A stretch of DNA of 64,000 nt from Oceaniovalibus sp. ACAM 378. Lineage in GTDB: Bacteria > Pseudomonadota > Alphaproteobacteria > Rhodobacterales > Rhodobacteraceae. The notes beneath the pieces are model-generated. The model was not told the DNA's origin, made no database searches, and saw only the letters and a list, made by a program, of their open reading frames with translations. This document shows positions 1 through 64,000 of this stretch, in pieces. The DNA lies in contig NZ_VSJK01000002.1 in the NCBI RefSeq assembly GCF_008085915.1, positions 310,001 through 374,000 of the forward strand. Direction: 5' to 3'. The position numbers were made by a program, and so were the translations under genes. How positions within the stretch are numbered: the stretch's first letter is position 1; each line of letters opens with the position of its first letter.

Positions 1-1
1 A

Positions 2-556
2 TATAAAGGCCATGTGCAGATGGCGAACCCGAATTCATCGGGCACCGCCTATACCACGCTGGCCACGATGGTGCAGCTGTTCGGCGAAGAAGGCGGGTTC
101 GACTTCATGAAAGGTCTGCACGCCAATATCAACCAGTACACGAAATCCGGATCGGCACCGATCAAGGCGGCGGGCTTGGGCGAGAACACCATCGGAATCG
201 TTTTCCTGCACGACGCCGTGGCACAGGCCGTTGCCGGTTTCCCGATCAAGGTCGTCGCGCCCTGCGAAGGCACCGGATACGAGATCGGATCGATGTCCAT
301 CATCGATGGCTCACGCAACATGGACGAGGCAAAACAGTTCTATGACTGGGCGCTGAGTGCCGAGGCGCAAAATCTGGCGTTGCAGGTCAATGCGTTTCAG
401 GTGCCGTCGAACAAGGGGGCCGAAACATCGCCAAAGGCACCCGACATGTCGCAGATCAAGCTGATCGATTACGACTTCAAGACCTATGGATCGTCCGACG
501 AACGGGGGCGGCTGCTGAAGAAATGGGATGATGAGGTCTCGGTGCTGCCCCAATAG
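2..556 (+). CDS. Fe(III)-type ABC transporter substrate-binding protein (3' part)
   Basis: Periplasmic binding protein that would deliver ferric iron or a related ligand to the permease encoded next. The reading frame is open from base 2 to the TAG at 554-556, so the start lies left of the window; the first internal ATG (14) is not the real start because the protein-like sequence continues upstream of it. The visible 184 residues are the C-terminal lobe of an SBP_bac_6/AfuA-like protein, with a stretch of the type MDEAKQFYDWALSAEAQ and an ending rich in charged residues. The stop overlaps the permease GTG start by one base, so the two are translationally linked. The substrate is inferred from family and operon; polyamine or other cation uptake cannot be excluded. 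Confidence 0.8.
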   Translation, partial: YKGHVQMANPNSSGTAYTTLATMVQLFGEEGGFDFMKGLHANINQYTKSGSAPIKAAGLGENTIGIVFLHDAVAQAVAGFPIKVVAPCEGTGYEIGSMSIIDGSRNMDEAKQFYDWALSAEAQNLALQVNAFQVPSNKGAETSPKAPDMSQIKLIDYDFKTYGSSDERGRLLKKWDDEVSVLPQ

Positions 557-2775
557 TGGCGTTGCGCCGATCCGCTTCCGCTCCGGTGGCGCATCCGGTC
601 CTGATCTTCTGGATTTTGGTCGGATGCGTCGGTTTTCTGCTTCTGCCTTGGTACGGGATCGAGGATTTCTTTGAATTCGGCTGGTTGTCAGACGGATATC
701 CCTTTGACACCGATCTCGCTCCGGCGGCGTTTCTGCTGGCGCAGGGCGAAAAGCCCTGGCTTGCACCGCTGATCCTGCCGCTGCTGATGCCTCTGGCGGT
801 GTTGCGGCGACCCAAAAGTGACCCATTGCACGCAAGAATTCTGATTGTGGCGGGGGCGTTCGGCTTTGGCTGGATGATCTTGCAAGGGTTCGCCATCGGG
901 ATCCGCGGCTGGAATTTCGACCTCGCCGCATCGGTGTTCGGCGATCTGGAAGACCGGCAGTTCGGAATGGGCTATGGGGCGCTGCTGTGTGCGTCGTCAT
1001 TCCTGTTCGTCTTTGCGCAGGGAATTGCCGCACGGGGTGCGATCAATGGCGATGTTTTCGTCGTCGGGTCGATCACCGGAATTATCACCATCGTCAGCAT
1101 TTTTGTGTTCTTCCCCATCGCCAAAATGCTGACGGCTGCCTTTGTCACCCAGGACGGCGGATATTCGGTCAGCGTCTTCCTGGCGAAATTCCTCGACAAC
1201 CGGTTGTGGGGGCTTGGCTGTCTGTCGGGCGGGCGGTGCGGGGTGGCGTGGAATTCGCTGTTTCTCGCCGTTCTGGTGGCATTTTTCACCACCGCTCTGG
1301 GGCTGGTCTTTGCGCTGGTCGTCACCCGTTCGGGGTTTCGTTACAAACGCGTGCTCAGGGCGCTGACCGTGCTGCCGATCATCACGCCACCCTTTGTCAT
1401 CGGGCTGGCGCTAATCCTTTTGTTCGGGCTGTCGGGCTCGGTGACGGTTTTCGTCTCCGATGCCCTCGGCGTGCAGCCGACGCGCTGGCTGTACGGGATG
1501 CCCGGCATTCTGATCGCCCAGACCCTCGCCTTTACCCCGATCGCCTTTCTGGTGCTGATCGGCGTGGTCGAAGGCGTGTCGCCCTCGATGGAGGAAGCGG
1601 CCCAGACCCTGCGCGCCTCCAAGTGGCAGGTGTTCCGCACCGTGTCGCTGCCGTTGATGCGGCCCGGTCTGGCCAATGCATTTCTGCTGGGCTTCATCGA
1701 AAGCATGGCCGACTTTGGCAATCCTCTGGTGCTTGGCGGGAATTTCGACGTGCTGTCGACCGAGATCTTCTTTGCCATCGTTGGCGCGCAATACGATCAG
1801 GGCAAGGCAGCCGTGTTGGCGATGGTGCTGCTGTTCTTCACCCTTGGCGCGTTCTATGCTCAGCGGTTCTGGCTGGGCCGGAAAAGTTACACCACCGTGT
1901 CGGGCAAGGGGGACAGCGGGGTGCACCCGCATATGCCCCGCGCTTTGGCGGTGCCCGTGATGGCCGTCGCGGCGGTCTGGGCGGTCTTTACCGTCGTCGT
2001 CTATGGCATGATCCTGTACGGGTCGGTTGTCGAACTGTGGGGCATCAACAATTCGCTGACCTTCAAGCACTATGTCACTGCCTTTGCCTTCCGGATCGAG
2101 GACAGCGGCATCCGCTGGTCGGGGTCGGCCTGGAACAGTTTCTGGACGACGCTAAAAATCGCCGCCATCGCGGCCCCCCTGACCGCCGCCGTCGGTCTGA
2201 TCGCCGCCTATCTGCTGACGCGCCAGTCTTTTGCGGGCAAGAATGCATTTGAATTCGGCACCATGCTCAGCTTTGCGATCCCGGGCACGGTGATCGGGGT
2301 CAGCTATATCCTGGCCTTTAACGTCCCGCCGATCGAGATTACCGGAACCGGGATCATTCTGGTGGTCAGTTTCATCTTCCGCAACATGCCGGTCGGGGTA
2401 CGTGCGGGTATCGCAAGCATGTCGCAGCTTGACCGGTCGCTGGATGAAAGTTCGCTGACGCTGGGTGCCAATTCCTGGCAGACCTTCCGCCGGATCATCC
2501 TGCCGTTGCTCCGGCCCGCGATCCTGGCCGCGCTGGTTTACAGCTTTGTGCGGGCAATGACGGCGATTTCGGCGGTGATCTTTCTGGTGTCGGCGGAATA
2601 CGACATGGCCACCAGCTATATCATCGGGCGGGTCGAGAATAACGACTATGGGCTTGCCATCGCTTACTCTACTGCGCTGATCTTTGTCATGCTGGTGGTC
2701 GTCGGGCTGATGCAACTGGCAGTCGGGCGCACGGAAATCGGCCGGCGCATGTCGCAGTCGCGCACCAATGTCTGA
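556..2775 (+). CDS. Fe(III)-type ABC transporter permease, fused double-domain
   Basis: Inner-membrane permease of 739 residues made of two BPD_transp_1 modules in one chain, as in FbpB/AfuB-type iron transporters. Each module carries an EAA-like loop for contact with the ATPase: one near residue 346 (EEAAQTLRASKWQ) and one near residue 630 (DESSLTLGANSWQ), each followed by a P-L-x-R-P segment. The N-terminal 220 residues add several hydrophobic segments that are typical of the longer alphaproteobacterial versions. The GTG start overlaps the stop of the binding protein (TAGTG), and the ATPase follows after 9 bases. Assignment as a permease is secure; ferric iron as substrate is inferred. Confidence 0.88.
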   Translation: MALRRSASAPVAHPVLIFWILVGCVGFLLLPWYGIEDFFEFGWLSDGYPFDTDLAPAAFLLAQGEKPWLAPLILPLLMPLAVLRRPKSDPLHARILIVAGAFGFGWMILQGFAIGIRGWNFDLAASVFGDLEDRQFGMGYGALLCASSFLFVFAQGIAARGAINGDVFVVGSITGIITIVSIFVFFPIAKMLTAAFVTQDGGYSVSVFLAKFLDNRLWGLGCLSGGRCGVAWNSLFLAVLVAFFTTALGLVFALVVTRSGFRYKRVLRALTVLPIITPPFVIGLALILLFGLSGSVTVFVSDALGVQPTRWLYGMPGILIAQTLAFTPIAFLVLIGVVEGVSPSMEEAAQTLRASKWQVFRTVSLPLMRPGLANAFLLGFIESMADFGNPLVLGGNFDVLSTEIFFAIVGAQYDQGKAAVLAMVLLFFTLGAFYAQRFWLGRKSYTTVSGKGDSGVHPHMPRALAVPVMAVAAVWAVFTVVVYGMILYGSVVELWGINNSLTFKHYVTAFAFRIEDSGIRWSGSAWNSFWTTLKIAAIAAPLTAAVGLIAAYLLTRQSFAGKNAFEFGTMLSFAIPGTVIGVSYILAFNVPPIEITGTGIILVVSFIFRNMPVGVRAGIASMSQLDRSLDESSLTLGANSWQTFRRIILPLLRPAILAALVYSFVRAMTAISAVIFLVSAEYDMATSYIIGRVENNDYGLAIAYSTALIFVMLVVVGLMQLAVGRTEIGRRMSQSRTNV

Positions 2776-2784
2776 GGGACCGGA

Positions 2785-3879
2785 ATGAAAATCAACGCCA
2801 AGGCTGCCTCGGTCACCTTCCGCAATGTCAGCAAGGTCTACGGCAAGGATGTGCTGGCGGTCGATAATATCGACCTGACCATCGAAGCAGGCCGGCTGGT
2901 GACGTTGCTGGGTCCGTCGGGCTGTGGCAAGACGACGACGTTGCGGATGATTGCGGGGCTTGAAATGGCAACGCGCGGTTCGATCCTCATCGGCGACAGG
3001 GATGTGACGCTGCTGCCCGCGACCGACCGGGATGTCTCGATGGTGTTCCAGTCCTATGCCCTGTTCCCGCATATGACGGTGATGGAAAACGTGTCTTACG
3101 GACTGGGGTTTTCGGGGTTCGACAAGACTGAAACCCGTGATCGCGCGATGCAGGGGCTGGAGCTTGTGGGGCTCAGGGGATACGGGGCGCGGCTGCCCTC
3201 GGAGCTGTCGGGCGGGCAGCAGCAGCGCGTCGCGGTGGCCCGTGCTCTGGTGCTGGAGCCGCAGGTGTTGCTGTTCGACGAGCCCCTGTCCAACCTTGAT
3301 GCGAAACTGCGCCGTCAGGTGCGTGAAGAGATCCGCGAGATCCAGCAGAACCTGGGCCTGACCGTGGTCTATGTCACCCACGATCAGGAAGAGGCGCTGG
3401 CGGTCTCCGACGAAATCATCGTCATGCGCAATGCCGGGATCGCGCAGGTTGGCACACCGCGCGAATTGTACGATGCGCCTGCCGACCGCTTCGTGGCCGA
3501 TTTCATCGGTGAGGCAAACATCATCGCCTGCGAGATCCTGTCAGTCGAGGACGGCACCGCAACCGTGCGTATCGGCGATTTCGTCCATATATTGCCGGCG
3601 CGGGGCCTGAAGCCCGGTGCGGCCCTGATTGCCGTGCGCCCGACCCGTCTGGTGCTGGGCGCCGAAACAGGCATGGCGATGCAGGTGATCAAGGCAACAT
3701 ATGTGGGCAGCCGGATGGAATACACGCTGAGCGCCGGTTTCGGATCGGTCTATGCGGTCAGTGATGACGTCGATTCGCCGCTGGCCGTCGGCACGGAATT
3801 GACTGTCGGGCTGGACCGGATCGGCCCGGTTCTGTTGCCGCCCGATGCCGAGCGCGGGTCTGTCGCGGTGGGGCAGTGA
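2785..3879 (+). CDS. Fe(III)-type ABC transporter ATP-binding protein
   Basis: Cytoplasmic ATPase of 364 residues that powers the preceding permease. Walker A GPSGCGKTT lies at residues 43-51, the signature LSGGQQQR starts at 141, and Walker B LLFDEPLSNLD starts at about 163, followed by the switch histidine in VYVTHDQEEAL. After residue 240 there is a TOBE-type C-terminal domain, placing it in the PotA/FbpC/MalK class. It begins 9 bases after the permease stop and ends the operon; a 113-base gap without recognisable signal separates it from hisC. Substrate specificity rests on the neighbours. Confidence 0.9.
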   Translation: MKINAKAASVTFRNVSKVYGKDVLAVDNIDLTIEAGRLVTLLGPSGCGKTTTLRMIAGLEMATRGSILIGDRDVTLLPATDRDVSMVFQSYALFPHMTVMENVSYGLGFSGFDKTETRDRAMQGLELVGLRGYGARLPSELSGGQQQRVAVARALVLEPQVLLFDEPLSNLDAKLRRQVREEIREIQQNLGLTVVYVTHDQEEALAVSDEIIVMRNAGIAQVGTPRELYDAPADRFVADFIGEANIIACEILSVEDGTATVRIGDFVHILPARGLKPGAALIAVRPTRLVLGAETGMAMQVIKATYVGSRMEYTLSAGFGSVYAVSDDVDSPLAVGTELTVGLDRIGPVLLPPDAERGSVAVGQ

Positions 3880-3992
3880 CCTTGAATCCCCACACCCTGC
3901 CAAATTTTCGCACCTGTGCTGCATTGGCCACATGTATTCTGGCTTCCGCCCCCACCCGACGCTAGAACGCCGCAGAAGGGGGACTACTGACC

Positions 3993-5081
3993 ATGACACA
4001 TGCCATTCAGCCAAAACCCGGCGTTCTCGAGATCAGGCCCTATGTGGGCGGTGAAAGCCGTATCCCCGGTGCGCGCGACGTAGTGAAACTGTCGAGCAAC
4101 GAAAACCCCTTTGGCCCGTCCGAAGCGGCGAAAGAGGCGATCAGGAAGGCCGTGCATCAACTGCACCGCTATCCGTCAACGGATCACACCGCCCTGCGCA
4201 CGGCCATTGCCGAAGTGCACGGTCTGGACCCGGCGCGGATCATCTGCGGCAATGGCAGCGACGAGATCATAACCCTGCTCTGTCAGGCCTATGGCGGGCC
4301 GGGAACCGAGGTGATCCATACCGAACACGGCTTCGGCATGTACCGGATCAGCGCGCTGGCCGCCGGAGCCGCCCCGATCGAGGTTCACGAGCAAGAGCGC
4401 AAGGTGGATGTCGATGCCATTCTGGATGCGGTGAATTTCCGCACCCGGTTGGTGTTCATTGCCAATCCGGGCAACCCCACCGGCACGATGATCGGCCAGA
4501 ACGAAGTTGGCCGTCTGGCCGCCGACCTGCCCGAACATGTGATGCTGGTGCTTGACGGAGCCTATGCCGAATTCGTCGATGGGTATGACGGCGGCGCGAA
4601 ACTGGTGGACGAGCGGGAGAATGTCTTCATGACCCGCACCTTCTCCAAGATCTATGGTCTGGGCGGCCTGCGGATCGGCTGGGGCTATGGCCCCGCCCAT
4701 GCGATTGACGCGCTGAACCGGGTGCGCGGGCCGTTCAACCTGTCCGAGCTTCAGATGGCCGCTGCCGAGGCCGCCCTGAAAGACGAGGATTATGTCGACC
4801 GCTGCCGCGCCGAGAACACGCGCATGCGGGCCTGGCTGGCCAAGGGGCTGAATGATCTGGGGGTGCCGTCTGACACGTCCTTTGCCAACTTTGTCCTGGC
4901 CCGGTTTGAAAGCGTCGAAGAGGCGGACGCCTGCGAGGCGCATCTGCGCTCCGAGGGGCTGCTGGTGCGCAAGACAGCCGGCTACAAACTGGCCAACTGC
5001 CTGCGTATCACCGTGGGGGACGAGGCATCGTGCCGCCGGGTGATCCATGCCATGACAGCGTTCAAGGACCGCGACGGATGA
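3993..5081 (+). CDS. hisC: histidinol-phosphate aminotransferase
   Basis: PLP-dependent class I/II aminotransferase of 362 residues, converting imidazole-acetol phosphate plus glutamate to histidinol phosphate; members of this group also transaminate prephenate or phenylpyruvate. The N-terminus has the family's [11 protein letters not shown] motif, and the PLP lysine is K219 in [12 protein letters not shown], followed by RIGWGYG. A purine-rich stretch AGAAGGGGG precedes the ATG. The stop overlaps the next start as ATGA. Being coupled to a prephenate/arogenate dehydrogenase rather than to other his genes suggests a role in tyrosine/phenylalanine synthesis as well as histidine synthesis; that dual role is an inference. 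Confidence 0.9.
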
Positions 5082-6004
5082 GCCATATCTATGAACGGGT
5101 TGCGCTGATCGGCTTGGGCCTGATCGCCGGGTCCATGGGGCTTGCCATGCGTCGCGCGGGGCTTGTGGGTGAAATCGTCGGCACTGCGCGCACTGCCGAA
5201 ACCCGCGATGTCGCAGTGGGTCTGGGCCTGTGCGACCGGGTGACAGAGACCAACGCCGAAGCGGTGCAGGGCGCCGATCTGGTGGTTTTATGCGTGCCCG
5301 TGGGGGTGATGGGTGCCATCGCCGCCGAAATAGCGCCGCATCTCGCGCCCGGCTGCACCGTCACGGATGTCGGCTCGGTCAAACGCGCGGTGATCGAAGC
5401 GGTGGGGCCACACCTGCCGGAGGGTGTGCATTTCATTCCGGCCCACCCGCTGGCCGGAACCGAACATTCGGGGCCAAATTCCGGTTTCGCCGATCTGTTC
5501 CGCAACCGTTGGTCATTGCTGGTGCCGCAAGAGGGCACTGATGAGGCCGCCGTGGCGCGTCTGCGTGCATTGTGGGAGGGGATGGGCGCAAATGTTGATG
5601 TGATGGACGCCGATCACCACGATCTGGTGCTGGCGGTGACCAGCCACACGCCGCATCTGATCGCCTATACGATGGTCGGGGTCGCTGACGATCTGCGGCG
5701 CGTCACCGACAGCGAGGTGATCAAATATTCCGCCGCCGGTTTTCGCGATTTCACCCGTATTGCAGCCAGCGATCCGACCATGTGGCGCGACGTGTTCCTG
5801 ACCAACCGCGAGGCGACACTCGAGATTCTTGGCCGGTTCACGGAAGAGCTGTTTGCGTTGCAGCGCGCAATCCGCAAGGGTGACGGCGACCATCTGTTCG
5901 ACTATTTTACCCGCACCCGCGCCATCCGGCGCAGTATCATCGAGGCTGGACAGGACACCGACGCACCGGATTTTGGCCGCAGCGGAGACAGGACCAAAAC
6001 GTGA
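5078..6004 (+). CDS. prephenate/arogenate dehydrogenase
   Basis: TyrA/TyrC-family enzyme of 308 residues, oxidatively decarboxylating prephenate or arogenate with NAD(P) in tyrosine synthesis. An N-terminal Rossmann motif ([18 protein letters not shown]) is followed by the conserved [11 protein letters not shown] segment and a helical C-terminal domain with SHTPHLIAY. The frame is open back to 5030, but the ATG at 5078 is chosen because it overlaps the hisC stop as ATGA and places the Rossmann strand at the usual distance from the N-terminus. The stop overlaps the following GTG by four bases. Cyclohexadienyl specificity cannot be decided from sequence. Confidence 0.88.
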
Positions 6005-6867
6005 CACGGATGACCGGATTGACCCTCGCCATCGCGTTGCTCACCAGCGGCGCGGCTTGGGCGAATCCGCCAACATCTTCCCCCCGGCCCCAGTCCCGCT
6101 CGATTCCGGATACCGAGGTAACGCAGGCCGTTGTTGCCAATACCGCCGAAACAGGTCTGGTCGCGCAGGTCCTGCGAGACGTCAAACAGCCCGCAGCGCC
6201 GGGCAAGGTCGTTCAGGCCACGCTGGCCGGGGGTGTCATACACTCGCCCCGCCCGCCCGAACGGCCCGAAAACCTGTATCGCAAGGCGACGGTGGCGGCC
6301 GCCGGGTTCCGCGCGGTGCCGTTGCCACCGGTCAGCGGAATAAAAGGCACTCTGTGTGGTGATCCGTCGATTCAGGGCGTGCGCATGTCGCCGATTGCCG
6401 GGCGGTTGCGTGGTTGCGGCGTGCCTGAACCGGTGCAGGTGCGCGCTGTGTCGGGCGTGACACTCTCCACCCCCGCCACCATGGATTGCACCACGGCAAA
6501 GGCGTTGAAATCCTGGGTCGACCGGGGCGTCATGCCTGTCATAGGCCGGTTGGGTGGTGGCCCGGCCGAGTTGCGCGTGGCGGCGCATTACTCTTGCCGC
6601 ACCCGCAACAACCAGCCGGGCGCGAAGATTTCAAACCACGGTATGGGGCAGGCGATCGATATTTCCGGTATCGTGCTGCAAAACGGTGTGGCGATCGATG
6701 TGCTGAAAGGTTGGCGCGGTGGGCAGCACTCGGGCATGCTCAAGGCAATGCACCGCGCCGCCTGTGGGCCGTTTGGCACGGTTCTGGGGCCAAACGCCGA
6801 CCGGTATCATCAGGATCACTTTCACCTGGATACCGCGCGATATCGGCGCGGCTCCTATTGCCACTGA
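6001..6867 (+). CDS. extensin-like family protein, secreted
   Basis: Protein of 288 residues with an N-terminal signal peptide (hydrophobic LTLAIALLTSGAAWA, cleavage after AWA) and a proline-rich linker, then a C-terminal extensin-like domain (Pfam ExtL/PF06904 type) from about residue 115. The domain shows HYSCRTRNN, KISNHGMGQAIDISG and a closing HQDHFHLD, the His/Asp set expected for a D-Ala-D-Ala/VanY-like peptidase fold, which suggests murein binding or hydrolysis in the periplasm. The GTG start at 6001 overlaps the previous stop as GTGA; ATG at 6010 is an alternative start. Enzymatic activity is not established for this family. Confidence 0.8.
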   Translation: MTRMTGLTLAIALLTSGAAWANPPTSSPRPQSRSIPDTEVTQAVVANTAETGLVAQVLRDVKQPAAPGKVVQATLAGGVIHSPRPPERPENLYRKATVAAAGFRAVPLPPVSGIKGTLCGDPSIQGVRMSPIAGRLRGCGVPEPVQVRAVSGVTLSTPATMDCTTAKALKSWVDRGVMPVIGRLGGGPAELRVAAHYSCRTRNNQPGAKISNHGMGQAIDISGIVLQNGVAIDVLKGWRGGQHSGMLKAMHRAACGPFGTVLGPNADRYHQDHFHLDTARYRRGSYCH

Positions 6868-6870
6868 GCG

Positions 6871-8064
6871 TCAGACAGAGGCGCGCTGCCAGCCTTCGGC
6901 GAACGTCACACCAGTCAGTCCGGCAAATCTGGCGGTCCGGTTCAGTGCGGATTCCAGCCGCGCACGCCGCCCCGCACCCATCCGCACAGCCGGTTCGGGC
7001 CAGAAAGCGGTGACGTGCAAGGTGCCGCTGGCCCGATTTGCCGCCGTATCGATCCGCCCGATCAGGCGATCCCCCTCAAGCAGCGGAAACACATAATACC
7101 CGTATTTGCGCCGCGCGGCCGGCACGAAGATCTCGATACGATAATCGAACCCGAACAGCCGCAGTGCACGTTTGCGGTCGCGCAGGGCAGGGTCAAAGGG
7201 CGACAGCACGCGGATCATACCCGGCGCGTCGGGCAGGGCGTGCGCCGCCTGCACTGTGCCCGGGCGGGCAAAGTGACTGCGCCATGAGCCATCGGCGGAT
7301 TCAACCTCGATCTGTTCGATTTCGCCGCGGGCGCGGGCGGCTGACACCCATTCCCGCGCCTCGGCCGGAGAGATCAGCGCCCAGAACGCGGACAATTCGC
7401 CGTGGGTGGCGAACCCCAGACGGTCCAGCGCGGCGTTGCAGGCCCAGTCCACCGTCGCCGCTTCGTCCAGCGGTGTGGTGTGAGGCGGATAGACGTTGGC
7501 GGCCAGATCATAGACCTTGCGGAACGCGTCACGGCGGCTCACGGCCAGATCGCCGCACCGCCAGAGGTATTCCAGCGCAGTTTTCGACGGGTGCCAATCC
7601 CACCAGCCATCCCCGGTCTTGCCCGAGGAGCGGTCAGCGAAATCATCGGACCGGCAGGGGCCATCGGTTTCTATCCGCCGGGCGACATTGGCAATTTCAT
7701 CCATATATCCGGGGCGACGCCAATTGGACCATCGGCGTTCCAGCGACACCCGGTCACGGGCGAACCGCAGCCGCCAGTGGGGCAGGAATTCTGTCGGGAT
7801 CACCGATGCATCGTGGGTCCAGTGTTCAAACAGCGTCCGGTCCCGCTCCAGCAGCGGCGGCAGATCCGCCGGTCGATAAGAGGTGCGCCGGGCGTGCAGG
7901 ATCATGTGATGCGCCCGCTCGACCGTCGTCACGCTGTCCACCTGCACAAAGCCGAGCCGGGTGATCAGCGACAGCAGGCCGCCGCCCTGAGATGGCGCAT
8001 CCAGCAGGGCGTGGCGATGCAGAAACAACCGCCGTGCAGCCCCGTTGGTCAGGCGCTGGGTCAT
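6871..8064 (-). CDS. winged-helix DNA-binding protein, YcaQ/HTH_42 family
   Basis: Protein of 397 residues in the HTH_42 (YcaQ/AlkX) family, whose characterised members are DNA glycosylases unhooking interstrand crosslinks. The N-terminus (QRLTNGAARRLFLHRH) and GFVQVDSVTTVERAHH are typical; a QxD-type motif lies in the region FVQVDSV, and the LFEHWTHDASVIP segment is a family hallmark. The frame remains open further upstream to 8247, but ATG 8064 is selected because it overlaps the stop of the DUF2125 gene (ATGA) and starts the conserved region. It converges on the extensin-like gene with three bases between the stops. Confidence 0.82.
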   Translation of the reverse strand: MTQRLTNGAARRLFLHRHALLDAPSQGGGLLSLITRLGFVQVDSVTTVERAHHMILHARRTSYRPADLPPLLERDRTLFEHWTHDASVIPTEFLPHWRLRFARDRVSLERRWSNWRRPGYMDEIANVARRIETDGPCRSDDFADRSSGKTGDGWWDWHPSKTALEYLWRCGDLAVSRRDAFRKVYDLAANVYPPHTTPLDEAATVDWACNAALDRLGFATHGELSAFWALISPAEAREWVSAARARGEIEQIEVESADGSWRSHFARPGTVQAAHALPDAPGMIRVLSPFDPALRDRKRALRLFGFDYRIEIFVPAARRKYGYYVFPLLEGDRLIGRIDTAANRASGTLHVTAFWPEPAVRMGAGRRARLESALNRTARFAGLTGVTFAEGWQRASV

Positions 8065-9047
8065 CTGAGCCTTGGCGCCGGACCCAGTGGAACCGGGCCC
8101 AGCGACACCAGACCCTTGGCAAAGTTCAGCGGCATCGTGACGCTGTCCGAGCCGCCCGACAGCAGGGCCAGACCCTTCTCGACCGTATCCTTGAGCCCGT
8201 CCTGTACCAGCCCGGCGGCAACGGCCATGTCGAGCATCCCGCGCCACTGGGTCGCCGTAACGGTCACGAGCCCGGTGGGGGTGCCGGCCTCGTCGACGGT
8301 CAGCGCGCCGGTCGCCTCCAGCGTCATGTCACCCCAGATCATCCGCGCCGAGGTCACGTCAAGCGCGGTCAGTTCCGGGCGATCGGCACCCAGCGCAGAC
8401 CGGTCCCACGGCGCATCGAAGGCAGCGGTCGCGTCGATCTTCAGGGTTTCCAACGCGGCGGGCAGGGTGCCCTCTGGGTCAAGCCGACTGCGCAAATCCG
8501 AAGTCGGCGCGAACCCAAGCAGTTCCAGACCGATGTCATGGGCGTTTTCCCGCGCGACCGCACGGCGGGTGGCCAGCCGTCCTTCGTCCAGAGAAACCGA
8601 CCAGCCGCTTCGCCCGGTCACAGTGACCGTCTCGGCGATGAATGCCGAGTGATCCAGAGCAAGGGAGGTATTGGGAGCAAACACCACCGATCCGCGCATC
8701 CGGTCGCTGGTCACGGCGATGTCGTCGAAGGGCGTCGTGATGCTTTGCAGGTGCGGCAGGGCGGCGATCACATGGTTGGGTTTATAGCTGAGCGCGAGAA
8801 TCTGCGCGATCTCTCCGGACCAGCCCAGCCCGCTTTGCGGATCGGCAAGGGTTAGGCCGGTCACCGTGGTGTCGAAACGATTGGGAAACCCCGAGGTGTT
8901 CAGCCCGTCATAGGCAACGGTCCAGCCATCGGCACGGCGCGCCTCCAGCCAGGCGGTCAGCCCTCGTTCCACCGCCGACGCGCCGACGAACCAGTATCCG
9001 CCCCAAGCCAACGCCGCGATTACGATCACCGCGATAAGTATGCGCAC
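8061..9047 (-). CDS. DUF2125 family membrane-anchored protein
   Basis: Protein of 328 residues with an N-terminal signal anchor (ILIAVIVIAALAWGGYWFV) and a periplasmic domain of the DUF2125 type, common in Alphaproteobacteria and of unknown function. The start of the mature part (ERGLTAWLEARRADGW, then NTSGFPNRFD) is diagnostic of the family. The domain is rich in beta-strand-like alternation and resembles AsmA-type envelope proteins in general character; that resemblance is an impression only. It overlaps the downstream winged-helix gene by four bases, and its start is 91 bases from the divergent cyclotransferase start. Confidence 0.82.
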   Translation of the reverse strand: MRILIAVIVIAALAWGGYWFVGASAVERGLTAWLEARRADGWTVAYDGLNTSGFPNRFDTTVTGLTLADPQSGLGWSGEIAQILALSYKPNHVIAALPHLQSITTPFDDIAVTSDRMRGSVVFAPNTSLALDHSAFIAETVTVTGRSGWSVSLDEGRLATRRAVARENAHDIGLELLGFAPTSDLRSRLDPEGTLPAALETLKIDATAAFDAPWDRSALGADRPELTALDVTSARMIWGDMTLEATGALTVDEAGTPTGLVTVTATQWRGMLDMAVAAGLVQDGLKDTVEKGLALLSGGSDSVTMPLNFAKGLVSLGPVPLGPAPRLR

Positions 9048-9138
9048 GCCCGTTCCTTTCGGTCACTTCGGTGCCGAGCCCCTTTCGCCCGGCGTCATGG
9101 TGGTGTTTACAGGCGGAGCAGAAAAAGGACCAGTCGTC

Positions 9139-9675
9139 ATGGCAATGTGGGTGTTCGGATACGGATCGCTGATGTGGAACCCGGGGTTCGGCGTCGCCGA
9201 AAAGGCGGTGGCGACACTGGGCGGTCACGCGCGCACCTTCTGCATGCGCTCGATCCATCATCGCGGCAGCTCGGCCGCGCCGGGGCTTGTGCTTGCGCTT
9301 GATCCGCACCCCGATGCCTGTTGCATCGGTCTGGCGTTTCGTGTCGTCGACGGGATCGAGGACCAGACACTTGCGGATCTGCGCGAGCGTGAACTGATCT
9401 CATCGGCCTATGTCGAGCGTGAGGTGACTCTGGATCTGGTGGACGGGCGGCAGGTGACCGCGCTGGCCTATGTCGTTGACACCGAACATGTGCAGTACTG
9501 CGGCGGCCTGCCGCTTGAGGAACAGGCGCATATCATCGCTCATGCCGTCGGCGATCGCGGGCCGAACACCGAATATCTGTACAACACCGTTGCACATCTG
9601 GGCGATGTGGGTATTCCCGATGCCGATCTCGGCTGGCTTGACGGACGGGTGCGGGAAATCCTCACAAAGGGCTAA
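9139..9675 (+). CDS. gamma-glutamylcyclotransferase, ChaC family
   Basis: Enzyme of 178 residues related to ChaC, which releases 5-oxoproline from glutathione gamma-glutamyl groups in the cytoplasm. The N-terminus MWVFGYGSLMWNPGF carries the family's YGSL substrate-binding loop. The segment EEQAHIIAHAVGDRGPN followed by EYLYNTVAHL is the usual C-terminal region. The frame is open from 9040, but ATG 9139 is taken as start because it directly precedes the conserved beta strand; ATG 9145 is equally possible. The start region is divergent to the DUF2125 gene, so the two probably share a promoter region at 9048-9138. Confidence 0.85.
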   Translation: MAMWVFGYGSLMWNPGFGVAEKAVATLGGHARTFCMRSIHHRGSSAAPGLVLALDPHPDACCIGLAFRVVDGIEDQTLADLRERELISSAYVEREVTLDLVDGRQVTALAYVVDTEHVQYCGGLPLEEQAHIIAHAVGDRGPNTEYLYNTVAHLGDVGIPDADLGWLDGRVREILTKG

Positions 9676-9728
9676 TCTTTGGGGGATATTGGACATTCGC
9701 CACGGCTGCTTTATGCTGCGGCGCAACA

Positions 9729-10955
9729 ATGAAAAGTCAGGGCAGTTCCATGGCGCGCAAGCCGGGTCGCGAGGCCGAGCCGCAGTTTACCCAACCCGTG
9801 CGCCAGATCACCATGATGCTGGTGGTACTGGTGCTGGTCGCGATGGGCGGATACGTCGCCTTTCCGCGCGTTGCGCCGGTGTTTCTGGCCAATCCATGGC
9901 TGAACGGTTTCATCGCGCTGGTGTTCGTCTTCGGAATTCTCGCCTGTTTCTGGCAGGTGTTCCAACTGTATCAATCGGTGTCCTGGATCGAAGGCTTCGT
10001 TGCCGAAAATCCGGGCCATGAATTTGTCAGCGCACCGCGGCTTTTGGCTCCGCTTGCGGCGCTTTTGCGGTCGCGTGGGCGAGAGATGCAGATCTCGGCG
10101 TCCTCATCCCGATCAATTCAGGATTCCGTTGCCACGCGGATCGACGAGGCGCGGGATATCACCCGGTACCTCGTCAATCTGCTGATCTTCCTTGGCCTTC
10201 TGGGCACATTCTATGGCCTTGCCACGACGGTTCCGGCGATTGTCGAAACCATCCGCGGCCTTGCCCCGCAACAGGGCGAAGACGGCATGGCGGTATTCGC
10301 CCGTCTGATGGGCGGGCTTGAGAAACAGTTGGGCGGCATGGGGGTGGCATTTTCGTCATCGCTTTTGGGGCTAGCCGGATCGCTGGTCGTTGGGCTGCTG
10401 GAACTGTTTGCCAGCCATGGCCAGAACCGTTTTTACCGCGAGCTTGAGGAATGGCTGTCCAGCATCACGCGCCTTGGATATGCCGCCAGCGGCGACGGAG
10501 AGTCGCAGGGTGATGCCGGGATGATCGCCGCGCTGATGGATCATATGGTGCGCCAGATGGACCAGATGCAGCAGATCTTCGTCGAATCCGATATGGCCCG
10601 TACCGAGGTCGACAGACGGTTGGGTGATCTGGCCGCTTCCATCGACCGAATGACCCAGCGGATGGAATCCGAAGGTGCTGTGTCGGGCGCGCTGGATCGC
10701 GTGGCGCGCGGGCAGGACAAGCTGGCCGAACTGATGGAAGCCCAGGCCGAACAGGGCGGCGGCTCGGTCGATGCCGAAAGCCGGATGCGCCTGCGCTCGA
10801 TCGATGTGCAGCTGCTGCGTCTGCTTGAGGAAATGGCCGCGGGCCGTCAGGAAAGCACCTCCGAGCTGCGCAATGACCTCAAGCAGTTGATCCGCGCTGT
10901 AAGGGGTCAGAGCCGGATCGAGGCATCGCCTGCCAGCAACGGCAGCCGGAGCTGA
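9729..10955 (+). CDS. MotA/TolQ/ExbB-type proton channel protein with coiled-coil tail
   Basis: Inner-membrane protein of 408 residues. Predicted membrane segments lie near residues 27-46, 57-79, 147-170 and 203-228; the last two form the MotA/ExbB core (FLGLLGTFYGLATTVPA and GMGVAFSSSLLGLAGSLV). From about residue 230 a cytoplasmic charged helical tail rich in Gln, Glu, Met and Arg follows, with coiled-coil character. It starts the two-gene unit with the MotB/OmpA-like partner 3 bases downstream. By family it should use proton flow to drive its partner; what is moved is unknown. ATG 9750 is an alternative start. It is not a flagellar MotA by context, as no flagellar gene lies nearby. Confidence 0.82.
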   Translation: MKSQGSSMARKPGREAEPQFTQPVRQITMMLVVLVLVAMGGYVAFPRVAPVFLANPWLNGFIALVFVFGILACFWQVFQLYQSVSWIEGFVAENPGHEFVSAPRLLAPLAALLRSRGREMQISASSSRSIQDSVATRIDEARDITRYLVNLLIFLGLLGTFYGLATTVPAIVETIRGLAPQQGEDGMAVFARLMGGLEKQLGGMGVAFSSSLLGLAGSLVVGLLELFASHGQNRFYRELEEWLSSITRLGYAASGDGESQGDAGMIAALMDHMVRQMDQMQQIFVESDMARTEVDRRLGDLAASIDRMTQRMESEGAVSGALDRVARGQDKLAELMEAQAEQGGGSVDAESRMRLRSIDVQLLRLLEEMAAGRQESTSELRNDLKQLIRAVRGQSRIEASPASNGSRS

Positions 10956-10958
10956 ACC

Positions 10959-13703
10959 ATGGCACTGACGCGCCGCTCCAACCGTGCCGTCTCCAACAGC
11001 ATCTGGCCCGGTTTTGTAGATGCGATGACGGCACTTCTGCTGGTGATGATGTTCGTTCTGACCATATTCATGGTGGTCCAGTTCGTGCTGCGCGAAGAGA
11101 TTTCCGGTCAGGAAACCGAGCTTGACGCGCTGGGGTCCGAGGTGGCGGGGCTGACCCGGCTTCTGGGGCTCGAACAGGCGCGCACTGCGGATCTTGAAAC
11201 CGCCAACACCGATCTTGACGCCGAATTGCAACAGGCGCGCGGCCGGGTCACCGAGCAGGACACATTGATCTCGAGCCTGACCGCAGCGCGCGAAACCCAA
11301 GCCGCCCGGATTGCCGATTTCGAGACGCAGTTGGCGACGCTTTTGACCGAACGGGACGCTGCCCGGCAAGAAGGCGCATTGCTCAGCGCCTCGGTCGATG
11401 AACTGGAAGCGGCGCAAACACAGTTGCTGACCGAGCAGGAGCAATTGCAGCTGGCACTGGCCCGCGCCCGCGATGAAATCGACGTGACTGCCGAACAGGC
11501 CCGCCTTGCCGCCGCCCGCCGCGAGGCTCTTGAGGCGATGACGGCGGATTTGCGCAACACTCTGGGCGACCGCGACGCGACACTGGCCAACCTGACGGCG
11601 ACGTTGGACGATACACAACAACGGCTGAGCGATGAAGAACAGGCGCGCCTTGCCGAAGCCGCCGCAGCCGAGGCGCTGCGCGAGCGGTTGCAGAATTCCG
11701 ACGCCGAGCTTTCCGCGATGACGCTGGCGCTTGAGGAGCAGCGCAAGCGTGCAGAAGACACGCTGACCCTGCTGGCCGCGGCCGAAAAGGCGGGCGAGGA
11801 TCTGGATGCGAAACTGGCCATCGCGCTGCTGGATCAAAAGGCCGATGCTGCCGGTCTGGCGCAACTTGCGACGGACAAGGCCGATTTAAACCGGCGTCTG
11901 GCGCTGGCGATGCTGACGCAGGATAAGACCGACGAACAGCTGGCCACCCTGCAAATCGCGCTGGATCAGGCCGAAACCGACCGGGCGGCGCTGAACGCGA
12001 AACTGGCGGCAGCGCTGCTGGCCGAAGGGAAGAGTGCCGAACAGGTGGCGGCGCTGACGGCCGATCTTGAAGGATCGGCAACGGATCGCGCCGATCTGAA
12101 CCGGCGGTTGGCAGCGGCGCTGACCGAGCGTGACGATGCGTTGGCGCAGGGCATGGCACTGGGCGAACAGGCTGCTGAATCCGATACCGCCCGCGCCACC
12201 CTGAACCGCGATCTTGCGGCAGCACTGTTGGCGCAGGACGAATTGCGCGCGGCACTGGACGCCACCACCGGCGCGTTGGAAACAGCCGAGACCGATGCGG
12301 CGACACTGGACGAACGGTTGGCGGCGGCGCTGCTGGCAAAGGATCAGACCTCCGAGGCGCTGGCCGAGGCGCGCGCTGCGCTGGACACTGCCGGGCTTGA
12401 CCGCGAGGACCTGACCGCGCGTCTGTCCGCCGCGCTGTCACAGGCCGATACCCGGCAAGGCGAGCTGGACGACAGCGAGGCGGCGCTGGCCGCAGCCCTG
12501 ACCGCCCGCGCCGCCCTGTCCGATGACCTGCAACAGGCCGAGGCGGCGCTTTCCGCTGCCCTGACCACCCGCGCCAAGGCCGAGGGTGAACGGGAATCAG
12601 CCGAGGCTCTGTTGCGGGCGGCGTTGCAGCAAGTTGATGAAACGACCGATGAACTGGCCACGATATCCGCCGCATTGCGCGCCGCCGAAGCCGCGCGCGA
12701 GCTGTTTCAGGGCGATTTGCAGGCCGCCCGTGATCGTTTGGCCGAAGCAGAGTCCGAGGTGGATCGCCTGCGTGAAACCGTGGGCCGCGAGGCGACCGAA
12801 CGGGATCGTCTGGCCGCCGCTCTGGATGCCGCCCGTCGCGAGGCCGTCGCGCTGGAAAACGCAGTCGGTGCCGACGAAAACCTGCGCGATCAACTGGCCG
12901 ATGTGTTGGCCGCGAAGCTGGCCGCCGAACGGCAGGTCGAGGCGCAACTGTCCGAGGCCAAGCAACGCGCAGTGCTTTTGGCCACGGCCAATCAGCAGCT
13001 TGAATCCGAAGAGGCACGATCAGCCGAAAGTCAGCGCCGGTTGACCGTGCTGAACCAGCAAGTGACCGAATTGCGCCGCCAGTTGGACCAGTTGCAGGGG
13101 TTGCTGGATCTGGCATCCGATAAAGACAAAGTCAGCCGCGTGCGCATTGAATCGCTGGGCTCTGACCTGAACGCCGCTTTGGCCCGCACCGCAATCGAAG
13201 CGAAACGCCGCGCCGAACTGGAAGCCGCCGAACGCCAGCGGCTGGAACGCTATCAGTCGGAATTCTTTGGCCGGTTGCGCGATGTTCTGGGCGACCGCGA
13301 AGGGGTCAAAATCGTCGGCGACCGGTTTGTGTTCTCATCCGAGGTGCTTTTTGAGAGCGCCAAGGCGGAACTTTCCCCCGAGGGTGAGGCGCAGATTTCC
13401 GGCGTGGCCGATCTTTTGCTTGAGGTGTCGCAAGAGATTCCCGAAGGCATCGATTGGGTGATCCGCGTCGATGGTCACACCGACAACGTGCAATTGAATC
13501 CAACGGCACAATATGCCGACAACTGGGAGCTGAGCCAGGCGCGTGCCTTGTCAGTTGTGCGGTATCTGACCAAACAGCGGGGGTTCCCGGCAAACCGGCT
13601 GGCCCCCACAGGATTTGGCGAATTCTATCCGGTGAACACAGCCGATACGCCCGAGGCACGGGCCCAAAACCGGCGAATCGAGTTGAAGCTGACCGAGCGA
13701 TAG
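10959..13703 (+). CDS. MotB/OmpA-type peptidoglycan-binding protein with giant coiled coil
   Basis: Protein of 914 residues with three parts. Residues 17-45 form one membrane helix starting FVDAMTALLLVMMFVL, with Asp21 in the place of the proton-accepting Asp of MotB/ExbD. Residues 46-770 are an almost unbroken Ala/Leu/Glu/Arg/Gln coiled coil, expected in the periplasm, including heptad-phased tandem repeats (residues 282-547). Residues 775-914 are an OmpA-like domain (RVDGHTDNVQLN and NWELSQARALSVVRYL, ending NRRIELKL) that should bind peptidoglycan. The partner channel gene ends 3 bases upstream. The architecture is that of a stator unit whose linker is far longer than in MotB (about 300 residues in total). 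Function unknown. Confidence 0.82.
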   Translation: MALTRRSNRAVSNSIWPGFVDAMTALLLVMMFVLTIFMVVQFVLREEISGQETELDALGSEVAGLTRLLGLEQARTADLETANTDLDAELQQARGRVTEQDTLISSLTAARETQAARIADFETQLATLLTERDAARQEGALLSASVDELEAAQTQLLTEQEQLQLALARARDEIDVTAEQARLAAARREALEAMTADLRNTLGDRDATLANLTATLDDTQQRLSDEEQARLAEAAAAEALRERLQNSDAELSAMTLALEEQRKRAEDTLTLLAAAEKAGEDLDAKLAIALLDQKADAAGLAQLATDKADLNRRLALAMLTQDKTDEQLATLQIALDQAETDRAALNAKLAAALLAEGKSAEQVAALTADLEGSATDRADLNRRLAAALTERDDALAQGMALGEQAAESDTARATLNRDLAAALLAQDELRAALDATTGALETAETDAATLDERLAAALLAKDQTSEALAEARAALDTAGLDREDLTARLSAALSQADTRQGELDDSEAALAAALTARAALSDDLQQAEAALSAALTTRAKAEGERESAEALLRAALQQVDETTDELATISAALRAAEAARELFQGDLQAARDRLAEAESEVDRLRETVGREATERDRLAAALDAARREAVALENAVGADENLRDQLADVLAAKLAAERQVEAQLSEAKQRAVLLATANQQLESEEARSAESQRRLTVLNQQVTELRRQLDQLQGLLDLASDKDKVSRVRIESLGSDLNAALARTAIEAKRRAELEAAERQRLERYQSEFFGRLRDVLGDREGVKIVGDRFVFSSEVLFESAKAELSPEGEAQISGVADLLLEVSQEIPEGIDWVIRVDGHTDNVQLNPTAQYADNWELSQARALSVVRYLTKQRGFPANRLAPTGFGEFYPVNTADTPEARAQNRRIELKLTER
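11802..12599 (+). repeat. heptad-phased tandem repeats inside the coiled-coil gene
   Basis: Residues 282-547 of the OmpA-type protein repeat a core of the form L-x-x-x-LAxALL. Successive copies are spaced 28, then five times 35 (residues 310-484, bases 11886-12410), then three times 21 residues, all multiples of seven, so the heptad register is never broken. Cores read directly include LNRRLALAML, LNAKLAAALL, LNRRLAAALT, LNRDLAAALL and LDERLAAALL. The nucleotide copies have diverged more than the protein copies, which argues for old duplications kept by selection on register. Confidence 0.8.
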
Positions 13704-13727
13704 GGCGGGGGCTGCCGCGCAACCCGC

Positions 13728-14690
13728 CTAGGGGGTGATGGTCAGGACGGTCGCGCGTTGTTCGATTTCGGCTCCGTCGCGCAGCAATCGGATCGTGCCG
13801 GTGTAGTCACCCGCAGACCATCCTTCGCCCGGCGTTCTCCGTCCGACGGCGCGGAAATACTGCGCCAGTGGCCGGTCCAGAGTGGCCTCTTGCGACAGGA
13901 CATTGCCCGACGGCCCGGTGATTGTGATCTTCAGGACATCGCCCGCATGGCCGCCGTACCCATAGGCCCAGAGAACAAGCGCGGGCGCACCGCCGGGCAG
14001 CGATTCAGCACCAGCCGTCCCGTCCTTGATCGCCGCATATTCGGGCACCGCATCGGAGAAACCCGCCGCGATCAGACCGCCGGGGCGGTATTCGGGAGTG
14101 TCCTGCCACAGGGTGCGTTCGGGCGTACCGCAGGTGAAAGTGGCATCGGGATTGAACGGATCAATGATTTCCCCATCGTGGCGCACCGAAAGGTGAAGAT
14201 GCGGAAATTCGGTCTGCCCGCTTAACCCGACTTGACCCAGCACTGTTTGCGCATCCACGCCATTGCCGCGTCTAACCTGAATCGAGCCGCGTTTCATGTG
14301 GCAATACTGGGTTTCCCAGCCGTCGCCGTGATCAATGACCACGCCATTGCCGCATTCCTTGTCGGTCACATCGGGGGCCCCATCGCTCCCCTGCAAATGG
14401 TCAGCCATGCCGTCGCGTACGCTGCGCACCACACCGGGCGCGCCGGGATAGACATCCACGCCCGCCCGAAACGCGGCAAGCGATTGCAGCGCGATATCTG
14501 TGCCCTTGTGCCCGTCATAGCTGAGCGGACCGCAAGAATAATCACTGGCCCCGGGTCCAGAGTCGGCATCGGTATATTGCTGGATGAAACAGCTGCTGCC
14601 GAGGGTGCAATCAAGCGGGAGATTCAAAACAGGCTCGCCCGCGACCGCAGGGGTCGCGAGCGTCAGTGACAGGATCAGCGCCCCCCGCAC
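13728..14690 (-). CDS. M23 family peptidoglycan endopeptidase, secreted
   Basis: Protein of 320 residues with a signal peptide (GALILSLTLATPAVA) and an M23/LytM-type metallopeptidase domain. The zinc ligands are visible as HKGTD (H..D) at about residue 60 and HLHLSVR (H-x-H) at about 165, with a third His in QYCHMKRG. A C-terminal beta domain of about 120 residues follows. It starts 4 bases after the clpA stop on the same strand, so it is probably co-transcribed with clpA, and it converges on the OmpA-type gene. The likely role is cell-wall hydrolysis in the periplasm; the substrate is not evident. Confidence 0.85.
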   Translation of the reverse strand: MRGALILSLTLATPAVAGEPVLNLPLDCTLGSSCFIQQYTDADSGPGASDYSCGPLSYDGHKGTDIALQSLAAFRAGVDVYPGAPGVVRSVRDGMADHLQGSDGAPDVTDKECGNGVVIDHGDGWETQYCHMKRGSIQVRRGNGVDAQTVLGQVGLSGQTEFPHLHLSVRHDGEIIDPFNPDATFTCGTPERTLWQDTPEYRPGGLIAAGFSDAVPEYAAIKDGTAGAESLPGGAPALVLWAYGYGGHAGDVLKITITGPSGNVLSQEATLDRPLAQYFRAVGRRTPGEGWSAGDYTGTIRLLRDGAEIEQRATVLTITP

Positions 14691-14694
14691 CCGA

Positions 14695-17013
<2,319 letters not shown>

Positions 17014-17127
17014 CGCCGTGCTCCTTCCTATCTGGGCCGGAAAGGGTGATCCTTCCGCGACCTTCGCCTCTTCTCCTTAAAGCTTGGTTGTTTATCCCGC
17101 TGCTTCAAGAGTTTTCTTTACACGACC

Positions 17128-17152
17128 GGTCACAATTCCGATCGGTGTGACC
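17128..17152. promoter_or_regulatory. nested palindrome upstream of clpA
   Basis: GGTCACA (17128-17134) and TGTGACC (17146-17152) form a perfect 7-base inverted repeat, with the 8-base palindrome CCGATCGG (17138-17145) inside the 11-base spacer. It lies between the gloB stop and the clpA start, both minus strand. It could be an operator for clpA or a stem in the gloB 3' region. No known regulator is assigned. Confidence 0.35.
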
Positions 17153-17202
17153 CGCACCAGAGGGTGCCGGCCACGAATTCATCGGGGATAAATCGATTCC
17201 CG

Positions 17203-18009
17203 TCAAAACCTGTCCTTTGCCGCACGGATGGTCGCAAAGACCGCGGCATCGCTGTCGTGTTGCATAGATAAGGCTGATTTCACCGACGACAATCCGGCGC
17301 GCAGAAATGGATTGGTCGCAAGCTCAAGCGCCAGAGAAGACGGCACAGTGGGCTGTCCCTTGTCGCGCGCGGTCTGGATCGCCTTGGCCCGGTCCTGCAG
17401 GGCAGCGTTGTCCGGCTCGATGGTCAGGGCGAATCGGGCGTTGGCCGCCGTGTATTCATGGCCCGAACAGATCAGCGTCTCGGGCGGCAATACAGCCAGG
17501 CGCGACAGGCTGGCCCACATTGTTTCAGGCGTACCTTCGAACAGCCGCCCGCACCCCAGCGCCATAAGACTGTCGGCGGTAAAGGCAGCCTTGGCGTCGG
17601 GAACGTAAAAGGCGATATGGCCCATGGTATGGCCCGAAACGTCGATGACATGGACGTCATGCCCGGCAAAGGCGAACCGGTCGCCGCCGTCGACCGTGCG
17701 GTCCAGCGAGGGCAGGCGGCGTGCATCCGCCGCCGCGCCGGTGACGCTCGCGTCCGGGTGTGCCGCCAGAATTTCCGGCAGTGCCTGCACATGATCCGCA
17801 TGGTGATGGGTGATCCAGATCTCGGACAGGGTCCATCTGCGCCGGTCGAGTTCGGCCAGAATCGGCGCCGCCTCGGGGGCGTCGATCAGGGCGGTGGCGC
17901 CGGACGCCGAATCGTGCAGCAGGAACGCGTAATTGTCGGACAGGCATGGGATCGTGACAAGTTCGCAGCCTGCAATCCGGTCGGGTGTGGTAACGGGGGG
18001 CATGGTCAT
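17203..18009 (-). CDS. gloB: hydroxyacylglutathione hydrolase (glyoxalase II)
   Basis: Metallo-beta-lactamase-fold thioesterase of 268 residues that hydrolyses S-D-lactoylglutathione in methylglyoxal detoxification. The binuclear metal motif THHHADH occupies residues 67-73, followed by further ligands in SGHTMGH and CGHEYT. The C-terminal HAGH-type domain with [11 protein letters not shown] is present, giving the normal length for the family. ATG 18009 is divergent from the methyltransferase start with 56 bases between them; ATG 18003 is an alternative start. Confidence 0.92.
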
Positions 18010-18065
18010 CGCGGTGCAGCCTTCCTATGTTCGCTCCAGACTTGCAGCAATCGGGCCGGGCTTCA

Positions 18066-18812
18066 ATGCATCTGGATGTTCTCGACCTCAGAACCTTTTA
18101 CTACCGCACGGCTCTGGGCCGGGCGGCACAACGCGCCGTGCGCGATCAGGTGGTTGCGCTGTGGCCGCCTGCGCGCGGGCACACGGTTGCCGGTTTCGGT
18201 TTCGCCGTGCCGCTTCTGCGACCCTATCTGGAACTTTCGGACCGGGTGATCGGCCTGATGCCCGGACAGCAGGGGGTCATGCCCTGGCCGCAGGGAATGG
18301 CGAATGTTTCTGTGCTCTGCGAGGAAACCCTCTGGCCGCTGGAGCGGGATTCGGTCGACAGGCTGATGGTCATGCACGGTCTGGAAACCAGCGAGGACCC
18401 GTCAAGCGTGCTGGCCGAATGCTGGCGCGTGCTGAAACCACAGGGGCGCGGGTTGTTTGTCGTGCCCAACCGGGCAGGCTTGTGGGCGCGGCGCGATGGC
18501 ACGCCTTTTGGATTTGGCCATCCCTATTCCCGGTCGCAGCTGGAATCGCTGTTGCGCAGACACGGTCTGATCCCGCAGCGCCAAGTGGCCGCATTGTTCC
18601 AGCCCCCCAGCGACCGGCGGTTCTGGCTTCGCGCCGGAGCGGTGATGGAGCGTGTCGGTCGGGCGGTGTCAGGGCACTATGCCGGTGGCGTTCTGATGGT
18701 CGAAGTGTCCAAACAGGTGCCCGCGCCAACAGGAATGGGGCTGCGGGATTCGCTGCGCCGCCCGTTGCGTGTTCTGGACGGTCTCGGCGCGCCCGAGCCG
18801 AAACCTGTCTGA
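18066..18812 (+). CDS. class I SAM-dependent methyltransferase
   Basis: Protein of 248 residues with a Methyltransf_11-like fold. The glycine-rich SAM loop is weak ([15 protein letters not shown]), followed by [13 protein letters not shown]-type motif II ([16 protein letters not shown]), then [19 protein letters not shown], a typical post-II strand. The frame is open back to 18027; ATG 18066 is preferred because the conserved region [13 protein letters not shown] begins there. It is divergent to gloB, a pairing seen often in Rhodobacterales, which hints at a shared promoter region. The substrate is unknown. Confidence 0.8.
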
Positions 18813-19130
18813 TCCCAAGCACTGCGCAGGTCGGGGCCTGGGGGAAAACACGCGCCTCTGATTTGATCAATCTGATGATTGATACAGCCTTGTTGGGCTG
18901 AACCGGCAGGAGAATCACCGGATACCGTCCTGAAATCTATGGTTTTCCGATTATATATGCACTGCAGACGGGAACCGTTGTCACACCGTCCATAGCCTGT
19001 TGCGGGGTTGGAATAACCCTGCTACACCCCCCCCGATCTTGATGACGACCCCGTGAGGGCCGTCTTTTGAAATGCCTTGGATTGGCCGGTTCCGGTTCGT
19101 TTCAGGCGAGAAGACATCGAAAGGGTGGAC
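18813..19130. other. 318-base non-coding region upstream of atpH
   Basis: No convincing ORF. It contains an inverted repeat ATCAATC-TGAT-GATTGAT at 18866-18883 and an AT-rich patch near 18945-18960. The ATP synthase promoter and a long leader are expected here, but I cannot assign a -35/-10 pair with confidence. Confidence 0.5.
18866..18883. promoter_or_regulatory. inverted repeat in the atp leader region
   Basis: ATCAATC (18866-18872) and GATTGAT (18877-18883) form a perfect 7-base stem with a 4-base loop; the self-complementary TTGATCAA overlaps its left arm. It lies 54 bases after the methyltransferase stop and about 250 bases before atpH. It could be a weak terminator or an operator; there is no T-run. 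Confidence 0.3.
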
Positions 19131-19691
19131 GTGTCCGAACCAGCTTCGATTTCCACGGGGATTGCCGGGCGTTATGCCTCGGCCGTCTTTTCGCTGGCCC
19201 GCGAAGACAAAGCAATTGACGCGCTGGAAGGCGATGTCTCCACGCTTGAAGCAGCGATTGCTGACAGTGGCGATTTTCGCGCCCTGATCTCGTCGCCGGT
19301 CTATACGCGCGAGCAGCAGCAAAAAGCGATTGGCGCGCTGTCCGACAAGATGGGCCTGAGCGTGACAACCGGCAATACGCTGCGTCTGATGGCATCCAAG
19401 CGGCGCCTGTTCGTGCTGCCGCAACTGCTCGCATCCCTGCGCGCCCTGATTGCCGAGGAAAAAGGCGAGGTGACCGCCGACGTCACCGCCGCGACAAAGC
19501 TGAGCGCGGAACAGCAGAAATCCCTGGCCGAAGCCCTGCAAAAGGCGGTCGGCAAGGATGTGAAAATCAATATGGCCATCGATGATTCTCTTATCGGTGG
19601 TCTTGTCGTCAAGGTCGGCTCGCTGATGATCGATACATCGATCCGCGCCAAGCTGAACGCACTCCAGAACACCATGAAAGAGGTCGGATAA
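19131..19691 (+). CDS. atpH: F1Fo ATP synthase subunit delta
   Basis: Peripheral-stalk subunit of 186 residues linking F1 to the Fo stator. The frame is open from 19077, but the GTG at 19131 is taken as start: it begins [19 protein letters not shown], the usual alphaproteobacterial N-terminus, and a purine-rich AAAGGG lies just upstream. The C-terminal [12 protein letters not shown] motif is the OSCP/delta hallmark. The stop is immediately followed by the atpA start (19692). It is the first gene of the F1 operon; the Fo genes are elsewhere, as is normal in this group. Confidence 0.93.
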
Positions 19692-21230
19692 ATGGGAATC
19701 CAGGCAGCCGAAATTTCTGCGATCCTGAAGGATCAGATCAAGAACTTCGGACAAGAAGCAGAAGTCGAAGAAGTCGGTCGCGTCCTGTCCGTCGGCGACG
19801 GGATCGCCCGCGTTCATGGTCTGGACAAGGTGCAGGCAGGCGAGATGGTCGAATTCCCCGGTGGAATTCAGGGCATGGCGCTGAACCTGGAAACCGACAA
19901 CGTCGGCATCGTGATCTTCGGTTCCGACCGCGACATCAAAGAAGGCGACATCGTCAAGCGGACGAACTCGATCGTTGACGTTCCCGCCGGCGACGGTTTG
20001 CTGGGGCGCGTTGTCGACGGTCTGGGCAACCCGATTGACGGCAAGGGTCCGATCGTGGCGACCGAGCGTCGCGTCGCCGACGTCAAGGCCCCGGGCATCA
20101 TCCCGCGCAAATCGGTGCACGAACCGATGGCGACCGGCATGAAGGCGATTGACGCGATGATCCCCGTTGGCCGTGGCCAGCGCGAACTGATCATTGGTGA
20201 CCGTCAGACCGGCAAGACCGCCGTGGCGCTGGATACGATCCTGAACCAGAAATCCTATAACGATGCCGCCACGGATGAGAGCCAGAAGCTCTATTGCATC
20301 TATGTCGCCATCGGTCAGAAACGTTCGACCGTTGCGCAGCTGGTGAAGAAGCTCGAAGAAACCGGCGCCATCGAATACACCACAATCGTGGCCGCCACCG
20401 CATCCGACCCCGCGCCGATGCAGTTCCTCGCGCCCTATTCCGCCACCGCGATGGCCGAGTACTATCGCGACAATGGCCGGCATGCGCTGATCGTTTATGA
20501 TGACCTGTCGAAACAGGCTGTGGCCTATCGTCAGATGTCGCTGCTTCTGCGTCGCCCGCCGGGCCGCGAAGCCTATCCCGGCGACGTGTTCTATCTCCAC
20601 TCCCGCCTGTTGGAGCGTTCGGCGAAACTGAACGAGGCCAACGGGAGCGGTTCGTTGACCGCGCTGCCGATCATCGAAACCCAAGGTGGCGACGTTTCGG
20701 CGTTTATTCCGACCAACGTGATCTCGATCACCGACGGTCAGATCTTCCTTGAGACCGAACTGTTCTTTCAGGGCATCCGCCCTGCCGTGAACACCGGTCT
20801 GTCGGTGTCGCGCGTCGGGTCGTCGGCCCAGACCAACGCGATGAAATCTGTCGCCGGCCCGGTCAAGCTTGAGCTTGCCCAGTACCGCGAGATGGCTGCC
20901 TTTGCCCAGTTCGGTTCCGATCTTGACGCTTCGACCCAGCAGTTGCTGAACCGTGGTGCGCGTCTGACCGAATTGATGAAGCAGCCGCAGTATTCGCCGT
21001 TGACCAACGCCGAGATCGTCTGCGTGATTCTCGCAGGCACCAAGGGATATCTCGACAAGATCCCGGTGGGTGCCGTGGGCCGGTTTGAAACGGGTCTGCT
21101 GAACCATCTGCGGTCGAAACACGCCGATATGCTCGAGTGGATCACCAAGGAAGACCCCAAGGTCAAGGGCGACGCCGAAGACCGCATCCGCAAAGCCATC
21201 GCCGAGTTCGCCGACGACTTTGCAGCCTGA
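19692..21230 (+). CDS. atpA: F1Fo ATP synthase subunit alpha
   Basis: Non-catalytic F1 subunit of 512 residues with regulatory nucleotide sites. The P-loop [13 protein letters not shown] lies near residue 170, and the conserved [22 protein letters not shown] segment (arginine finger region follows in VSRVGSSAQ) is intact. Length equals the family norm. Start ATG directly abuts the atpH stop and 21 bases separate its stop from atpG. Part of atpHAGDC. Confidence 0.97.
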
Positions 21231-21251
21231 GACACCCGGAAGGACAGCTGA

Positions 21252-22118
21252 ATGCCCAGCCTGAAGGACCTTAAGAACAGGATCGTGTCGGTCAAATCGA
21301 CCCGCAAGATCACCAAGGCCATGCAGATGGTCGCCGCCGCCAAACTGCGCCGTGCGCAGGAGGCGGCCGAAGCCGCACGCCCCTATGCCGAACGGTTCAA
21401 TGCCGTGATGGCGGGGCTTGCCCAATCGGTTCAGGGCAGCGACACCGCGCCTCGTCTGTTGGCCGGAACCGGCGCCGATCAGGTGCATCTGTTGGTCGTG
21501 ATGACCTCAGAGCGCGGACTGTGCGGCGGGTTCAACTCGTCCATCGTCAGAAAGGCCCGTGCGCGCGTCCAGGCGTTGCTCGCCCAGGGCAAGACGGTCA
21601 AGATTCTGACCGTCGGCAAGAAGGGTCGCGATCAGTTGCGTCGCGACTATGGCGCGTATCTGGTGGGTCATGTCGACATGTCCGAGGTCAAGCGCCTTGG
21701 TTATGTCAACGCCCAGGCGGTCGCCAAGGATGTGCTGGACCGGTTTGATGCGGGCGACTTCGACGTCTGCACGATCTATTTCAGCCAGTTCGTGAATGTG
21801 GTCACCCAGATCCCGACCGAATTGCAGGTGATCCCGGCCACGTTCGAACCGGCCGAGGAAAGCACGCTTTACGATTACGAGCCGAGCGAGGAAGGCATCC
21901 TTGCCGATCTGCTGCCGCGCAACATCGCGACGCAGATCTTTACGGCGCTGCTGGAAAACGCCGCGTCGGAACAGGGTGCCCGGATGAGCGCGATGGACAA
22001 CGCCACCCGCAACGCGGGCGACATGATCGACCGGCTGACCATCCAGTACAACCGCTCGCGTCAGGCCGTGATCACCAACGAGCTGATCGAAATCATTTCG
22101 GGCGCCGAAGCGCTCTAA
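21252..22118 (+). CDS. atpG: F1Fo ATP synthase subunit gamma
   Basis: Central rotor stalk of 288 residues. The N-terminal helix ([20 protein letters not shown], then [14 protein letters not shown]) and C-terminal helix ([29 protein letters not shown]) that form the rotating coiled coil are both intact, and the Rossmann-like middle has [16 protein letters not shown]-rich ribosome-binding site (CCCGGAAGGACAGC) lies before ATG 21252. Confidence 0.97.
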
Positions 22119-23564
<1,446 letters not shown>

Positions 23565-23617
23565 TTTTCGGGCCCGGTTTCGGGCCTGAAAACGGGGTCC
23601 GGCCCTGCGCCGGACCC
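23565..23617 (+). promoter_or_regulatory. tandem hairpins between atpD and atpC
   Basis: Hairpin one pairs TTTTCGGGCCCG (23565-23576) with CGGGCCTGAAAA (23581-23592), one G-T pair included. Hairpin two pairs GGGTCCGGC (23595-23603) with GCCGGACCC (23609-23617) over a 5-base loop. Neither is followed by a U-run, so they look like mRNA processing, stabilising or attenuating structures setting beta against epsilon expression rather than full terminators. This role is inferred. Confidence 0.6.
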
Positions 23618-23640
23618 GAACCGCCCAGAGAGGAGCCGAC

Positions 23641-24078
23641 ATGGCCGACACGATGCATTTCTCACTCGTCAGCCCCGAACGCAGCCTTGCGTCGATGCAG
23701 GTCACCGAGGTGTTGATCCCCGGTGCCGAGGGCGATCTGACGGCCATGCCGCAGCACTCCCCGACGATCACCACCCTGCGCCCCGGCGTACTGCGTGCGA
23801 CCGGACCGGAGGGTGTGGTTGAATACGTGGTCACTGGCGGATTTGCCGAAATCAGCACCGATGGTGTGACGGTTCTGGCTGAACGCGCCATGGCCCGCAA
23901 CGACGTGAGCCAGGACGATTTCGACTCCATGGTTCAGGAAGCGGCCGAGGCCCACGGCAAGGCGCGCGAAACCTTCCAGAATCAGCCGGGCCCAGTTGAT
24001 GATGCCGCGAAACTGCTGGCCGACATGGTGGCCATGGGCACCCATATCGGTATGTCGACGAAACAGTCTTCGCTTTAA
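23641..24078 (+). CDS. atpC: F1Fo ATP synthase subunit epsilon
   Basis: Rotor-tip subunit of 145 residues. The beta-sandwich N-terminal domain shows [33 protein letters not shown] and [11 protein letters not shown], which are standard. The C-terminal part is helical but not strongly like the two-helix inhibitor hairpin of other bacteria. A good ribosome-binding site (AGAGAGGAGC) precedes ATG 23641. It is the last gene of the operon before a strong terminator. Confidence 0.95.
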
Positions 24079-24190
24079 GGCCTGTCGGATTTTACCTGAT
24101 ACGCCGCGCATCGGACGGCGTTTTCAAGCGTCATAGTTTCGGTTACGAATTTACGCCGAAACGCTGTCAGCGCCCTGCATTTGCAGATCC

Positions 24191-24222
24191 GACCCCGGTT
24201 TCACGACCGGGGTCTTTTTTTT
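24191..24222 (+). terminator. rho-independent terminator of the atp operon
   Basis: GACCCCGG (24191-24198) pairs with CCGGGGTC (24207-24214) over an 8-base loop, followed directly by eight T residues. It lies 112 bases after the atpC stop. Confidence 0.9.
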
Positions 24223-24268
24223 GCCGGCAATGCAAGCTACTGTCCCGGCAGGAAACCGAGGGTGAGGC

Positions 24269-24619
24269 ATGCACAGATTTGACGGCAGGACACTGGGGGT
24301 GGCTCAGGGGTCGGTCGTGCTGTTTTCAGACTATAAAGACAATGGACAGATGTGGACCGGCTCGGGAGAGCGCGAGATCCAGCGTGAAATCCGCTTTTCC
24401 GAACCATTCCGCACTGCGCCGGTGGTTCAGGTTTCGATGTCGATGTGGGACATTGACCAGACCACAAGCCCGCGTGCCGATATTTCCTATAACCGTGTGA
24501 CGCCCGAAGGTTTCTGGATCGGATTTCGCACATGGGGCGACACAAGGATCGCACGGATCCGCGCCGACTGGACCGCTATGGGGCCGGTCCGCGATGACGA
24601 TGATTGGGACCTCTGCTGA
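24269..24619 (+). CDS. H-type lectin domain protein
   Basis: Small protein of 116 residues without a signal peptide. The core (GSVVLFSDYKDNGQMWTGSG, then FSEPFRTAPVVQVSMSMWDI and FWIGFRTWGDTRIARIR) matches the H-type lectin fold (discoidin I C-terminal type), which binds GalNAc in animals and slime moulds. The C-terminus is acidic (DDDDWDLC). It sits between the atp terminator and the convergent DUF1285 gene, with its own start after a GA-rich site. Its cellular role in bacteria is unknown; export by a non-classical route is possible. Confidence 0.78.
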   Translation: MHRFDGRTLGVAQGSVVLFSDYKDNGQMWTGSGEREIQREIRFSEPFRTAPVVQVSMSMWDIDQTTSPRADISYNRVTPEGFWIGFRTWGDTRIARIRADWTAMGPVRDDDDWDLC

Positions 24620-24658
24620 ACAGCATTGATCACCCGCTGGGGCTGACCCAGCCGTAAA

Positions 24659-25246
24659 TCAGCCGAGTTCGGCCACCGGAATGATCGGAAAGAACGTACC
24701 GGACGAGTGGACGCCGAACCACTCCTGCCCGTCATGACGGGCGGGTTCGCCCAAATCGACCAGACGGTAAAAGCTCTTTCTGTCAATCAGCGCCTCCATG
24801 CCGGCACGCACCATAACATAGGGTGACGGTTCGCCGCTGTCCGGATCGCGGACCACACGCAGCGGGCATTCGGCGCTGGCGATGGTGGTGTCGTCGACGT
24901 TGGTGGTAAAGGTTATGACCTGTTGCTTGCCGCTGCCCGTCACGGTGAAATCAACGGCGACGAAGGGCGCGTCATCGACCGTGATCCCGACCTTTTCAAC
25001 CGGAGTGACAAGGAAGTAATCGTCGTTCTCCCGTTTCAGGATGGTCGAGAACAGCCGCACCAGTCGTTTGCGCCCGATTGGTGTGCCAAGATAGAACCAC
25101 GTTCCATCCCGCGCGATACGGATATCCAGATCGCCACAGAACGGCGGATCCCACAGATGTACCGGCGGCATTCCGCCCTTGGATGCGGCGCGGGCGCTGG
25201 AGGCAAGCCCCTCAGCGGTTGGTTTCACGATGTTTTGTGCAGTCAT
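24659..25246 (-). CDS. DUF1285 family protein
   Basis: Protein of 195 residues of unknown function. Typical features include PPVHLWDPPFCGDLDIRIARDGTW (read in part), the IGRKRLVRLFSTILKREN segment and LVTPVEKVGITVDDAPF. The fold is mainly beta with no membrane segment. It is divergent from moxR with 70 bases between the starts, an arrangement kept in many Rhodobacterales, which suggests a link to the moxR operon. Confidence 0.85.
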   Translation of the reverse strand: MTAQNIVKPTAEGLASSARAASKGGMPPVHLWDPPFCGDLDIRIARDGTWFYLGTPIGRKRLVRLFSTILKRENDDYFLVTPVEKVGITVDDAPFVAVDFTVTGSGKQQVITFTTNVDDTTIASAECPLRVVRDPDSGEPSPYVMVRAGMEALIDRKSFYRLVDLGEPARHDGQEWFGVHSSGTFFPIIPVAELG

Positions 25247-25316
25247 ATGCTTTGCCGATTGTGGTGATAGGTCTAGGTCTGTCTAATACCCATATAAGCC
25301 TTCATGGAGATATGTC

Positions 25317-26324
25317 ATGGCCGACGCCGATACCTTGATCGACGAGATTGAAACCCTTGGCGAAAAGCTGACCCAGGCGCGGGACAGCATCACCCGGCGG
25401 TTCATCGGGCAACGCCCGGTCGTTGATCTGGTGTTATCGGCCCTGTTGTGTGGCGGTCACGGGTTGCTGATCGGTCTGCCGGGGCTGGGCAAGACCCGGC
25501 TGGTGGATACGTTAAGCACGGTCATGGGGCTCGATGGCGGGCGCGTGCAGTTCACCCCCGATCTGATGCCAGCCGATATCCTTGGGTCCGAGGTTCTGGA
25601 AACTGCGTCCGATGGCACGCGGTCCTTCCGGTTCCTTCAGGGGCCGGTGTTTTGCCAGTTGCTCATGGCCGATGAAATCAACCGCGCCAGTCCACGCACG
25701 CAATCCGCGCTGTTGCAGGCAATGCAGGAAAAATCGGTGACGATTGCGGGTAAACCGCATCGCCTGGGGGTGCCGTTTCACGTTCTGGCGACGCAAAACC
25801 CGATCGAGCAAGAGGGAACCTATCCCTTGCCCGAAGCGCAGTTGGACAGGTTTCTGGTCCAGATCGACGTGCCTTATCCGGACCGCGACACCGAACGCAA
25901 TATCCTGCTGGCCACCACTGGTGTGAGCGAGGATGAATCCGTGAGCGTGTTTTCCGCCGCCGAACTGCTGGCGGCGCAAACTCTGCTGCGGCGGATGCCG
26001 GTGGGCGACAAGATCGTCGAAACGATCCTTGATCTTGTGCGTGCCTGCCGCCCGGGGGATCTGGCGGCACCGGCCGTCGTCAACCAAAGCGTCGGTTGGG
26101 GCCCGGGGCCGCGTGCGGCGCAGGCGTTGATGCTGACGGTGCGTGCCCGGGCTTTGCTTGACGGGCGATTGGCGCCCTCGATTGATGATGTGGCGGCGAT
26201 GGCGATGCCGGTGCTGTCCCACCGTATGGCGCTGACCTTTGCGGCGCGGGCGCGGGGCGAAAACCTGTCGAATGTCATTGGTACGGTGGTCGGAAACGTA
26301 ACACGGATTGAGGCTGCCGCGTGA
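25317..26324 (+). CDS. MoxR family AAA+ ATPase
   Basis: AAA_3-type ATPase of 335 residues. Walker A is GLPGLGKTRLVDT, Walker B LLMADEINRASPRTQSALLQAM and sensor 1 VLATQNPIEQEGTYPLPEAQ, all typical of MoxR. MoxR proteins act as chaperones for maturation of VWA-containing complexes. It starts the operon with DUF58, DUF4159 and the large membrane protein; the next gene overlaps it by four bases (GTGA). A GGAG box lies just before ATG 25317. Confidence 0.92.
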   Translation: MADADTLIDEIETLGEKLTQARDSITRRFIGQRPVVDLVLSALLCGGHGLLIGLPGLGKTRLVDTLSTVMGLDGGRVQFTPDLMPADILGSEVLETASDGTRSFRFLQGPVFCQLLMADEINRASPRTQSALLQAMQEKSVTIAGKPHRLGVPFHVLATQNPIEQEGTYPLPEAQLDRFLVQIDVPYPDRDTERNILLATTGVSEDESVSVFSAAELLAAQTLLRRMPVGDKIVETILDLVRACRPGDLAAPAVVNQSVGWGPGPRAAQALMLTVRARALLDGRLAPSIDDVAAMAMPVLSHRMALTFAARARGENLSNVIGTVVGNVTRIEAAA

Positions 26325-27196
26325 CAGCAGCCGCCGATCTTCGCGCCGATGCCGAAGCACTGGCCGCACCCCTGCCGCCACTGCTGGCCGATGCGCAACA
26401 TCTGGCGCACTCCGTGATGCTGGGCGCGCATGGGCGGCGGCGTGCGGGGGCAGGTGATGAGTTCTGGCAATACCGCCCCGCGATGCCGGGGGACGAGGCG
26501 CGGACGATCGACTGGCGCCGGTCGGGACGTTCAGATGCGCATTTCGTGCAGGAGAAGGAATGGCAGGCGGCGCAATCGGTGCTTCTCTGGGTCGATGGGG
26601 CGCGTTCGATGGGTTTTGCCTCGGACAAGGCTCTGCCCGAGAAGGGGGCTCGGGCGCGGCTGTTGGCCATGGCGATTGCGGTTCTGCTGATCCGTGGCGG
26701 TGAACGTGTGGGCTTGTCGGGTCTGGGTCTGCCGCCCCGGTCCGGACCGGTGCAACTGTTGCGACTGGCCGCGGCTTTGGCGGCGGATGGCGATGCGCCG
26801 GAATACGGAGCGCCTGAATCGCGCGGGATGCTGGCCCGGTCGCGCGCCCTGTTCGTGTCGGATTTCCTTGGCGATCCCGCGCCGGTGGTGGAGGCGTTGA
26901 CCAAGGCCGCCGACCGGGGCATCAAGGGCGCGATCCTTCAGGTGCTGGATCCGCAGGAAGAAGCGTTCCCGTTTGACGGGCGTACGATATTTGAATCCAT
27001 CGGCGGCAGCCTGCGCCATGAAACGTTGAAAGCGGGCGATCTGCGGGCGCGATATCTCGACAGGCTGGCGGCACGCAAGGCGATGTTGCGCGATCTGGCC
27101 CGCGCCACCGGCTGGCAATATCACTGCCATCACACCGCTGACGGTGCCGCGCCGGCCCTGTTGTGGCTTTTCGGCGCATTGGAGCATGACCACTGA
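26321..27196 (+). CDS. DUF58 domain-containing protein
   Basis: Protein of 291 residues of the DUF58 family, usually partner of MoxR and related to VWA folds. The hallmark segment DEARTIDWRRSGRSD is near residue 50, and the strand LLWVDGARSMGFAS sits where VWA proteins carry a MIDAS; its D-G-A-R-S-M version is degenerate, so metal binding is doubtful. The GTG start overlaps the moxR stop, and its own stop abuts the next ATG by one base (TGATG). It is expected to be cytoplasmic. Confidence 0.88.
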   Translation: MTAAADLRADAEALAAPLPPLLADAQHLAHSVMLGAHGRRRAGAGDEFWQYRPAMPGDEARTIDWRRSGRSDAHFVQEKEWQAAQSVLLWVDGARSMGFASDKALPEKGARARLLAMAIAVLLIRGGERVGLSGLGLPPRSGPVQLLRLAAALAADGDAPEYGAPESRGMLARSRALFVSDFLGDPAPVVEALTKAADRGIKGAILQVLDPQEEAFPFDGRTIFESIGGSLRHETLKAGDLRARYLDRLAARKAMLRDLARATGWQYHCHHTADGAAPALLWLFGALEHDH

Positions 27197-29991
27197 TGTT
27201 CACCCTTGCCGGCATAGGTTTTACCGCGCCCTGGCTGTTGCTGGGGCTTGTGGCGTTGCCGATCCTTTGGCTATTGCTGCGCGCCGTGCCGCCCGCGCCG
27301 GTGCGCCGTCGCTTTCCCGGTATCGCGCTGTTGCTGGGGCTGACGGATGACGACCACCAGTCGGACAAGACGCCGTGGTGGCTGTTGCTGCTGCGCACGC
27401 TGGCGGTTGCTGCGGTGATTGTCGGCTTTGCCGGGCCGGTGCTGAACCCTGATAATCGTCTGCCGGGCAGCGGGCCAATGCTGGTTCTGGTCGATGGCAC
27501 CTGGGCCGATGCCCGCGACTGGCCACGCCGGATTGATCGGATCACTGCCGCGCTGGACGAAGCGGGGCGCGATGGGCGCACCGTGGCATTGATCAGCCTG
27601 ACCGACCTGCCGGGGGGCGATCTGCCGTTTCAATCCGCCGATTCCTGGGCCGCCCGATTGCCCGGTCTGACCCCCCGGCCATGGGTGGCGTCGGACGGAG
27701 GTGTAACGGGATTTACCGACCGGCTGAGCGGGAGTTTCGAGACGCTCTGGCTATCCGATGGCGTGGCGCATCCTTGGCGCGAGGGGCTGTTGACGGCACT
27801 GGAGCAGCGCGGCCCGGTAACCGTGTTCGAAAGCCCGCGCCCGATCTTTGCCATGAAACCGGTAACCTATGATGAGGGTGCGCTTTCGCTGACGGCCCTC
27901 AGGGCTGCGCCGGGGCCGGAACAGGCGGTCGAGGTCACCGGACACGGGCGCGATCCATCCGGGGTTGAACGGGAGTTGGCCCGCGCGACGGTCAGCTTTG
28001 ATGCTGGTGCGGTGCAGGCCGCTCTGGCGCTGTCGCTGCCGCCGGAACTGCGCAACCGGATCACCCGGTTTCAGATCGAAGGTGCCCGGTCGGCGGCGGC
28101 CGTGACCCTGACCGACGACGCGCTGAAACGGCGCGAGGTGGCGCTGATTTCCGGGCGCGATGACCGCGAGTCGCTGCAACTGCTTTCGCCGACGCATTAT
28201 CTGGAGCAGGCCCTGCAACCGACCGCCGATCTGATCTCGGGATCGCTTGAGGACGTGCTGCTGGCCAATCCGGATGTGATCGTTCTCGCCGATGTGGCAA
28301 CCGTCACCGGCACCGAGGAACAGGCGATTGTCGATTGGATCGATGCGGGCGGACTGCTGCTGCGCTTTGCCGGGCCGCGTCTGGCCGCCAGCGATATCAG
28401 CCGCGATGTCGAAGACGCGCTGATGCCCGTGCGCCTGCGCGCCGGGGGCCGCAGCGTCGGGGGCGCGATGAGTTGGGGAGAGCCGAAAGCCCTGCGCGCC
28501 TTTGCCGAGGGTTCGCCGTTCTTTGGACTTGAGGTGCCCGCCGAAGTAACCGTGTCAGCTCAGATTATGGCCCAGCCCGACCCAAATCTGGCCGACCGTG
28601 TGATCGCCGCGCTGACCGATGGCACACCGCTGGTCACGCGCAAACGGATCGGGCAGGGGCAGGTGGTATTGTTCCACGTCACCGCCAACGCCGAATGGTC
28701 GACATTGCCGCTGTCGGGCCTGTTCGTGCAGATGTTGGAACGTCTGGCCGTATCGACCCGCCCCGCCGCCCCCAGTGCCGGGGATCTGGCAGGTACGACA
28801 TGGGCGCCCGACCAGGTGCTGGATGCCTTTGGTCGGGTCGGCGATGCCGGCAATCTGCCCGGTGTGGCTGGCGAGGATCTGGCGGCGGCGGTCCCCTCAG
28901 CGGCAACGCCGCCGGGGCTGTACGCGGGCGAGGACCGGCGGATTGCGCTGAACGTTACCGGAGCGGAGGCCGCGCTTTCGGCGGCGGTCTGGCCCGCGCG
29001 GATAGCGGTCGAAGGATTGGAACATCGGCGCGAAACCCCGTTCAAAGGCGCGCTGCTGGCGCTGGCTCTGATGCTGCTGGCGCTGGATGTATTGGCCTCG
29101 CTCTTGCTGGCCGGGCGGTTGACCGGTGCGGGAACAACCAAGCGCGCGACACGGGGCGCAGCAGCGGTTCTGGCGCTGGCGCTGATGTTACCGGGCGACG
29201 GGCAGGCGCAGAGCCCCGATGCGTCGCCCCCTGACGACGATTTCGCCATTCAGGCAACATCTGAGGTGGTGCTGGCCCATGTCATCACCGGTGACAAGCA
29301 GGTCGACGAGGTGGCGCAGGCCGGGTTGGTCGGGCTGTCTGATACACTCTTTCAGCGCACATCTATCGAACCGGCGGCGCCGATTGCCGTGAACCTTGAA
29401 ACCGACGAACTGTCGTTCTTTCCGTTCCTGTACTGGCCGATCACCCCGGATCAGCCTCAGCCCAGCCAAGAGGCCTATGGGCGGCTCAATACCTATCTCA
29501 GGGGCGGCGGAATGATCCTGTTCGACACCCGCGACGCAGATATCGGCGGCTTTGGCAGCGGATCGGTCAACGGGCGCAAACTGCAACAACTGGCCCGCCC
29601 GCTGGACGTGCCACCGCTTGAGCCTATTCCGGCCGATCACGTCCTCACGCGCACGTTTTATTTGTTGCAGGATTTTCCGGGCCGCCACACCAGCCGCGAT
29701 GTCTGGGTCGAAGCGGCACCTGCCGACGCCCAAACTGTCGAAGGCATGCCGTTCCGCAACCTGAACGACAATGTGACGCCTGTGGTAATTGGCGGCAACG
29801 ACTGGGCCGCTGCTTGGGCGGTCGATTCCGGTGGCAACCGGATGTTTCCGGTGGGCCGCGGCTATGCCGGTGAGCGTCAGCGTGAAATCGCGCTGCGCTT
29901 TGGGGTGAATCTGATGATGCATGTGCTGACCGGAAACTATAAATCCGATCAGGTGCATGTGCCCGCTTTGCTGGATCGGCTGGGCCAATGA
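27196..29991 (+). CDS. BatA-like N-terminus plus DUF4159 membrane protein
   Basis: Protein of 931 residues. It starts with an aerotolerance regulator N-terminal (BatA) domain: FTAPWLLLGLVALPILWLLL, the RRFPGIALLLGL motif, then a second membrane helix near residue 70. A large periplasmic portion follows, then a pair of helices near residues 615-660, a signal-like end LPGDGQAQS, and a C-terminal DUF4159 domain (from about 690) with NRMFPVGRGYAGERQREIALRF-type ending. It is one of the four core genes of the alphaproteobacterial moxR-DUF58-DUF4159 operon, thought to act in envelope homeostasis. Confidence 0.85.
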   Translation: MFTLAGIGFTAPWLLLGLVALPILWLLLRAVPPAPVRRRFPGIALLLGLTDDDHQSDKTPWWLLLLRTLAVAAVIVGFAGPVLNPDNRLPGSGPMLVLVDGTWADARDWPRRIDRITAALDEAGRDGRTVALISLTDLPGGDLPFQSADSWAARLPGLTPRPWVASDGGVTGFTDRLSGSFETLWLSDGVAHPWREGLLTALEQRGPVTVFESPRPIFAMKPVTYDEGALSLTALRAAPGPEQAVEVTGHGRDPSGVERELARATVSFDAGAVQAALALSLPPELRNRITRFQIEGARSAAAVTLTDDALKRREVALISGRDDRESLQLLSPTHYLEQALQPTADLISGSLEDVLLANPDVIVLADVATVTGTEEQAIVDWIDAGGLLLRFAGPRLAASDISRDVEDALMPVRLRAGGRSVGGAMSWGEPKALRAFAEGSPFFGLEVPAEVTVSAQIMAQPDPNLADRVIAALTDGTPLVTRKRIGQGQVVLFHVTANAEWSTLPLSGLFVQMLERLAVSTRPAAPSAGDLAGTTWAPDQVLDAFGRVGDAGNLPGVAGEDLAAAVPSAATPPGLYAGEDRRIALNVTGAEAALSAAVWPARIAVEGLEHRRETPFKGALLALALMLLALDVLASLLLAGRLTGAGTTKRATRGAAAVLALALMLPGDGQAQSPDASPPDDDFAIQATSEVVLAHVITGDKQVDEVAQAGLVGLSDTLFQRTSIEPAAPIAVNLETDELSFFPFLYWPITPDQPQPSQEAYGRLNTYLRGGGMILFDTRDADIGGFGSGSVNGRKLQQLARPLDVPPLEPIPADHVLTRTFYLLQDFPGRHTSRDVWVEAAPADAQTVEGMPFRNLNDNVTPVVIGGNDWAAAWAVDSGGNRMFPVGRGYAGERQREIALRFGVNLMMHVLTGNYKSDQVHVPALLDRLGQ

Positions 29992-30076
29992 CCGGCGCGC
30001 GGGTTCTTTCTGGCGGCGGCGTCGGCCTGTTTGCGCCCTGCCTGTGGCATTTGAACACCAAGGATCGAGGCCCGAT

Positions 30077-32143
30077 ATGGACAGCGTGATTTTCGATCCG
30101 CTGGTGCCGGTCACGGTCCTTGCCGGGCTGGCCGGGCTGGCGGTTCTGGTGACCGGCCTGTCCCTATGGCGCGGTCTTTCGGGGTGGTGGCTGCGCGGGT
30201 TGGCGGCTGTTGTGCTGTTGGTCGCCTTGGCCTCACCCTCGTTGCAGGACGAAGACCGCACACCGCTGTCTGACATTGTGCTTCTGGTCGTGGATGAAAG
30301 TGCCAGCCAACAGATATCCGACCGCGCAACGCAGGTGGCGGATGCGGTGACAGAGATCGAAGCCGGGGTGGCGGCGCTGGGTAACACCGAATTGCGGATC
30401 GTCCGCCTTGCCGATGGCGAGGGGGATCGCGGCACGCTGCTGATGACCGCGCTGGCCGAAGCCATGGCCGAAGAACCCCGCGCCCGGCTGGCCGGAGCGA
30501 TCTTGCTTAGCGACGGACGGCTGCACGATATCGACGCCGCACCCGATCTGCCCGCGCCGCTGCATCTGTTGCTGACCGGGCGCGATACCGATTGGGACCG
30601 CAGGCTGGTGGTTGAAAACGCGCCCGCCTTTGCAATCATCGATGAACCTGTACAACTGACCGTGCGGATCGAGGATCAGGGTGCCATCCCGCGTGAGACG
30701 GGCGGGATGGCACAGCTGACCATTGCCGTGGATGGTGGTGCGCCACAGGCGTTCGACGTGCCAGTCGGTCAGGCGCTGAATCTTCCGATCACCCTGTCCC
30801 ACGCCGGGATGAATGTGATCCAGTTCACCACTCCCGCCATTGATGAGGAATTGACCGATCGCAACAATGCAGCCGTCGTGCAGATCAACGGTGTGCGCGA
30901 CCGGCTGCGTGTTCTTCTGGTCAGTGGTGAGCCGCATCCCGGCGAGCGGACATGGCGCAACCTGTTGAAATCGGACAGTTCTGTTGACCTCGTGCATTTC
31001 ACCATCCTGCGCCCGCCCGAAAAACAGGATGGCGTCCCGGTGTCGGAATTGTCGTTGATCGCCTTTCCAACGCGCGAGCTTTTTCTGGAAAAGATCGATG
31101 AATTCGATCTGATCGTGTTCGACCGTTACAAGCGGCGCGGCATCCTGCCTGCGCTTTATTTCGAGAATATCCGGCAATATGTCGAACGGGGCGGGGCGGT
31201 TCTGGTGGCGGCAGGGCCGGATTTTGCCGGGGCCGATTCGATCTATCGCTCGCCTTTGGGCGATGCCTTTCCCGGCGTGCCGACGGCGCGGGTTCTCGAA
31301 CAGGGGTTCCTGCCCGAACTCAGCGATCTGGGGCGCAGGCACCCGGTAACGGCGGGGCTTGATACCGCGATGGGGCCGCTGGTGGACGGGCGGCCCGGCT
31401 GGGGTCGTTGGATGCGCCAGATCGAGCTTGAGGCCATCCGGGGACAGACCGTGATGCAGGGGGTCGACGGCAAGCCGCTGCTGATCCTTGACCGGTACGG
31501 CGAAGGCCGTGTGGCGCTGCTCGCGTCCGATCAGGCCTGGTTGTGGTCGCGCGGTTTCGAGGGTGGCGGGCCGCAGCTGGAGCTGCTGCGCCGTCTGGCC
31601 CACTGGATGATGAAAGAACCGGAACTTGACGAAGAAGCGCTGACCGTTTCGGCGGAAGGTCAGGTGATGACCATCCTGCGCCGGACCCTCGGCGATAGCG
31701 TCGGCGACGTCGAGATCACCGGGCCGGATGGCGCGGTGACCATGGTGCCGCTGCAAGAAATCGCGCCGGGCCGGTTCTCGGCCGATTGGCGCGCACCGGA
31801 AATCGGGCTGTACGCGCTGCGCGAGGGGGAACAGGAGGCGGTGATCGCCCTTGGCCCCTCAGCACCGAAAGAATTCGAGCAGACGGTCGCGTCGGGCGAT
31901 CTGCTTGAACCGGTTATCGCCTTGCGGCGCGGTGGAACCATGATGGTCGAGGATGGTTTGCCAACCCTGCGCCGGGTGCGCGACGGACGTCCGGCAGCGG
32001 GGCGCGGCTGGATCGGGATCGTGCCGCGACAGGCCTATCTGACGGCGGACGTCACGGTGACACCGCTGGTATCGGCCTGGCTGTTCCTGTTGCTGGCGGC
32101 GCTTCTGACCGTTGGCGCCTGGCTGCGCGAAGGGCGGCGTTGA
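30077..32143 (+). CDS. glutamine amidotransferase-like membrane protein of the Bat-type operon
   Basis: Protein of 688 residues with two N-terminal membrane helices (VTVLAGLAGLAVLVTGLSLW and WWLRGLAAVVLLVALASPSL), an extracytoplasmic VWA-like part beginning IVLLVVDESASQQ, a central GATase1-like domain, and one C-terminal helix (SAWLFLLLAALLTVGAWL). ATG 30077 is chosen over the in-frame codon at 29957 because it begins the first helix and follows the upstream stop by 85 bases. The DESAS motif could hold a MIDAS metal. It closes the operon; similar proteins are called glutamine amidotransferase by homology, but no activity is known. Confidence 0.8.
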   Translation: MDSVIFDPLVPVTVLAGLAGLAVLVTGLSLWRGLSGWWLRGLAAVVLLVALASPSLQDEDRTPLSDIVLLVVDESASQQISDRATQVADAVTEIEAGVAALGNTELRIVRLADGEGDRGTLLMTALAEAMAEEPRARLAGAILLSDGRLHDIDAAPDLPAPLHLLLTGRDTDWDRRLVVENAPAFAIIDEPVQLTVRIEDQGAIPRETGGMAQLTIAVDGGAPQAFDVPVGQALNLPITLSHAGMNVIQFTTPAIDEELTDRNNAAVVQINGVRDRLRVLLVSGEPHPGERTWRNLLKSDSSVDLVHFTILRPPEKQDGVPVSELSLIAFPTRELFLEKIDEFDLIVFDRYKRRGILPALYFENIRQYVERGGAVLVAAGPDFAGADSIYRSPLGDAFPGVPTARVLEQGFLPELSDLGRRHPVTAGLDTAMGPLVDGRPGWGRWMRQIELEAIRGQTVMQGVDGKPLLILDRYGEGRVALLASDQAWLWSRGFEGGGPQLELLRRLAHWMMKEPELDEEALTVSAEGQVMTILRRTLGDSVGDVEITGPDGAVTMVPLQEIAPGRFSADWRAPEIGLYALREGEQEAVIALGPSAPKEFEQTVASGDLLEPVIALRRGGTMMVEDGLPTLRRVRDGRPAAGRGWIGIVPRQAYLTADVTVTPLVSAWLFLLLAALLTVGAWLREGRR

Positions 32144-32159
32144 CGCGCGATTTGCGACC

Positions 32160-32177
32160 GTTTGCGAGGGCGCAAAC
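32160..32177. terminator. hairpin between convergent genes
   Basis: GTTTGCG (32160-32166) pairs with CGCAAAC (32171-32177) over four bases, 17 bases after the stop of the Bat-type operon and before the stop of the convergent small secreted protein. No T-run on the plus strand, so a weak or factor-assisted terminator. Confidence 0.4.
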
Positions 32178-32194
32178 CCGTGTCGCCACAGCCG

Positions 32195-32569
32195 TCACCG
32201 CGGCAGGTTGAACGGGGTGGTGCCCTTGGCCCAGCCTTCAACGGTGGTGCGGGCGCGGATCAGTACCTGTGTCGTGCCTTCGGGGATGCGGATGCCCGAT
32301 TGGGCGCGGGTGAAGGGCTGTTCATTCTCATGCGGGTGGGCCAGCGGGCGATCACCCAGAACCTTGCCACCGGCGGATTCAACCCGCCATCCATCGGCAT
32401 AATCATCCCAACCCTTATCGGCATGGCGCAGGGTAACCGAGAAGGTCCAGGTGTCTCCGTCCGGCTTGGCGCTGACCTTTACGACAGCGGCGGGGTCGGC
32501 AAATGCCGGTGGCGAAGCGAAAAGGGCAGGAAGCGCGATCATCAGCGCGGCAAGAGTGGAACGGATCAT
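32195..32569 (-). CDS. small secreted protein, function unknown
   Basis: Protein of 124 residues with a clear signal peptide (TLAALMIALPALFASPPAFA). The mature 100 residues look like one beta domain with the segment RHADKGWDDYADGWRVE, suggesting an immunoglobulin-like fold. The in-frame ATG at 32605 is rejected in favour of 32569, which gives a standard signal peptide. It lies 37 bases downstream of the DUF599 gene on the same strand and is probably co-transcribed with it. I do not recognise a named family. Confidence 0.7.
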   Translation of the reverse strand: MIRSTLAALMIALPALFASPPAFADPAAVVKVSAKPDGDTWTFSVTLRHADKGWDDYADGWRVESAGGKVLGDRPLAHPHENEQPFTRAQSGIRIPEGTTQVLIRARTTVEGWAKGTTPFNLPR

Positions 32570-32606
32570 TCGGGTATTCCTTTGGCAGCTTACGGCACGG
32601 GCCATA

Positions 32607-33323
32607 TCACGGTTTTGCCGGAGGTTGCGTCAAAAGCACCTCGCGGGGGCGTGACATGAATTCCCGTGACCAGAGTACCCAAATGGTGACCACAACCGCC
32701 CCCAGCAACGTCAGCGCGCCTAAAAGCCATGCCAGCGCCGCAAGCGCGAAATACATCGCCCGCAGTCCACGATTGAAATTCCATGCCGCACGGATGTTCA
32801 GTTCGCCCGATTGCCAGGCGCGATGGCGGGCCAGCGGGTGATCGGGGTCGTTCGGCACCGCCCCCATGACGACAGCGCAATATCCAAACAGCCGGTTCGA
32901 CCAGACGAATTTCAGGAACGCGTGGGTCAGCAGCAGCGCGACAAGGCCCAGTTTGACCTGCCAAACGATGGTCGGGATGGTCGGAACGCCCGAAAGCGCC
33001 AGATCCTCGGCCACACCGACCAGCCGTTCGGCATTGCCGATCAGCGCCAGAACTCCACCCAGAGCGATCACGCAGGTCGATGAAAAGAACGCTGTACCCT
33101 GCCGCAGGGAGGAAAGCATCTGCGCGTCAAAGATCCGCGGATCGCGGCGCACCATCTCTTGCATCCAGTCACGGCGGTACTGGATCATCAGCACGGTGAC
33201 CGACGGATATGTTGTGTTTTCACGCTCGATCCACCAGCCGATGATCAGCCAGCCTGTCACAAGCGCGCCGAGCGCGATGGCATCAATCGGGGAAAGTAGG
33301 GCCAGACGGTCAAGCAATGTCAT
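32607..33323 (-). CDS. DUF599 family membrane protein
   Basis: Protein of 238 residues with four hydrophobic segments (near 10-30, 75-95, 115-140 and 185-215), matching DUF599, a family of unknown function. The stretch YRRDWMQEMVRRDPRIFDAQ and the later NFNRGLRAMYFALA are typical. Its start is 84 bases from the divergent glcD start, with a palindrome in the gap. Confidence 0.85.
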   Translation of the reverse strand: MTLLDRLALLSPIDAIALGALVTGWLIIGWWIERENTTYPSVTVLMIQYRRDWMQEMVRRDPRIFDAQMLSSLRQGTAFFSSTCVIALGGVLALIGNAERLVGVAEDLALSGVPTIPTIVWQVKLGLVALLLTHAFLKFVWSNRLFGYCAVVMGAVPNDPDHPLARHRAWQSGELNIRAAWNFNRGLRAMYFALAALAWLLGALTLLGAVVVTIWVLWSREFMSRPREVLLTQPPAKP

Positions 33324-33366
33324 GGGCAGACCATAGGGCGGGGAATTGCCGCTTGCCAGTCAGGAA

Positions 33367-33391
33367 AATTGGTTATATTTTCTTACCAATT
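33367..33391. promoter_or_regulatory. palindromic operator candidate upstream of glcD
   Basis: AATTGGT (33367-33373) and ACCAATT (33385-33391) form a perfect 7-base inverted repeat with an AT-rich 11-base spacer, 17 bases before glcD. TGGT/ACCA arms are known from operators of FadR-type GntR regulators such as PdhR and LldR, but those have a much shorter spacer. A GlcC-like glycolate regulator is one possibility; no regulator gene is adjacent. Confidence 0.45.
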
Positions 33392-33407
33392 AATCCGGAG
33401 GCCGCCC

Positions 33408-34841
33408 ATGGACATGCCAATTCCCGATGCTGGCATTCTGGCCCGCAAGGCCGGGATCGTCGCGCTTTTACAATCGGTTCTTCCCGCCGACGCGATGATT
33501 CACGAAGATCGTCAGGTCAAGGCCTATGAGTGTGATGCGCTGACCGCCTATCGCTGCCCACCGCTGTGTGTCGTCTTGCCCTCGACGACCGAAGAAGTGT
33601 CGGCGGTGATGAAGCTGTGTCAGGAACAGGGAGTTCCGGTGGTGCCGCGCGGATCGGGCACCTCACTGGCGGGGGGCGCGCTGCCCACTGCCGATTCGGT
33701 TATTCTGGGCGTGGCGCGGATGAACGATGTGCTGGAAACCGATTATGGCAATCGGTTCATCAGGGTGCAGTCGGGGCGCACGAACCTGTCCGTTACCGGC
33801 GCCGTCGAGGATGACGGGTTCTTCTATGCTCCCGACCCCAGTTCGCAACTGGCCTGTGCGATCGCGGGCAATATCGGCATGAACAGCGGCGGGGCGCATT
33901 GTTTGAAATACGGCGTGACGACCAACAATCTGTTGGGTGTCACCATGGTTCTGATGGACGGCACCGTGGTGGAAATCGGCGGCGCGCATCTGGACGCGCC
34001 GGGGCTGGACCTGCTGGGCGTGATCTGTGGCTCGGAAGGCCAGTTGGGCGTTGTGACCGAAGCGACCCTGCGTATCCTGCCCAAACCCGAAGGCGCGCGC
34101 CCCGTTCTGATCGGATTCGATTCAAACGAGGTGGCGGGGATGTGCGTCTCCGACATCATCAAGGCCGGTGTTCTGCCCGTGGCAATCGAATTCATGGATC
34201 GCCCCTGTATCCGCGCGACCGAGGCTTTTGCCCATGCCGGTTACCCGGATTGCGAGGCGCTTTTGATCGTCGAGGTAGAGGGCAGTGAGGCCGAGATCGA
34301 CGAACAGCTTTCGGTGATCACCGCCATCGCGCGGCGCCATGATCCGGTGGAACTGCGCGAAAGCAAGTCGGAAGAGGAAAGCGCCAAGATCTGGCTGGGG
34401 CGCAAATCGGCTTTTGGCGCCATGGGACAGATCAACGATTACATGTGTCTGGACGGTACGATCCCGGTGACCGAACTGCCCTATGTCCTGCGCCGGATCG
34501 GCGAGATGTCAAAGGAATACGGGCTGGACGTGGGCAATGTGTTTCACGCCGGCGACGGCAACATGCATCCGCTGATCCTGTTCGATGCGAACAAGCCCGG
34601 CGATCTGGAAAAATGCGAGGCCTTCGGCGCCGACATCCTGCGTCTCTGTGTTGAAGTCGGCGGATGCCTGACCGGCGAGCACGGCGTCGGGATCGAAAAG
34701 CGCGATCTGATGGTGGATCAATACGATCCGGTCGATCTTGAGGCACAGTTGCGGGTCAAGGATGTGTTCGACCCCCGCTGGCTGCTGAACCCTGCCAAGG
34801 TGTTTCCGCTGGCAAGCACGGAACGCCGGCGTGCCGCATAG
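33408..34841 (+). CDS. glcD: glycolate oxidase subunit, FAD-linked
   Basis: FAD-containing dehydrogenase of 477 residues oxidising glycolate to glyoxylate together with GlcE and GlcF. The PCMH FAD-binding domain shows VPRGSGTSLAGGALP and SQLACAIAGNIGMNSGGAHC, and the C-terminal oxidase domain HAGDGNMHPLILFD and TGEHGVGIEKRDLM. ATG 33408 is used rather than the upstream codon at 33369 because CCGGAG lies 8 bases before it and the earlier codon falls inside the palindrome. glcE follows after 51 bases that include a 28-base dispersed repeat. Confidence 0.92.
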   Translation: MDMPIPDAGILARKAGIVALLQSVLPADAMIHEDRQVKAYECDALTAYRCPPLCVVLPSTTEEVSAVMKLCQEQGVPVVPRGSGTSLAGGALPTADSVILGVARMNDVLETDYGNRFIRVQSGRTNLSVTGAVEDDGFFYAPDPSSQLACAIAGNIGMNSGGAHCLKYGVTTNNLLGVTMVLMDGTVVEIGGAHLDAPGLDLLGVICGSEGQLGVVTEATLRILPKPEGARPVLIGFDSNEVAGMCVSDIIKAGVLPVAIEFMDRPCIRATEAFAHAGYPDCEALLIVEVEGSEAEIDEQLSVITAIARRHDPVELRESKSEEESAKIWLGRKSAFGAMGQINDYMCLDGTIPVTELPYVLRRIGEMSKEYGLDVGNVFHAGDGNMHPLILFDANKPGDLEKCEAFGADILRLCVEVGGCLTGEHGVGIEKRDLMVDQYDPVDLEAQLRVKDVFDPRWLLNPAKVFPLASTERRRAA

Positions 34842-34858
34842 GGCAGGTGTCGGAATTT

Positions 34859-34886
34859 GAGTATTTGTACAAAGAAGAAGCAGGGG
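34859..34886 (+). repeat. 28-base dispersed repeat, copy 1 (glcD-glcE gap)
   Basis: This 28-base segment begins GAGTATTTGTACAAAG and ends AAGAAGCAGGGG. It matches 55145-55172 at 26 of 28 positions on the same strand. Here it ends 6 bases before the glcE ATG, so its AGGGGG end can serve as ribosome-binding site. Confidence 0.7.
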
Positions 34887-34892
34887 GCCTGA

Positions 34893-36002
34893 ATGCTTTT
34901 GCCGAAGGACGAGGCGGAATTGGGCGCGATCGTGCGCGAAGCTGACGGCCCGCTGTGGATCGAAGGCGGCGGCACGCGCGGCCCGGTGGCGGCGCGGGAC
35001 GGCGTTCGGCTGGGAACCTCTGGCTTGACCGGGATCACGCTGTACGAGCCCGGCGCGCTGACCCTCGTGGCACGGGCGGGAACCCCCTTGGCCGAGGTTG
35101 AGGCCGCACTGGCCGCCGAGAACCAACGCCTCCCGTTCGAACCGATGGACCACCGCGCGCTGTTGGGCACCGACGGGGTGCCGACGATCGGCGGGGTGGT
35201 GGCGGGCAATGTATCGGGGCCGCGGCGGATTCAGGCCGGGGCGTGCCGCGATTCGCTGATCGGGGTGCGGTTCGTCGACGGGCGGGGCGATGCGATCAAG
35301 AACGGCGGGCGGGTGATGAAGAACGTCACCGGATATGATCTGGTCAAGCTGCTGGCCGGGTCGCACGGGACATTGGGCGTATTGACCGAAGTGTCGTTCA
35401 AGGTGCTGCCCGTGACGCCCGAACAGGCGGTGGTGATCCTGCCGGGCCTTTCGGTGGGGCAGGCGATTGCGGCCATGGCGGCGGCTCTGAGCTCTCCGTT
35501 CGAGGTTTCGGGCGCGGCCCATCGTCCGGGCGGCGATGTGATGCTGCGGATCGAGGGGTTTGCGGCTTCGGTAAGCTATCGCGCTGGGCGTTTGGTAAAG
35601 CTTCTGGCAGGGTTCGGACCTGCCGAGATTCTGCGCGAAGGTGTCGCCGCCATGTGGCGCGATATCGGCAATGGGGCGCAATTTTCCGGCACCGGGCAGG
35701 ATGTCTGGCGGATTTCCGTGAAACCCGCCGATGGCACGGCTGTGGCGGCGCGGCTGGAGGGTGCCGATCTGCTGTTCGATTGGGGCGGTGGTCTGATCTG
35801 GGCCGGGGTGGCACCGGGTCAGGACGCGCGCGCGGCGCTGGACGGCATCGCGGGGCACGCAACGCTGGTGCGCGCCACGCCCGAAACCCACGCACGGCTG
35901 GGCACGTTCCATCCGGAACCGGCGCCTTTGGCTGCCATCGCTGCCGGGCTGAGGGCGCAGTTCGATCCGCGGGGCATTCTGAACCCGGGACGGATGGCAT
36001 GA
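34893..36002 (+). CDS. glcE: glycolate oxidase FAD-binding subunit
   Basis: Second FAD-binding-type subunit of 369 residues, shorter than GlcD and lacking part of the C-terminal oxidase domain, as normal. The PCMH-like part contains WIEGGGTRG, GLTGITLYEPGALTLVARAGT and IGGVVAGNVSGPRR, and the NVTGYDLVKLLAGSHGTLGV segment is diagnostic. The C-terminus RGILNPGRMA is the family ending. Its stop overlaps the start of a 36-residue ORF by four bases. Confidence 0.92.
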   Translation: MLLPKDEAELGAIVREADGPLWIEGGGTRGPVAARDGVRLGTSGLTGITLYEPGALTLVARAGTPLAEVEAALAAENQRLPFEPMDHRALLGTDGVPTIGGVVAGNVSGPRRIQAGACRDSLIGVRFVDGRGDAIKNGGRVMKNVTGYDLVKLLAGSHGTLGVLTEVSFKVLPVTPEQAVVILPGLSVGQAIAAMAAALSSPFEVSGAAHRPGGDVMLRIEGFAASVSYRAGRLVKLLAGFGPAEILREGVAAMWRDIGNGAQFSGTGQDVWRISVKPADGTAVAARLEGADLLFDWGGGLIWAGVAPGQDARAALDGIAGHATLVRATPETHARLGTFHPEPAPLAAIAAGLRAQFDPRGILNPGRMA

Positions 36003-36109
36003 CCGGCGATATCCGCCTGTCTCCCGTTGCGGGCGGTGCCGTTCTGGTATTGGCCGAAATCGTCATGGCAATGAATCTGGTGTTCCTTTCTCTTACAGAT
36101 GCAGGCTGA
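35999..36109 (+). CDS. 36-residue hydrophobic micro-ORF between glcE and glcF
   Basis: ATG 35999 overlaps the glcE stop as ATGA and the frame ends with TGA at 36107-36109, 5 bases before glcF. The product would have a polar N-terminus (MTGDIRLSPV) and one hydrophobic helix (AGGAVLVLAEIVMAMNLVFL). The tight coupling and single-helix profile fit a small membrane protein, possibly an anchor or accessory for the glycolate oxidase complex. It could also be chance coding in a short gap; no homologue is known to me. Confidence 0.45.
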   Translation: MTGDIRLSPVAGGAVLVLAEIVMAMNLVFLSLTDAG

Positions 36110-36114
36110 ACGAC

Positions 36115-37524
36115 ATGCAGACGAATTTCACACCCGAACAGCTTCGCGATCCGGCAATTGCCCGGTCCAACGAGATATTGCGCGCCTGTGTCCATTGCGG
36201 ATTTTGCACGGCCACCTGTCCGACCTATCAGGTGCTGGGGGATGAACTGGACAGTCCGCGGGGCCGGATTTACCTGATCAAGGATATGCTGGAGAACGAT
36301 CGTCCTGCCGATGAAAAGACGGTCAAGCATATCGACCGCTGCCTGTCCTGTCTGGCCTGTATGACGACCTGTCCGTCCGGGGTGCATTACATGCATCTGG
36401 TTGATCACGCCCGGGCGCATATCGAAAAGACCTATCGCCGCCCGCTGTTCGAGCGGCTGTTGCGCTGGACTCTGGCCAAGGTCCTGCCCAATCCGACATT
36501 GTTCCGTGTTGCGCTGCTTGGGGCAAAAATCGGCCGGCCCTTTGCGTTTCTGGTGCCTGATGCGCGGCTGCGGGCGATGTTGGCGATGGCACCCAAACAG
36601 GTGCCGCCGGTCAGCCCCAACGACGATCCGCAGACCTTTGCCGCCGAAGGGACGCGCCGGATGCGTGTGGCGCTGATGACCGGTTGCGCGCAAAAGGCGC
36701 TGAATACCGATATCAACGATGCGACGATCCGCCTGCTGACCCGGCTGGGCGCAGAGGTGGTGATTGCCGAGGGCATGGGGTGTTGCGGCGCGCTGACCCA
36801 TCACATGGGCCGCGAGGGGGAAAGCCACGCGGCGGCGGCGAACAACATTCGTGCCTGGATGGCCGAGGTGAACGGGCAGGGGTTGGATGCGATCGTGATC
36901 AACACCTCGGGCTGCGGCACCACGGTCAAGGATTACGGCCATATGTTCCGCAACGACCCGATTGCCGCCGATGCGGCGGCTGTCTCGGGCCTTGCCCGGG
37001 ATGTGTCCGAAGTGCTGATGACGCTGACAGCGCCACAAAAGGACGCGGAGCCAGAGGCCGAACACAACCGTGCCGCCGAGTTGATCGCCGGGACCGACGC
37101 CGCCGCGCGCCCGGGCCCCGAGGGGCCGAAAGGTATGCGCGTTGCCTATCACGCGGCCTGTTCGCTGCAACACGGTCAACAGATCAAGAGCCACCCCAAG
37201 ACTCTGCTGAAACGTGCGGGTTTTACCGTGGTTGAGCCGAAGGACAGTCATCTGTGCTGTGGATCGGCGGGCACTTACAACCTGATGCAGCCCGAAATCT
37301 CGGGCGAACTGAAGCGGCGCAAGGTGGCGACGCTCTCTGTTCTGGACGCCGAGGTGATCGCTGCAGGCAACATCGGCTGCATGATGCAGATCGGTGACGC
37401 GGCGGGCGTGCCTGTGGTGCATACCGTCGAATTGCTTGACTGGGCCTCGGGGGGGCCGCGGCCACCTGCTCTCTCGTACGGGTTGCATCGCGATAATGCC
37501 CCGAAGGTGCCCCGGCTTCGCTGA
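36115..37524 (+). CDS. glcF: glycolate oxidase iron-sulfur subunit
   Basis: Electron-transfer subunit of 469 residues. Two 4Fe-4S motifs are visible: Cys 25, 28, 31, 35 (CVHCGFCTATCP) and Cys 76, 79, 82, 86 (CLSCLACMTTCP). Two CCG domains follow with GMGCCGALTHHMG and HLCCGSAGTYN. About 35 extra residues near 300-340 (PQKDAEPEAEHNRAAELI and following) are an insertion between the CCG domains compared with the E. coli protein of roughly 407 residues. It completes glcDEF, passing electrons from glycolate to the membrane quinone pool. Confidence 0.93.
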   Translation: MQTNFTPEQLRDPAIARSNEILRACVHCGFCTATCPTYQVLGDELDSPRGRIYLIKDMLENDRPADEKTVKHIDRCLSCLACMTTCPSGVHYMHLVDHARAHIEKTYRRPLFERLLRWTLAKVLPNPTLFRVALLGAKIGRPFAFLVPDARLRAMLAMAPKQVPPVSPNDDPQTFAAEGTRRMRVALMTGCAQKALNTDINDATIRLLTRLGAEVVIAEGMGCCGALTHHMGREGESHAAAANNIRAWMAEVNGQGLDAIVINTSGCGTTVKDYGHMFRNDPIAADAAAVSGLARDVSEVLMTLTAPQKDAEPEAEHNRAAELIAGTDAAARPGPEGPKGMRVAYHAACSLQHGQQIKSHPKTLLKRAGFTVVEPKDSHLCCGSAGTYNLMQPEISGELKRRKVATLSVLDAEVIAAGNIGCMMQIGDAAGVPVVHTVELLDWASGGPRPPALSYGLHRDNAPKVPRLR

Positions 37525-37602
37525 ACCAGCGCCACTGTTCTGCCGCACCCGCCCCATACCCATGAGGGAACTGGGCAATGGCAGACGGGCGGGATTCGCG
37601 GC

Positions 37603-38448
37603 ATGGGTATATTCAATTGGATTGCAGGCGGGATGCTGGCACTGACTGCCGGAACCGCCCCCGCCTTGGCCGCGGGACAAGCCATTGCCGGGCAGGACAA
37701 TCCGGAGCTGCGCGCCCTGATCACCGCCGATGACAGCCGCGCCTGGGATGCTGTCGGACGGTTGAACATGGGGGACGGGGCGTTCTGCACAGGGGCGCTG
37801 ATTGCCGAAAGCATCGTTCTGACCGCCGCCCATTGCCTGTTCGACAAGCGGACCGGGCGGCGGTTTGAAAGCGACGAGATCGAATTTCTGGCCGGGTTCC
37901 GTGATGGCCGCGCCCAAGCGTATCGCGGGGTGCGCCAGACGATTGTACATCCCGATTATGACGTCAAGGACAAGGAAATCGGGCGCATCGCCCGGGATCT
38001 GGCGCTGATCCAGCTCGACCAACCGATTCGCAATGGCCGGATTGTTCCCTTTGCCACCCACGAGGGGCCTGCGACGGGGGATAAGGTTGGCGTTGTGTCC
38101 TATGCCCATGACCGGGCGGAACGGCCCAGCCTGCAAGAACTGTGCCACGTTTTGGCGCGCCAGGCAGGCGCGCTGATCCTGTCCTGCGAAGTCGATTTCG
38201 GCAGTTCCGGTGCACCGATCTTTGTCTTTCAGGACGGGCAGGCGCAGATCGTGTCGGTCGTATCGGCGATGGCCGAGGTCAAGGAACAGAAGGTCTCGAT
38301 AGGCACATCGCTGGAACAACCGCTGGCCGAACTGATGGCGCAGCTTGAGAAGGGCGACGGCGTGTTCCACCGCGCCGCCCCGCCGGTGCGCCGGATGAGC
38401 GCCGGTGAATCGCGCCGTGCGGGATCGGCCAAATTCGTGAAACCATGA
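37603..38448 (+). CDS. trypsin-like serine protease, secreted (first of tandem pair)
   Basis: Chymotrypsin-fold (S1) protease of 281 residues with an N-terminal signal peptide ending around TAPALA. The triad is visible: His in LTAAHCLFD, Asp in ARDLALIQLD and Ser in FGSSGAPIF. The nucleophile motif is GSSGAP rather than the GDSGGP of trypsins, so the S1 specificity pocket and zymogen Asp differ. A Cys pair brackets the active-site histidine (C62 FCTG and AHC). The stop overlaps the next gene as ATGA. Substrates are unknown. Confidence 0.85.
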   Translation: MGIFNWIAGGMLALTAGTAPALAAGQAIAGQDNPELRALITADDSRAWDAVGRLNMGDGAFCTGALIAESIVLTAAHCLFDKRTGRRFESDEIEFLAGFRDGRAQAYRGVRQTIVHPDYDVKDKEIGRIARDLALIQLDQPIRNGRIVPFATHEGPATGDKVGVVSYAHDRAERPSLQELCHVLARQAGALILSCEVDFGSSGAPIFVFQDGQAQIVSVVSAMAEVKEQKVSIGTSLEQPLAELMAQLEKGDGVFHRAAPPVRRMSAGESRRAGSAKFVKP

Positions 38449-39290
38449 GGCGCGACGTGAAACGCCGCTGTATCGCGCTGGCCCTGGGACTGCTCGCCCA
38501 GTGGCCGGCGCATCTTTCGGCGCAGGACAGCGGATTGAAACGTCTGACCCTGCGGTCCGAAGGGCTGGGATGGGAGGCGGTGGGTCGCGTCGATGTGGCC
38601 GGGCGTGGGTTTTGTTCCGGCGTGCTGATTGCAACCGATCTGGTGCTGACGGCGGGGCATTGCCTGCACGATCGCGCCACCGGCACGGCCCGCGATCCCG
38701 GCACGGTGAAGTTTCGCGCCGGATTGCGTGACGGGCTGGCGGTGGCCGAACGGAGCGTCGCGCGGGCGGTGGTGCATCCCTCCTATACCGATCCGGAGTC
38801 CAGCAGGACGACGCAGATCCGCTTTGATCTGGCGATCCTGCAATTGGCCGAGCCGATTCCGGCGGCCACTGCGGCGCCCTTTTCTGTAGAACCGATGCCC
38901 GGTATCGGGCGAGATGTGGCGGTTGTGTCTTATGCAAAGGGACGGGATGCTGCGCTGTCCTGGCAGCGCCGCTGTGCCGTTCTGGACAGCCGCGATCATC
39001 TGACCATGCTGACATGCGACGTGACCTTCGGCTCGTCCGGTGCTCCGGTCTTCGACATGTCGGGGCGGCGGGCGCGGATCGTTTCGATGATTTCGTCAGG
39101 GGGCGAACAGCGCGGGCGCAAGGTGGCCTTTGGCATGGATATTCCGCCAGTGCTGGCCGATCTCAAGGTGGCGCTGAATTCGGGGCGCGGGGTGATTGAA
39201 TCCGCGCAAATTCCTGTGCGGCGGGTCACTCCACGGGCCGATCATTCGGCGTCGGGGGCGCGTTTCGTCAAGGCGCCGACCCGAGATTAG
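38445..39290 (+). CDS. trypsin-like serine protease, secreted (second of tandem pair)
   Basis: S1 protease of 281 residues, paralogue of the preceding gene with the same length. The signal peptide is LALGLLAQWPAHLSAQ. The triad is His in LTAGHCLHD, Asp in RFDLAILQL and Ser in FGSSGAPVFD. It shares the AVGRV/AVGRL start of the mature domain, VVSYAKGRD/VVSYAHDRA and the basic C-terminal tail ending ARFVKAPTRD, so the pair arose by local duplication. It is translationally coupled to the first copy (ATGA). Confidence 0.85.
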   Translation: MRRDVKRRCIALALGLLAQWPAHLSAQDSGLKRLTLRSEGLGWEAVGRVDVAGRGFCSGVLIATDLVLTAGHCLHDRATGTARDPGTVKFRAGLRDGLAVAERSVARAVVHPSYTDPESSRTTQIRFDLAILQLAEPIPAATAAPFSVEPMPGIGRDVAVVSYAKGRDAALSWQRRCAVLDSRDHLTMLTCDVTFGSSGAPVFDMSGRRARIVSMISSGGEQRGRKVAFGMDIPPVLADLKVALNSGRGVIESAQIPVRRVTPRADHSASGARFVKAPTRD

Positions 39291-39341
39291 ATCACCACGG
39301 ATCTGCATCCGATTGTCGGGTCTCCGGGTCGGATGCCGGGC

Positions 39342-39370
39342 CTTGAAACCGCTTTTTCGCCTTCCTACCT
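39342..39370 (+). promoter_or_regulatory. RpoH (sigma-32)-like promoter upstream of hsp20
   Basis: CTTGAAA (39342-39348) and CCTACCT (39364-39370) are separated so that 18 bases lie between CTTG and CCTACCT, close to the alphaproteobacterial RpoH consensus CTTG-N17/18-CYTATNT with one mismatch. It lies about 95 bases before the hsp20 ATG, as expected for a heat-shock gene. Confidence 0.6.
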
Positions 39371-39464
39371 AAGTGCTACCGGATGCCGATGATTGGGCCG
39401 GTAACCATCGGTCCGTCCTGTGTGGAGGGCCGGACAATGTTGTCGCTTTAGAAAAGGATGACCT

Positions 39465-39929
39465 ATGCGAACCTTCGATCTTGCCCCCCTGTACCGCGCC
39501 ACTGTCGGTTTCGACCAGATCGCCGATCTGATGGACCGGGTGCTGACCGACAATGTCGGCGCGCAAACCTATCCCCCCTATAACATCGAAAAGACCGCCG
39601 AAGACGGCTGGCGGATTTCGATTGCGACTGCCGGTTTCTCGGATGAGGATCTGAATGTTGAAGTGCGCGAACAGGCGCTGTTCGTCTCGGCGCGCAAGGC
39701 CGCTGACGAGGAAAAGCGCACCTATCTGCACCGTGGCATCGCCACCCGCGCGTTCGAGCGCCGGTTTCATCTGGCGGATCACGTCAAGGTAACAGGTGCG
39801 GCCCATGTCAACGGCATGTTGCACATCGATCTTGTGCGCGAGGTGCCAGAGGCGCTGAAGCCGCGGACCATCGCGATTGCCCGGGATCACTCGGCCGATG
39901 CGAAAACCGTCGAGCACGCCACAGCCTGA
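39465..39929 (+). CDS. small heat-shock protein, Hsp20/IbpA family
   Basis: Alpha-crystallin-type chaperone of 154 residues that holds unfolding proteins. The N-terminus (RTFDLAPLYRATVGFDQI) and PPYNIEKTAEDGWRISIATA match the IbpA/HspH class; the core ends in GIATRAFERRFHLADHVKV, and the C-terminal tail (RTIAIARD) carries an I-x-I motif for oligomer formation. A heat-shock type promoter lies upstream and a strong hairpin downstream, so it is probably a single-gene unit. Confidence 0.92.
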   Translation: MRTFDLAPLYRATVGFDQIADLMDRVLTDNVGAQTYPPYNIEKTAEDGWRISIATAGFSDEDLNVEVREQALFVSARKAADEEKRTYLHRGIATRAFERRFHLADHVKVTGAAHVNGMLHIDLVREVPEALKPRTIAIARDHSADAKTVEHATA

Positions 39930-39950
39930 TCGCCGTGCGATTGCAAATCC

Positions 39951-39978
39951 AAGGGCGCGCCACAGGGCGCGCCCTTTT
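39951..39978. terminator. terminator after hsp20, convergent with dsbD-like gene
   Basis: AAGGGCGCGCC (39951-39961) pairs perfectly with GGCGCGCCCTT (39966-39976) over a 4-base loop and ends in TTTT. It lies 21 bases past the hsp20 stop and 15 bases before the stop of the convergent gene, so it may serve both. Confidence 0.85.
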
Positions 39979-39992
39979 CGTTTCTGCTCCGG

Positions 39993-42170
39993 TCAGGTCG
40001 CGCTGTCGGGCCCACCGCCGGCCCGGGTCAGCGCATCAAGCACCGCGTCGGTGGACAGCAATTCGGGCAGCGCGATCCCCTCGGGCGCGGCGGGGCCATA
40101 GACGATGTTGAACGGAATGCCGTAACGCCCGTTGGTTTCGAGATAACGCGCGATCACCGGGTCGGGGCGGGTCCAGTCGGCACGCATTGGCACGACGTCT
40201 GGCTGGGCAAGCGCCAGAGCCACGTCGCCCCGGCTGAGCACAAGCGCCTTGTTCGCTTTGCAGGTCAGGCACCAGTCGGCAGTCACATCGACAAAAACCG
40301 TGCGCCCTTCCGACACCAGCCGGGCGATCTCGGCACGTTCGAACGGCTGCCAGATCGTCTCGGTCCCGGCGATCTGGTCGGTTGCGCCGCCCGAGACGTC
40401 GCGTGGTGCCAAGGCAGGTACGACAAGCACCGCCGCAGCCATGATCACGGCCACCAGCGCGGCGCGGCCCGGCTTGTGCCGTACCACCAGCAAGGCGAGC
40501 GACCCCACCGCCAGAATTCCGATGGCAAGCGCCGCGGCCACAGGGCCAGCCACGGCGGCCAGGACCCAGATCAGCCAGGCGGCAGTCAGCGCCAGCAACC
40601 CGCCCAGCAGCCCGCGAACCGCCAGCATCCAGCGCCCGGGCCGGGGCAGGGAGCGGATCATCGCAGGCCGCGCCGCCACAACCAGATAAGGCAGCGCAAG
40701 CCCCAGCCCCAGCGCGCTGAACACCAGCACAATATCAACCGCACCGCCTGACAGGGCAAAGGCCACCGCCGTGCCCAGAAACGGCGCGGAACAGGGCGTG
40801 GCAAGCACGGCGGCGAAGGCACCCGTGGCAAAATCCCCGGCCAACCCCTTGCGCGACTCGCCCTTCGCCATCGCGGTTGTCCAGGACTGCGGCAAGGTGA
40901 TTTCAAACAGTCCGAACAGGTTGGCGGCGAACAGCCCCAGCAGCGCGATCATCCCGGCCAGAAAGAATGGGTTCTGAAACTGCAATCCCCAGCCCACCGC
41001 TAACCCCAGCGATTTTGCACCAATTGTCGCGCCTGCCAGCAGCCACATGAAGGCCATCACCCCCAGCGCCGAAACCAGAAACCCGCTGCGCACCCGCGCC
41101 GATGACATGCCCTGTGATTGAATGGCCGAAGACAGCTTGATCGACAGAACCGGCAGAACGCAGGGCATGACGTTCAGGATCAGCCCACCCAGAAGCGCCA
41201 CCAGCACGATCCACGCCCGTTCGCCCATGTCCGGCCCCGAAACGCTCATTTCGATGGGCGGCTCGGGCGCAACCGAGGCGCGCGAAAGATCGAAGGTCGC
41301 GGCGCGGGGGCCATCGGCGACGGTCACGGACAGCGGCGCTGTGTCGTCCCCGGCCAGCAGAGGCAACCGCGCCCAAAGCAGCCTGCCATCTTCGCCCAGC
41401 CGGATATCCGGCACACCGAATGCAGCGGTGCCCTGTTCGGGAAAGATGTCGGGTGCGGCAAACGGCGTGTCGCTGCGCAGGGTCACGGTCAGGGCCGTGT
41501 CATCCAGATGGGCGGTGCCCGGCTCGACTCCGGCGGTGCTTGCATCGGGCACCTGCGCTACCGCTGCGGCAATCAGCGTGGCGGAGGCCGTGTCGATGTC
41601 TGTGGTATTTCCCCCGCCCGAGTCCGAGCCGGTGCCTGCGGGCAGATCCAGTGACAGCTCAAGGGTTTTCGGAACGCAGATGTCGGAACAGATCAGCAGA
41701 TTCAGTGTGCCGCGCAGCTCGGTAGGCGCACCCGGTTCGGCCAGCGCGATGCGCATGGGGAACACGACCTCTGAGGCATAGCCGAAATTCTCGATCCCGA
41801 AGGCGCGGAACCGGGTGGGCGTGGGCCAGAGAAACTCCACGTCGGCCACGTTTTGCGATCCATCCCAGTGGATTTCGGGTGGCAGGCCGACTTCGCCCGG
41901 GGACCGCCAATAGGTTTTCCAACCGTCGCCCAGCGTGACATGCAAACCCGCCGATACCGAAGCCGCACCGGGTGCGATGCCGTTCTCGGCGGTCAGCAGG
42001 CGGGCCGAGACGTTGGCATCTCCCACGCTTTCCGACTCAGCGGCCAGCACCGGCGCTATTCCCCCGAACAGGGCCAGAAAGAGACAGGCAAACGCCCATA
42101 CCCGCGGCATTCCGGCGATAAAGGTTTGGGCCCGGGTCTGATGGCTGCGGATGCTTGGGGTATAAATCAC
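39993..42170 (-). CDS. protein-disulfide reductase, ScsB/DsbD type
   Basis: Inner-membrane electron carrier of 725 residues. After a signal peptide (AFACLFLALFGGIAPVLA) comes an N-terminal DsbD/ScsB domain with a cysteine in LLICSDICVP, then about eight membrane helices with the redox cysteines in MPCVLPVLSIKL and ATPCSAPFLG, and a C-terminal thioredoxin-like domain with WCLTCK. The TPCSAPFLG form is typical of ScsB-like proteins linked to copper tolerance. GTG 42170 is preferred since AAAGGGA lies 6 bases before it; ATG 42110 and the codon at 42239 are alternatives. It is divergent from copA, which supports a copper or envelope-redox role. Confidence 0.85.
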   Translation of the reverse strand: MIYTPSIRSHQTRAQTFIAGMPRVWAFACLFLALFGGIAPVLAAESESVGDANVSARLLTAENGIAPGAASVSAGLHVTLGDGWKTYWRSPGEVGLPPEIHWDGSQNVADVEFLWPTPTRFRAFGIENFGYASEVVFPMRIALAEPGAPTELRGTLNLLICSDICVPKTLELSLDLPAGTGSDSGGGNTTDIDTASATLIAAAVAQVPDASTAGVEPGTAHLDDTALTVTLRSDTPFAAPDIFPEQGTAAFGVPDIRLGEDGRLLWARLPLLAGDDTAPLSVTVADGPRAATFDLSRASVAPEPPIEMSVSGPDMGERAWIVLVALLGGLILNVMPCVLPVLSIKLSSAIQSQGMSSARVRSGFLVSALGVMAFMWLLAGATIGAKSLGLAVGWGLQFQNPFFLAGMIALLGLFAANLFGLFEITLPQSWTTAMAKGESRKGLAGDFATGAFAAVLATPCSAPFLGTAVAFALSGGAVDIVLVFSALGLGLALPYLVVAARPAMIRSLPRPGRWMLAVRGLLGGLLALTAAWLIWVLAAVAGPVAAALAIGILAVGSLALLVVRHKPGRAALVAVIMAAAVLVVPALAPRDVSGGATDQIAGTETIWQPFERAEIARLVSEGRTVFVDVTADWCLTCKANKALVLSRGDVALALAQPDVVPMRADWTRPDPVIARYLETNGRYGIPFNIVYGPAAPEGIALPELLSTDAVLDALTRAGGGPDSAT

Positions 42171-42329
42171 GGTCGGTCCCTTTGCTTGGCGACGTGCTTG
42201 TGCGGTTACACATCCAATGCCCACGGCTCGAAAGGTCAAGCCATGCGGTCGGGACTCACCCCTTCGTGATGGTGAGTGTGACGATCTGAGGCCCGATTAC
42301 AGGCGAGATGCAAAAGTTTCGCACAGCCC

Positions 42330-42360
42330 TTGACCTTCCAGTTACGGGAACCCTCATATC
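42330..42360 (+). promoter_or_regulatory. CueR-type promoter/operator of copA
   Basis: A -35 box TTGACC (42330-42335) and a -10-like CATATC (42355-42360) are 19 bases apart, the over-long spacing used by MerR-family regulators. The spacer holds the imperfect dyad TTCCAG-TTA-CGGGAA (42336-42350), close to the known CueR operator pattern ACCTTCC-N7-GGAAGGT. This promoter also excludes copA starts upstream of 42360. Confidence 0.8.
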
Positions 42361-42388
42361 CCGAAGGAGCAACATTCCGGAGCCCGCC

Positions 42389-44908
42389 ATGCCCACGACG
42401 CCCGCCACTACGATCACCATGAAAATCAGCGGCCTGAGCTGCGCATCCTGCGTCGGGCGGGCCGAACGCGCCATTGTCGCCGTTTCGGGGGTCGTCGGGG
42501 CGAACATCAACCTCGCCAGCGAAACCGCGCAGGTCGATCCCGGCAGCGTCGCGCCGGGCGAGATTGCCGATGCGTTGGACAAGGCCGGATACCCTGCCGA
42601 GATCACCGAGGCGCTGTTCGATATCGAGGAGATGCACTGTGCCTCCTGCGCCGGGCGGATCGAAACGGCGCTTTTGGCACTGCCGGGCGTGGTGGCGGCG
42701 ACGGTCAACCCGGCGACGGAGACGGCCAGTGTGCGCTGGTTCGCCGGAGCCGTGACGCCAGAACAGATTGCCCAGGTATCGGGGGACGCCGGATATCCCG
42801 CCACGTTGCGCAGCGCGGCCTCGGCGATGGAAGATGATAGTGGGGCAGTTGACCGCTCGGCTGCGCTTGGGCGTGATGTGGCGATCGCCGCCGCGCTCAC
42901 CCTGCCTGTGTTCGTGATGGAGATGGGCAGTCATTTCATCCCGGGCGTTCACGATCTGATCGCGGGCACCATCGGGATACGGGTTTCGTGGCTGATCCAA
43001 TTCGCGTTGGTGACGCTGGTGATGGTCTGGCCGGGGCGGCGAATCCTGTTTGGCGGTGCGCGGTCCCTGCTGCGCGGTGCGCCCGATATGAACGCGCTTG
43101 TGGCGCTGGGCACATCGGCGGCCTGGATGTTTTCCACCGTTGCCCTGTTCGCGCCGGGCCTTCTGCCGGTCGGAACGCAGGCGGTCTATTACGAGGCGGC
43201 AGCGGTGATCATCACGCTGATCCTGCTGGGTCGCTGGCTGGAGCTGCGGGCCAAGGGGCGCACGGGTGCCGCCATCCGGGCCCTTGCAGGGTTGCAGCCG
43301 CGCACGGCAATGGTGCTGCGCGACGGTGCACTGGTTGAAACCGAAATCGCGCAGATCCGGCAGGGCGATCTGGTGCAGATCCGTCCGGGCGAAAGGATCG
43401 CAGTGGACGGCACGGTGACGGCGGGCGCATCCTTTGTCGACGAAAGTATGATCACCGGAGAAGCAGCGCCGGTTGAGCGCAGCGTCAGCGCTCCGGTGGT
43501 GGGTGGCACGGTCAACGGCACCGGCGCTCTGACGGTACGGGCAACGGCGGTGGGTGCTGACACGGTGCTGGCGTCGATTGTGCGGATGGTCGAACAGGCG
43601 CAGGGCGCGAAACTGCCGATTCAGGCGATGGTTGACCGGGTGGTGATGTGGTTTGTACCTGCGGTGATGGCGGTTGCTGCCGTGACCGTTGCGGTCTGGC
43701 TAATCTTTGGCCCCGCTCCGGCGTTGCCTTTCGCACTGGTGGCGGGCGTGTCTGTTCTGATCGTCGCCTGCCCCTGTGCCATGGGTCTGGCCACGCCGGT
43801 CTCGGTGATGGTCGGATCGGGGCGGGCGGCGCAGCTGGGTGTGCTGTTTCGCAAGGGCGACGCGCTGCAATCCCTCTCGGGTGTCAGTGTCATCGCCTTT
43901 GACAAGACCGGAACGCTGACCCAAGGGCGTCCGGAACTGACCGATTTCACACTGGCTGAGTCTGCGGTGGCTGGTGGGCAGGACCGCGATGGGGTGCTGG
44001 CCCGGATCGCGGCGGTTGAATCGCTGTCAGAACACCCGGTAGCGTCGGCAATCGTGCGGGCCGCTGCCGGACTGACCCTGCCAGCGGTTGACGGGTTCGA
44101 TGCGATCAACGGCATGGGCGTGCGCGGGCAGGTCGATGGTCTTGATATCATCGTCGGCGCCGACCGGCTTATGGCACAAGAAGGCATCGAGATTGCCGAT
44201 CTGGCACCTCTTGGACTGCGGATCGGCGAACGGGGGCGCACGCCCCTTTATGCCGCCATCGACGGGCGGGCGGTGGCGGTGCTTGGCGTGGCCGATCCGG
44301 TCAGACCGACCAGCCGCGCCGCGCTGGACGCGTTGCGCACCATGGGTCTGCGACTTGCGATGATCACCGGCGACAACCGTGCCACCGCACAGGCCATCGC
44401 GAATGATCTGGGCATATCTGAGGTCGAGGCCGAGGTCATGCCCGACGGCAAGGTTGCCGCGCTGGAGCGTCTGCGCGCCCATGGCACGCTGGCCTTTGTC
44501 GGTGACGGGATCAATGACGCGCCCGCCCTTGCCGCCGCCGATGTGGGGATCGCCGTGGGCACCGGCACGGATGTCGCCATTGAAACAGCGGATGTGGTGC
44601 TGATGTCGGGCGATCCGGTCGGTGTCGTGCGGGCCATCGCCGTCAGTCGCGCCACCATTCGCAACATCCGCCAAAACCTGTTCTGGGCTTTCGCCTATAA
44701 CATCGCGCTGATTCCGGTGGCGGCTGGGGCGCTGTATCCGTTGACCGGCACCTTGTTGTCGCCGATGCTGGCCGCAGGGGCGATGGCACTGTCCAGCCTG
44801 TTCGTCCTGTCGAACGCACTGCGCCTGCGCCGTGCTGCGGACCCGGCTGCACCGAGCAGCGCCAAAGGCGCCAAACCCGCCCTGTTGGAAGAAAGAACGG
44901 CCCTGTGA
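42389..44908 (+). CDS. copA: Cu(I)-exporting P1B-type ATPase
   Basis: Copper efflux pump of 839 residues. Two heavy-metal-associated domains have CASC at residues 18-21 and 84-87. The membrane CPC motif is at 461-463, the phosphorylated Asp is D505 in DKTGTLTQ, and GDGINDAPAL follows in the P-domain, all typical of Cu(I) ATPases. ATG 42389 is chosen because the CueR promoter lies at 42330-42360 and CCGGAG sits 6 bases before it; the longer frame from 42308 would start upstream of the promoter. cueR overlaps its end by four bases. Confidence 0.95.
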   Translation: MPTTPATTITMKISGLSCASCVGRAERAIVAVSGVVGANINLASETAQVDPGSVAPGEIADALDKAGYPAEITEALFDIEEMHCASCAGRIETALLALPGVVAATVNPATETASVRWFAGAVTPEQIAQVSGDAGYPATLRSAASAMEDDSGAVDRSAALGRDVAIAAALTLPVFVMEMGSHFIPGVHDLIAGTIGIRVSWLIQFALVTLVMVWPGRRILFGGARSLLRGAPDMNALVALGTSAAWMFSTVALFAPGLLPVGTQAVYYEAAAVIITLILLGRWLELRAKGRTGAAIRALAGLQPRTAMVLRDGALVETEIAQIRQGDLVQIRPGERIAVDGTVTAGASFVDESMITGEAAPVERSVSAPVVGGTVNGTGALTVRATAVGADTVLASIVRMVEQAQGAKLPIQAMVDRVVMWFVPAVMAVAAVTVAVWLIFGPAPALPFALVAGVSVLIVACPCAMGLATPVSVMVGSGRAAQLGVLFRKGDALQSLSGVSVIAFDKTGTLTQGRPELTDFTLAESAVAGGQDRDGVLARIAAVESLSEHPVASAIVRAAAGLTLPAVDGFDAINGMGVRGQVDGLDIIVGADRLMAQEGIEIADLAPLGLRIGERGRTPLYAAIDGRAVAVLGVADPVRPTSRAALDALRTMGLRLAMITGDNRATAQAIANDLGISEVEAEVMPDGKVAALERLRAHGTLAFVGDGINDAPALAAADVGIAVGTGTDVAIETADVVLMSGDPVGVVRAIAVSRATIRNIRQNLFWAFAYNIALIPVAAGALYPLTGTLLSPMLAAGAMALSSLFVLSNALRLRRAADPAAPSSAKGAKPALLEERTAL

Positions 44909-45315
44909 ACATCGGAGAAGTTTCGAAACGCGCCAAACTGCCAGCCAAGACGATCCGATACTATGAAGAGATCGGTCTGATCCTTCCGCAGCGCGAACCG
45001 AACGGTTACCGGGTGTTCCGCGCTTCGGAACTGCACAAGCTCGAGTTTGTCGGCCGGGCGCGGGCGATGGGATTCAGCATCGAAGAATGCCGCACCCTGC
45101 TGGCCCTGTGGGATGACCGGAACCGTGCGAGCGCTGATGTGCGGGCACTGGCCGCCCGGCATCTGGCGGTGATCGAGGCGCGGATGGATGATTTGCGGGC
45201 GATGCACGCCACCCTGTCGGATCTGGTCACCGCCTGCGCCGGCGACGACCGCCCCGATTGCCCGATCCTGTCGACGCTTGCTGCAGACGGTGCGCCGCCG
45301 GACCGGGAATTGTGA
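44905..45315 (+). CDS. cueR: Cu(I)-responsive MerR-family regulator
   Basis: Regulator of 136 residues with an N-terminal winged helix (NIGEVSKRAKLPAKTIRYYE), a long dimerisation helix and a metal loop with C111 and C119 (CAGDDRPDC), matching Cys112/Cys120 of E. coli CueR, including the eight-residue spacing. The GTG start overlaps copA as GTGA, so activator and pump form one operon under the CueR promoter, giving positive autoregulation. Confidence 0.93.
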   Translation: MNIGEVSKRAKLPAKTIRYYEEIGLILPQREPNGYRVFRASELHKLEFVGRARAMGFSIEECRTLLALWDDRNRASADVRALAARHLAVIEARMDDLRAMHATLSDLVTACAGDDRPDCPILSTLAADGAPPDREL

Positions 45316-45349
45316 TCCGCCCGGCAGGGGGCTGATCCTGCCGGGCGGA
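45316..45349. terminator. strong hairpin between cueR and convergent VWA gene
   Basis: TCCGCCCGGCAGG (45316-45328) pairs perfectly over 13 bases with CCTGCCGGGCGGA (45337-45349), loop of 8. It starts directly after the cueR stop and ends 22 bases before the stop of the convergent gene. No clear T-run on either strand; a two-way terminator or 3'-end stabiliser. Confidence 0.6.
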
Positions 45350-45371
45350 AATTGGTGTGGATGGTCGCGCG

Positions 45372-47297
45372 TCAGTTCTTCAGGCTTTGCGCCAACCGCA
45401 TCAGGTTCACTGCCTCGCGGCGGTATCCGAACGGGTCGTCGCCCGTGCCCGACACCGCCAGCGCGATGGCGTCTTCCAGCGTCCAATCGCCCAGATAATC
45501 CGATCCGCGCAAAACCTGCCCGAACCCGGCGATCGCGGCGGCAAAACGTGCCTCATTGTCCGGGGCCGTCAGGGCGGTGGGCAGGACAATTTCGCTCAGG
45601 GTCGAGGTGTCGCTGCCGGGTGCCTTGGACCGCAGGCGCAGCAGGCCGATTTCATCGCTGTCACCCGTCGGGGTCAGAGCGCCATAACGAAGCGGATCAC
45701 TCAGCACGGCAGGCGATCCGACCGGCGTGATCTCATACAGGGCGGTGACACTATGTCCGGCACCGATCTCGCCCGCGTCCACCTTGTCGTTGTTGAAATC
45801 CTCGCGCCGCAGAGCGCGGGTTTCATAGCCGATCAGACGGTATTCAGCGACGGTCGCGGGGTTGAACTCGACCTGTATCTTGACGTCATCGGCAATCGGA
45901 AACAGCGCGCCGGTCAACTGGTCCACCAGCACTTTCTGCGCCTCGGCCAGAGTGTCAATATAGGCGGCCTGCCCGTTGCCGCTCTGGGCCAGCGCCTGCA
46001 TCGTTGCATCGTCCAGATTGCCCCGACCAAAACCCAGAACCGACAGATAGGTGCCACTGTCACGCTTGTCGGCGATAAAGCGTTCCAGCGCCTTGGGATC
46101 GGCCAGCCCGACATTGAAATCACCATCGGTGGCCAGCAGGATGCGGCTGACATCGCCGTTTTGCGCCATGGATGCGGCAGTGGCATAGGCCTGTTGCAGC
46201 CCGGCCTGCCCCGCCGTCGATCCGCCTGCCTCAAGCCGGTCAAGCGCGGCCATGATGGTGGCGCGGTCGCTGGCCGGGGTCGGGTCAAGCACCTGACCGG
46301 CAGACCCGGCATAGGTGACGATCGCCACCTCGTCCTCGGGGCGCAACTGACCCAGCATCAGGCGGAATGACTGTTTCAGCAGGCCCAGCCGGTCGGCCCC
46401 CTGCATCGATCCCGACGTGTCGATCAGGAACACCAGATTCAACGGCGGGCGATCGGCGATGGCGGGCAAGGCTCCTTGCAATCCGATGCGCAGCAGCCGC
46501 GTGTCGGGGTTCCACGGGGTTTCCATCAGGCTGACCGTGGGGCGAAAGGCGGTCCCATCATCGGGGGCTGGATAGGCATAGGGGAAGTAATTGATCATCT
46601 CTTCCACCCGCACCGCTTCGGGCGGAGGCAGGACTCCGGACAAAATCGAGGACCGCACAACACCATAGCTCGCAGTGTCTACATCAATGGAGAAAGTCGA
46701 AACCGGGGTTTCCGAGGTGATTTTAACCGGGTTCGGATCGGCATTGGCAAAGGCTTCGGTGTCGGCTTCGGGCTGAACCACGGGCGCGTCGGCGGACATG
46801 GCGCCGACAGCGCGCGCACCTGCCTTGCTGTGCAACGCCTCGCGTTGCGCCGGAGGGGCGGTGACGCGTGAGGGCAAGGGCGCAAAGGTCATGTCGGCGG
46901 ACCCTTCGCCTGCCGCTGTGGAGTCGGGCGCAACCGCATAAGGTGCGGCGGCGCGTTCTCTCATTGGTGGCGCGGCGGCCTCGTCCTGTGGTGCGGGGCT
47001 GGGCAACAGCAGGGCGCGGGTATCGGGCAGGGCGACAAAGACGACGCAGGCGACAAGCGCTGTCGTCGCGGTGAGCGCGCGCGGGGTGGCAAGGGTGGCA
47101 AACATCTGGCGTACTCCGGTCATGATCCCCGCCCATCTCTTTGGGCGGTCAGAACTATGACGCGGCGGTGTGGCCGATCCTTGGTGGCGGGCAAAGATTT
47201 CCTGTGCCCGGGCCAGATTTTCGGCACGTCGGGTGGAATCGGACGGCGGAGTGGCGGCGTCCATGGCAGATTTCAGATCGTCCAGCGGATCATTCAT
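45372..47297 (-). CDS. membrane-anchored VWA domain protein coupled to an ECF sigma factor
   Basis: Protein of 641 residues. Residues 1-70 are cytoplasmic-like and charged (NDPLDDLKSAMDAA and ENLARAQEIFARHQG), followed by one membrane helix near 78-95 (ATTALVACVVFVAL), a linker, a YfbK-type N-terminal region (SIDVDTASYGVVRSSI), a VWA domain with the MIDAS motif DTSGSMQG, and a C-terminal DUF3520-like region. The 4-base overlap with the sigma gene and the single-helix topology suggest that the short cytoplasmic part acts as an anti-sigma or sensor segment. That role is inferred; the VWA family assignment is direct. Confidence 0.85.
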   Translation of the reverse strand: MNDPLDDLKSAMDAATPPSDSTRRAENLARAQEIFARHQGSATPPRHSSDRPKRWAGIMTGVRQMFATLATPRALTATTALVACVVFVALPDTRALLLPSPAPQDEAAAPPMRERAAAPYAVAPDSTAAGEGSADMTFAPLPSRVTAPPAQREALHSKAGARAVGAMSADAPVVQPEADTEAFANADPNPVKITSETPVSTFSIDVDTASYGVVRSSILSGVLPPPEAVRVEEMINYFPYAYPAPDDGTAFRPTVSLMETPWNPDTRLLRIGLQGALPAIADRPPLNLVFLIDTSGSMQGADRLGLLKQSFRLMLGQLRPEDEVAIVTYAGSAGQVLDPTPASDRATIMAALDRLEAGGSTAGQAGLQQAYATAASMAQNGDVSRILLATDGDFNVGLADPKALERFIADKRDSGTYLSVLGFGRGNLDDATMQALAQSGNGQAAYIDTLAEAQKVLVDQLTGALFPIADDVKIQVEFNPATVAEYRLIGYETRALRREDFNNDKVDAGEIGAGHSVTALYEITPVGSPAVLSDPLRYGALTPTGDSDEIGLLRLRSKAPGSDTSTLSEIVLPTALTAPDNEARFAAAIAGFGQVLRGSDYLGDWTLEDAIALAVSGTGDDPFGYRREAVNLMRLAQSLKN

Positions 47298-47839
47298 GTG
47301 GTGGTCTCCTGCTCTGCCATGGCGCGCAGACGCTTTCGCACTTCGGACAAGCGCCAGCTGACCGTGCCTTCGGAAATCCCAAGCACCGCGGCAGCCTCGC
47401 CATGGGTCAGGTCATCGCCCAGCGTCAGCGCCAGAGTGTCGCGCAGATCGTCAGGCAGGGCGGCCATCGCACCGCTCAGCCAGTCCTGCCTTGCGGCGCC
47501 CTGGGCGATATCCGCTTGCCGTGCCACCTCCCAGTCTCCCCAACCGGTGGCGGCTTTTGCATGGCTGGAGGCGCGTCGGCGTCTGTCATGCGCAGCATTC
47601 ACCGCAACCCGGTAAAGCCAGGTGGAAAACTGCGCATCGCCCCGGAACCCGGGCAGTTTCGCGGGCAAGGACAGACAGATATCCTGGGTCAAATCCTCGG
47701 CCTGATCGCGGGCACCGGTCAGCCGGAAGCACAGGCCGAACAGCCTGTCATAACTTCGTTCCAGCAATGCGGCAAAAGCGGCGCTGTCGCCGCCCGCAGC
47801 GGCCATCGCCAGGGCATGATCAGATGTGTTCATTCGCAT
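47294..47839 (-). CDS. ECF-type RNA polymerase sigma factor
   Basis: Sigma-70 family group 4 protein of about 181 residues. Region 2 is seen as FRLTGARDQAEDLTQDICL with RGDAQFSTWLYRVAVNAAHD, and region 4 as LPDDLRDTLALTLGDDLTHGEAAAVLGISEGTVSWRL (read in part). ATG 47839 or 47833 is the likely start; the GTG at 47887 directly abuts a hairpin and is unlikely. Its stop overlaps the VWA gene as ATGA, so the two proteins are made together. No classical zinc-type anti-sigma gene lies nearby. Target genes are unknown. Confidence 0.87.
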   Translation of the reverse strand: MRMNTSDHALAMAAAGGDSAAFAALLERSYDRLFGLCFRLTGARDQAEDLTQDICLSLPAKLPGFRGDAQFSTWLYRVAVNAAHDRRRRASSHAKAATGWGDWEVARQADIAQGAARQDWLSGAMAALPDDLRDTLALTLGDDLTHGEAAAVLGISEGTVSWRLSEVRKRLRAMAEQETTT

Positions 47840-47887
47840 GACAGTCGTTTGACGCAGGGGGGCGGTCAATCCTTGGCGGGTCGGCAC

Positions 47888-47931
47888 AAAAATCTCTCAG
47901 AGATTTTTCCTGAGAAAATCCAGATTTTCTC
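47888..47931. repeat. two-hairpin dispersed repeat, copy 1
   Basis: Hairpin one: AAAAATCTC (47888-47896), loop TCA, GAGATTTTT (47900-47908). Three bases later hairpin two: GAGAAAATC (47912-47920), loop CA, GATTTTCTC (47923-47931), then GGGG. The same layout with changed but still paired stem bases occurs at 54030-54073. It sits in the region between the divergent sigma-factor and Lrp-like genes. Confidence 0.8.
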
Positions 47932-48009
47932 GGGGACTACCGCAACGGCAGTGCATTGACCCCGGCGCGGACCTGACGGTACTGGTAATGCCAGCAAGGA
48001 GTCCGTGCC

Positions 48010-48246
48010 ATGGAATGTGTATTCGTTCAGATCAGATGCGTGCCGGGGGAAACTTACCGCGTGGCGGATGAGATCGTGTTGCGCGAACTGCAGTCGGAAC
48101 TCTATTCGACCAGCGGCGAATTCGACCTTCTGGTGAAGATGTATATTTCCGGCGATCAGGATATTGGGCTGTTCATCAACGACAACCTGCGCACCATCAA
48201 GGGCGTGGAGCGGACGCTGACAACGCTGACGTTCAAGGCATTCTGA
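48010..48246 (+). CDS. stand-alone Lrp/AsnC ligand-binding (RAM) domain protein
   Basis: Protein of 78 residues that corresponds to the C-terminal ligand-binding domain of Lrp/AsnC regulators without the helix-turn-helix. The pattern CVFVQIRCVPG, TSGEFDLLVKMYI and VERTLTTLTFKAF is standard for the RAM fold. An ideal AAGGAG box lies 8 bases before ATG 48010, so the short form is a genuine gene and not a truncated regulator. Such proteins bind amino acids as oligomers and may modulate full-length Lrp proteins or enzymes. Confidence 0.85.
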   Translation: MECVFVQIRCVPGETYRVADEIVLRELQSELYSTSGEFDLLVKMYISGDQDIGLFINDNLRTIKGVERTLTTLTFKAF

Positions 48247-48307
48247 ACCGGCTTCGCAATCCCTGTGCTCTGGCGGGAAACCCCGTCACGCAACGGCACC
48301 CGGTATC

Positions 48308-48334
48308 GCCGCGCCAGCCCGAAGGTGGCGCGGC
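48308..48334. terminator. hairpin between convergent Lrp-like and aldehyde dehydrogenase genes
   Basis: GCCGCGCCA (48308-48316) pairs with TGGCGCGGC (48326-48334) over a 9-base loop, lying 10 bases from the stop of the convergent aldehyde dehydrogenase gene. No T-run. Confidence 0.5.
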
Positions 48335-48343
48335 AAGGATTGA

Positions 48344-49819
48344 TTACACCGACAGGCAGATGTACTTCATCTCAAGGTAATCATCGATCCCGTGGTGGCT
48401 GCCTTCGCGGCCCAGTCCCGACTGTTTGACCCCACCGAACGGCGCGACCTCGGTGCTGATGATTCCGGTGTTCACGCCGACGATGCCGTATTCCAGCGCC
48501 TCGGCCACCTTATAGACGTTGGACAGGTCCTTGGCATAGAAATAGGCGGCCAGGCCAAAGATCGTGTCGTTGGCCATCTCGATCACCTCATCCACGCTGT
48601 CGAACTTGAACAGCGGGGCCAGTGGGCCAAAGGTTTCATCGGTCGCAACGGCCATGTCCTGTGTCACACCGGTCAGGATGGTGGGTTCAAAGAACGTCCC
48701 GCCAAGCGCATGGGGATTGCCGCCGGTCAGGATCGACGCGCCCTTGTCGGTGGCATCCTTGATGTGGCTTTTCACCTTTGCGACCGCATCCGTATCAATC
48801 AGCGGCCCGAGGTCCGCGCCGTCCAGACCATCGCCGACCTTTTTCTGTGCCAGTGCCGCCGCCAGTTTTTTGGCGAAGGTGTCATAGACGCCAGCCTGAA
48901 CATAAATCCGGTTGGCGCAGACGCAGGTCTGACCATTATTGCGGAACTTGGACATCATCGCGCCCTCGACGGCCGCATCCAGATCGGCATCGTCGAAGAC
49001 GATGAAGGGGGCGTTGCCGCCAAGCTCCATCGAGCATTTCATCACTTGTTCGGCGGCCTGTGCGAGCAGGATGCGCCCGACTTCGGTCGATCCGGTGAAG
49101 GTCAGCTTGCGCACGGTGGGGTTCTCGCAGAACTCCTTGCCGATGGCCGAGCTGGATTTCGACGGGATGATCGACAGAACACCTTTGGGCAGCCCGGCAC
49201 GGTCAGCCAGAACACCCAGCGCCAGTGCTGACAGCGGGGTCAGGCTGGGCGGACGCACGATCATCGAACAACCCGCGGCCAGCGCCGGTGCCACCTTGCG
49301 GGTGATCATCGCGTTGGGAAAGTTCCAGGGCGTGATCGCCGCACAGACGCCGATCGGCTGTTTCAGCACCATGATCCGCTTGTCGGGCTGGTGGCCCGGA
49401 ATCGTTTCGCCATAGACGCGCTTTGCCTCTTCGGCGAACCATTCGATAAAGCTGGCACCATACAGGATCTCGCCCTTCGCCTCGGCCAGAGGTTTGCCCT
49501 GTTCCGCCGTCAGGATCATCGCCAGATCGTCGGCATTTTCGATCATCAGGTCGTGCCATTTGCGCAGGATGTTTGAGCGATCCTTGGCCGTTCTCGCGGC
49601 CCATGGTTTCTGTGCGATGCGGGCCTTTTCGATGGCATCGGCGCACATGGCGCGGTCCAGATCGGCGACCGAGGCAATCACGTCACCGCGCGCCGGGTTG
49701 GTCACGTCGAATGTTTTGCCGCCGGGGCCGTCGACCCAGTCTCCGGCCAGATACCCCTTGGTCACCAACAGGCCCGGATCTTTCAGCATGTTGGCAAGGT
49801 TCGTTGTGGAATCGAGCAT
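48344..49819 (-). CDS. gabD: succinate-semialdehyde dehydrogenase
   Basis: NAD(P)-dependent aldehyde dehydrogenase of 491 residues oxidising succinate semialdehyde to succinate in GABA breakdown. The catalytic Cys is in NNGQTCVCANRIYVQ and the general-base Glu in MELGGNAPFIVFDDADLD. FTGSTEVGRIL binds the cofactor and PWNFPNAMITRKVAPALAAG is typical for GabD. The C-terminus (GREGSHHGIDDYLEMKYICL) matches the GabD subgroup rather than general aldehyde dehydrogenases. No GABA aminotransferase is adjacent. Confidence 0.9.
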   Translation of the reverse strand: MLDSTTNLANMLKDPGLLVTKGYLAGDWVDGPGGKTFDVTNPARGDVIASVADLDRAMCADAIEKARIAQKPWAARTAKDRSNILRKWHDLMIENADDLAMILTAEQGKPLAEAKGEILYGASFIEWFAEEAKRVYGETIPGHQPDKRIMVLKQPIGVCAAITPWNFPNAMITRKVAPALAAGCSMIVRPPSLTPLSALALGVLADRAGLPKGVLSIIPSKSSSAIGKEFCENPTVRKLTFTGSTEVGRILLAQAAEQVMKCSMELGGNAPFIVFDDADLDAAVEGAMMSKFRNNGQTCVCANRIYVQAGVYDTFAKKLAAALAQKKVGDGLDGADLGPLIDTDAVAKVKSHIKDATDKGASILTGGNPHALGGTFFEPTILTGVTQDMAVATDETFGPLAPLFKFDSVDEVIEMANDTIFGLAAYFYAKDLSNVYKVAEALEYGIVGVNTGIISTEVAPFGGVKQSGLGREGSHHGIDDYLEMKYICLSV

Positions 49820-50063
49820 CGCGTCACTCCCTTATCGGTGAAATCCTTTGGCGCGCACAATTCCAGCGCCCCGCCCGGATGTCCAGCCATAACGGGGCGG
49901 CGGTGAGAGCTGCACCCGGCGATTCCCCGCCCGTCCATGCGTCGGGTTAGCCGGCACCTTCGGCCCGGCGTTGCATCCCGGATCAGCTGTCAAAGGCTGC
50001 CAGCGCCTTGAAATTCATCATCTTCATGTGCGGAATCATGACCACCCTTTCGCCTGCCGGTCC
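49820..50063. other. non-coding stretch upstream of gabD and the creatinase remnant
   Basis: No supported gene. It should hold the gabD promoter (minus strand). Short coding-like fragments occur on both strands, for example a minus-strand end at 49983-50050, but none has a full family match. Confidence 0.4.
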
Positions 50064-50330
50064 CTGCTGAAATACCGCAGTTTCGGCTATGACCACTCGT
50101 TCGGCATCCTGTCCCATTACTATGGCCGCGAGGCGGGGCTGGAACTGCGCGAGGATATCGATACCGTGCTGAAATCCGGCATGACTGTCAGCATGGAGCC
50201 GATGTTGACCCAGCCCGCCGGCATGCCGGGTGCGGGTGGATACCGCGAACCTGATATTCTGTTGATCGGCGAGGCGGGGTCCGAAAACATTACCGGCTAT
50301 CCCAATGGGCCGGGGTTCAACCTGGTGTGA
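50064..50330 (+). pseudogene. creatinase/M24 peptidase-family C-terminal remnant
   Basis: About 88 residues with strong similarity to the C-terminus of creatinase-type M24 enzymes (LLKYRSFGYDHSFGILSHYY, SMEPMLTQPAGMPGAGGYRE, then ENITGYPNGP). Creatinase is about 400 residues, so more than three quarters is missing. The frame is open upstream to 49971, but residues before 50064 do not match the family. Metal ligands in SMEP and GGYRE remain, but no intact enzyme is possible. It is a decayed piece left after a deletion. Confidence 0.75.
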
Positions 50331-50402
50331 CAGTCGCACCTTGAAGGCGGGTGTGGGGGTGGTATCATGCACCCCTATATTTCGCACATGAAAGGTACAC
50401 CG

Positions 50403-50582
50403 ATGACCATGGACGCCCCCGAGACCGAGGTGGTGACTTCGCGCCGCGTGGCCTGTGACGGTGGCGGGGTCGCGCTGGGACATCCCCGGGTGTGGCTGCA
50501 GATCCCGGTCGAAACCGGCTGGGTCGAATGCGGGTATTGTGACAAACGCTATGTTTTTCAGGGTGATGACCACGATCATTGA
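50403..50582 (+). CDS. zinc-finger domain protein (NDUFS6-like)
   Basis: Protein of 59 residues with the zf-CHCC pattern: C in RRVACDGG, H in [11 protein letters not shown], and [11 protein letters not shown]. Homologues in Alphaproteobacteria correspond to the mitochondrial complex I accessory subunit NDUFS6; a role in complex I assembly is inferred from that family. ATG 50403 follows AAAGG by 7 bases; the frame from 50367 is open but lacks support. Its 3' end overlaps the next start by 17 bases. Confidence 0.8.
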
Positions 50583-51126
50583 ACGCCTGCGGCTTTGGCC
50601 GCTTGTGCTGCTGGTGGCGCTGTTGGTGCCGCTGGCCGCGCTGGCGGACACGCCGCGTCAGGGGTTGATGTGGAACCGGTCGGGCCTGCCCGCAGTGTTC
50701 CCGCTGATCCTGAAGACTTCGCCGGGTCAGGATTATCTCGTGGTCCTGCGCCGCGTCGATGACGGTACCGCCGTTCTGGCGGCGTTTGCCCGGGGCGGCG
50801 CGTTCTTTCGCGTTCTGGTGCCACCGGGCACTTTCCAAGTGTCCATCCGTCGCGGGGTCGGCTGGCAGGACGAGGATCAGGTGTTCGGACCGGACACCGA
50901 GGATGTATCACCCAAGGTTCCCCTGACTTTCGCGGTGCGCGGGCTGCGCACGAAGGTTGGCCATATCATTGACCTGCGCGGCGACGCTCAGGGCGTTTTG
51001 GCCGCGGTCAGTGGCGCCATGATCTGCCAGCGTTGGGAAAGGGTGTGGCGCCCCGAAGATCTGCTCGACAATCCGCTGGATCGCCCGCCGCCCCTGTATC
51101 GCCTGCGCGAGGTTCAGTGCGGCTGA
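50566..51126 (+). CDS. secreted protein of unknown function
   Basis: Protein of 186 residues with a signal peptide ([18 protein letters not shown]). The mature part has strands consistent with a small beta domain ([36 protein letters not shown]) and a C-terminus with [23 protein letters not shown] 50566 gives a normal signal peptide; the frame is open from 50455, but that part runs inside the zinc-finger gene in another frame. The 17-base overlap suggests coupled translation. I do not recognise the family. Confidence 0.7.
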
Positions 51127-51229
51127 TCCTGTCCGGGGCAATTTGCGCCCCCATCCGGGATGGTCCTGTCCCGGAGAATCTGGCAAGACGAACCCCGACA
51201 CAACGACCCGGCACCACGAAAGGCGCACA

Positions 51230-54022
51230 ATGGCAGACACATTCGGCAAGGGCCATCATCTGAGCCTCGTCGACGGATCGGCGTTCATCTTTCGCGCCTA
51301 TCACGCTTTGCCGCCGCTGACCCGGGCCTCGGACGGTCTGCCGGTGGGGGCGGTCAGCGGCTTCGTCAACATGATCTGGAAGATGATCGAGGACAATCGC
51401 GGCCCCGACGCCCCGACACATGCCGCCGTGGTGTTCGACAAGGGTTCGCATACGTTCAGAAACGACATGTACGATCTTTACAAGGCGAACCGCGAAGAAA
51501 TGCCGCAGGATCTGCGTCCACAGATCCCGCTGACCCGCGAAGCCACCCGCGCCTTCAACCTCGCCTGTCTTGAGCAGGAGGGATTCGAGGCCGACGATAT
51601 CATCGCCACCCTGGCCTGCCGCGCCCGCGAGGCCGGGGGGCGGGTGACAATCATCAGTTCCGACAAGGATCTGATGCAACTGGTCGGCGATGGCGTGGTG
51701 ATGTTCGACGCAATGAAGAACGCCACGATTGACCGTGAAGGTGTGCTGGCCAAGTTCGGGGTTTATCCTGAACGGGTTGTCGATGTTCAGGCGCTGGCCG
51801 GCGATTCGGTTGACAATGTGCCGGGCGCTCCGGGGATCGGCATCAAGACCGCCGCCCTGCTGATCAACGAATTCGGCGATCTGGATACGCTTTTGGGCCG
51901 CGCGGCAGAGATCAAACAGCCCAAGCGCCGCCAGACCCTGATCGACCATGCCGATCAGATCCGTCTGAGCAAGCGTCTGGTGCAGCTCGATTGCGAAATG
52001 GTGCTGGATTACAGCCTCGACTCGCTTGAGGTGAAACCGCCCGTGGTCGACGATCTGCTGGGGTTTCTGGGGGTGATGGAGTTCCGGACCGTGACGAAAC
52101 GGGTGGCCGATGCCTTGGGAGCAGCGGTTCCGGCGATCCCTGAAGCCGTGGTCGAGGAGACGGCACAGGATGCGATACCCTTTGACCACGCAGGATATGA
52201 ATGGGTGCGTGACGCCGACCGGTTGCAGGTCTGGATCGATCGCGCCCGCGCCCGCGGCTGGGTGGCTGTCGATACGGAAACCACCGGGCTTGATGACATG
52301 GTCGTCGATCTGGTTGGGGTCTGTCTGGCGGTCGAGCCGGGACAGGCCTGTTATGTGCCCCTGACCCACCGGGCGGCGGGCACGGATGATCTGTTCGGCT
52401 CGGATGATCTGGCCGAAGGGCAGATGCCGCTGGACGACGCCATCGCGATGCTGAAGCCGCTTCTGGAAGATCCCGCCGTGATCAAGATCGGCCAGAACAT
52501 GAAATACGATTCCAAGATCCTGTCGCGCTATGGCATCAACATTGCACCGATCGATGACACGATGCTGATGTCCTATGCGATGCACGCCGGTCTGCACAAT
52601 CACGGCATGGACGCGCTGTCGGAACGGTATCTCGGCCATGCGCCGATCCCGATCAAGACCCTGCTTGGATCTGGCAAATCGATGATCACCTTTGATCGTG
52701 TTCCGGTCGAAGAGGCGGTGAAATACGCCGCCGAGGACGCGGATATCACTCTGCGCCTGTGGCAGTTGTTCAAGCCGCAACTGCACCGCACCCGGGTCAC
52801 GACGGTCTATGAAACTCTGGAACGTCCGCTGGTGCCGGTGCTGGCGCAGATGGAGCGGCACGGCATCAAGGTCGACCGCGACACGCTTTCGCGGATGTCC
52901 AACGCCTTCGCGCAAAAGATGGCAGGGCTGGAGGCCGAAATTCACGAGTTGGCCGGGGGGCCGTTCAATGTCGGATCGCCGAAACAACTGGGCGAAATCC
53001 TGTTCGACCGGATGGAGCTGCCCGGCGGCAAGAAGGGCAAGACCGGCGCCTATGCCACGGGTGCCGATGTGCTTGAGGATCTGGCGACCGAACATGATCT
53101 GCCCGGTCGCGTTCTGGACTGGCGGCAGCTGGCCAAGCTGAAATCGACCTATACCGATGCGTTGCAGGACCATATCAACCGCGACACCGGGCGGGTCCAC
53201 ACCAGCTATTCCATCGCGGGCGCCAGCACCGGGCGGCTGGCCTCGACCGATCCGAACCTGCAAAACATCCCGGTGCGCAGCGACGAGGGGCGGCGCATCC
53301 GCGAGGCGTTTGTGGCCGACAAGGGCAATGTTCTGGTCAGCCTCGACTATTCCCAGATCGAGTTGCGCATTCTGGCCCATATCGCCGGGATCGAGACGCT
53401 GAAACAGGCGTTCCGTGACGGGCAGGACATCCATGCGCTGACGGCGGCAGAAATGTTCGGCGTGCCGCTTGAAGGGATGGACCCGATGGTGCGCCGGCAG
53501 GCCAAGGCGATCAACTTTGGCGTGATCTATGGCATCTCGGGCTTCGGTCTGGCGCGCAACCTGCGAATTCCGCGTGATCAGGCGCAGGGGTTCATCGATC
53601 GGTATTTCGAGCGGTTTCCAGAGATCCGCGATTATATGGATGCCACCGTGGCCTTTGCCAAGGAAAACGGTTTCGTGCAGACCCTGTTCGGACGCAGGAT
53701 CAACACACCCGAAATCAACGCGCGCGGGCCCCATGCCGGGTTCGCCAAACGCGCGGCGATCAACGCACCGATTCAGGGCACGGCGGCCGATGTGATCCGC
53801 CGGGCGATGATCCGTATGCCGACGGCAATTGATGGTTTGCCCGCCAGGATGCTGTTGCAGGTCCACGACGAACTGCTGTTCGAGGTCGAGGCAAGCGCAG
53901 CGGATGATCTGATCGCCATTGCCCGTGGTGTCATGGAAGGCGCCGCCAGCCCGGCGGTGCATATGGACGTGGCGCTGACGGTGGACGCAGGCCAAGGCGA
54001 CAACTGGGCCGCTGCCCATTGA
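51230..54022 (+). CDS. polA: DNA polymerase I
   Basis: Protein of 930 residues with the three PolA modules: 5'-3' exonuclease (HLSLVDGSAFIFRAYHALPP, FEADDIIATLA, then SSDKDLMQLV), a 3'-5' exonuclease that still has its DTET metal motif (AVDTETTGLDD) and so is probably proofreading-competent, and the polymerase domain (SLDYSQIELRILAHI, RRQAKAINFGVIYG, LLQVHDELLFE). ATG 51230 after a CGAAAGGC site is preferred to the in-frame codon at 51143, which overlaps the region behind the previous gene. A two-hairpin repeat begins 8 bases after the stop. Confidence 0.97.
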   Translation: MADTFGKGHHLSLVDGSAFIFRAYHALPPLTRASDGLPVGAVSGFVNMIWKMIEDNRGPDAPTHAAVVFDKGSHTFRNDMYDLYKANREEMPQDLRPQIPLTREATRAFNLACLEQEGFEADDIIATLACRAREAGGRVTIISSDKDLMQLVGDGVVMFDAMKNATIDREGVLAKFGVYPERVVDVQALAGDSVDNVPGAPGIGIKTAALLINEFGDLDTLLGRAAEIKQPKRRQTLIDHADQIRLSKRLVQLDCEMVLDYSLDSLEVKPPVVDDLLGFLGVMEFRTVTKRVADALGAAVPAIPEAVVEETAQDAIPFDHAGYEWVRDADRLQVWIDRARARGWVAVDTETTGLDDMVVDLVGVCLAVEPGQACYVPLTHRAAGTDDLFGSDDLAEGQMPLDDAIAMLKPLLEDPAVIKIGQNMKYDSKILSRYGINIAPIDDTMLMSYAMHAGLHNHGMDALSERYLGHAPIPIKTLLGSGKSMITFDRVPVEEAVKYAAEDADITLRLWQLFKPQLHRTRVTTVYETLERPLVPVLAQMERHGIKVDRDTLSRMSNAFAQKMAGLEAEIHELAGGPFNVGSPKQLGEILFDRMELPGGKKGKTGAYATGADVLEDLATEHDLPGRVLDWRQLAKLKSTYTDALQDHINRDTGRVHTSYSIAGASTGRLASTDPNLQNIPVRSDEGRRIREAFVADKGNVLVSLDYSQIELRILAHIAGIETLKQAFRDGQDIHALTAAEMFGVPLEGMDPMVRRQAKAINFGVIYGISGFGLARNLRIPRDQAQGFIDRYFERFPEIRDYMDATVAFAKENGFVQTLFGRRINTPEINARGPHAGFAKRAAINAPIQGTAADVIRRAMIRMPTAIDGLPARMLLQVHDELLFEVEASAADDLIAIARGVMEGAASPAVHMDVALTVDAGQGDNWAAAH

Positions 54023-54029
54023 GCGGCGC

Positions 54030-54073
54030 AAAATTCCGAAACGGAATTTTATTGAGAAAATCTGGATTTTCTC
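54030..54073. repeat. two-hairpin dispersed repeat, copy 2
   Basis: Hairpin one: AAAATTCCG (54030-54038), loop AAA, CGGAATTTT (54042-54050). Three bases later hairpin two: GAGAAAATC (54054-54062), loop TG, GATTTTCTC (54065-54073), then GGG. Stem and linker lengths equal those of copy 1 at 47888. It lies directly behind polA and may act as its 3' end structure. Confidence 0.8.
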
Positions 54074-54377
54074 GGGTCCCGCACTGGATGATGGCGTTGA
54101 TGCCCAAATCTTCCGTCAGCCGGGTGAAATGGCCGTGAAGGGCCGCTTTCGATTTTGCGGTGCCGGGGTTACATGATCCGGGGTTTCGGAACCGAAGCGT
54201 CCCGCGCTGCATCCGGCCCATCCCACAATCGCGGGACATAGTGTTCGCCCGTATGTCCGTCGCTGCAATCCCGCCAGCCACAGGATCGCGTCGCGCATGA
54301 CTGCCAAAGACAGCAGGTTGCCGTCCGCGCCCTTGCGATCGACGGCGGGGGGGCAGCAGATCAGTGTCTGCCGCCGC
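54074..54377. other. 304-base stretch without a supported gene
   Basis: Between the polA 3' repeat and the maleate-isomerase remnant. Frames are open on both strands but none shows a recognisable family or codon pattern; it may contain unrecognisable decayed sequence belonging to the neighbouring pseudogene. Confidence 0.4.
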
Positions 54378-55030
54378 CCGGCGGGTGTGACCAACCATTT
54401 CGCGCGTCTCTTCGTACCCATCATGGCAGTCAGCGACGACGACGGTTTCATCGCTTTGGTCAAGCCGATTGGCGCGACGCTGAACGATGCGGTTGACCGC
54501 TGCATGACTTGCCAGCCGGAACATCTGATCATGGGAATGTCGGCGCTGATGTTCTGGGATGGACGCGATGACAGCGAAAGGCGATGAATGAATTGTCCGA
54601 TTACTGCGGTGTCAGGGTATCGGCGGGTTCGTTCGCCTGCGAGGCTGCGCTGAACACCACGCGGGCCAAGCGGATAGCGGTCATATCGCCGTATTTTCCA
54701 ATTTCTGATGTGAATGTGACGCGGTTCTTTCAGGACTGCGGGTTTGACGTTGCAAAATTTCGCGGCCTGAAACGCAATTCGCCCGTGGCCATCGCGCAGG
54801 TGCGACCCGACACGCTGCGCGCGCATCTCGAAGAAATGGACGACGATACCATCGACGCCTTCGTTCAGGTGGGAACCAACCTGCCCATGGTCGCGCTGTG
54901 CCGCGAACTTGAGGCTGAGCGGGGCAAGCCATTCATTGCGATCAACGCCGCAACCTATTGGCACGCGCTGCGGGCCATGGGCATCGACGATCAATTCCCG
55001 GGCCATGGCCCGTTGTTCGAACGACACTGA
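54378..55030 (+). pseudogene. maleate isomerase / Asp-Glu racemase family, frameshifted and 5'-truncated
   Basis: Two adjacent frames together resemble a maleate cis-trans isomerase/arylmalonate decarboxylase-like protein. Frame one (to TGA 54585-54587) has AGVTNHFARLFVPIMAVSD and TCQPEHLIMGMSALMFWDG. Frame two (ATG 54584 to 55030) continues with YCGVRVSAGSFACEAAL, RIAVISPYFPISDVNVTRFF and VQVGTNLPMVALCRELEAE. The family match passes straight through the junction, so a single-base frameshift near 54580 is likely. The first 30 or so residues expected of the family are missing or out of frame. The ATGA at the junction could allow split translation, but a pseudogene is more likely. Confidence 0.7.
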
Positions 55031-55144
55031 TCAATCTGGTCGGAATCGCGCTGGGCGCGGTTCTGTGGTTGGATGAACGTCGAGGTTTGGTGACGGCCTG
55101 ACGGGGCCGAAAGGGAACACCGCTGCGCGGCGTGCCTGCGGCGC

Positions 55145-55172
55145 GAGTATTTTTACAAAGAAGAAGCCGGGG
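55145..55172 (+). repeat. 28-base dispersed repeat, copy 2 (end of mutarotase gene)
   Basis: This 28-base segment begins GAGTATTTTTACAAAG and ends AAGAAGCCGGGG. It differs from 34859-34886 at two positions. It covers the stop and last codons of the minus-strand mutarotase gene. Relative to the genes it sits in a different context from copy 1 (3' end here, 5' leader there). Confidence 0.7.
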
Positions 55173-56151
55173 TAAAGTGGAAGGTTGTCGTCTGGTGCCA
55201 GGGTTCGCCGGGGCGCAGGACAATGTTTGGGAAATGCGCGTGGTGCGGCGCGTCGGGCCAGGATTGCGGCTCGATTGCGAGGCCGCAATGCGCCCGGTAG
55301 GTGCGATTGTGCAGCGTTGCAAGCGAGCCTGTGTTGATCGGGGCCGCGTCGAAGATCTGTAACCCCGGTCCGGTGGTGGCGATCTCCATGGTGAGGCCCG
55401 TTGCGCCAGTCAGGCACAGGGCCGGGGTCAGTTCGCGGCGCGCATCGGCCAGACAGAAGTTGTGATCAAGCGGCGGCAGAGCACCCGGCGTGATCCGGCG
55501 TGGGTGGCGCATGTCATGGGGATGACCGTCAAGCGACTGCACAACACCGGTTGGCAGGTTTCGATCGTCATTTGGCAGGATCCGGTCGGCGTGGACTGTA
55601 AGGGTATGGCCCGCCCAGGTTTCGCTTCCGTCAAGGTTCCAATACCCGTGGTGGGCGATGTTCATCAGGGTCGGCGCGTCGGTCGTGGCCGTGATGTCGA
55701 GGCTGAGGGTGTCGCCTGACAGCGCATAGGTGGCGGTGATACGCCGATTGCCGGGAAATCCGCCTTCGCCATCGGGCAACGTGACGGTCAGCGTGACATG
55801 GGTTTCACCGTGGTCTTGCACCGACCAGAGCGCGTTTTGGGTGCCTGCGGCACCGCTGTGCAGGGTGTTCGGGCCTTCGTTGGCCTGAAACCGGTGTGCC
55901 CGTCCTGCGATTTGCGCGCTGGCGTCCTTGATCCGGTTGACCACCGGCGCGATGACCGATCCGAAATAGGTCATGTCGCCCTCATAGGCGGCGATATCCG
56001 TCGCGCCGAGCGTCAGACTGTGGGCCTGTCCGGAAAGGTAGAGCGATTGCAGCACCGCTCCGTGGGTCAGCACCGTTGCACGGAGCGTGGTGTTGGACAG
56101 GGTCACAGCATGGACCGCGCGCCCGTCGGTGCGGATGCCGAAAGGGGTCAC
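55153..56151 (-). CDS. galM: aldose 1-epimerase (mutarotase)
   Basis: Enzyme of 332 residues interconverting alpha and beta anomers of galactose or glucose. Conserved elements are NRIKDASAQIAGRAHRF, NEGPNTLHSGAAGTQNALW with the active-site His, IAHHGYWNLDG with the second His, PPLDHNFCL and a late acidic residue region ITTGPGL-type (IATTGPGLQIFDA). It overlaps the beta-galactosidase stop by four bases and is the last gene of the operon, where it would supply the anomer used by the galactose dehydrogenase. Confidence 0.9.
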   Translation of the reverse strand: MTPFGIRTDGRAVHAVTLSNTTLRATVLTHGAVLQSLYLSGQAHSLTLGATDIAAYEGDMTYFGSVIAPVVNRIKDASAQIAGRAHRFQANEGPNTLHSGAAGTQNALWSVQDHGETHVTLTVTLPDGEGGFPGNRRITATYALSGDTLSLDITATTDAPTLMNIAHHGYWNLDGSETWAGHTLTVHADRILPNDDRNLPTGVVQSLDGHPHDMRHPRRITPGALPPLDHNFCLADARRELTPALCLTGATGLTMEIATTGPGLQIFDAAPINTGSLATLHNRTYRAHCGLAIEPQSWPDAPHHAHFPNIVLRPGEPWHQTTTFHFTPASSL

Positions 56152-58076
56152 AGGGGCACCCAGGCGACCCCGGCGGGGGAGAGTGTCATCCCGTCGATCT
56201 CCACCGGATCGGGGGCATAGTTGAACCAGAACCGGTGGGTGGACGTGTCGCGGCAGCGCAACCCGTCAGGCAGATTGCGGGTCGCGATGCGCTCGGCTGT
56301 GCAGGCATTGGCGATCAGGCGGTCGAAGGCGGCATCATCGGGCCAGCCTGCAAGATAGTGTTGCTTGCCGTTGGACATGATCGCGGGTTGGCCTGCGGTG
56401 GTGGTTTCGGTGATCATCGCAGCGCCTTCGAGGTGTTCGAACCAATGGGCAAAGGCGCCGCCAGCGCTCAGGGGCACCGAAATCCCGGGCGGCAGGGATT
56501 CGACCTGTGCGACTGTGGCGTCCAGCCCCGGCAAAGCGGGGGGCAGCGGCAGCGGGATCGACAGGTCCGGGGTCTTGGCGTTGCTGCGCGGGCCGATCAG
56601 AGCCGTGCCGGGAAAATCGCCCAGACGGTCCAGAAATACCTGCGGCAGGGTGGCGATACCGGGGGCCAGGATCAGATCATAACCCGAGAGTTCGCCATCG
56701 GCGCGCAGGATATCGACCGACAGACCGGCCCGGCGCAGCGCACGGTAGGCGGCGAAACTCAGGCGGAAATAGTCGAAATCGGCACCCTGCGGTTGGATCT
56801 CCCATGCCCAGGCCGAGGGATAGTCGAACAGCAGCGCGACACGGGCGGTGGCGGTTTCGGCCTGTGGCATATCGGCCAGCTCGCGGGCGACTGTCGCAGC
56901 TTCGCCCAAGGCCGGGGCAGGGGCGCTGTCGGGGCGCAACAGGCCGGCGTGTTGTTGTTCCTGCGCAAAGGGTGCCTGACGCCAGCGGAAATAACACACG
57001 GCCCCGGCCCCGTGGGCGAAGGCCTCCCATGTCCAGAGCCGGACCATGCCGGGCAGGGGCGCGGGGTTGTAGGGCGCCCAGTTTACCGGGCCGGGCTGCT
57101 GCTCCATCACCCACCAGCCACCTTCTTTTGGCTGTCCAGTTTTGCCAGAGCGTCCCACGGCGCGGTAAAGATCGTGGTGAAACGCCTGCATGTCGGGGTC
57201 GCCCTGACGCAGGAAGCGGGCCTTGTGTTCTGGGGTGGCCTCGATCCGGTCGGACAGGAACCCGATGGGATAGCTGTCCCAGGAGGCGATATCGAGATCG
57301 GCGCCGACATCGAAGTGATCGAAGTCGAGGATGCGGCCCATATAGTTGTGGATCAGCGGCGCATCGGTGTGGCGGCGCAACACCTCCGTCTGTACCCTGT
57401 TGAACCGCACGACCTGATCGCTGCTGAACCGGCGAAAAGCCATGACATGGGCGGGGTTCGGTTCGGTCACTGTCAGGTTCGGCAGGTCGATGTCGTCGAT
57501 ACTGTCATAGTCCATCGACCAGAATACGTTGCCCCATGCGCGGTTTAGGGCAGCGACCGATTGATACCGCTGGGCGCACCAGTCGCGAAATGCATCGCGT
57601 GCGGCGCTGGAATAACTCAGCGTCGTGTCATGGCAGCCGTATTCATTGTCGGTCTGCCATGCCCGGACATGGGGGTTGGAGCCATAGCGTTCCCCAAGAA
57701 GGGTGACGATGCGGTAACATTCATCGCGGTACCCCGGGTGGCTGAAACAATAGTGGCGGCGTGATCCGAACCGGCGCGGGCGGCCGTGTTCATCGACGGC
57801 GAGCATGTCGGGGTGTTTGTCGACCATCCAGCGCGGCGGGGTGGCCGTGGGCGTACCGAGGATCACCTTTAATCCGGCATCTCCAAGGGTTTCGATTGCG
57901 CGATCAAGCCAGCCGAAATCGAACCTCCCCTCGCGCGGTTCGATGCGCGACCATGCGAATTCGCCGATCCGGACCCAGGACAGCCCGGTTTCCACCATCA
58001 GGGCGGCATCGGATGACCACTGATCCTCGGGCCAATGTTCGGGGTAGTAGCAGACACCAAGGGCGCGGTTCGTCAT
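56148..58076 (-). CDS. beta-galactosidase, GH42 family
   Basis: Glycosidase of 642 residues. The N-terminus (ALGVCYYPEHWPEDQW) and WVRIGEFAWSRIEP are GH42 hallmarks. The acid/base Glu is in AWQTDNEYGCHD, and the nucleophile Glu in WWVMEQQPGPVNW. A trimerisation GATase-like domain and a C-terminal beta domain follow. No signal peptide, so it acts in the cytoplasm on imported oligosaccharides. The frame is open to 58238, but ATG 58076 directly precedes the conserved domain. It is 82 bases downstream of the lactonase gene. Confidence 0.92.
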   Translation of the reverse strand: MTNRALGVCYYPEHWPEDQWSSDAALMVETGLSWVRIGEFAWSRIEPREGRFDFGWLDRAIETLGDAGLKVILGTPTATPPRWMVDKHPDMLAVDEHGRPRRFGSRRHYCFSHPGYRDECYRIVTLLGERYGSNPHVRAWQTDNEYGCHDTTLSYSSAARDAFRDWCAQRYQSVAALNRAWGNVFWSMDYDSIDDIDLPNLTVTEPNPAHVMAFRRFSSDQVVRFNRVQTEVLRRHTDAPLIHNYMGRILDFDHFDVGADLDIASWDSYPIGFLSDRIEATPEHKARFLRQGDPDMQAFHHDLYRAVGRSGKTGQPKEGGWWVMEQQPGPVNWAPYNPAPLPGMVRLWTWEAFAHGAGAVCYFRWRQAPFAQEQQHAGLLRPDSAPAPALGEAATVARELADMPQAETATARVALLFDYPSAWAWEIQPQGADFDYFRLSFAAYRALRRAGLSVDILRADGELSGYDLILAPGIATLPQVFLDRLGDFPGTALIGPRSNAKTPDLSIPLPLPPALPGLDATVAQVESLPPGISVPLSAGGAFAHWFEHLEGAAMITETTTAGQPAIMSNGKQHYLAGWPDDAAFDRLIANACTAERIATRNLPDGLRCRDTSTHRFWFNYAPDPVEIDGMTLSPAGVAWVPL

Positions 58077-58158
58077 GGCAAGGGTCCGGTCGGAATGAGA
58101 GGGAGTGGTGTTTCCGTTAGGCGAGGGGGCAGTGTGAAACCGCCCCCCTGCACAGGTG

Positions 58159-58998
58159 TCAGATGATGACTGCCGGTTCCGGTCTGCCTTTGTGCGCCGT
58201 TTCGATGGCAAAGGTCTGCCCCGCTGCCGGGCCGTCATCCTTGACCGAGGCCGAGGTACAGAACAGCGTCGTCAGGTCAGCGCCGCCGAAGGCCGGGCAG
58301 GTGGCAAGGTTTGCCGGGATCGCAATGGTTTCCAGAAGCTTGGCATCGGGCGAATAACAGGCGATGCGCGCCGCACCCCATTGGGCGTTCCACAGATTGC
58401 CAGCCGCGTCGGTGACGGCCCCGTCGGGGCGCAGGGCTTCTTCGGACAGATCCAGCCATGGCTCGGGGTCGCCGTCGGGCCAGCCTTCGGAATCAAGAGC
58501 AACGCGCTGAATGATGTGGGTTGGCGTGTCGGCGAAATAGGCGAATGTGCCATCGGGGCTGAAGCAGATCGCGTTGGTGGTGCTGATCGGCGCGAACAAC
58601 TGGCGCAGCTCGCCTTTGTAAAACCGATAGAATGCGCCCGCGTCTTTCTGTCCCGACTTGCCCATTGTGCCGATCCAGAACCCGCCGAAGGGATCGGCCC
58701 GCCCATCGTTCGACCGGGTGTCGGGATTGTCGGATTCCAGCAGGCAGACCGTTTCCTTGGCCTCGGTGGACAGGGAAAAGGTGAACAGCCGGGTTTCCGA
58801 CGCGATCAAAAGGCGGTCGTCATCAATCCAGCCAGCGGCCGTGACGATTTCGTCGAAATTCCAATGTCGGGTCTTGTCGGTGCGCTGGAACAGCCGCTTG
58901 CCCAGAATGTCGAACCAGAACAGGCAACCCAGCGACGGATGCCAAAGTGGCCCCTCGCCCAATTGGCAGGGGGTGGGATCGAAAACTGAAATGCTCAT
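58159..58998 (-). CDS. SMP-30/gluconolactonase family lactonase
   Basis: Beta-propeller hydrolase of 279 residues. Metal-binding elements are the Glu in [29 protein letters not shown], and [18 protein letters not shown] with its Asn and Asp. In this operon it most likely opens D-galactono-1,4-lactone to galactonate after the dehydrogenase step; the exact lactone cannot be read from sequence. It overlaps dgoA by four bases. Confidence 0.88.
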
Positions 58999-59600
58999 CC
59001 TGAGGCTCCGTCAAAGGCCGCGACCATTTCGCGGGCGCGGGTTGAAATGTCGGCCAAGGTATCGCCGGGGCGGTACAGTGCCGTGCCGATGCCGAACCCG
59101 GTCGCACCGGCGGCGATATAGTCGTGGAAATTGTCTGGCCCGACACCACCGACCATGAACACCTTTGTGTCCACCGGCAGCACGGCGCGCAGGGCCTTGA
59201 GCCCCTCTGTCCCCATCTGGAAGGCGGGGAACACCTTGATCCCGTCGGCACCGGCTTTCAGGGCCGCGAATGCCTCGGACGGGGTCAGGATGCCGGGAAA
59301 GCTTTGCAGGTCCAGCTTTTTGGTGGCGTGAATCACCTCGGGGTCACAGTTTGGTGAAACGATCAGCTTGCCGCCGACATTGCTCACCTGCGCCACCTGT
59401 TCGGCGCTTAGGACCGTGCCCGCACCGATCAGCGCGTCCTTGCCATGGGCCGATGCCATCGCCTCGATACTGTCAAACGGCGAGGGCGAGTTCAGCGGGA
59501 CCTCGATACGGGTGATGCCCGCCTCGATCAGCGCGGCGGCGACCGGCACTGCCTCGGACGGGTCGATACCGCGCAGAATGGCGATCAGGGGTCTGCTCAT
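58995..59600 (-). CDS. dgoA: 2-dehydro-3-deoxy-6-phosphogalactonate aldolase
   Basis: Class I aldolase of 201 residues in the KDPG/KDPGal family, splitting KDPGal to pyruvate and glyceraldehyde 3-phosphate. Conserved parts are [35 protein letters not shown] with the catalytic Glu, [20 protein letters not shown] with the lysine of HATKKL close by, and [10 protein letters not shown]. The LNSPSP form fits DgoA rather than KDPG aldolase Eda. It lies 4 bases after dgoK. Confidence 0.92.
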
Positions 59601-59604
59601 ATGG

Positions 59605-60528
59605 TTATTTCCTCACAGTCAGGGCGCGGGCTGCGATCAGGCCGGCACGGGTCAATCCGTCGCCGTTGGTGCGGATCGGTTGCACCCCTTGGGCGACAAG
59701 CGCGGTTTCATAATGGCTGCACAGGGTTGCAGCCCCGATCAGTGCGATCTGGCGACCCAGCCACCAGGCGCGTGTCGCCGAAAGCTCGGCCCCGATCAAC
59801 AGTCCCGACAGGCGGGCGCGGGCGGTGGCGCCGGACAGATCGTGCAACAATCCCTCGGCGCGCAGAGAGAACAGCCGGGCCGCCAGACGCTCGGGGTGGG
59901 ACAGGGCATCGGACAGCGCGGTGGCAAAGGCTGCGTCGTCCCAGCCATCCGCGATGGAATGGCGCAAAACCGTATGGCCTGCGATGGCAGCGAACAATTC
60001 GCCGGTCATGACGGTCTGGAACCCCGTCACCTCGCCCGCGCTGATCTGCACCCATTTGGTGTGGCTGCCGGGCAGACAGAGCACGCCGTCGAACTGCGGT
60101 GTGTGCGACAGGAAACCGGCGATCTGGGTTTCTTCGCCGCGCATCACATCGGCGGGACGGTCCTGTTTCAGGCCCGGCACGATCCGCACGTCAAGGCGGG
60201 GATCACGGGCTTTCACCCGCGTCAGATCGGGCGACAGAGGCGGGCAGGGTACGGCGACATAGGCAGCTTCGGCCCAGCCCTGCCGCGCGCCGACCATGCC
60301 ACAGCAGATGACGGAAAGCGGTGTGTCCGGCGTGACCTTGTCCAGCCAGTCGGCCAGCAGATCGGTCAGCGCCGGTTCAAATTCATCGGGTGCAAGGCTG
60401 CCCATGCCGCGGTCGGATCGCCGGTCTTCAAGGATCGAGCCGTCTTGCCCCATGGCCCATGCCCGGCAATGGGTCGTGCCCCAGTCGACTGCCACCCATT
60501 CAGGCACCACAGGTCCGCGCGATTTCAT
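59605..60528 (-). CDS. dgoK: 2-dehydro-3-deoxygalactonokinase
   Basis: Sugar-acid kinase of 307 residues phosphorylating KDGal at position 6. The N-terminal phosphate loop [16 protein letters not shown] and the central [14 protein letters not shown] are typical of DgoK, and GMVGARQGW is well conserved. The start overlaps the dehydrogenase stop as ATGA. Together with dgoA it completes the lower part of the De Ley-Doudoroff pathway. Confidence 0.93.
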
Positions 60529-61289
60529 CCTGTCACCACCACGCCAGCGTCCACCACCAGCGCCTGACCGGTCACCATACGCGCCGCATCCGACGCAAGG
60601 AACAGGCAGGGACCAACCATATCTTCGGGTGAAATCCGCTGTTTAAGGCACTGCATATGCATGTGGTTCTCGATGTCCTTTTCAGAGACGACGTCGTCAA
60701 GCTGGCGTTGGGTCAGCACCATGCCGGGCGACAGAGTGTTGACGCGGATGTTGTCGGGGCCGAATTCACGGGCATGGCCGCGGGTCAGCGCATTGATGGC
60801 GGATTTCGCGGCAGTATAGACCGGCATTTCCGACATGCCCATCATGTAACTGATCGACGACAGATTGACGACCGCCCCACCGCCCGCCGCCCGCATTCCC
60901 GGCACCACGGACTGCAAAGCGAACAGGAAGGGGCGCAGGTTGATCGCGATCAGGGCGTCGAAATCACCCGTTGTCAGCTCCATCGTTGTGTGCCGCCGGT
61001 CATTGGCGGCGTTGTTCACCAGAATCGTGATCGCGCCGTTGGCCGTGGCCGCATCGGCGATGGCCGATTGCAAGGCGTCTATATCGCTCACGTCGCAGGG
61101 ACGAAACCATGGGCGGCGGCCATGTTTGTGCTCCATGGTGGCAAGAAACGCGCTGGCGTCGGAGCGCTGAACAAAGCCGACGTTTGCACCCTGAGCCATG
61201 AATCCGTCGGTCAGGGCCGCGCCGATTCCGGAACCGCCGCCGGTGATAAAGACGGACTTGCCATTCAGATCGGGAAATGTGGCGCTCAC
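60525..61289 (-). CDS. SDR-family oxidoreductase, probable galactose 1-dehydrogenase
   Basis: Classical short-chain dehydrogenase of 254 residues with TGGGSGIG for NAD(P), NNAAND, and the Ser-Tyr-Lys triad in LSSISYMM and VYTAAKSAINAL. GTG 61289 is taken as the start because it overlaps the alpha-galactosidase stop as GTGA and begins SATFPDLNGKSVFITGG; the frame to 61313 is open. In this operon it should oxidise galactose to galactonolactone; the substrate is inferred. Confidence 0.83.
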   Translation of the reverse strand: MSATFPDLNGKSVFITGGGSGIGAALTDGFMAQGANVGFVQRSDASAFLATMEHKHGRRPWFRPCDVSDIDALQSAIADAATANGAITILVNNAANDRRHTTMELTTGDFDALIAINLRPFLFALQSVVPGMRAAGGGAVVNLSSISYMMGMSEMPVYTAAKSAINALTRGHAREFGPDNIRVNTLSPGMVLTQRQLDDVVSEKDIENHMHMQCLKQRISPEDMVGPCLFLASDAARMVTGQALVVDAGVVVTG

Positions 61290-63409
61290 TGGCGTTCTCC
61301 TTCGATCACCCACATGGTCAGCGGAAAGGACCAGGGCAGGGTCAGCCCATGGTCCATCAGATATCGGCCCGACAAGGTGATATCGTCGGTTTTCAGCACC
61401 GGTGTTCCGCGCGACAAAGCCACGGCATCGGCGCGGTTGGCCAGATGGATCCGGTATTTTGCGGCCACGTCCAGCCCGGTCAGGCGCAGGGGGCGCGGCG
61501 CGATCTGGCTGCTGCTGTCTGCCTTGCCTGAAAACACTACAAAACGCGAGCCGTCACGGGCTGTCTGCTGTTCGGCGATCACCGATGGATCGGCGCTGTC
61601 CAACCGCAGGATATCGCCGGCGCACATCCAGTCGCGGTTTGCTTTCCACCACGTTGTCACATCGCGCAGCACGCCCGCCTCGTCCTCGGTCAACTCGCGG
61701 GGGTCCATTTCGAACCCCATGTGCCGCTGTGCCGCGACCCATGCGCGGAACCCTATATCAATGGTGCGCCCCGAGGTGTGGCAATGGCGCGGGCCGACAT
61801 GGCTGCCGGTGACGGCAAGTGGCAGGAACAGCGCCGCGTTGTGCTGGATCCGCAGACGTTCCAATGCGTCGTTGCTGTCGGACAGCCAGACGCGCTGGCT
61901 GCGTTGCAGGATGCCGAAGTCGATCCGCCCGCCCCCCGAGGCGCAGCTTTCGATCTCGACAGTCGGAAAATCGGCGCGCAACCGGTCGATCAGATCATAG
62001 GTGCCACGGGTCTGCGCCGCGTCGGGCGTGGGCAGGACGCGGTTATGATCCCATTTGATATAGTCGATCGCATGGGCCGACAGGATCGCCGCGATGTGAT
62101 CGTAAAGGTATGCGCGCACCTCGGGCCGCGCCATGTTCAGCGCCATCTGCTGGCGTCCCAATGTCTGATCCCCGCGCCCCAGCGCCCATTCGGGATGGGC
62201 GCGGTACAGATCGCTTTCGGGGTTCACCATCTCGGGTTCAAACCAGAGGCCGAAGGTCATGTTTTCGGAATGCACATGATCGATCAGGGGGTTCAAGCCA
62301 TTGGGATACTTGCGGCTGTCGGTGGTCCAGTCACCCAGCGATGTGGTGTCGTCGTCGCGCTGCCCGAACCAGCCGTCATCCAGCACAAAACGCTCGGCAC
62401 CGAGGGCGGCGGCGCGGCTGGCGATGTCTTTCAGCTCGGTCAGGTCGTGATCGAAATAGATCGCCTCCCAGCAGTTGTAATGGACGGGCCGGGGGGTGCC
62501 CGGTTTTGCCCATGTGACGATCCGGTCGCGCAGGTGCCGCTGAAACGCCACGGCGATACCGTTCAAACCGGTGTCGGAATATGTGACATAGAGCGGCGCT
62601 GTGGAGAAACGGGTGGCGGGCGCGGATTCGGTCCCGGAGGCATGGCCGAATTGCACATGACGGCGACCGTCGGGCAGTTCCTCGGCCACCATGCGGTGCC
62701 CGCCCGACCAGCCATAGTGGAAGCCGAATGCGCGCCCGGCGGTGTTGCTGGCGCCTCGCTCGGGCAGGATCAGTCCGGGAAAATGTTCATGCCCCGTGCG
62801 CCCGGTGCGGTTTTCACGCAGCCGGATCCCCGCCGACCATGGGGTGCGGTTCAATTGGAATTCACCGATCCAGCGGCCCGAAACATCGATCATCTCATCG
62901 CTGAGTTGCGGCGCGGGCAGGACGGGTGCAGCCAGCCAGTCCAGATGGACGGGGGTTTCAGACTCGATCTGAGCCTGCGCCGTGATGACGCCGGTTGTCG
63001 GGTCGGTGGCGAAACTGGCAGAGTATCGCAGCCCGTTTTCGGGGTCGGCGAAGATAAGGGTCAGGGTCTGGCGGGGTTCGCTGCCCTCCGTGCCCGGACT
63101 GGACAGCTTTGCATTCTGAAAACTGAACCGGGGCAGCAGCGCCTGGCCGTCTGCACCGCGCAGGATCAGGCCCGGCTGGCCCGGAAAGCTGCGCACGGCC
63201 TCCGGGCAGATCGACAGGTCAGGGTTTTCATCCAGCATCCCGCCCGTCACGTCCAAAGCATAGGCGCGGGCCACGGTGGTCAGGTCTTCGTCCATCGGCA
63301 GCGCGCCGCCCCAATAGACACATTCGGGCAACCGGTCATCCATGGCGGCCAGAACCAGAGTCTGGCCGCCATCATCCAGCCGCCAGAAGCGATAACGTTG
63401 ATCGGGCAT
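61286..63409 (-). CDS. alpha-galactosidase, GH36 family
   Basis: Glycosidase of 707 residues hydrolysing terminal alpha-galactosides such as melibiose or raffinose. The catalytic domain has FVLDDGWFGQRDDDTTSLGD, FGLWFEPEMVNP, the nucleophile Asp in YIKWDHNRVL and the acid Asp in SCASGGGRIDFGIL. An N-terminal beta-supersandwich and a C-terminal beta domain surround it. No signal peptide. It follows the ABC permease gene by 7 bases and overlaps the SDR gene as GTGA, so uptake and hydrolysis are linked. Confidence 0.93.
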   Translation of the reverse strand: MPDQRYRFWRLDDGGQTLVLAAMDDRLPECVYWGGALPMDEDLTTVARAYALDVTGGMLDENPDLSICPEAVRSFPGQPGLILRGADGQALLPRFSFQNAKLSSPGTEGSEPRQTLTLIFADPENGLRYSASFATDPTTGVITAQAQIESETPVHLDWLAAPVLPAPQLSDEMIDVSGRWIGEFQLNRTPWSAGIRLRENRTGRTGHEHFPGLILPERGASNTAGRAFGFHYGWSGGHRMVAEELPDGRRHVQFGHASGTESAPATRFSTAPLYVTYSDTGLNGIAVAFQRHLRDRIVTWAKPGTPRPVHYNCWEAIYFDHDLTELKDIASRAAALGAERFVLDDGWFGQRDDDTTSLGDWTTDSRKYPNGLNPLIDHVHSENMTFGLWFEPEMVNPESDLYRAHPEWALGRGDQTLGRQQMALNMARPEVRAYLYDHIAAILSAHAIDYIKWDHNRVLPTPDAAQTRGTYDLIDRLRADFPTVEIESCASGGGRIDFGILQRSQRVWLSDSNDALERLRIQHNAALFLPLAVTGSHVGPRHCHTSGRTIDIGFRAWVAAQRHMGFEMDPRELTEDEAGVLRDVTTWWKANRDWMCAGDILRLDSADPSVIAEQQTARDGSRFVVFSGKADSSSQIAPRPLRLTGLDVAAKYRIHLANRADAVALSRGTPVLKTDDITLSGRYLMDHGLTLPWSFPLTMWVIEGERQ

Positions 63410-63416
63410 GGTTATC

Positions 63417-64000
63417 CTATTTCACGGCGCCAAGGGTCAGCCCCGCAATGAAGTGTTTCTGCATCAGAAAGAACATTGCCACGGGGGGGAGGGCGGCGAC
63501 AATGCTGCCCGCGCTCATCAAATGGTATGCGGCGCGGTATTGCGCGTTAAAGCTGGTGATCCCTGCGGTCACCGGTTGGGATTCGACACCCTGGGTCAGC
63601 ACGACGGCCCAGAAATAATCGTTCCAGATAAAGGTAAAGACCAGCACGGCCATGGCGGCCAGCGCCGGTTTCATCAGCGGCAGCACAATGTACCAGAAGA
63701 TCCGCCATTCGGCGATCCCCTCGACCCGCGCCGCCTCGATCAATTCGAACGGCAGGGCGCGGATGAAATTACGCATGAACAGGGTGCAGAACCCGGTCTG
63801 AAACGCGATATGAAACAGCACCAGACCGGTTTTGGTGTTGTAGAGGCCCATCTCGAGCGTCAGATCGCGCACCGGCACCATCAGGATCTGGAATGGCACG
63901 AAATTGCCCGCGACAAACATGAAGAAGACCCAGAGGTTCGCCTTGAACCGATAGACGCCCAGCGCAAATCCGGTCATCGACGACAGGATCATGCAGCCAA
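63417..64000 (-). CDS. sugar ABC transporter permease, MalG-type (3' part)
   Basis: Carbohydrate transporter permease of the CUT1 class, cut by the window edge: 193 residues plus stop are visible and the frame stays open to base 64000. Features are several membrane helices, NFVPFQILMVPV, and the EAA loop EAARVEGIAEWRIFWYIVLP followed by KPALAAMAV. The C-terminus FIAGLTLGAVK is the usual MalG-type ending. With the galactosidases directly downstream it probably imports alpha- and beta-galactosides. Its partner permease and binding protein should lie beyond 64 kb. Confidence 0.9.
   Translation of the reverse strand, partial: GCMILSSMTGFALGVYRFKANLWVFFMFVAGNFVPFQILMVPVRDLTLEMGLYNTKTGLVLFHIAFQTGFCTLFMRNFIRALPFELIEAARVEGIAEWRIFWYIVLPLMKPALAAMAVLVFTFIWNDYFWAVVLTQGVESQPVTAGITSFNAQYRAAYHLMSAGSIVAALPPVAMFFLMQKHFIAGLTLGAVK

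Follow-up and report, generated by a model that had tools for sequence, protein, structure and literature searches.

A MotA/MotB-like gene pair with a long coiled-coil stalk, and a proposed non-flagellar motor role in Alphaproteobacteria

What use would a motor-type membrane pair have for a coiled coil of several hundred residues between its membrane helix and its wall-binding domain? The window (the whole stretch of Oceaniovalibus sp. ACAM 378 DNA that was analysed, 64,000 nt) raises this question with two genes on the same strand, A and B, separated by 3 nt, and our literature searches found no function for the pair. The coordinates and protein lengths (408 and 914 aa) given in a first-pass annotation were borne out. 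The features are as follows.

9729-10955, + strand: gene A, predicted channel subunit of the MotA/TolQ/ExbB/ZorA fold, 408 aa (ORF, AlphaFold2, structure matches)
9798-10484, + strand: predicted membrane core of A, residues 24-252; Thr160 and Ser211 invariant in 55/55 aligned homologues
10485-10952, + strand: predicted cytoplasmic helical tail of A, residues 253-408 (AlphaFold2, alignments)
10773-10871, + strand: conserved tail stretch of A, residues 349-381 (23-row own-family alignment)
10959-13703, + strand: gene B, MotB-like with coiled-coil stalk and OmpA domain, 914 aa (NCBIfam NF006542)
11019-11021, + strand: codon of B Asp21, within IWPGFVDAM (membrane motif WPGFVDA)
11094-13256, + strand: B stalk, residues 46-766, proline-free coiled coil with register shifts near 672 and 741
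13347-13673, + strand: B OmpA domain, residues 797-905 (PF00691, 62.9 bits, cut-off 27.2)

The reading that we prefer, with a probability of roughly 0.55, is that A and B form an ion-driven, non-flagellar inner-membrane motor, which an adjustable rod ties to peptidoglycan and which most likely acts on the envelope at the division site or the poles.

Fold, family, and conserved residues

The AlphaFold2 model of A (pLDDT 80.9) has long helices at residues 24-52, 56-91, 124-177, and 186-252, followed by tail helices that reach residue 399; as modelled, the core is the four-helix membrane fold of the MotA/TolQ/ExbB superfamily. Leading PDB matches by Foldseek and VIA-align were ExbB, TolQ, ZorA, and MotA, in agreement with the earlier description of A as a MotA/ExbB-type channel protein with a cytoplasmic helical tail. 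Foldseek gave probability 1.0 with a best E value of only 5.2e-3 and no match at E ≤ 0.001. VIA-align rows 1 to 26 were all TolQ, ExbB, ZorA, or MotA (Z 11.8 to 9.1 over 178-206 residues) and the first unrelated row had Z 8.8, all within the range (Z below about 13) in which the program itself cautions that helical proteins can share a common arrangement. The best Z scores for TolQ (11.8), ExbB (11.3), and ZorA (10.8) lie within 1 and were counted as tied.

The standard Pfam model, PF01618 (MotA_ExbB), stays below its cut-off on A (12.9 vs 22.9 bits) and likewise passed A over in a search of the whole genome, and a PDB sequence search with the A profile gave nothing beyond coiled-coil hits to the tail (best E 0.0019). 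Thr160 lies within a GT motif of membrane helix 3 that hhalign paired with the TolQ-like protein of the same genome (21 columns, P 9.6e-5, probability 58%). A resembles TolQ and ExbB in this motif and in core fold, and differs from them in one extra N-terminal membrane helix, like MotA. Class-wide, the tail of A varies from 3 to 177 aa and is nearly absent in some homologues; a loose C-terminal tail pattern fits 47/55 rows and is missing in 8/55, so an output through the tail could not be universal.

In B, Asp21 is the predicted ion-carrying residue by analogy with MotB and ZorB. The membrane Asp and OmpA domain noted in the first-pass annotation are conserved: WPGFVDA was kept in 73/73 complete adjacent B genes of own-family (Rhodobacteraceae) loci, and Asp842 and Arg862, which were not selection criteria, in 133/133 homologues. 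Asn904-Arg905-Arg906 is also present in 133/133, but these proteins were chosen on WPGFVDA and NRRIE, and conservation of those motifs inside the set is no evidence. Among 78 unselected ORFs downstream of A, 68 have the Asp motif and 66 the OmpA end, the remainder being divergent or wrong ORFs. We take the conserved OmpA residues, Asp842 and Arg862 included, to be of the peptidoglycan-contact type.

B is a member of NF006542 (PRK09039.1-1; 754.3 bits, cut-off 388), one of five NCBIfam models (PRK09039.1-1 to -5, NF006542-NF006546) named 'peptidoglycan -binding protein', a family for which we found no mechanism in the literature. Six out of seven further B or B-like genes pass one or more of these models, and the seventh, the divergent L176, matches none; a search with NF006544 alone was uninformative, no protein of the own genome or of 14 control genomes passing the cut-off. 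Four of the models have lengths of 342-350 aa and the remaining one has 627; own-family B proteins, spanning 512-1118 aa, exceed the 342-350-aa models. Both this family and the fact that giant length is a lineage feature had been overlooked in the first-pass annotation. Two papers mention an OmpA-family protein and a peptidoglycan-binding protein of R. sphaeroides (PMC10470522, PMC9275681), each at most a candidate for B.

Length and geometry of the stalk

The stalk had been estimated at about 725 residues and 100 nm extended, close to what we find: 721 residues which, at the alpha-helix rise of 0.1485 nm per residue, would measure about 107 nm if straight. The periplasm is about 20 nm wide, a straight rod being several times that, and a straight dimer of this length would fit only if it lay along the membrane. 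A single heptad register covers residues 46-671 (626 residues). The heptad score of the stalk is 0.231 per residue, and the best of 200 shuffles reached 0.115; this score, not run length, was the test, register tracking alone giving runs up to 391 in the shuffled control. Between residues 17 and 807, B lacks proline altogether.

These properties extend to 115 homologous stalks of 137-925 residues (18 of the 133 B proteins, without an OmpA anchor, were dropped from the length test). Only 2 prolines occur in 44,526 stalk residues, compared with 858 in 14,620 residues of the OmpA parts; 113/115 stalks have none, and the heptad score beats all 20 shuffles in 115/115. Stalk lengths from other families, taken modulo 7, fall at remainders 0 to 6 in 0, 2, 11, 0, 0, 33, and 1 cases (n = 47, chi2 134, df 6). 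The 24 unique lengths are also uneven (chi2 45.4, with 0/200,000 simulations as high). With repeated lengths uncollapsed there is unevenness modulo 6, 8, and 11 as well (chi2 17.7, 26.7, and 24.9), which is gone with unique lengths. The length statistics, like the association statistics below, were computed regardless of phylogeny.

At the DNA level, the period is a multiple of 21 nt in each of the 12 top-scoring rows of tandem arrays in B genes, a set picked after looking, in which two rows overlap others and after which the next two arrays have period 39; over all arrays, 37/108 periods are multiples of 21 nt and 94/108 multiples of 3. The window's own B gene holds only a 9-nt repeat pair, so tandem duplication is visible in relatives and not here. 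Dividing stalks by internal anchors matched in 1/68. When 13 registers are compared by e-g charge score, the in-register arrangement comes first in 60/115 stalks, where about nine are expected, and second in the window's own stalk (0.030 vs 0.034 for a five-heptad shift). Taken as sequence evidence, the lack of proline, the quantisation of lengths in heptads, and the in-register charge pairing across the family point to a straight parallel dimer. The stalk would then be a clean example of a component, possibly bearing force, that changes its length in evolution by whole heptads.

Alternatively, the stalk may fold back as a bundle of helical hairpins, in which case 100 nm would not be real in the cell; this concerns geometry only and fits any function. 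The first-pass annotation had gone further, holding that a coiled coil of such length must fold back, bundle, or exert force over a long range, a necessity that our data do not settle. The mismatch with periplasm width speaks for folding, as does the AlphaFold2 monomer of B, in which low-confidence breaks near 200, 320, 460, and 630 split the stalk into five helices, although its pTM of 0.28 makes the model too weak to choose between straight and folded. The 626-residue single register and the three family-wide features argue against hairpins, and we regard folding back as a possible but rather unlikely arrangement.

Distribution and neighbourhood

Profile searches of 385 sampled Alphaproteobacteria found both genes in 246 genomes, A only in 2, B only in 2, and neither in 135, so that the co-conservation that had been proposed as a check holds across the class. 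The A profile matches 248/385 genomes, usually in one copy, and a few pair-bearing genomes are smaller than 1 Mb (e.g., G068 and G103). FliG is present in 151 of the 246 pair-bearing genomes and absent from 95 (odds ratio 1.28, p 0.28); the distribution of the pair is independent of flagella.

B lies directly downstream of A in 67/81 fetched loci, a sample into which divergent loci were deliberately taken. Own-family loci have a complete A in 79/80 (not L009) and a complete B in 73 of those 79; five of the other six end 0.6-1.4 kb past A, and L074 has no B in sight. We found no B candidate beside A in L170, L180, and L183, though their genomes (G152, G132, and G005) match the B profile, and B could not be made out next to A in several reduced genomes. 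In class genomes the pair often adjoins suhB, efp, thiE, gap, or pgk.

Around the pair, the eight proteins encoded in 6001-17013 (A and B included) were compared with Pfam. Flanking murein genes had earlier been read as a hint of cell-wall remodelling. An extensin-like gene and an M23 peptidase gene are indeed present, but AlkZ, DUF2125, and ChaC genes separate the former from the pair and the latter is encoded on the other strand. When the window's proteins served as tblastn queries, 38/56 long own-family loci had extensin and 33/56 had M23, vs 0/72 other-family loci for either (8-kb flanks; remote versions could escape such queries). The association is confined to the own family, and we dropped it as functional evidence.

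Proposed mechanism and alternatives

A functional lead comes from the flagellum-less Komagataeibacter hansenii, which has a MotA of 348 aa with four predicted TM helices and a MotB of 321 aa with one TM helix and an OmpA-like domain. Overexpression of its motA, motB, or motAB gave long or chained cells, and overexpression also increased colony spreading, while in E. coli these genes had no visible effect on cell shape; GFP fusions were located at the poles (PMC6570709, PMC6315621). With an adjacent gene pair, a 4-TM A, an OmpA-type B, and no flagellum, K. hansenii motA/motB probably belong to the same family as A/B, matched by description rather than sequence, although this MotB has space for a short stalk only. 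It is from these overexpression and GFP data that we derive a division-site or polar role for A/B, overexpression being a blunt test.

The motor that we propose would be of the MotA-MotB/ZorA-ZorB type, with five A subunits around two B membrane helices; its 5:2 arrangement, ion flow, and rotation are assigned by analogy. Conservation and relatives suggest an ion path through B Asp21 and A Thr160/Ser211. On the periplasmic side, the two chains of B are predicted to join in one parallel, in-register coiled-coil rod ending in OmpA domains that would grip peptidoglycan. With B held in place by peptidoglycan, the flow of ions would make the A ring rotate relative to B (a pull on the wall being the mirror image), and the cytoplasmic tail of A may hand motion to a putative partner. 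A Rhodobacteraceae rod would measure 47-137 nm if straight and would have to lie largely along the periplasm, where its sideways course could let the motor act some distance from its wall anchor. The likeliest use, and the weakest step, would be a task in the envelope where the cell divides or at its poles. The fullest version of this scheme is speculative: a class-wide motor, with a straight in-register dimer running sideways through the periplasm for about 50-140 nm, a ring that acts on or is held by distant wall, a length set by lineage-specific whole-heptad duplications, and a task in constriction or polar wall remodelling.

A Tol/Ton-like force transducer, in which ions drive B to pull on, push on, or let go of peptidoglycan during constriction and A does not turn against a cytoplasmic partner, would fit the top VIA-align Z scores for TolQ and ExbB, though ZorA is tied with them, and the K. 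hansenii phenotypes, which resemble those of E. coli tolQ/tolR overexpression cited by the K. hansenii authors. B, however, has its own OmpA domain, which TolR and ExbD are not known to have, and TolA, TolB, Pal, and a TonB partner are absent from the eight proteins scanned. Elsewhere, the genome has what we take to be a TolQ-like gene with an adjoining TolR-like ORF (L001), an ExbB-like gene, and a MotA-like gene. We consider such a transducer unlikely. Still less probable is a passive wall-to-membrane tether devoid of motor action; the wall-binding signature and stalk would suit it and ion flow is inferred only, but B Asp21 and A Thr160/Ser211 are conserved, and A is nearly always kept with B.

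Among known motors, ZorA-ZorB resembles A/B in its MotA-like pentamer fold and in having a B subunit of the OmpA type that binds the wall and carries a membrane Asp; one study shows 5:2 complexes and a need for peptidoglycan binding in ZorAB (PMC11890865). The giant extension of ZorAB is the cytoplasmic tail of its A subunit, whereas here it is the periplasmic stalk of B. An anti-phage defence motor of the Zorya kind is very improbable, and we rejected this identity: PADLOC matches are weak (ZorA1 3.9e-10 for A, ZorB3 2.7e-20 for B), the sole matching NCBIfam ZorA model, NF033917, gives 15 bits vs a cut-off of 500, no Zorya effector (ZorC/D or ZorE) fits among the eight proteins scanned, two of which are the pair itself, and the broad, mostly single-copy distribution, often beside the genes named above, is unlike that of patchy defence islands.

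Least probable of all is a flagellar or auxiliary stator, an identity that we discarded on the FliG-independent distribution and the presence elsewhere in the genome of a MotA-like gene that itself matches PF01618, even though databases label some relatives MotA/MotB and the general architecture agrees (A with four membrane helices, B with a single one and an OmpA domain). The earlier view that the pair is neither a stator nor TolQ/R is upheld. MotAB has a FliG interface and a short plug/linker where A/B have a tail and a stalk (background, partly in PMC12505986). The same 2025 survey, covering MotAB and non-flagellar relatives, describes non-flagellar B subunits as being without an OmpA-type domain, a rule that the A/B pair breaks, as its non-flagellar B carries one.

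A channel-type gene pair with a long stalk

Two adjacent genes, 3 nt apart, were examined:
9729-10955, + strand, gene A, channel subunit of the MotA/TolQ/ExbB/ZorA fold (408 aa)
10959-13703, + strand, gene B, membrane helix, coiled-coil stalk and OmpA domain (914 aa)

The first-pass annotation had paired a channel-type protein with an OmpA-type partner, and this was borne out by fold prediction for A and by the Asp21 motif, stalk and OmpA domain of B. The AlphaFold2 single-chain model of A (55 aligned sequences; pLDDT 80.9) has predicted helices at residues 24-52, 56-91, 104-116, 124-177 and 186-252, to which the tail adds further helices up to 399. Foldseek searches of the PDB placed ExbB, ZorA and TolQ on top, marginally (best E 5.2e-3, probability 1.0; zero matches at E 0.001 or better), and Pfam MotA_ExbB scored 12.9 bits on A, below its cut-off of 22.9. 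All of the first 26 VIA-align rows belonged to the TolQ/ExbB/ZorA/MotA superfamily, with Z scores of 11.8 (TolQ), 11.3 (ExbB), 10.8 (ZorA) and 9.3 (flagellar sodium stator) over 185-194 residues, values that for helical proteins (Z below about 13) are weak evidence. A C-terminal tail pattern, found in 47/55 A homologues, could be the output of the machine; since it is missing in the other 8, such an output would not be universal.

In B, Asp21 lies inside the membrane motif IWPGFVDAM, and the OmpA domain follows the stalk at 797-905. B is a member of NCBIfam NF006542 (754.3 bits, cut-off 388), a family already named, with no mechanism assigned. Five further MotA/TolQ/ExbB genes occur in the same genome; from surrounding ORFs we take these to be one TolQ-like gene with TolR, three ExbB-like genes with ExbD-like genes and one flagellar-MotA-like gene.

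Composition, length and register of the stalk

Window B is proline-free between residues 17 and 807. Among 115 B homologues with both anchors present, 113 stalks lack any proline (2/44,526 stalk residues, versus 858/14,620 in the OmpA parts). With a helix rise of 0.1485 nm per residue, stalks span 319-925 residues or 47-137 nm in Rhodobacteraceae (n = 68 proteins) and 137-439 residues or 20-65 nm in other families (n = 47). A rod of this length exceeds the width of the periplasm, so a straight one must run along the envelope. The AlphaFold2 model of B alone is weak (pLDDT 66.1, pTM 0.28); it breaks the stalk up into five helices and is compatible with a straight as well as a folded stalk.

A single heptad register runs through residues 46-671 of the window stalk, and the heptad score exceeded 20 shuffles in 115/115 stalks, with mainly Leu/Ala/Arg/Ile/Val at position a and Leu/Ala at d. 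By e/g charges, the in-register parallel dimer ranked best of 13 registers in 60/115 stalks, where about 9 are expected, and second of 13 in the window stalk. Stalk lengths modulo 7 were uneven in other families (0, 2, 11, 0, 0, 33, 1; chi2 134) and in Rhodobacteraceae (3, 17, 10, 3, 9, 21, 5; chi2 30.2). Unevenness persisted for unique lengths, both in the 24 of other families (chi2 45.4, reached by 0/200,000 simulations) and in the 59 of Rhodobacteraceae (chi2 24.2, p 0.0005); nothing comparable was seen for unique lengths modulo 5, 6, 8, 9 or 11. Stutters of coiled coils match length steps of 3 or 4. The periods of the 12 top-scoring tandem array rows in the 115 B genes (336, 105, 84, 105, 84, 84, 84, 84, 84, 84, 63, 42), rows chosen post hoc with 2/12 overlapping others, were all multiples of 21, which is consistent with stalk growth by whole heptads. 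The two arrays ranked next had periods of 39, and of all 108 arrays 37 had periods that are multiples of 21 nt and 94 multiples of 3.

Distribution and gene neighborhood

A profile of A and one of B (70 residues from the B start) each matched 248/385 genomes drawn from Alphaproteobacteria, A mostly in single copy. Of the 385 genomes, 246 had both, 2 had only A, 2 had only B and 135 had neither (Fisher p 9.6e-100, phylogeny ignored). FliG was found in 228/385 genomes, and pair genomes comprised 151 with and 95 without it (odds ratio 1.28, p 0.28). A draw of 398 Pseudomonadota genomes gave 114 matches, 27 outside the class, 6 of these over 200 bits. Clear pairs outside the class came from three families (L155 and L158 from f205, L152 and L153 from f217, L154 from f230); A of f205 has only 243 aa, its tail almost absent.

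The murein-gene neighbors, from which a role in cell-wall remodelling had been suggested earlier, did not carry over to other families. In 56 Rhodobacteraceae loci longer than 20.5 kb we found ChaC in 56, DUF2125 in 55, ClpA in 45, extensin in 38, M23 in 33 and AlkZ in 3, but all six were found in 0/72 loci of other families (tblastn with window proteins, about 8 kb each side). The window copy of DUF2125 adjoins ChaC:
8061-9047, opposite strand, DUF2125 protein, near the pair in 55/56 long Rhodobacteraceae loci

Across 78 fetched loci (8 from Rhodobacteraceae; clustered proteins named from representatives), recurrent neighbors were an ABC ATPase in 32 loci, in most cases downstream and oppositely oriented, inositol monophosphatase in 23, elongation factor P in 22, thiamine phosphate synthase in 13, glyceraldehyde-phosphate dehydrogenase in 12 and phosphoglycerate kinase in 11. 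The S. meliloti pair, annotated 'MotA/TolQ/ExbB proton channel family protein' and 'peptidoglycan -binding protein', has inositol monophosphatase immediately upstream, thiamine phosphate synthase farther upstream and, downstream in the opposite orientation, an ABC gene.

Putative mechanism, functional leads and divergent loci

At the level of sequence and prediction, the pair combines a channel fold in A, conserved polar residues, a wall-binding-type domain, a coiled-coil rod and near-obligate A/B pairing. By analogy with relatives, five A would surround two B, ions would pass Asp21 of B and the complex would rotate. ZorAB is reported to require all three of peptidoglycan binding, the A tail and ion flow (PMC11890865); in the window pair the long part sits in B instead. 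A 2025 survey describes non-flagellar B subunits as lacking OmpA homology (PMC12505986), a rule contradicted by the OmpA domain in B of this non-flagellar family. The pair is no newcomer to databases, where its sequences are already catalogued, and overexpression may have been carried out on relatives; open-licence literature searched by family names and term combinations, judged mostly at listing level, yielded no description of the family's mechanism or stalk.

The main experimental lead is Komagataeibacter hansenii, which is reported to have no flagellum and whose motA (348 aa, 4 predicted TM) and motB (321 aa, OmpA-type) are, judging from published descriptions, probable family members. 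When overexpressed, these genes gave elongated or chained cells and more colony spreading; GFP fusions localized to the poles, and expression in E. coli had no visible effect on cell shape (PMC6570709, PMC6315621). K. hansenii MotB matched OmpA/MotB proteins of Rhizobium, Rhodospirillum and Magnetospirillum at 95-99% coverage and 46-48% identity (PMC6570709 table). By description, adjacent BAB1_1725 (motA) and BAB1_1726 (COG1360) of Brucella abortus are candidate relatives; they are listed among genes with BvrR binding sites, separate from flagellar motB (BAB2_1103), and BAB1_1725 carries a virulence citation (PMC9491525). Among the proteins listed for an R. sphaeroides DalA pull-down are RSP_1033, of the OmpA family, and RSP_1880, with a PG-binding domain, B candidates by description (PMC10470522 Table 1).

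Several loci diverged. Two reduced genomes (1.3-1.4 Mb; L176:3578-8726 and L177:7893-12392) encode A-like proteins of 1336 and 1499 aa. The protein after each (365-369 aa) has a WP(S/V)(F/Y)(V/A)D motif and no OmpA end, and the one in L176 had zero NCBIfam model matches at 1e-20; these possibly form a long-tailed, ZorA-like branch. At L175:7077-9602, a B-like protein (255 aa, lacking an NRRIE-type OmpA end) precedes the A-like one, directly upstream of elongation factor P; the genome belongs to family f13, other listed members of which gave no match. In several reduced genomes (L170, L179-L184, L187) B was not recognized beside A, yet the B profile matched the same genomes, so the pair seems to persist there without an operon. 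L074 (Rhodobacteraceae) has a normal A, but no recognizable B in the 10 kb after 11170. A record titled Nocardioides marinus (L044) carries a typical Rhodobacteraceae pair and is probably mislabelled or contaminated. The title of CP090106 (L196, L197), a 3.7 Mb Sinorhizobium record called plasmid pSymB, may be wrong; it contains rpmE, pgk, pyk and further genes that look chromosomal.
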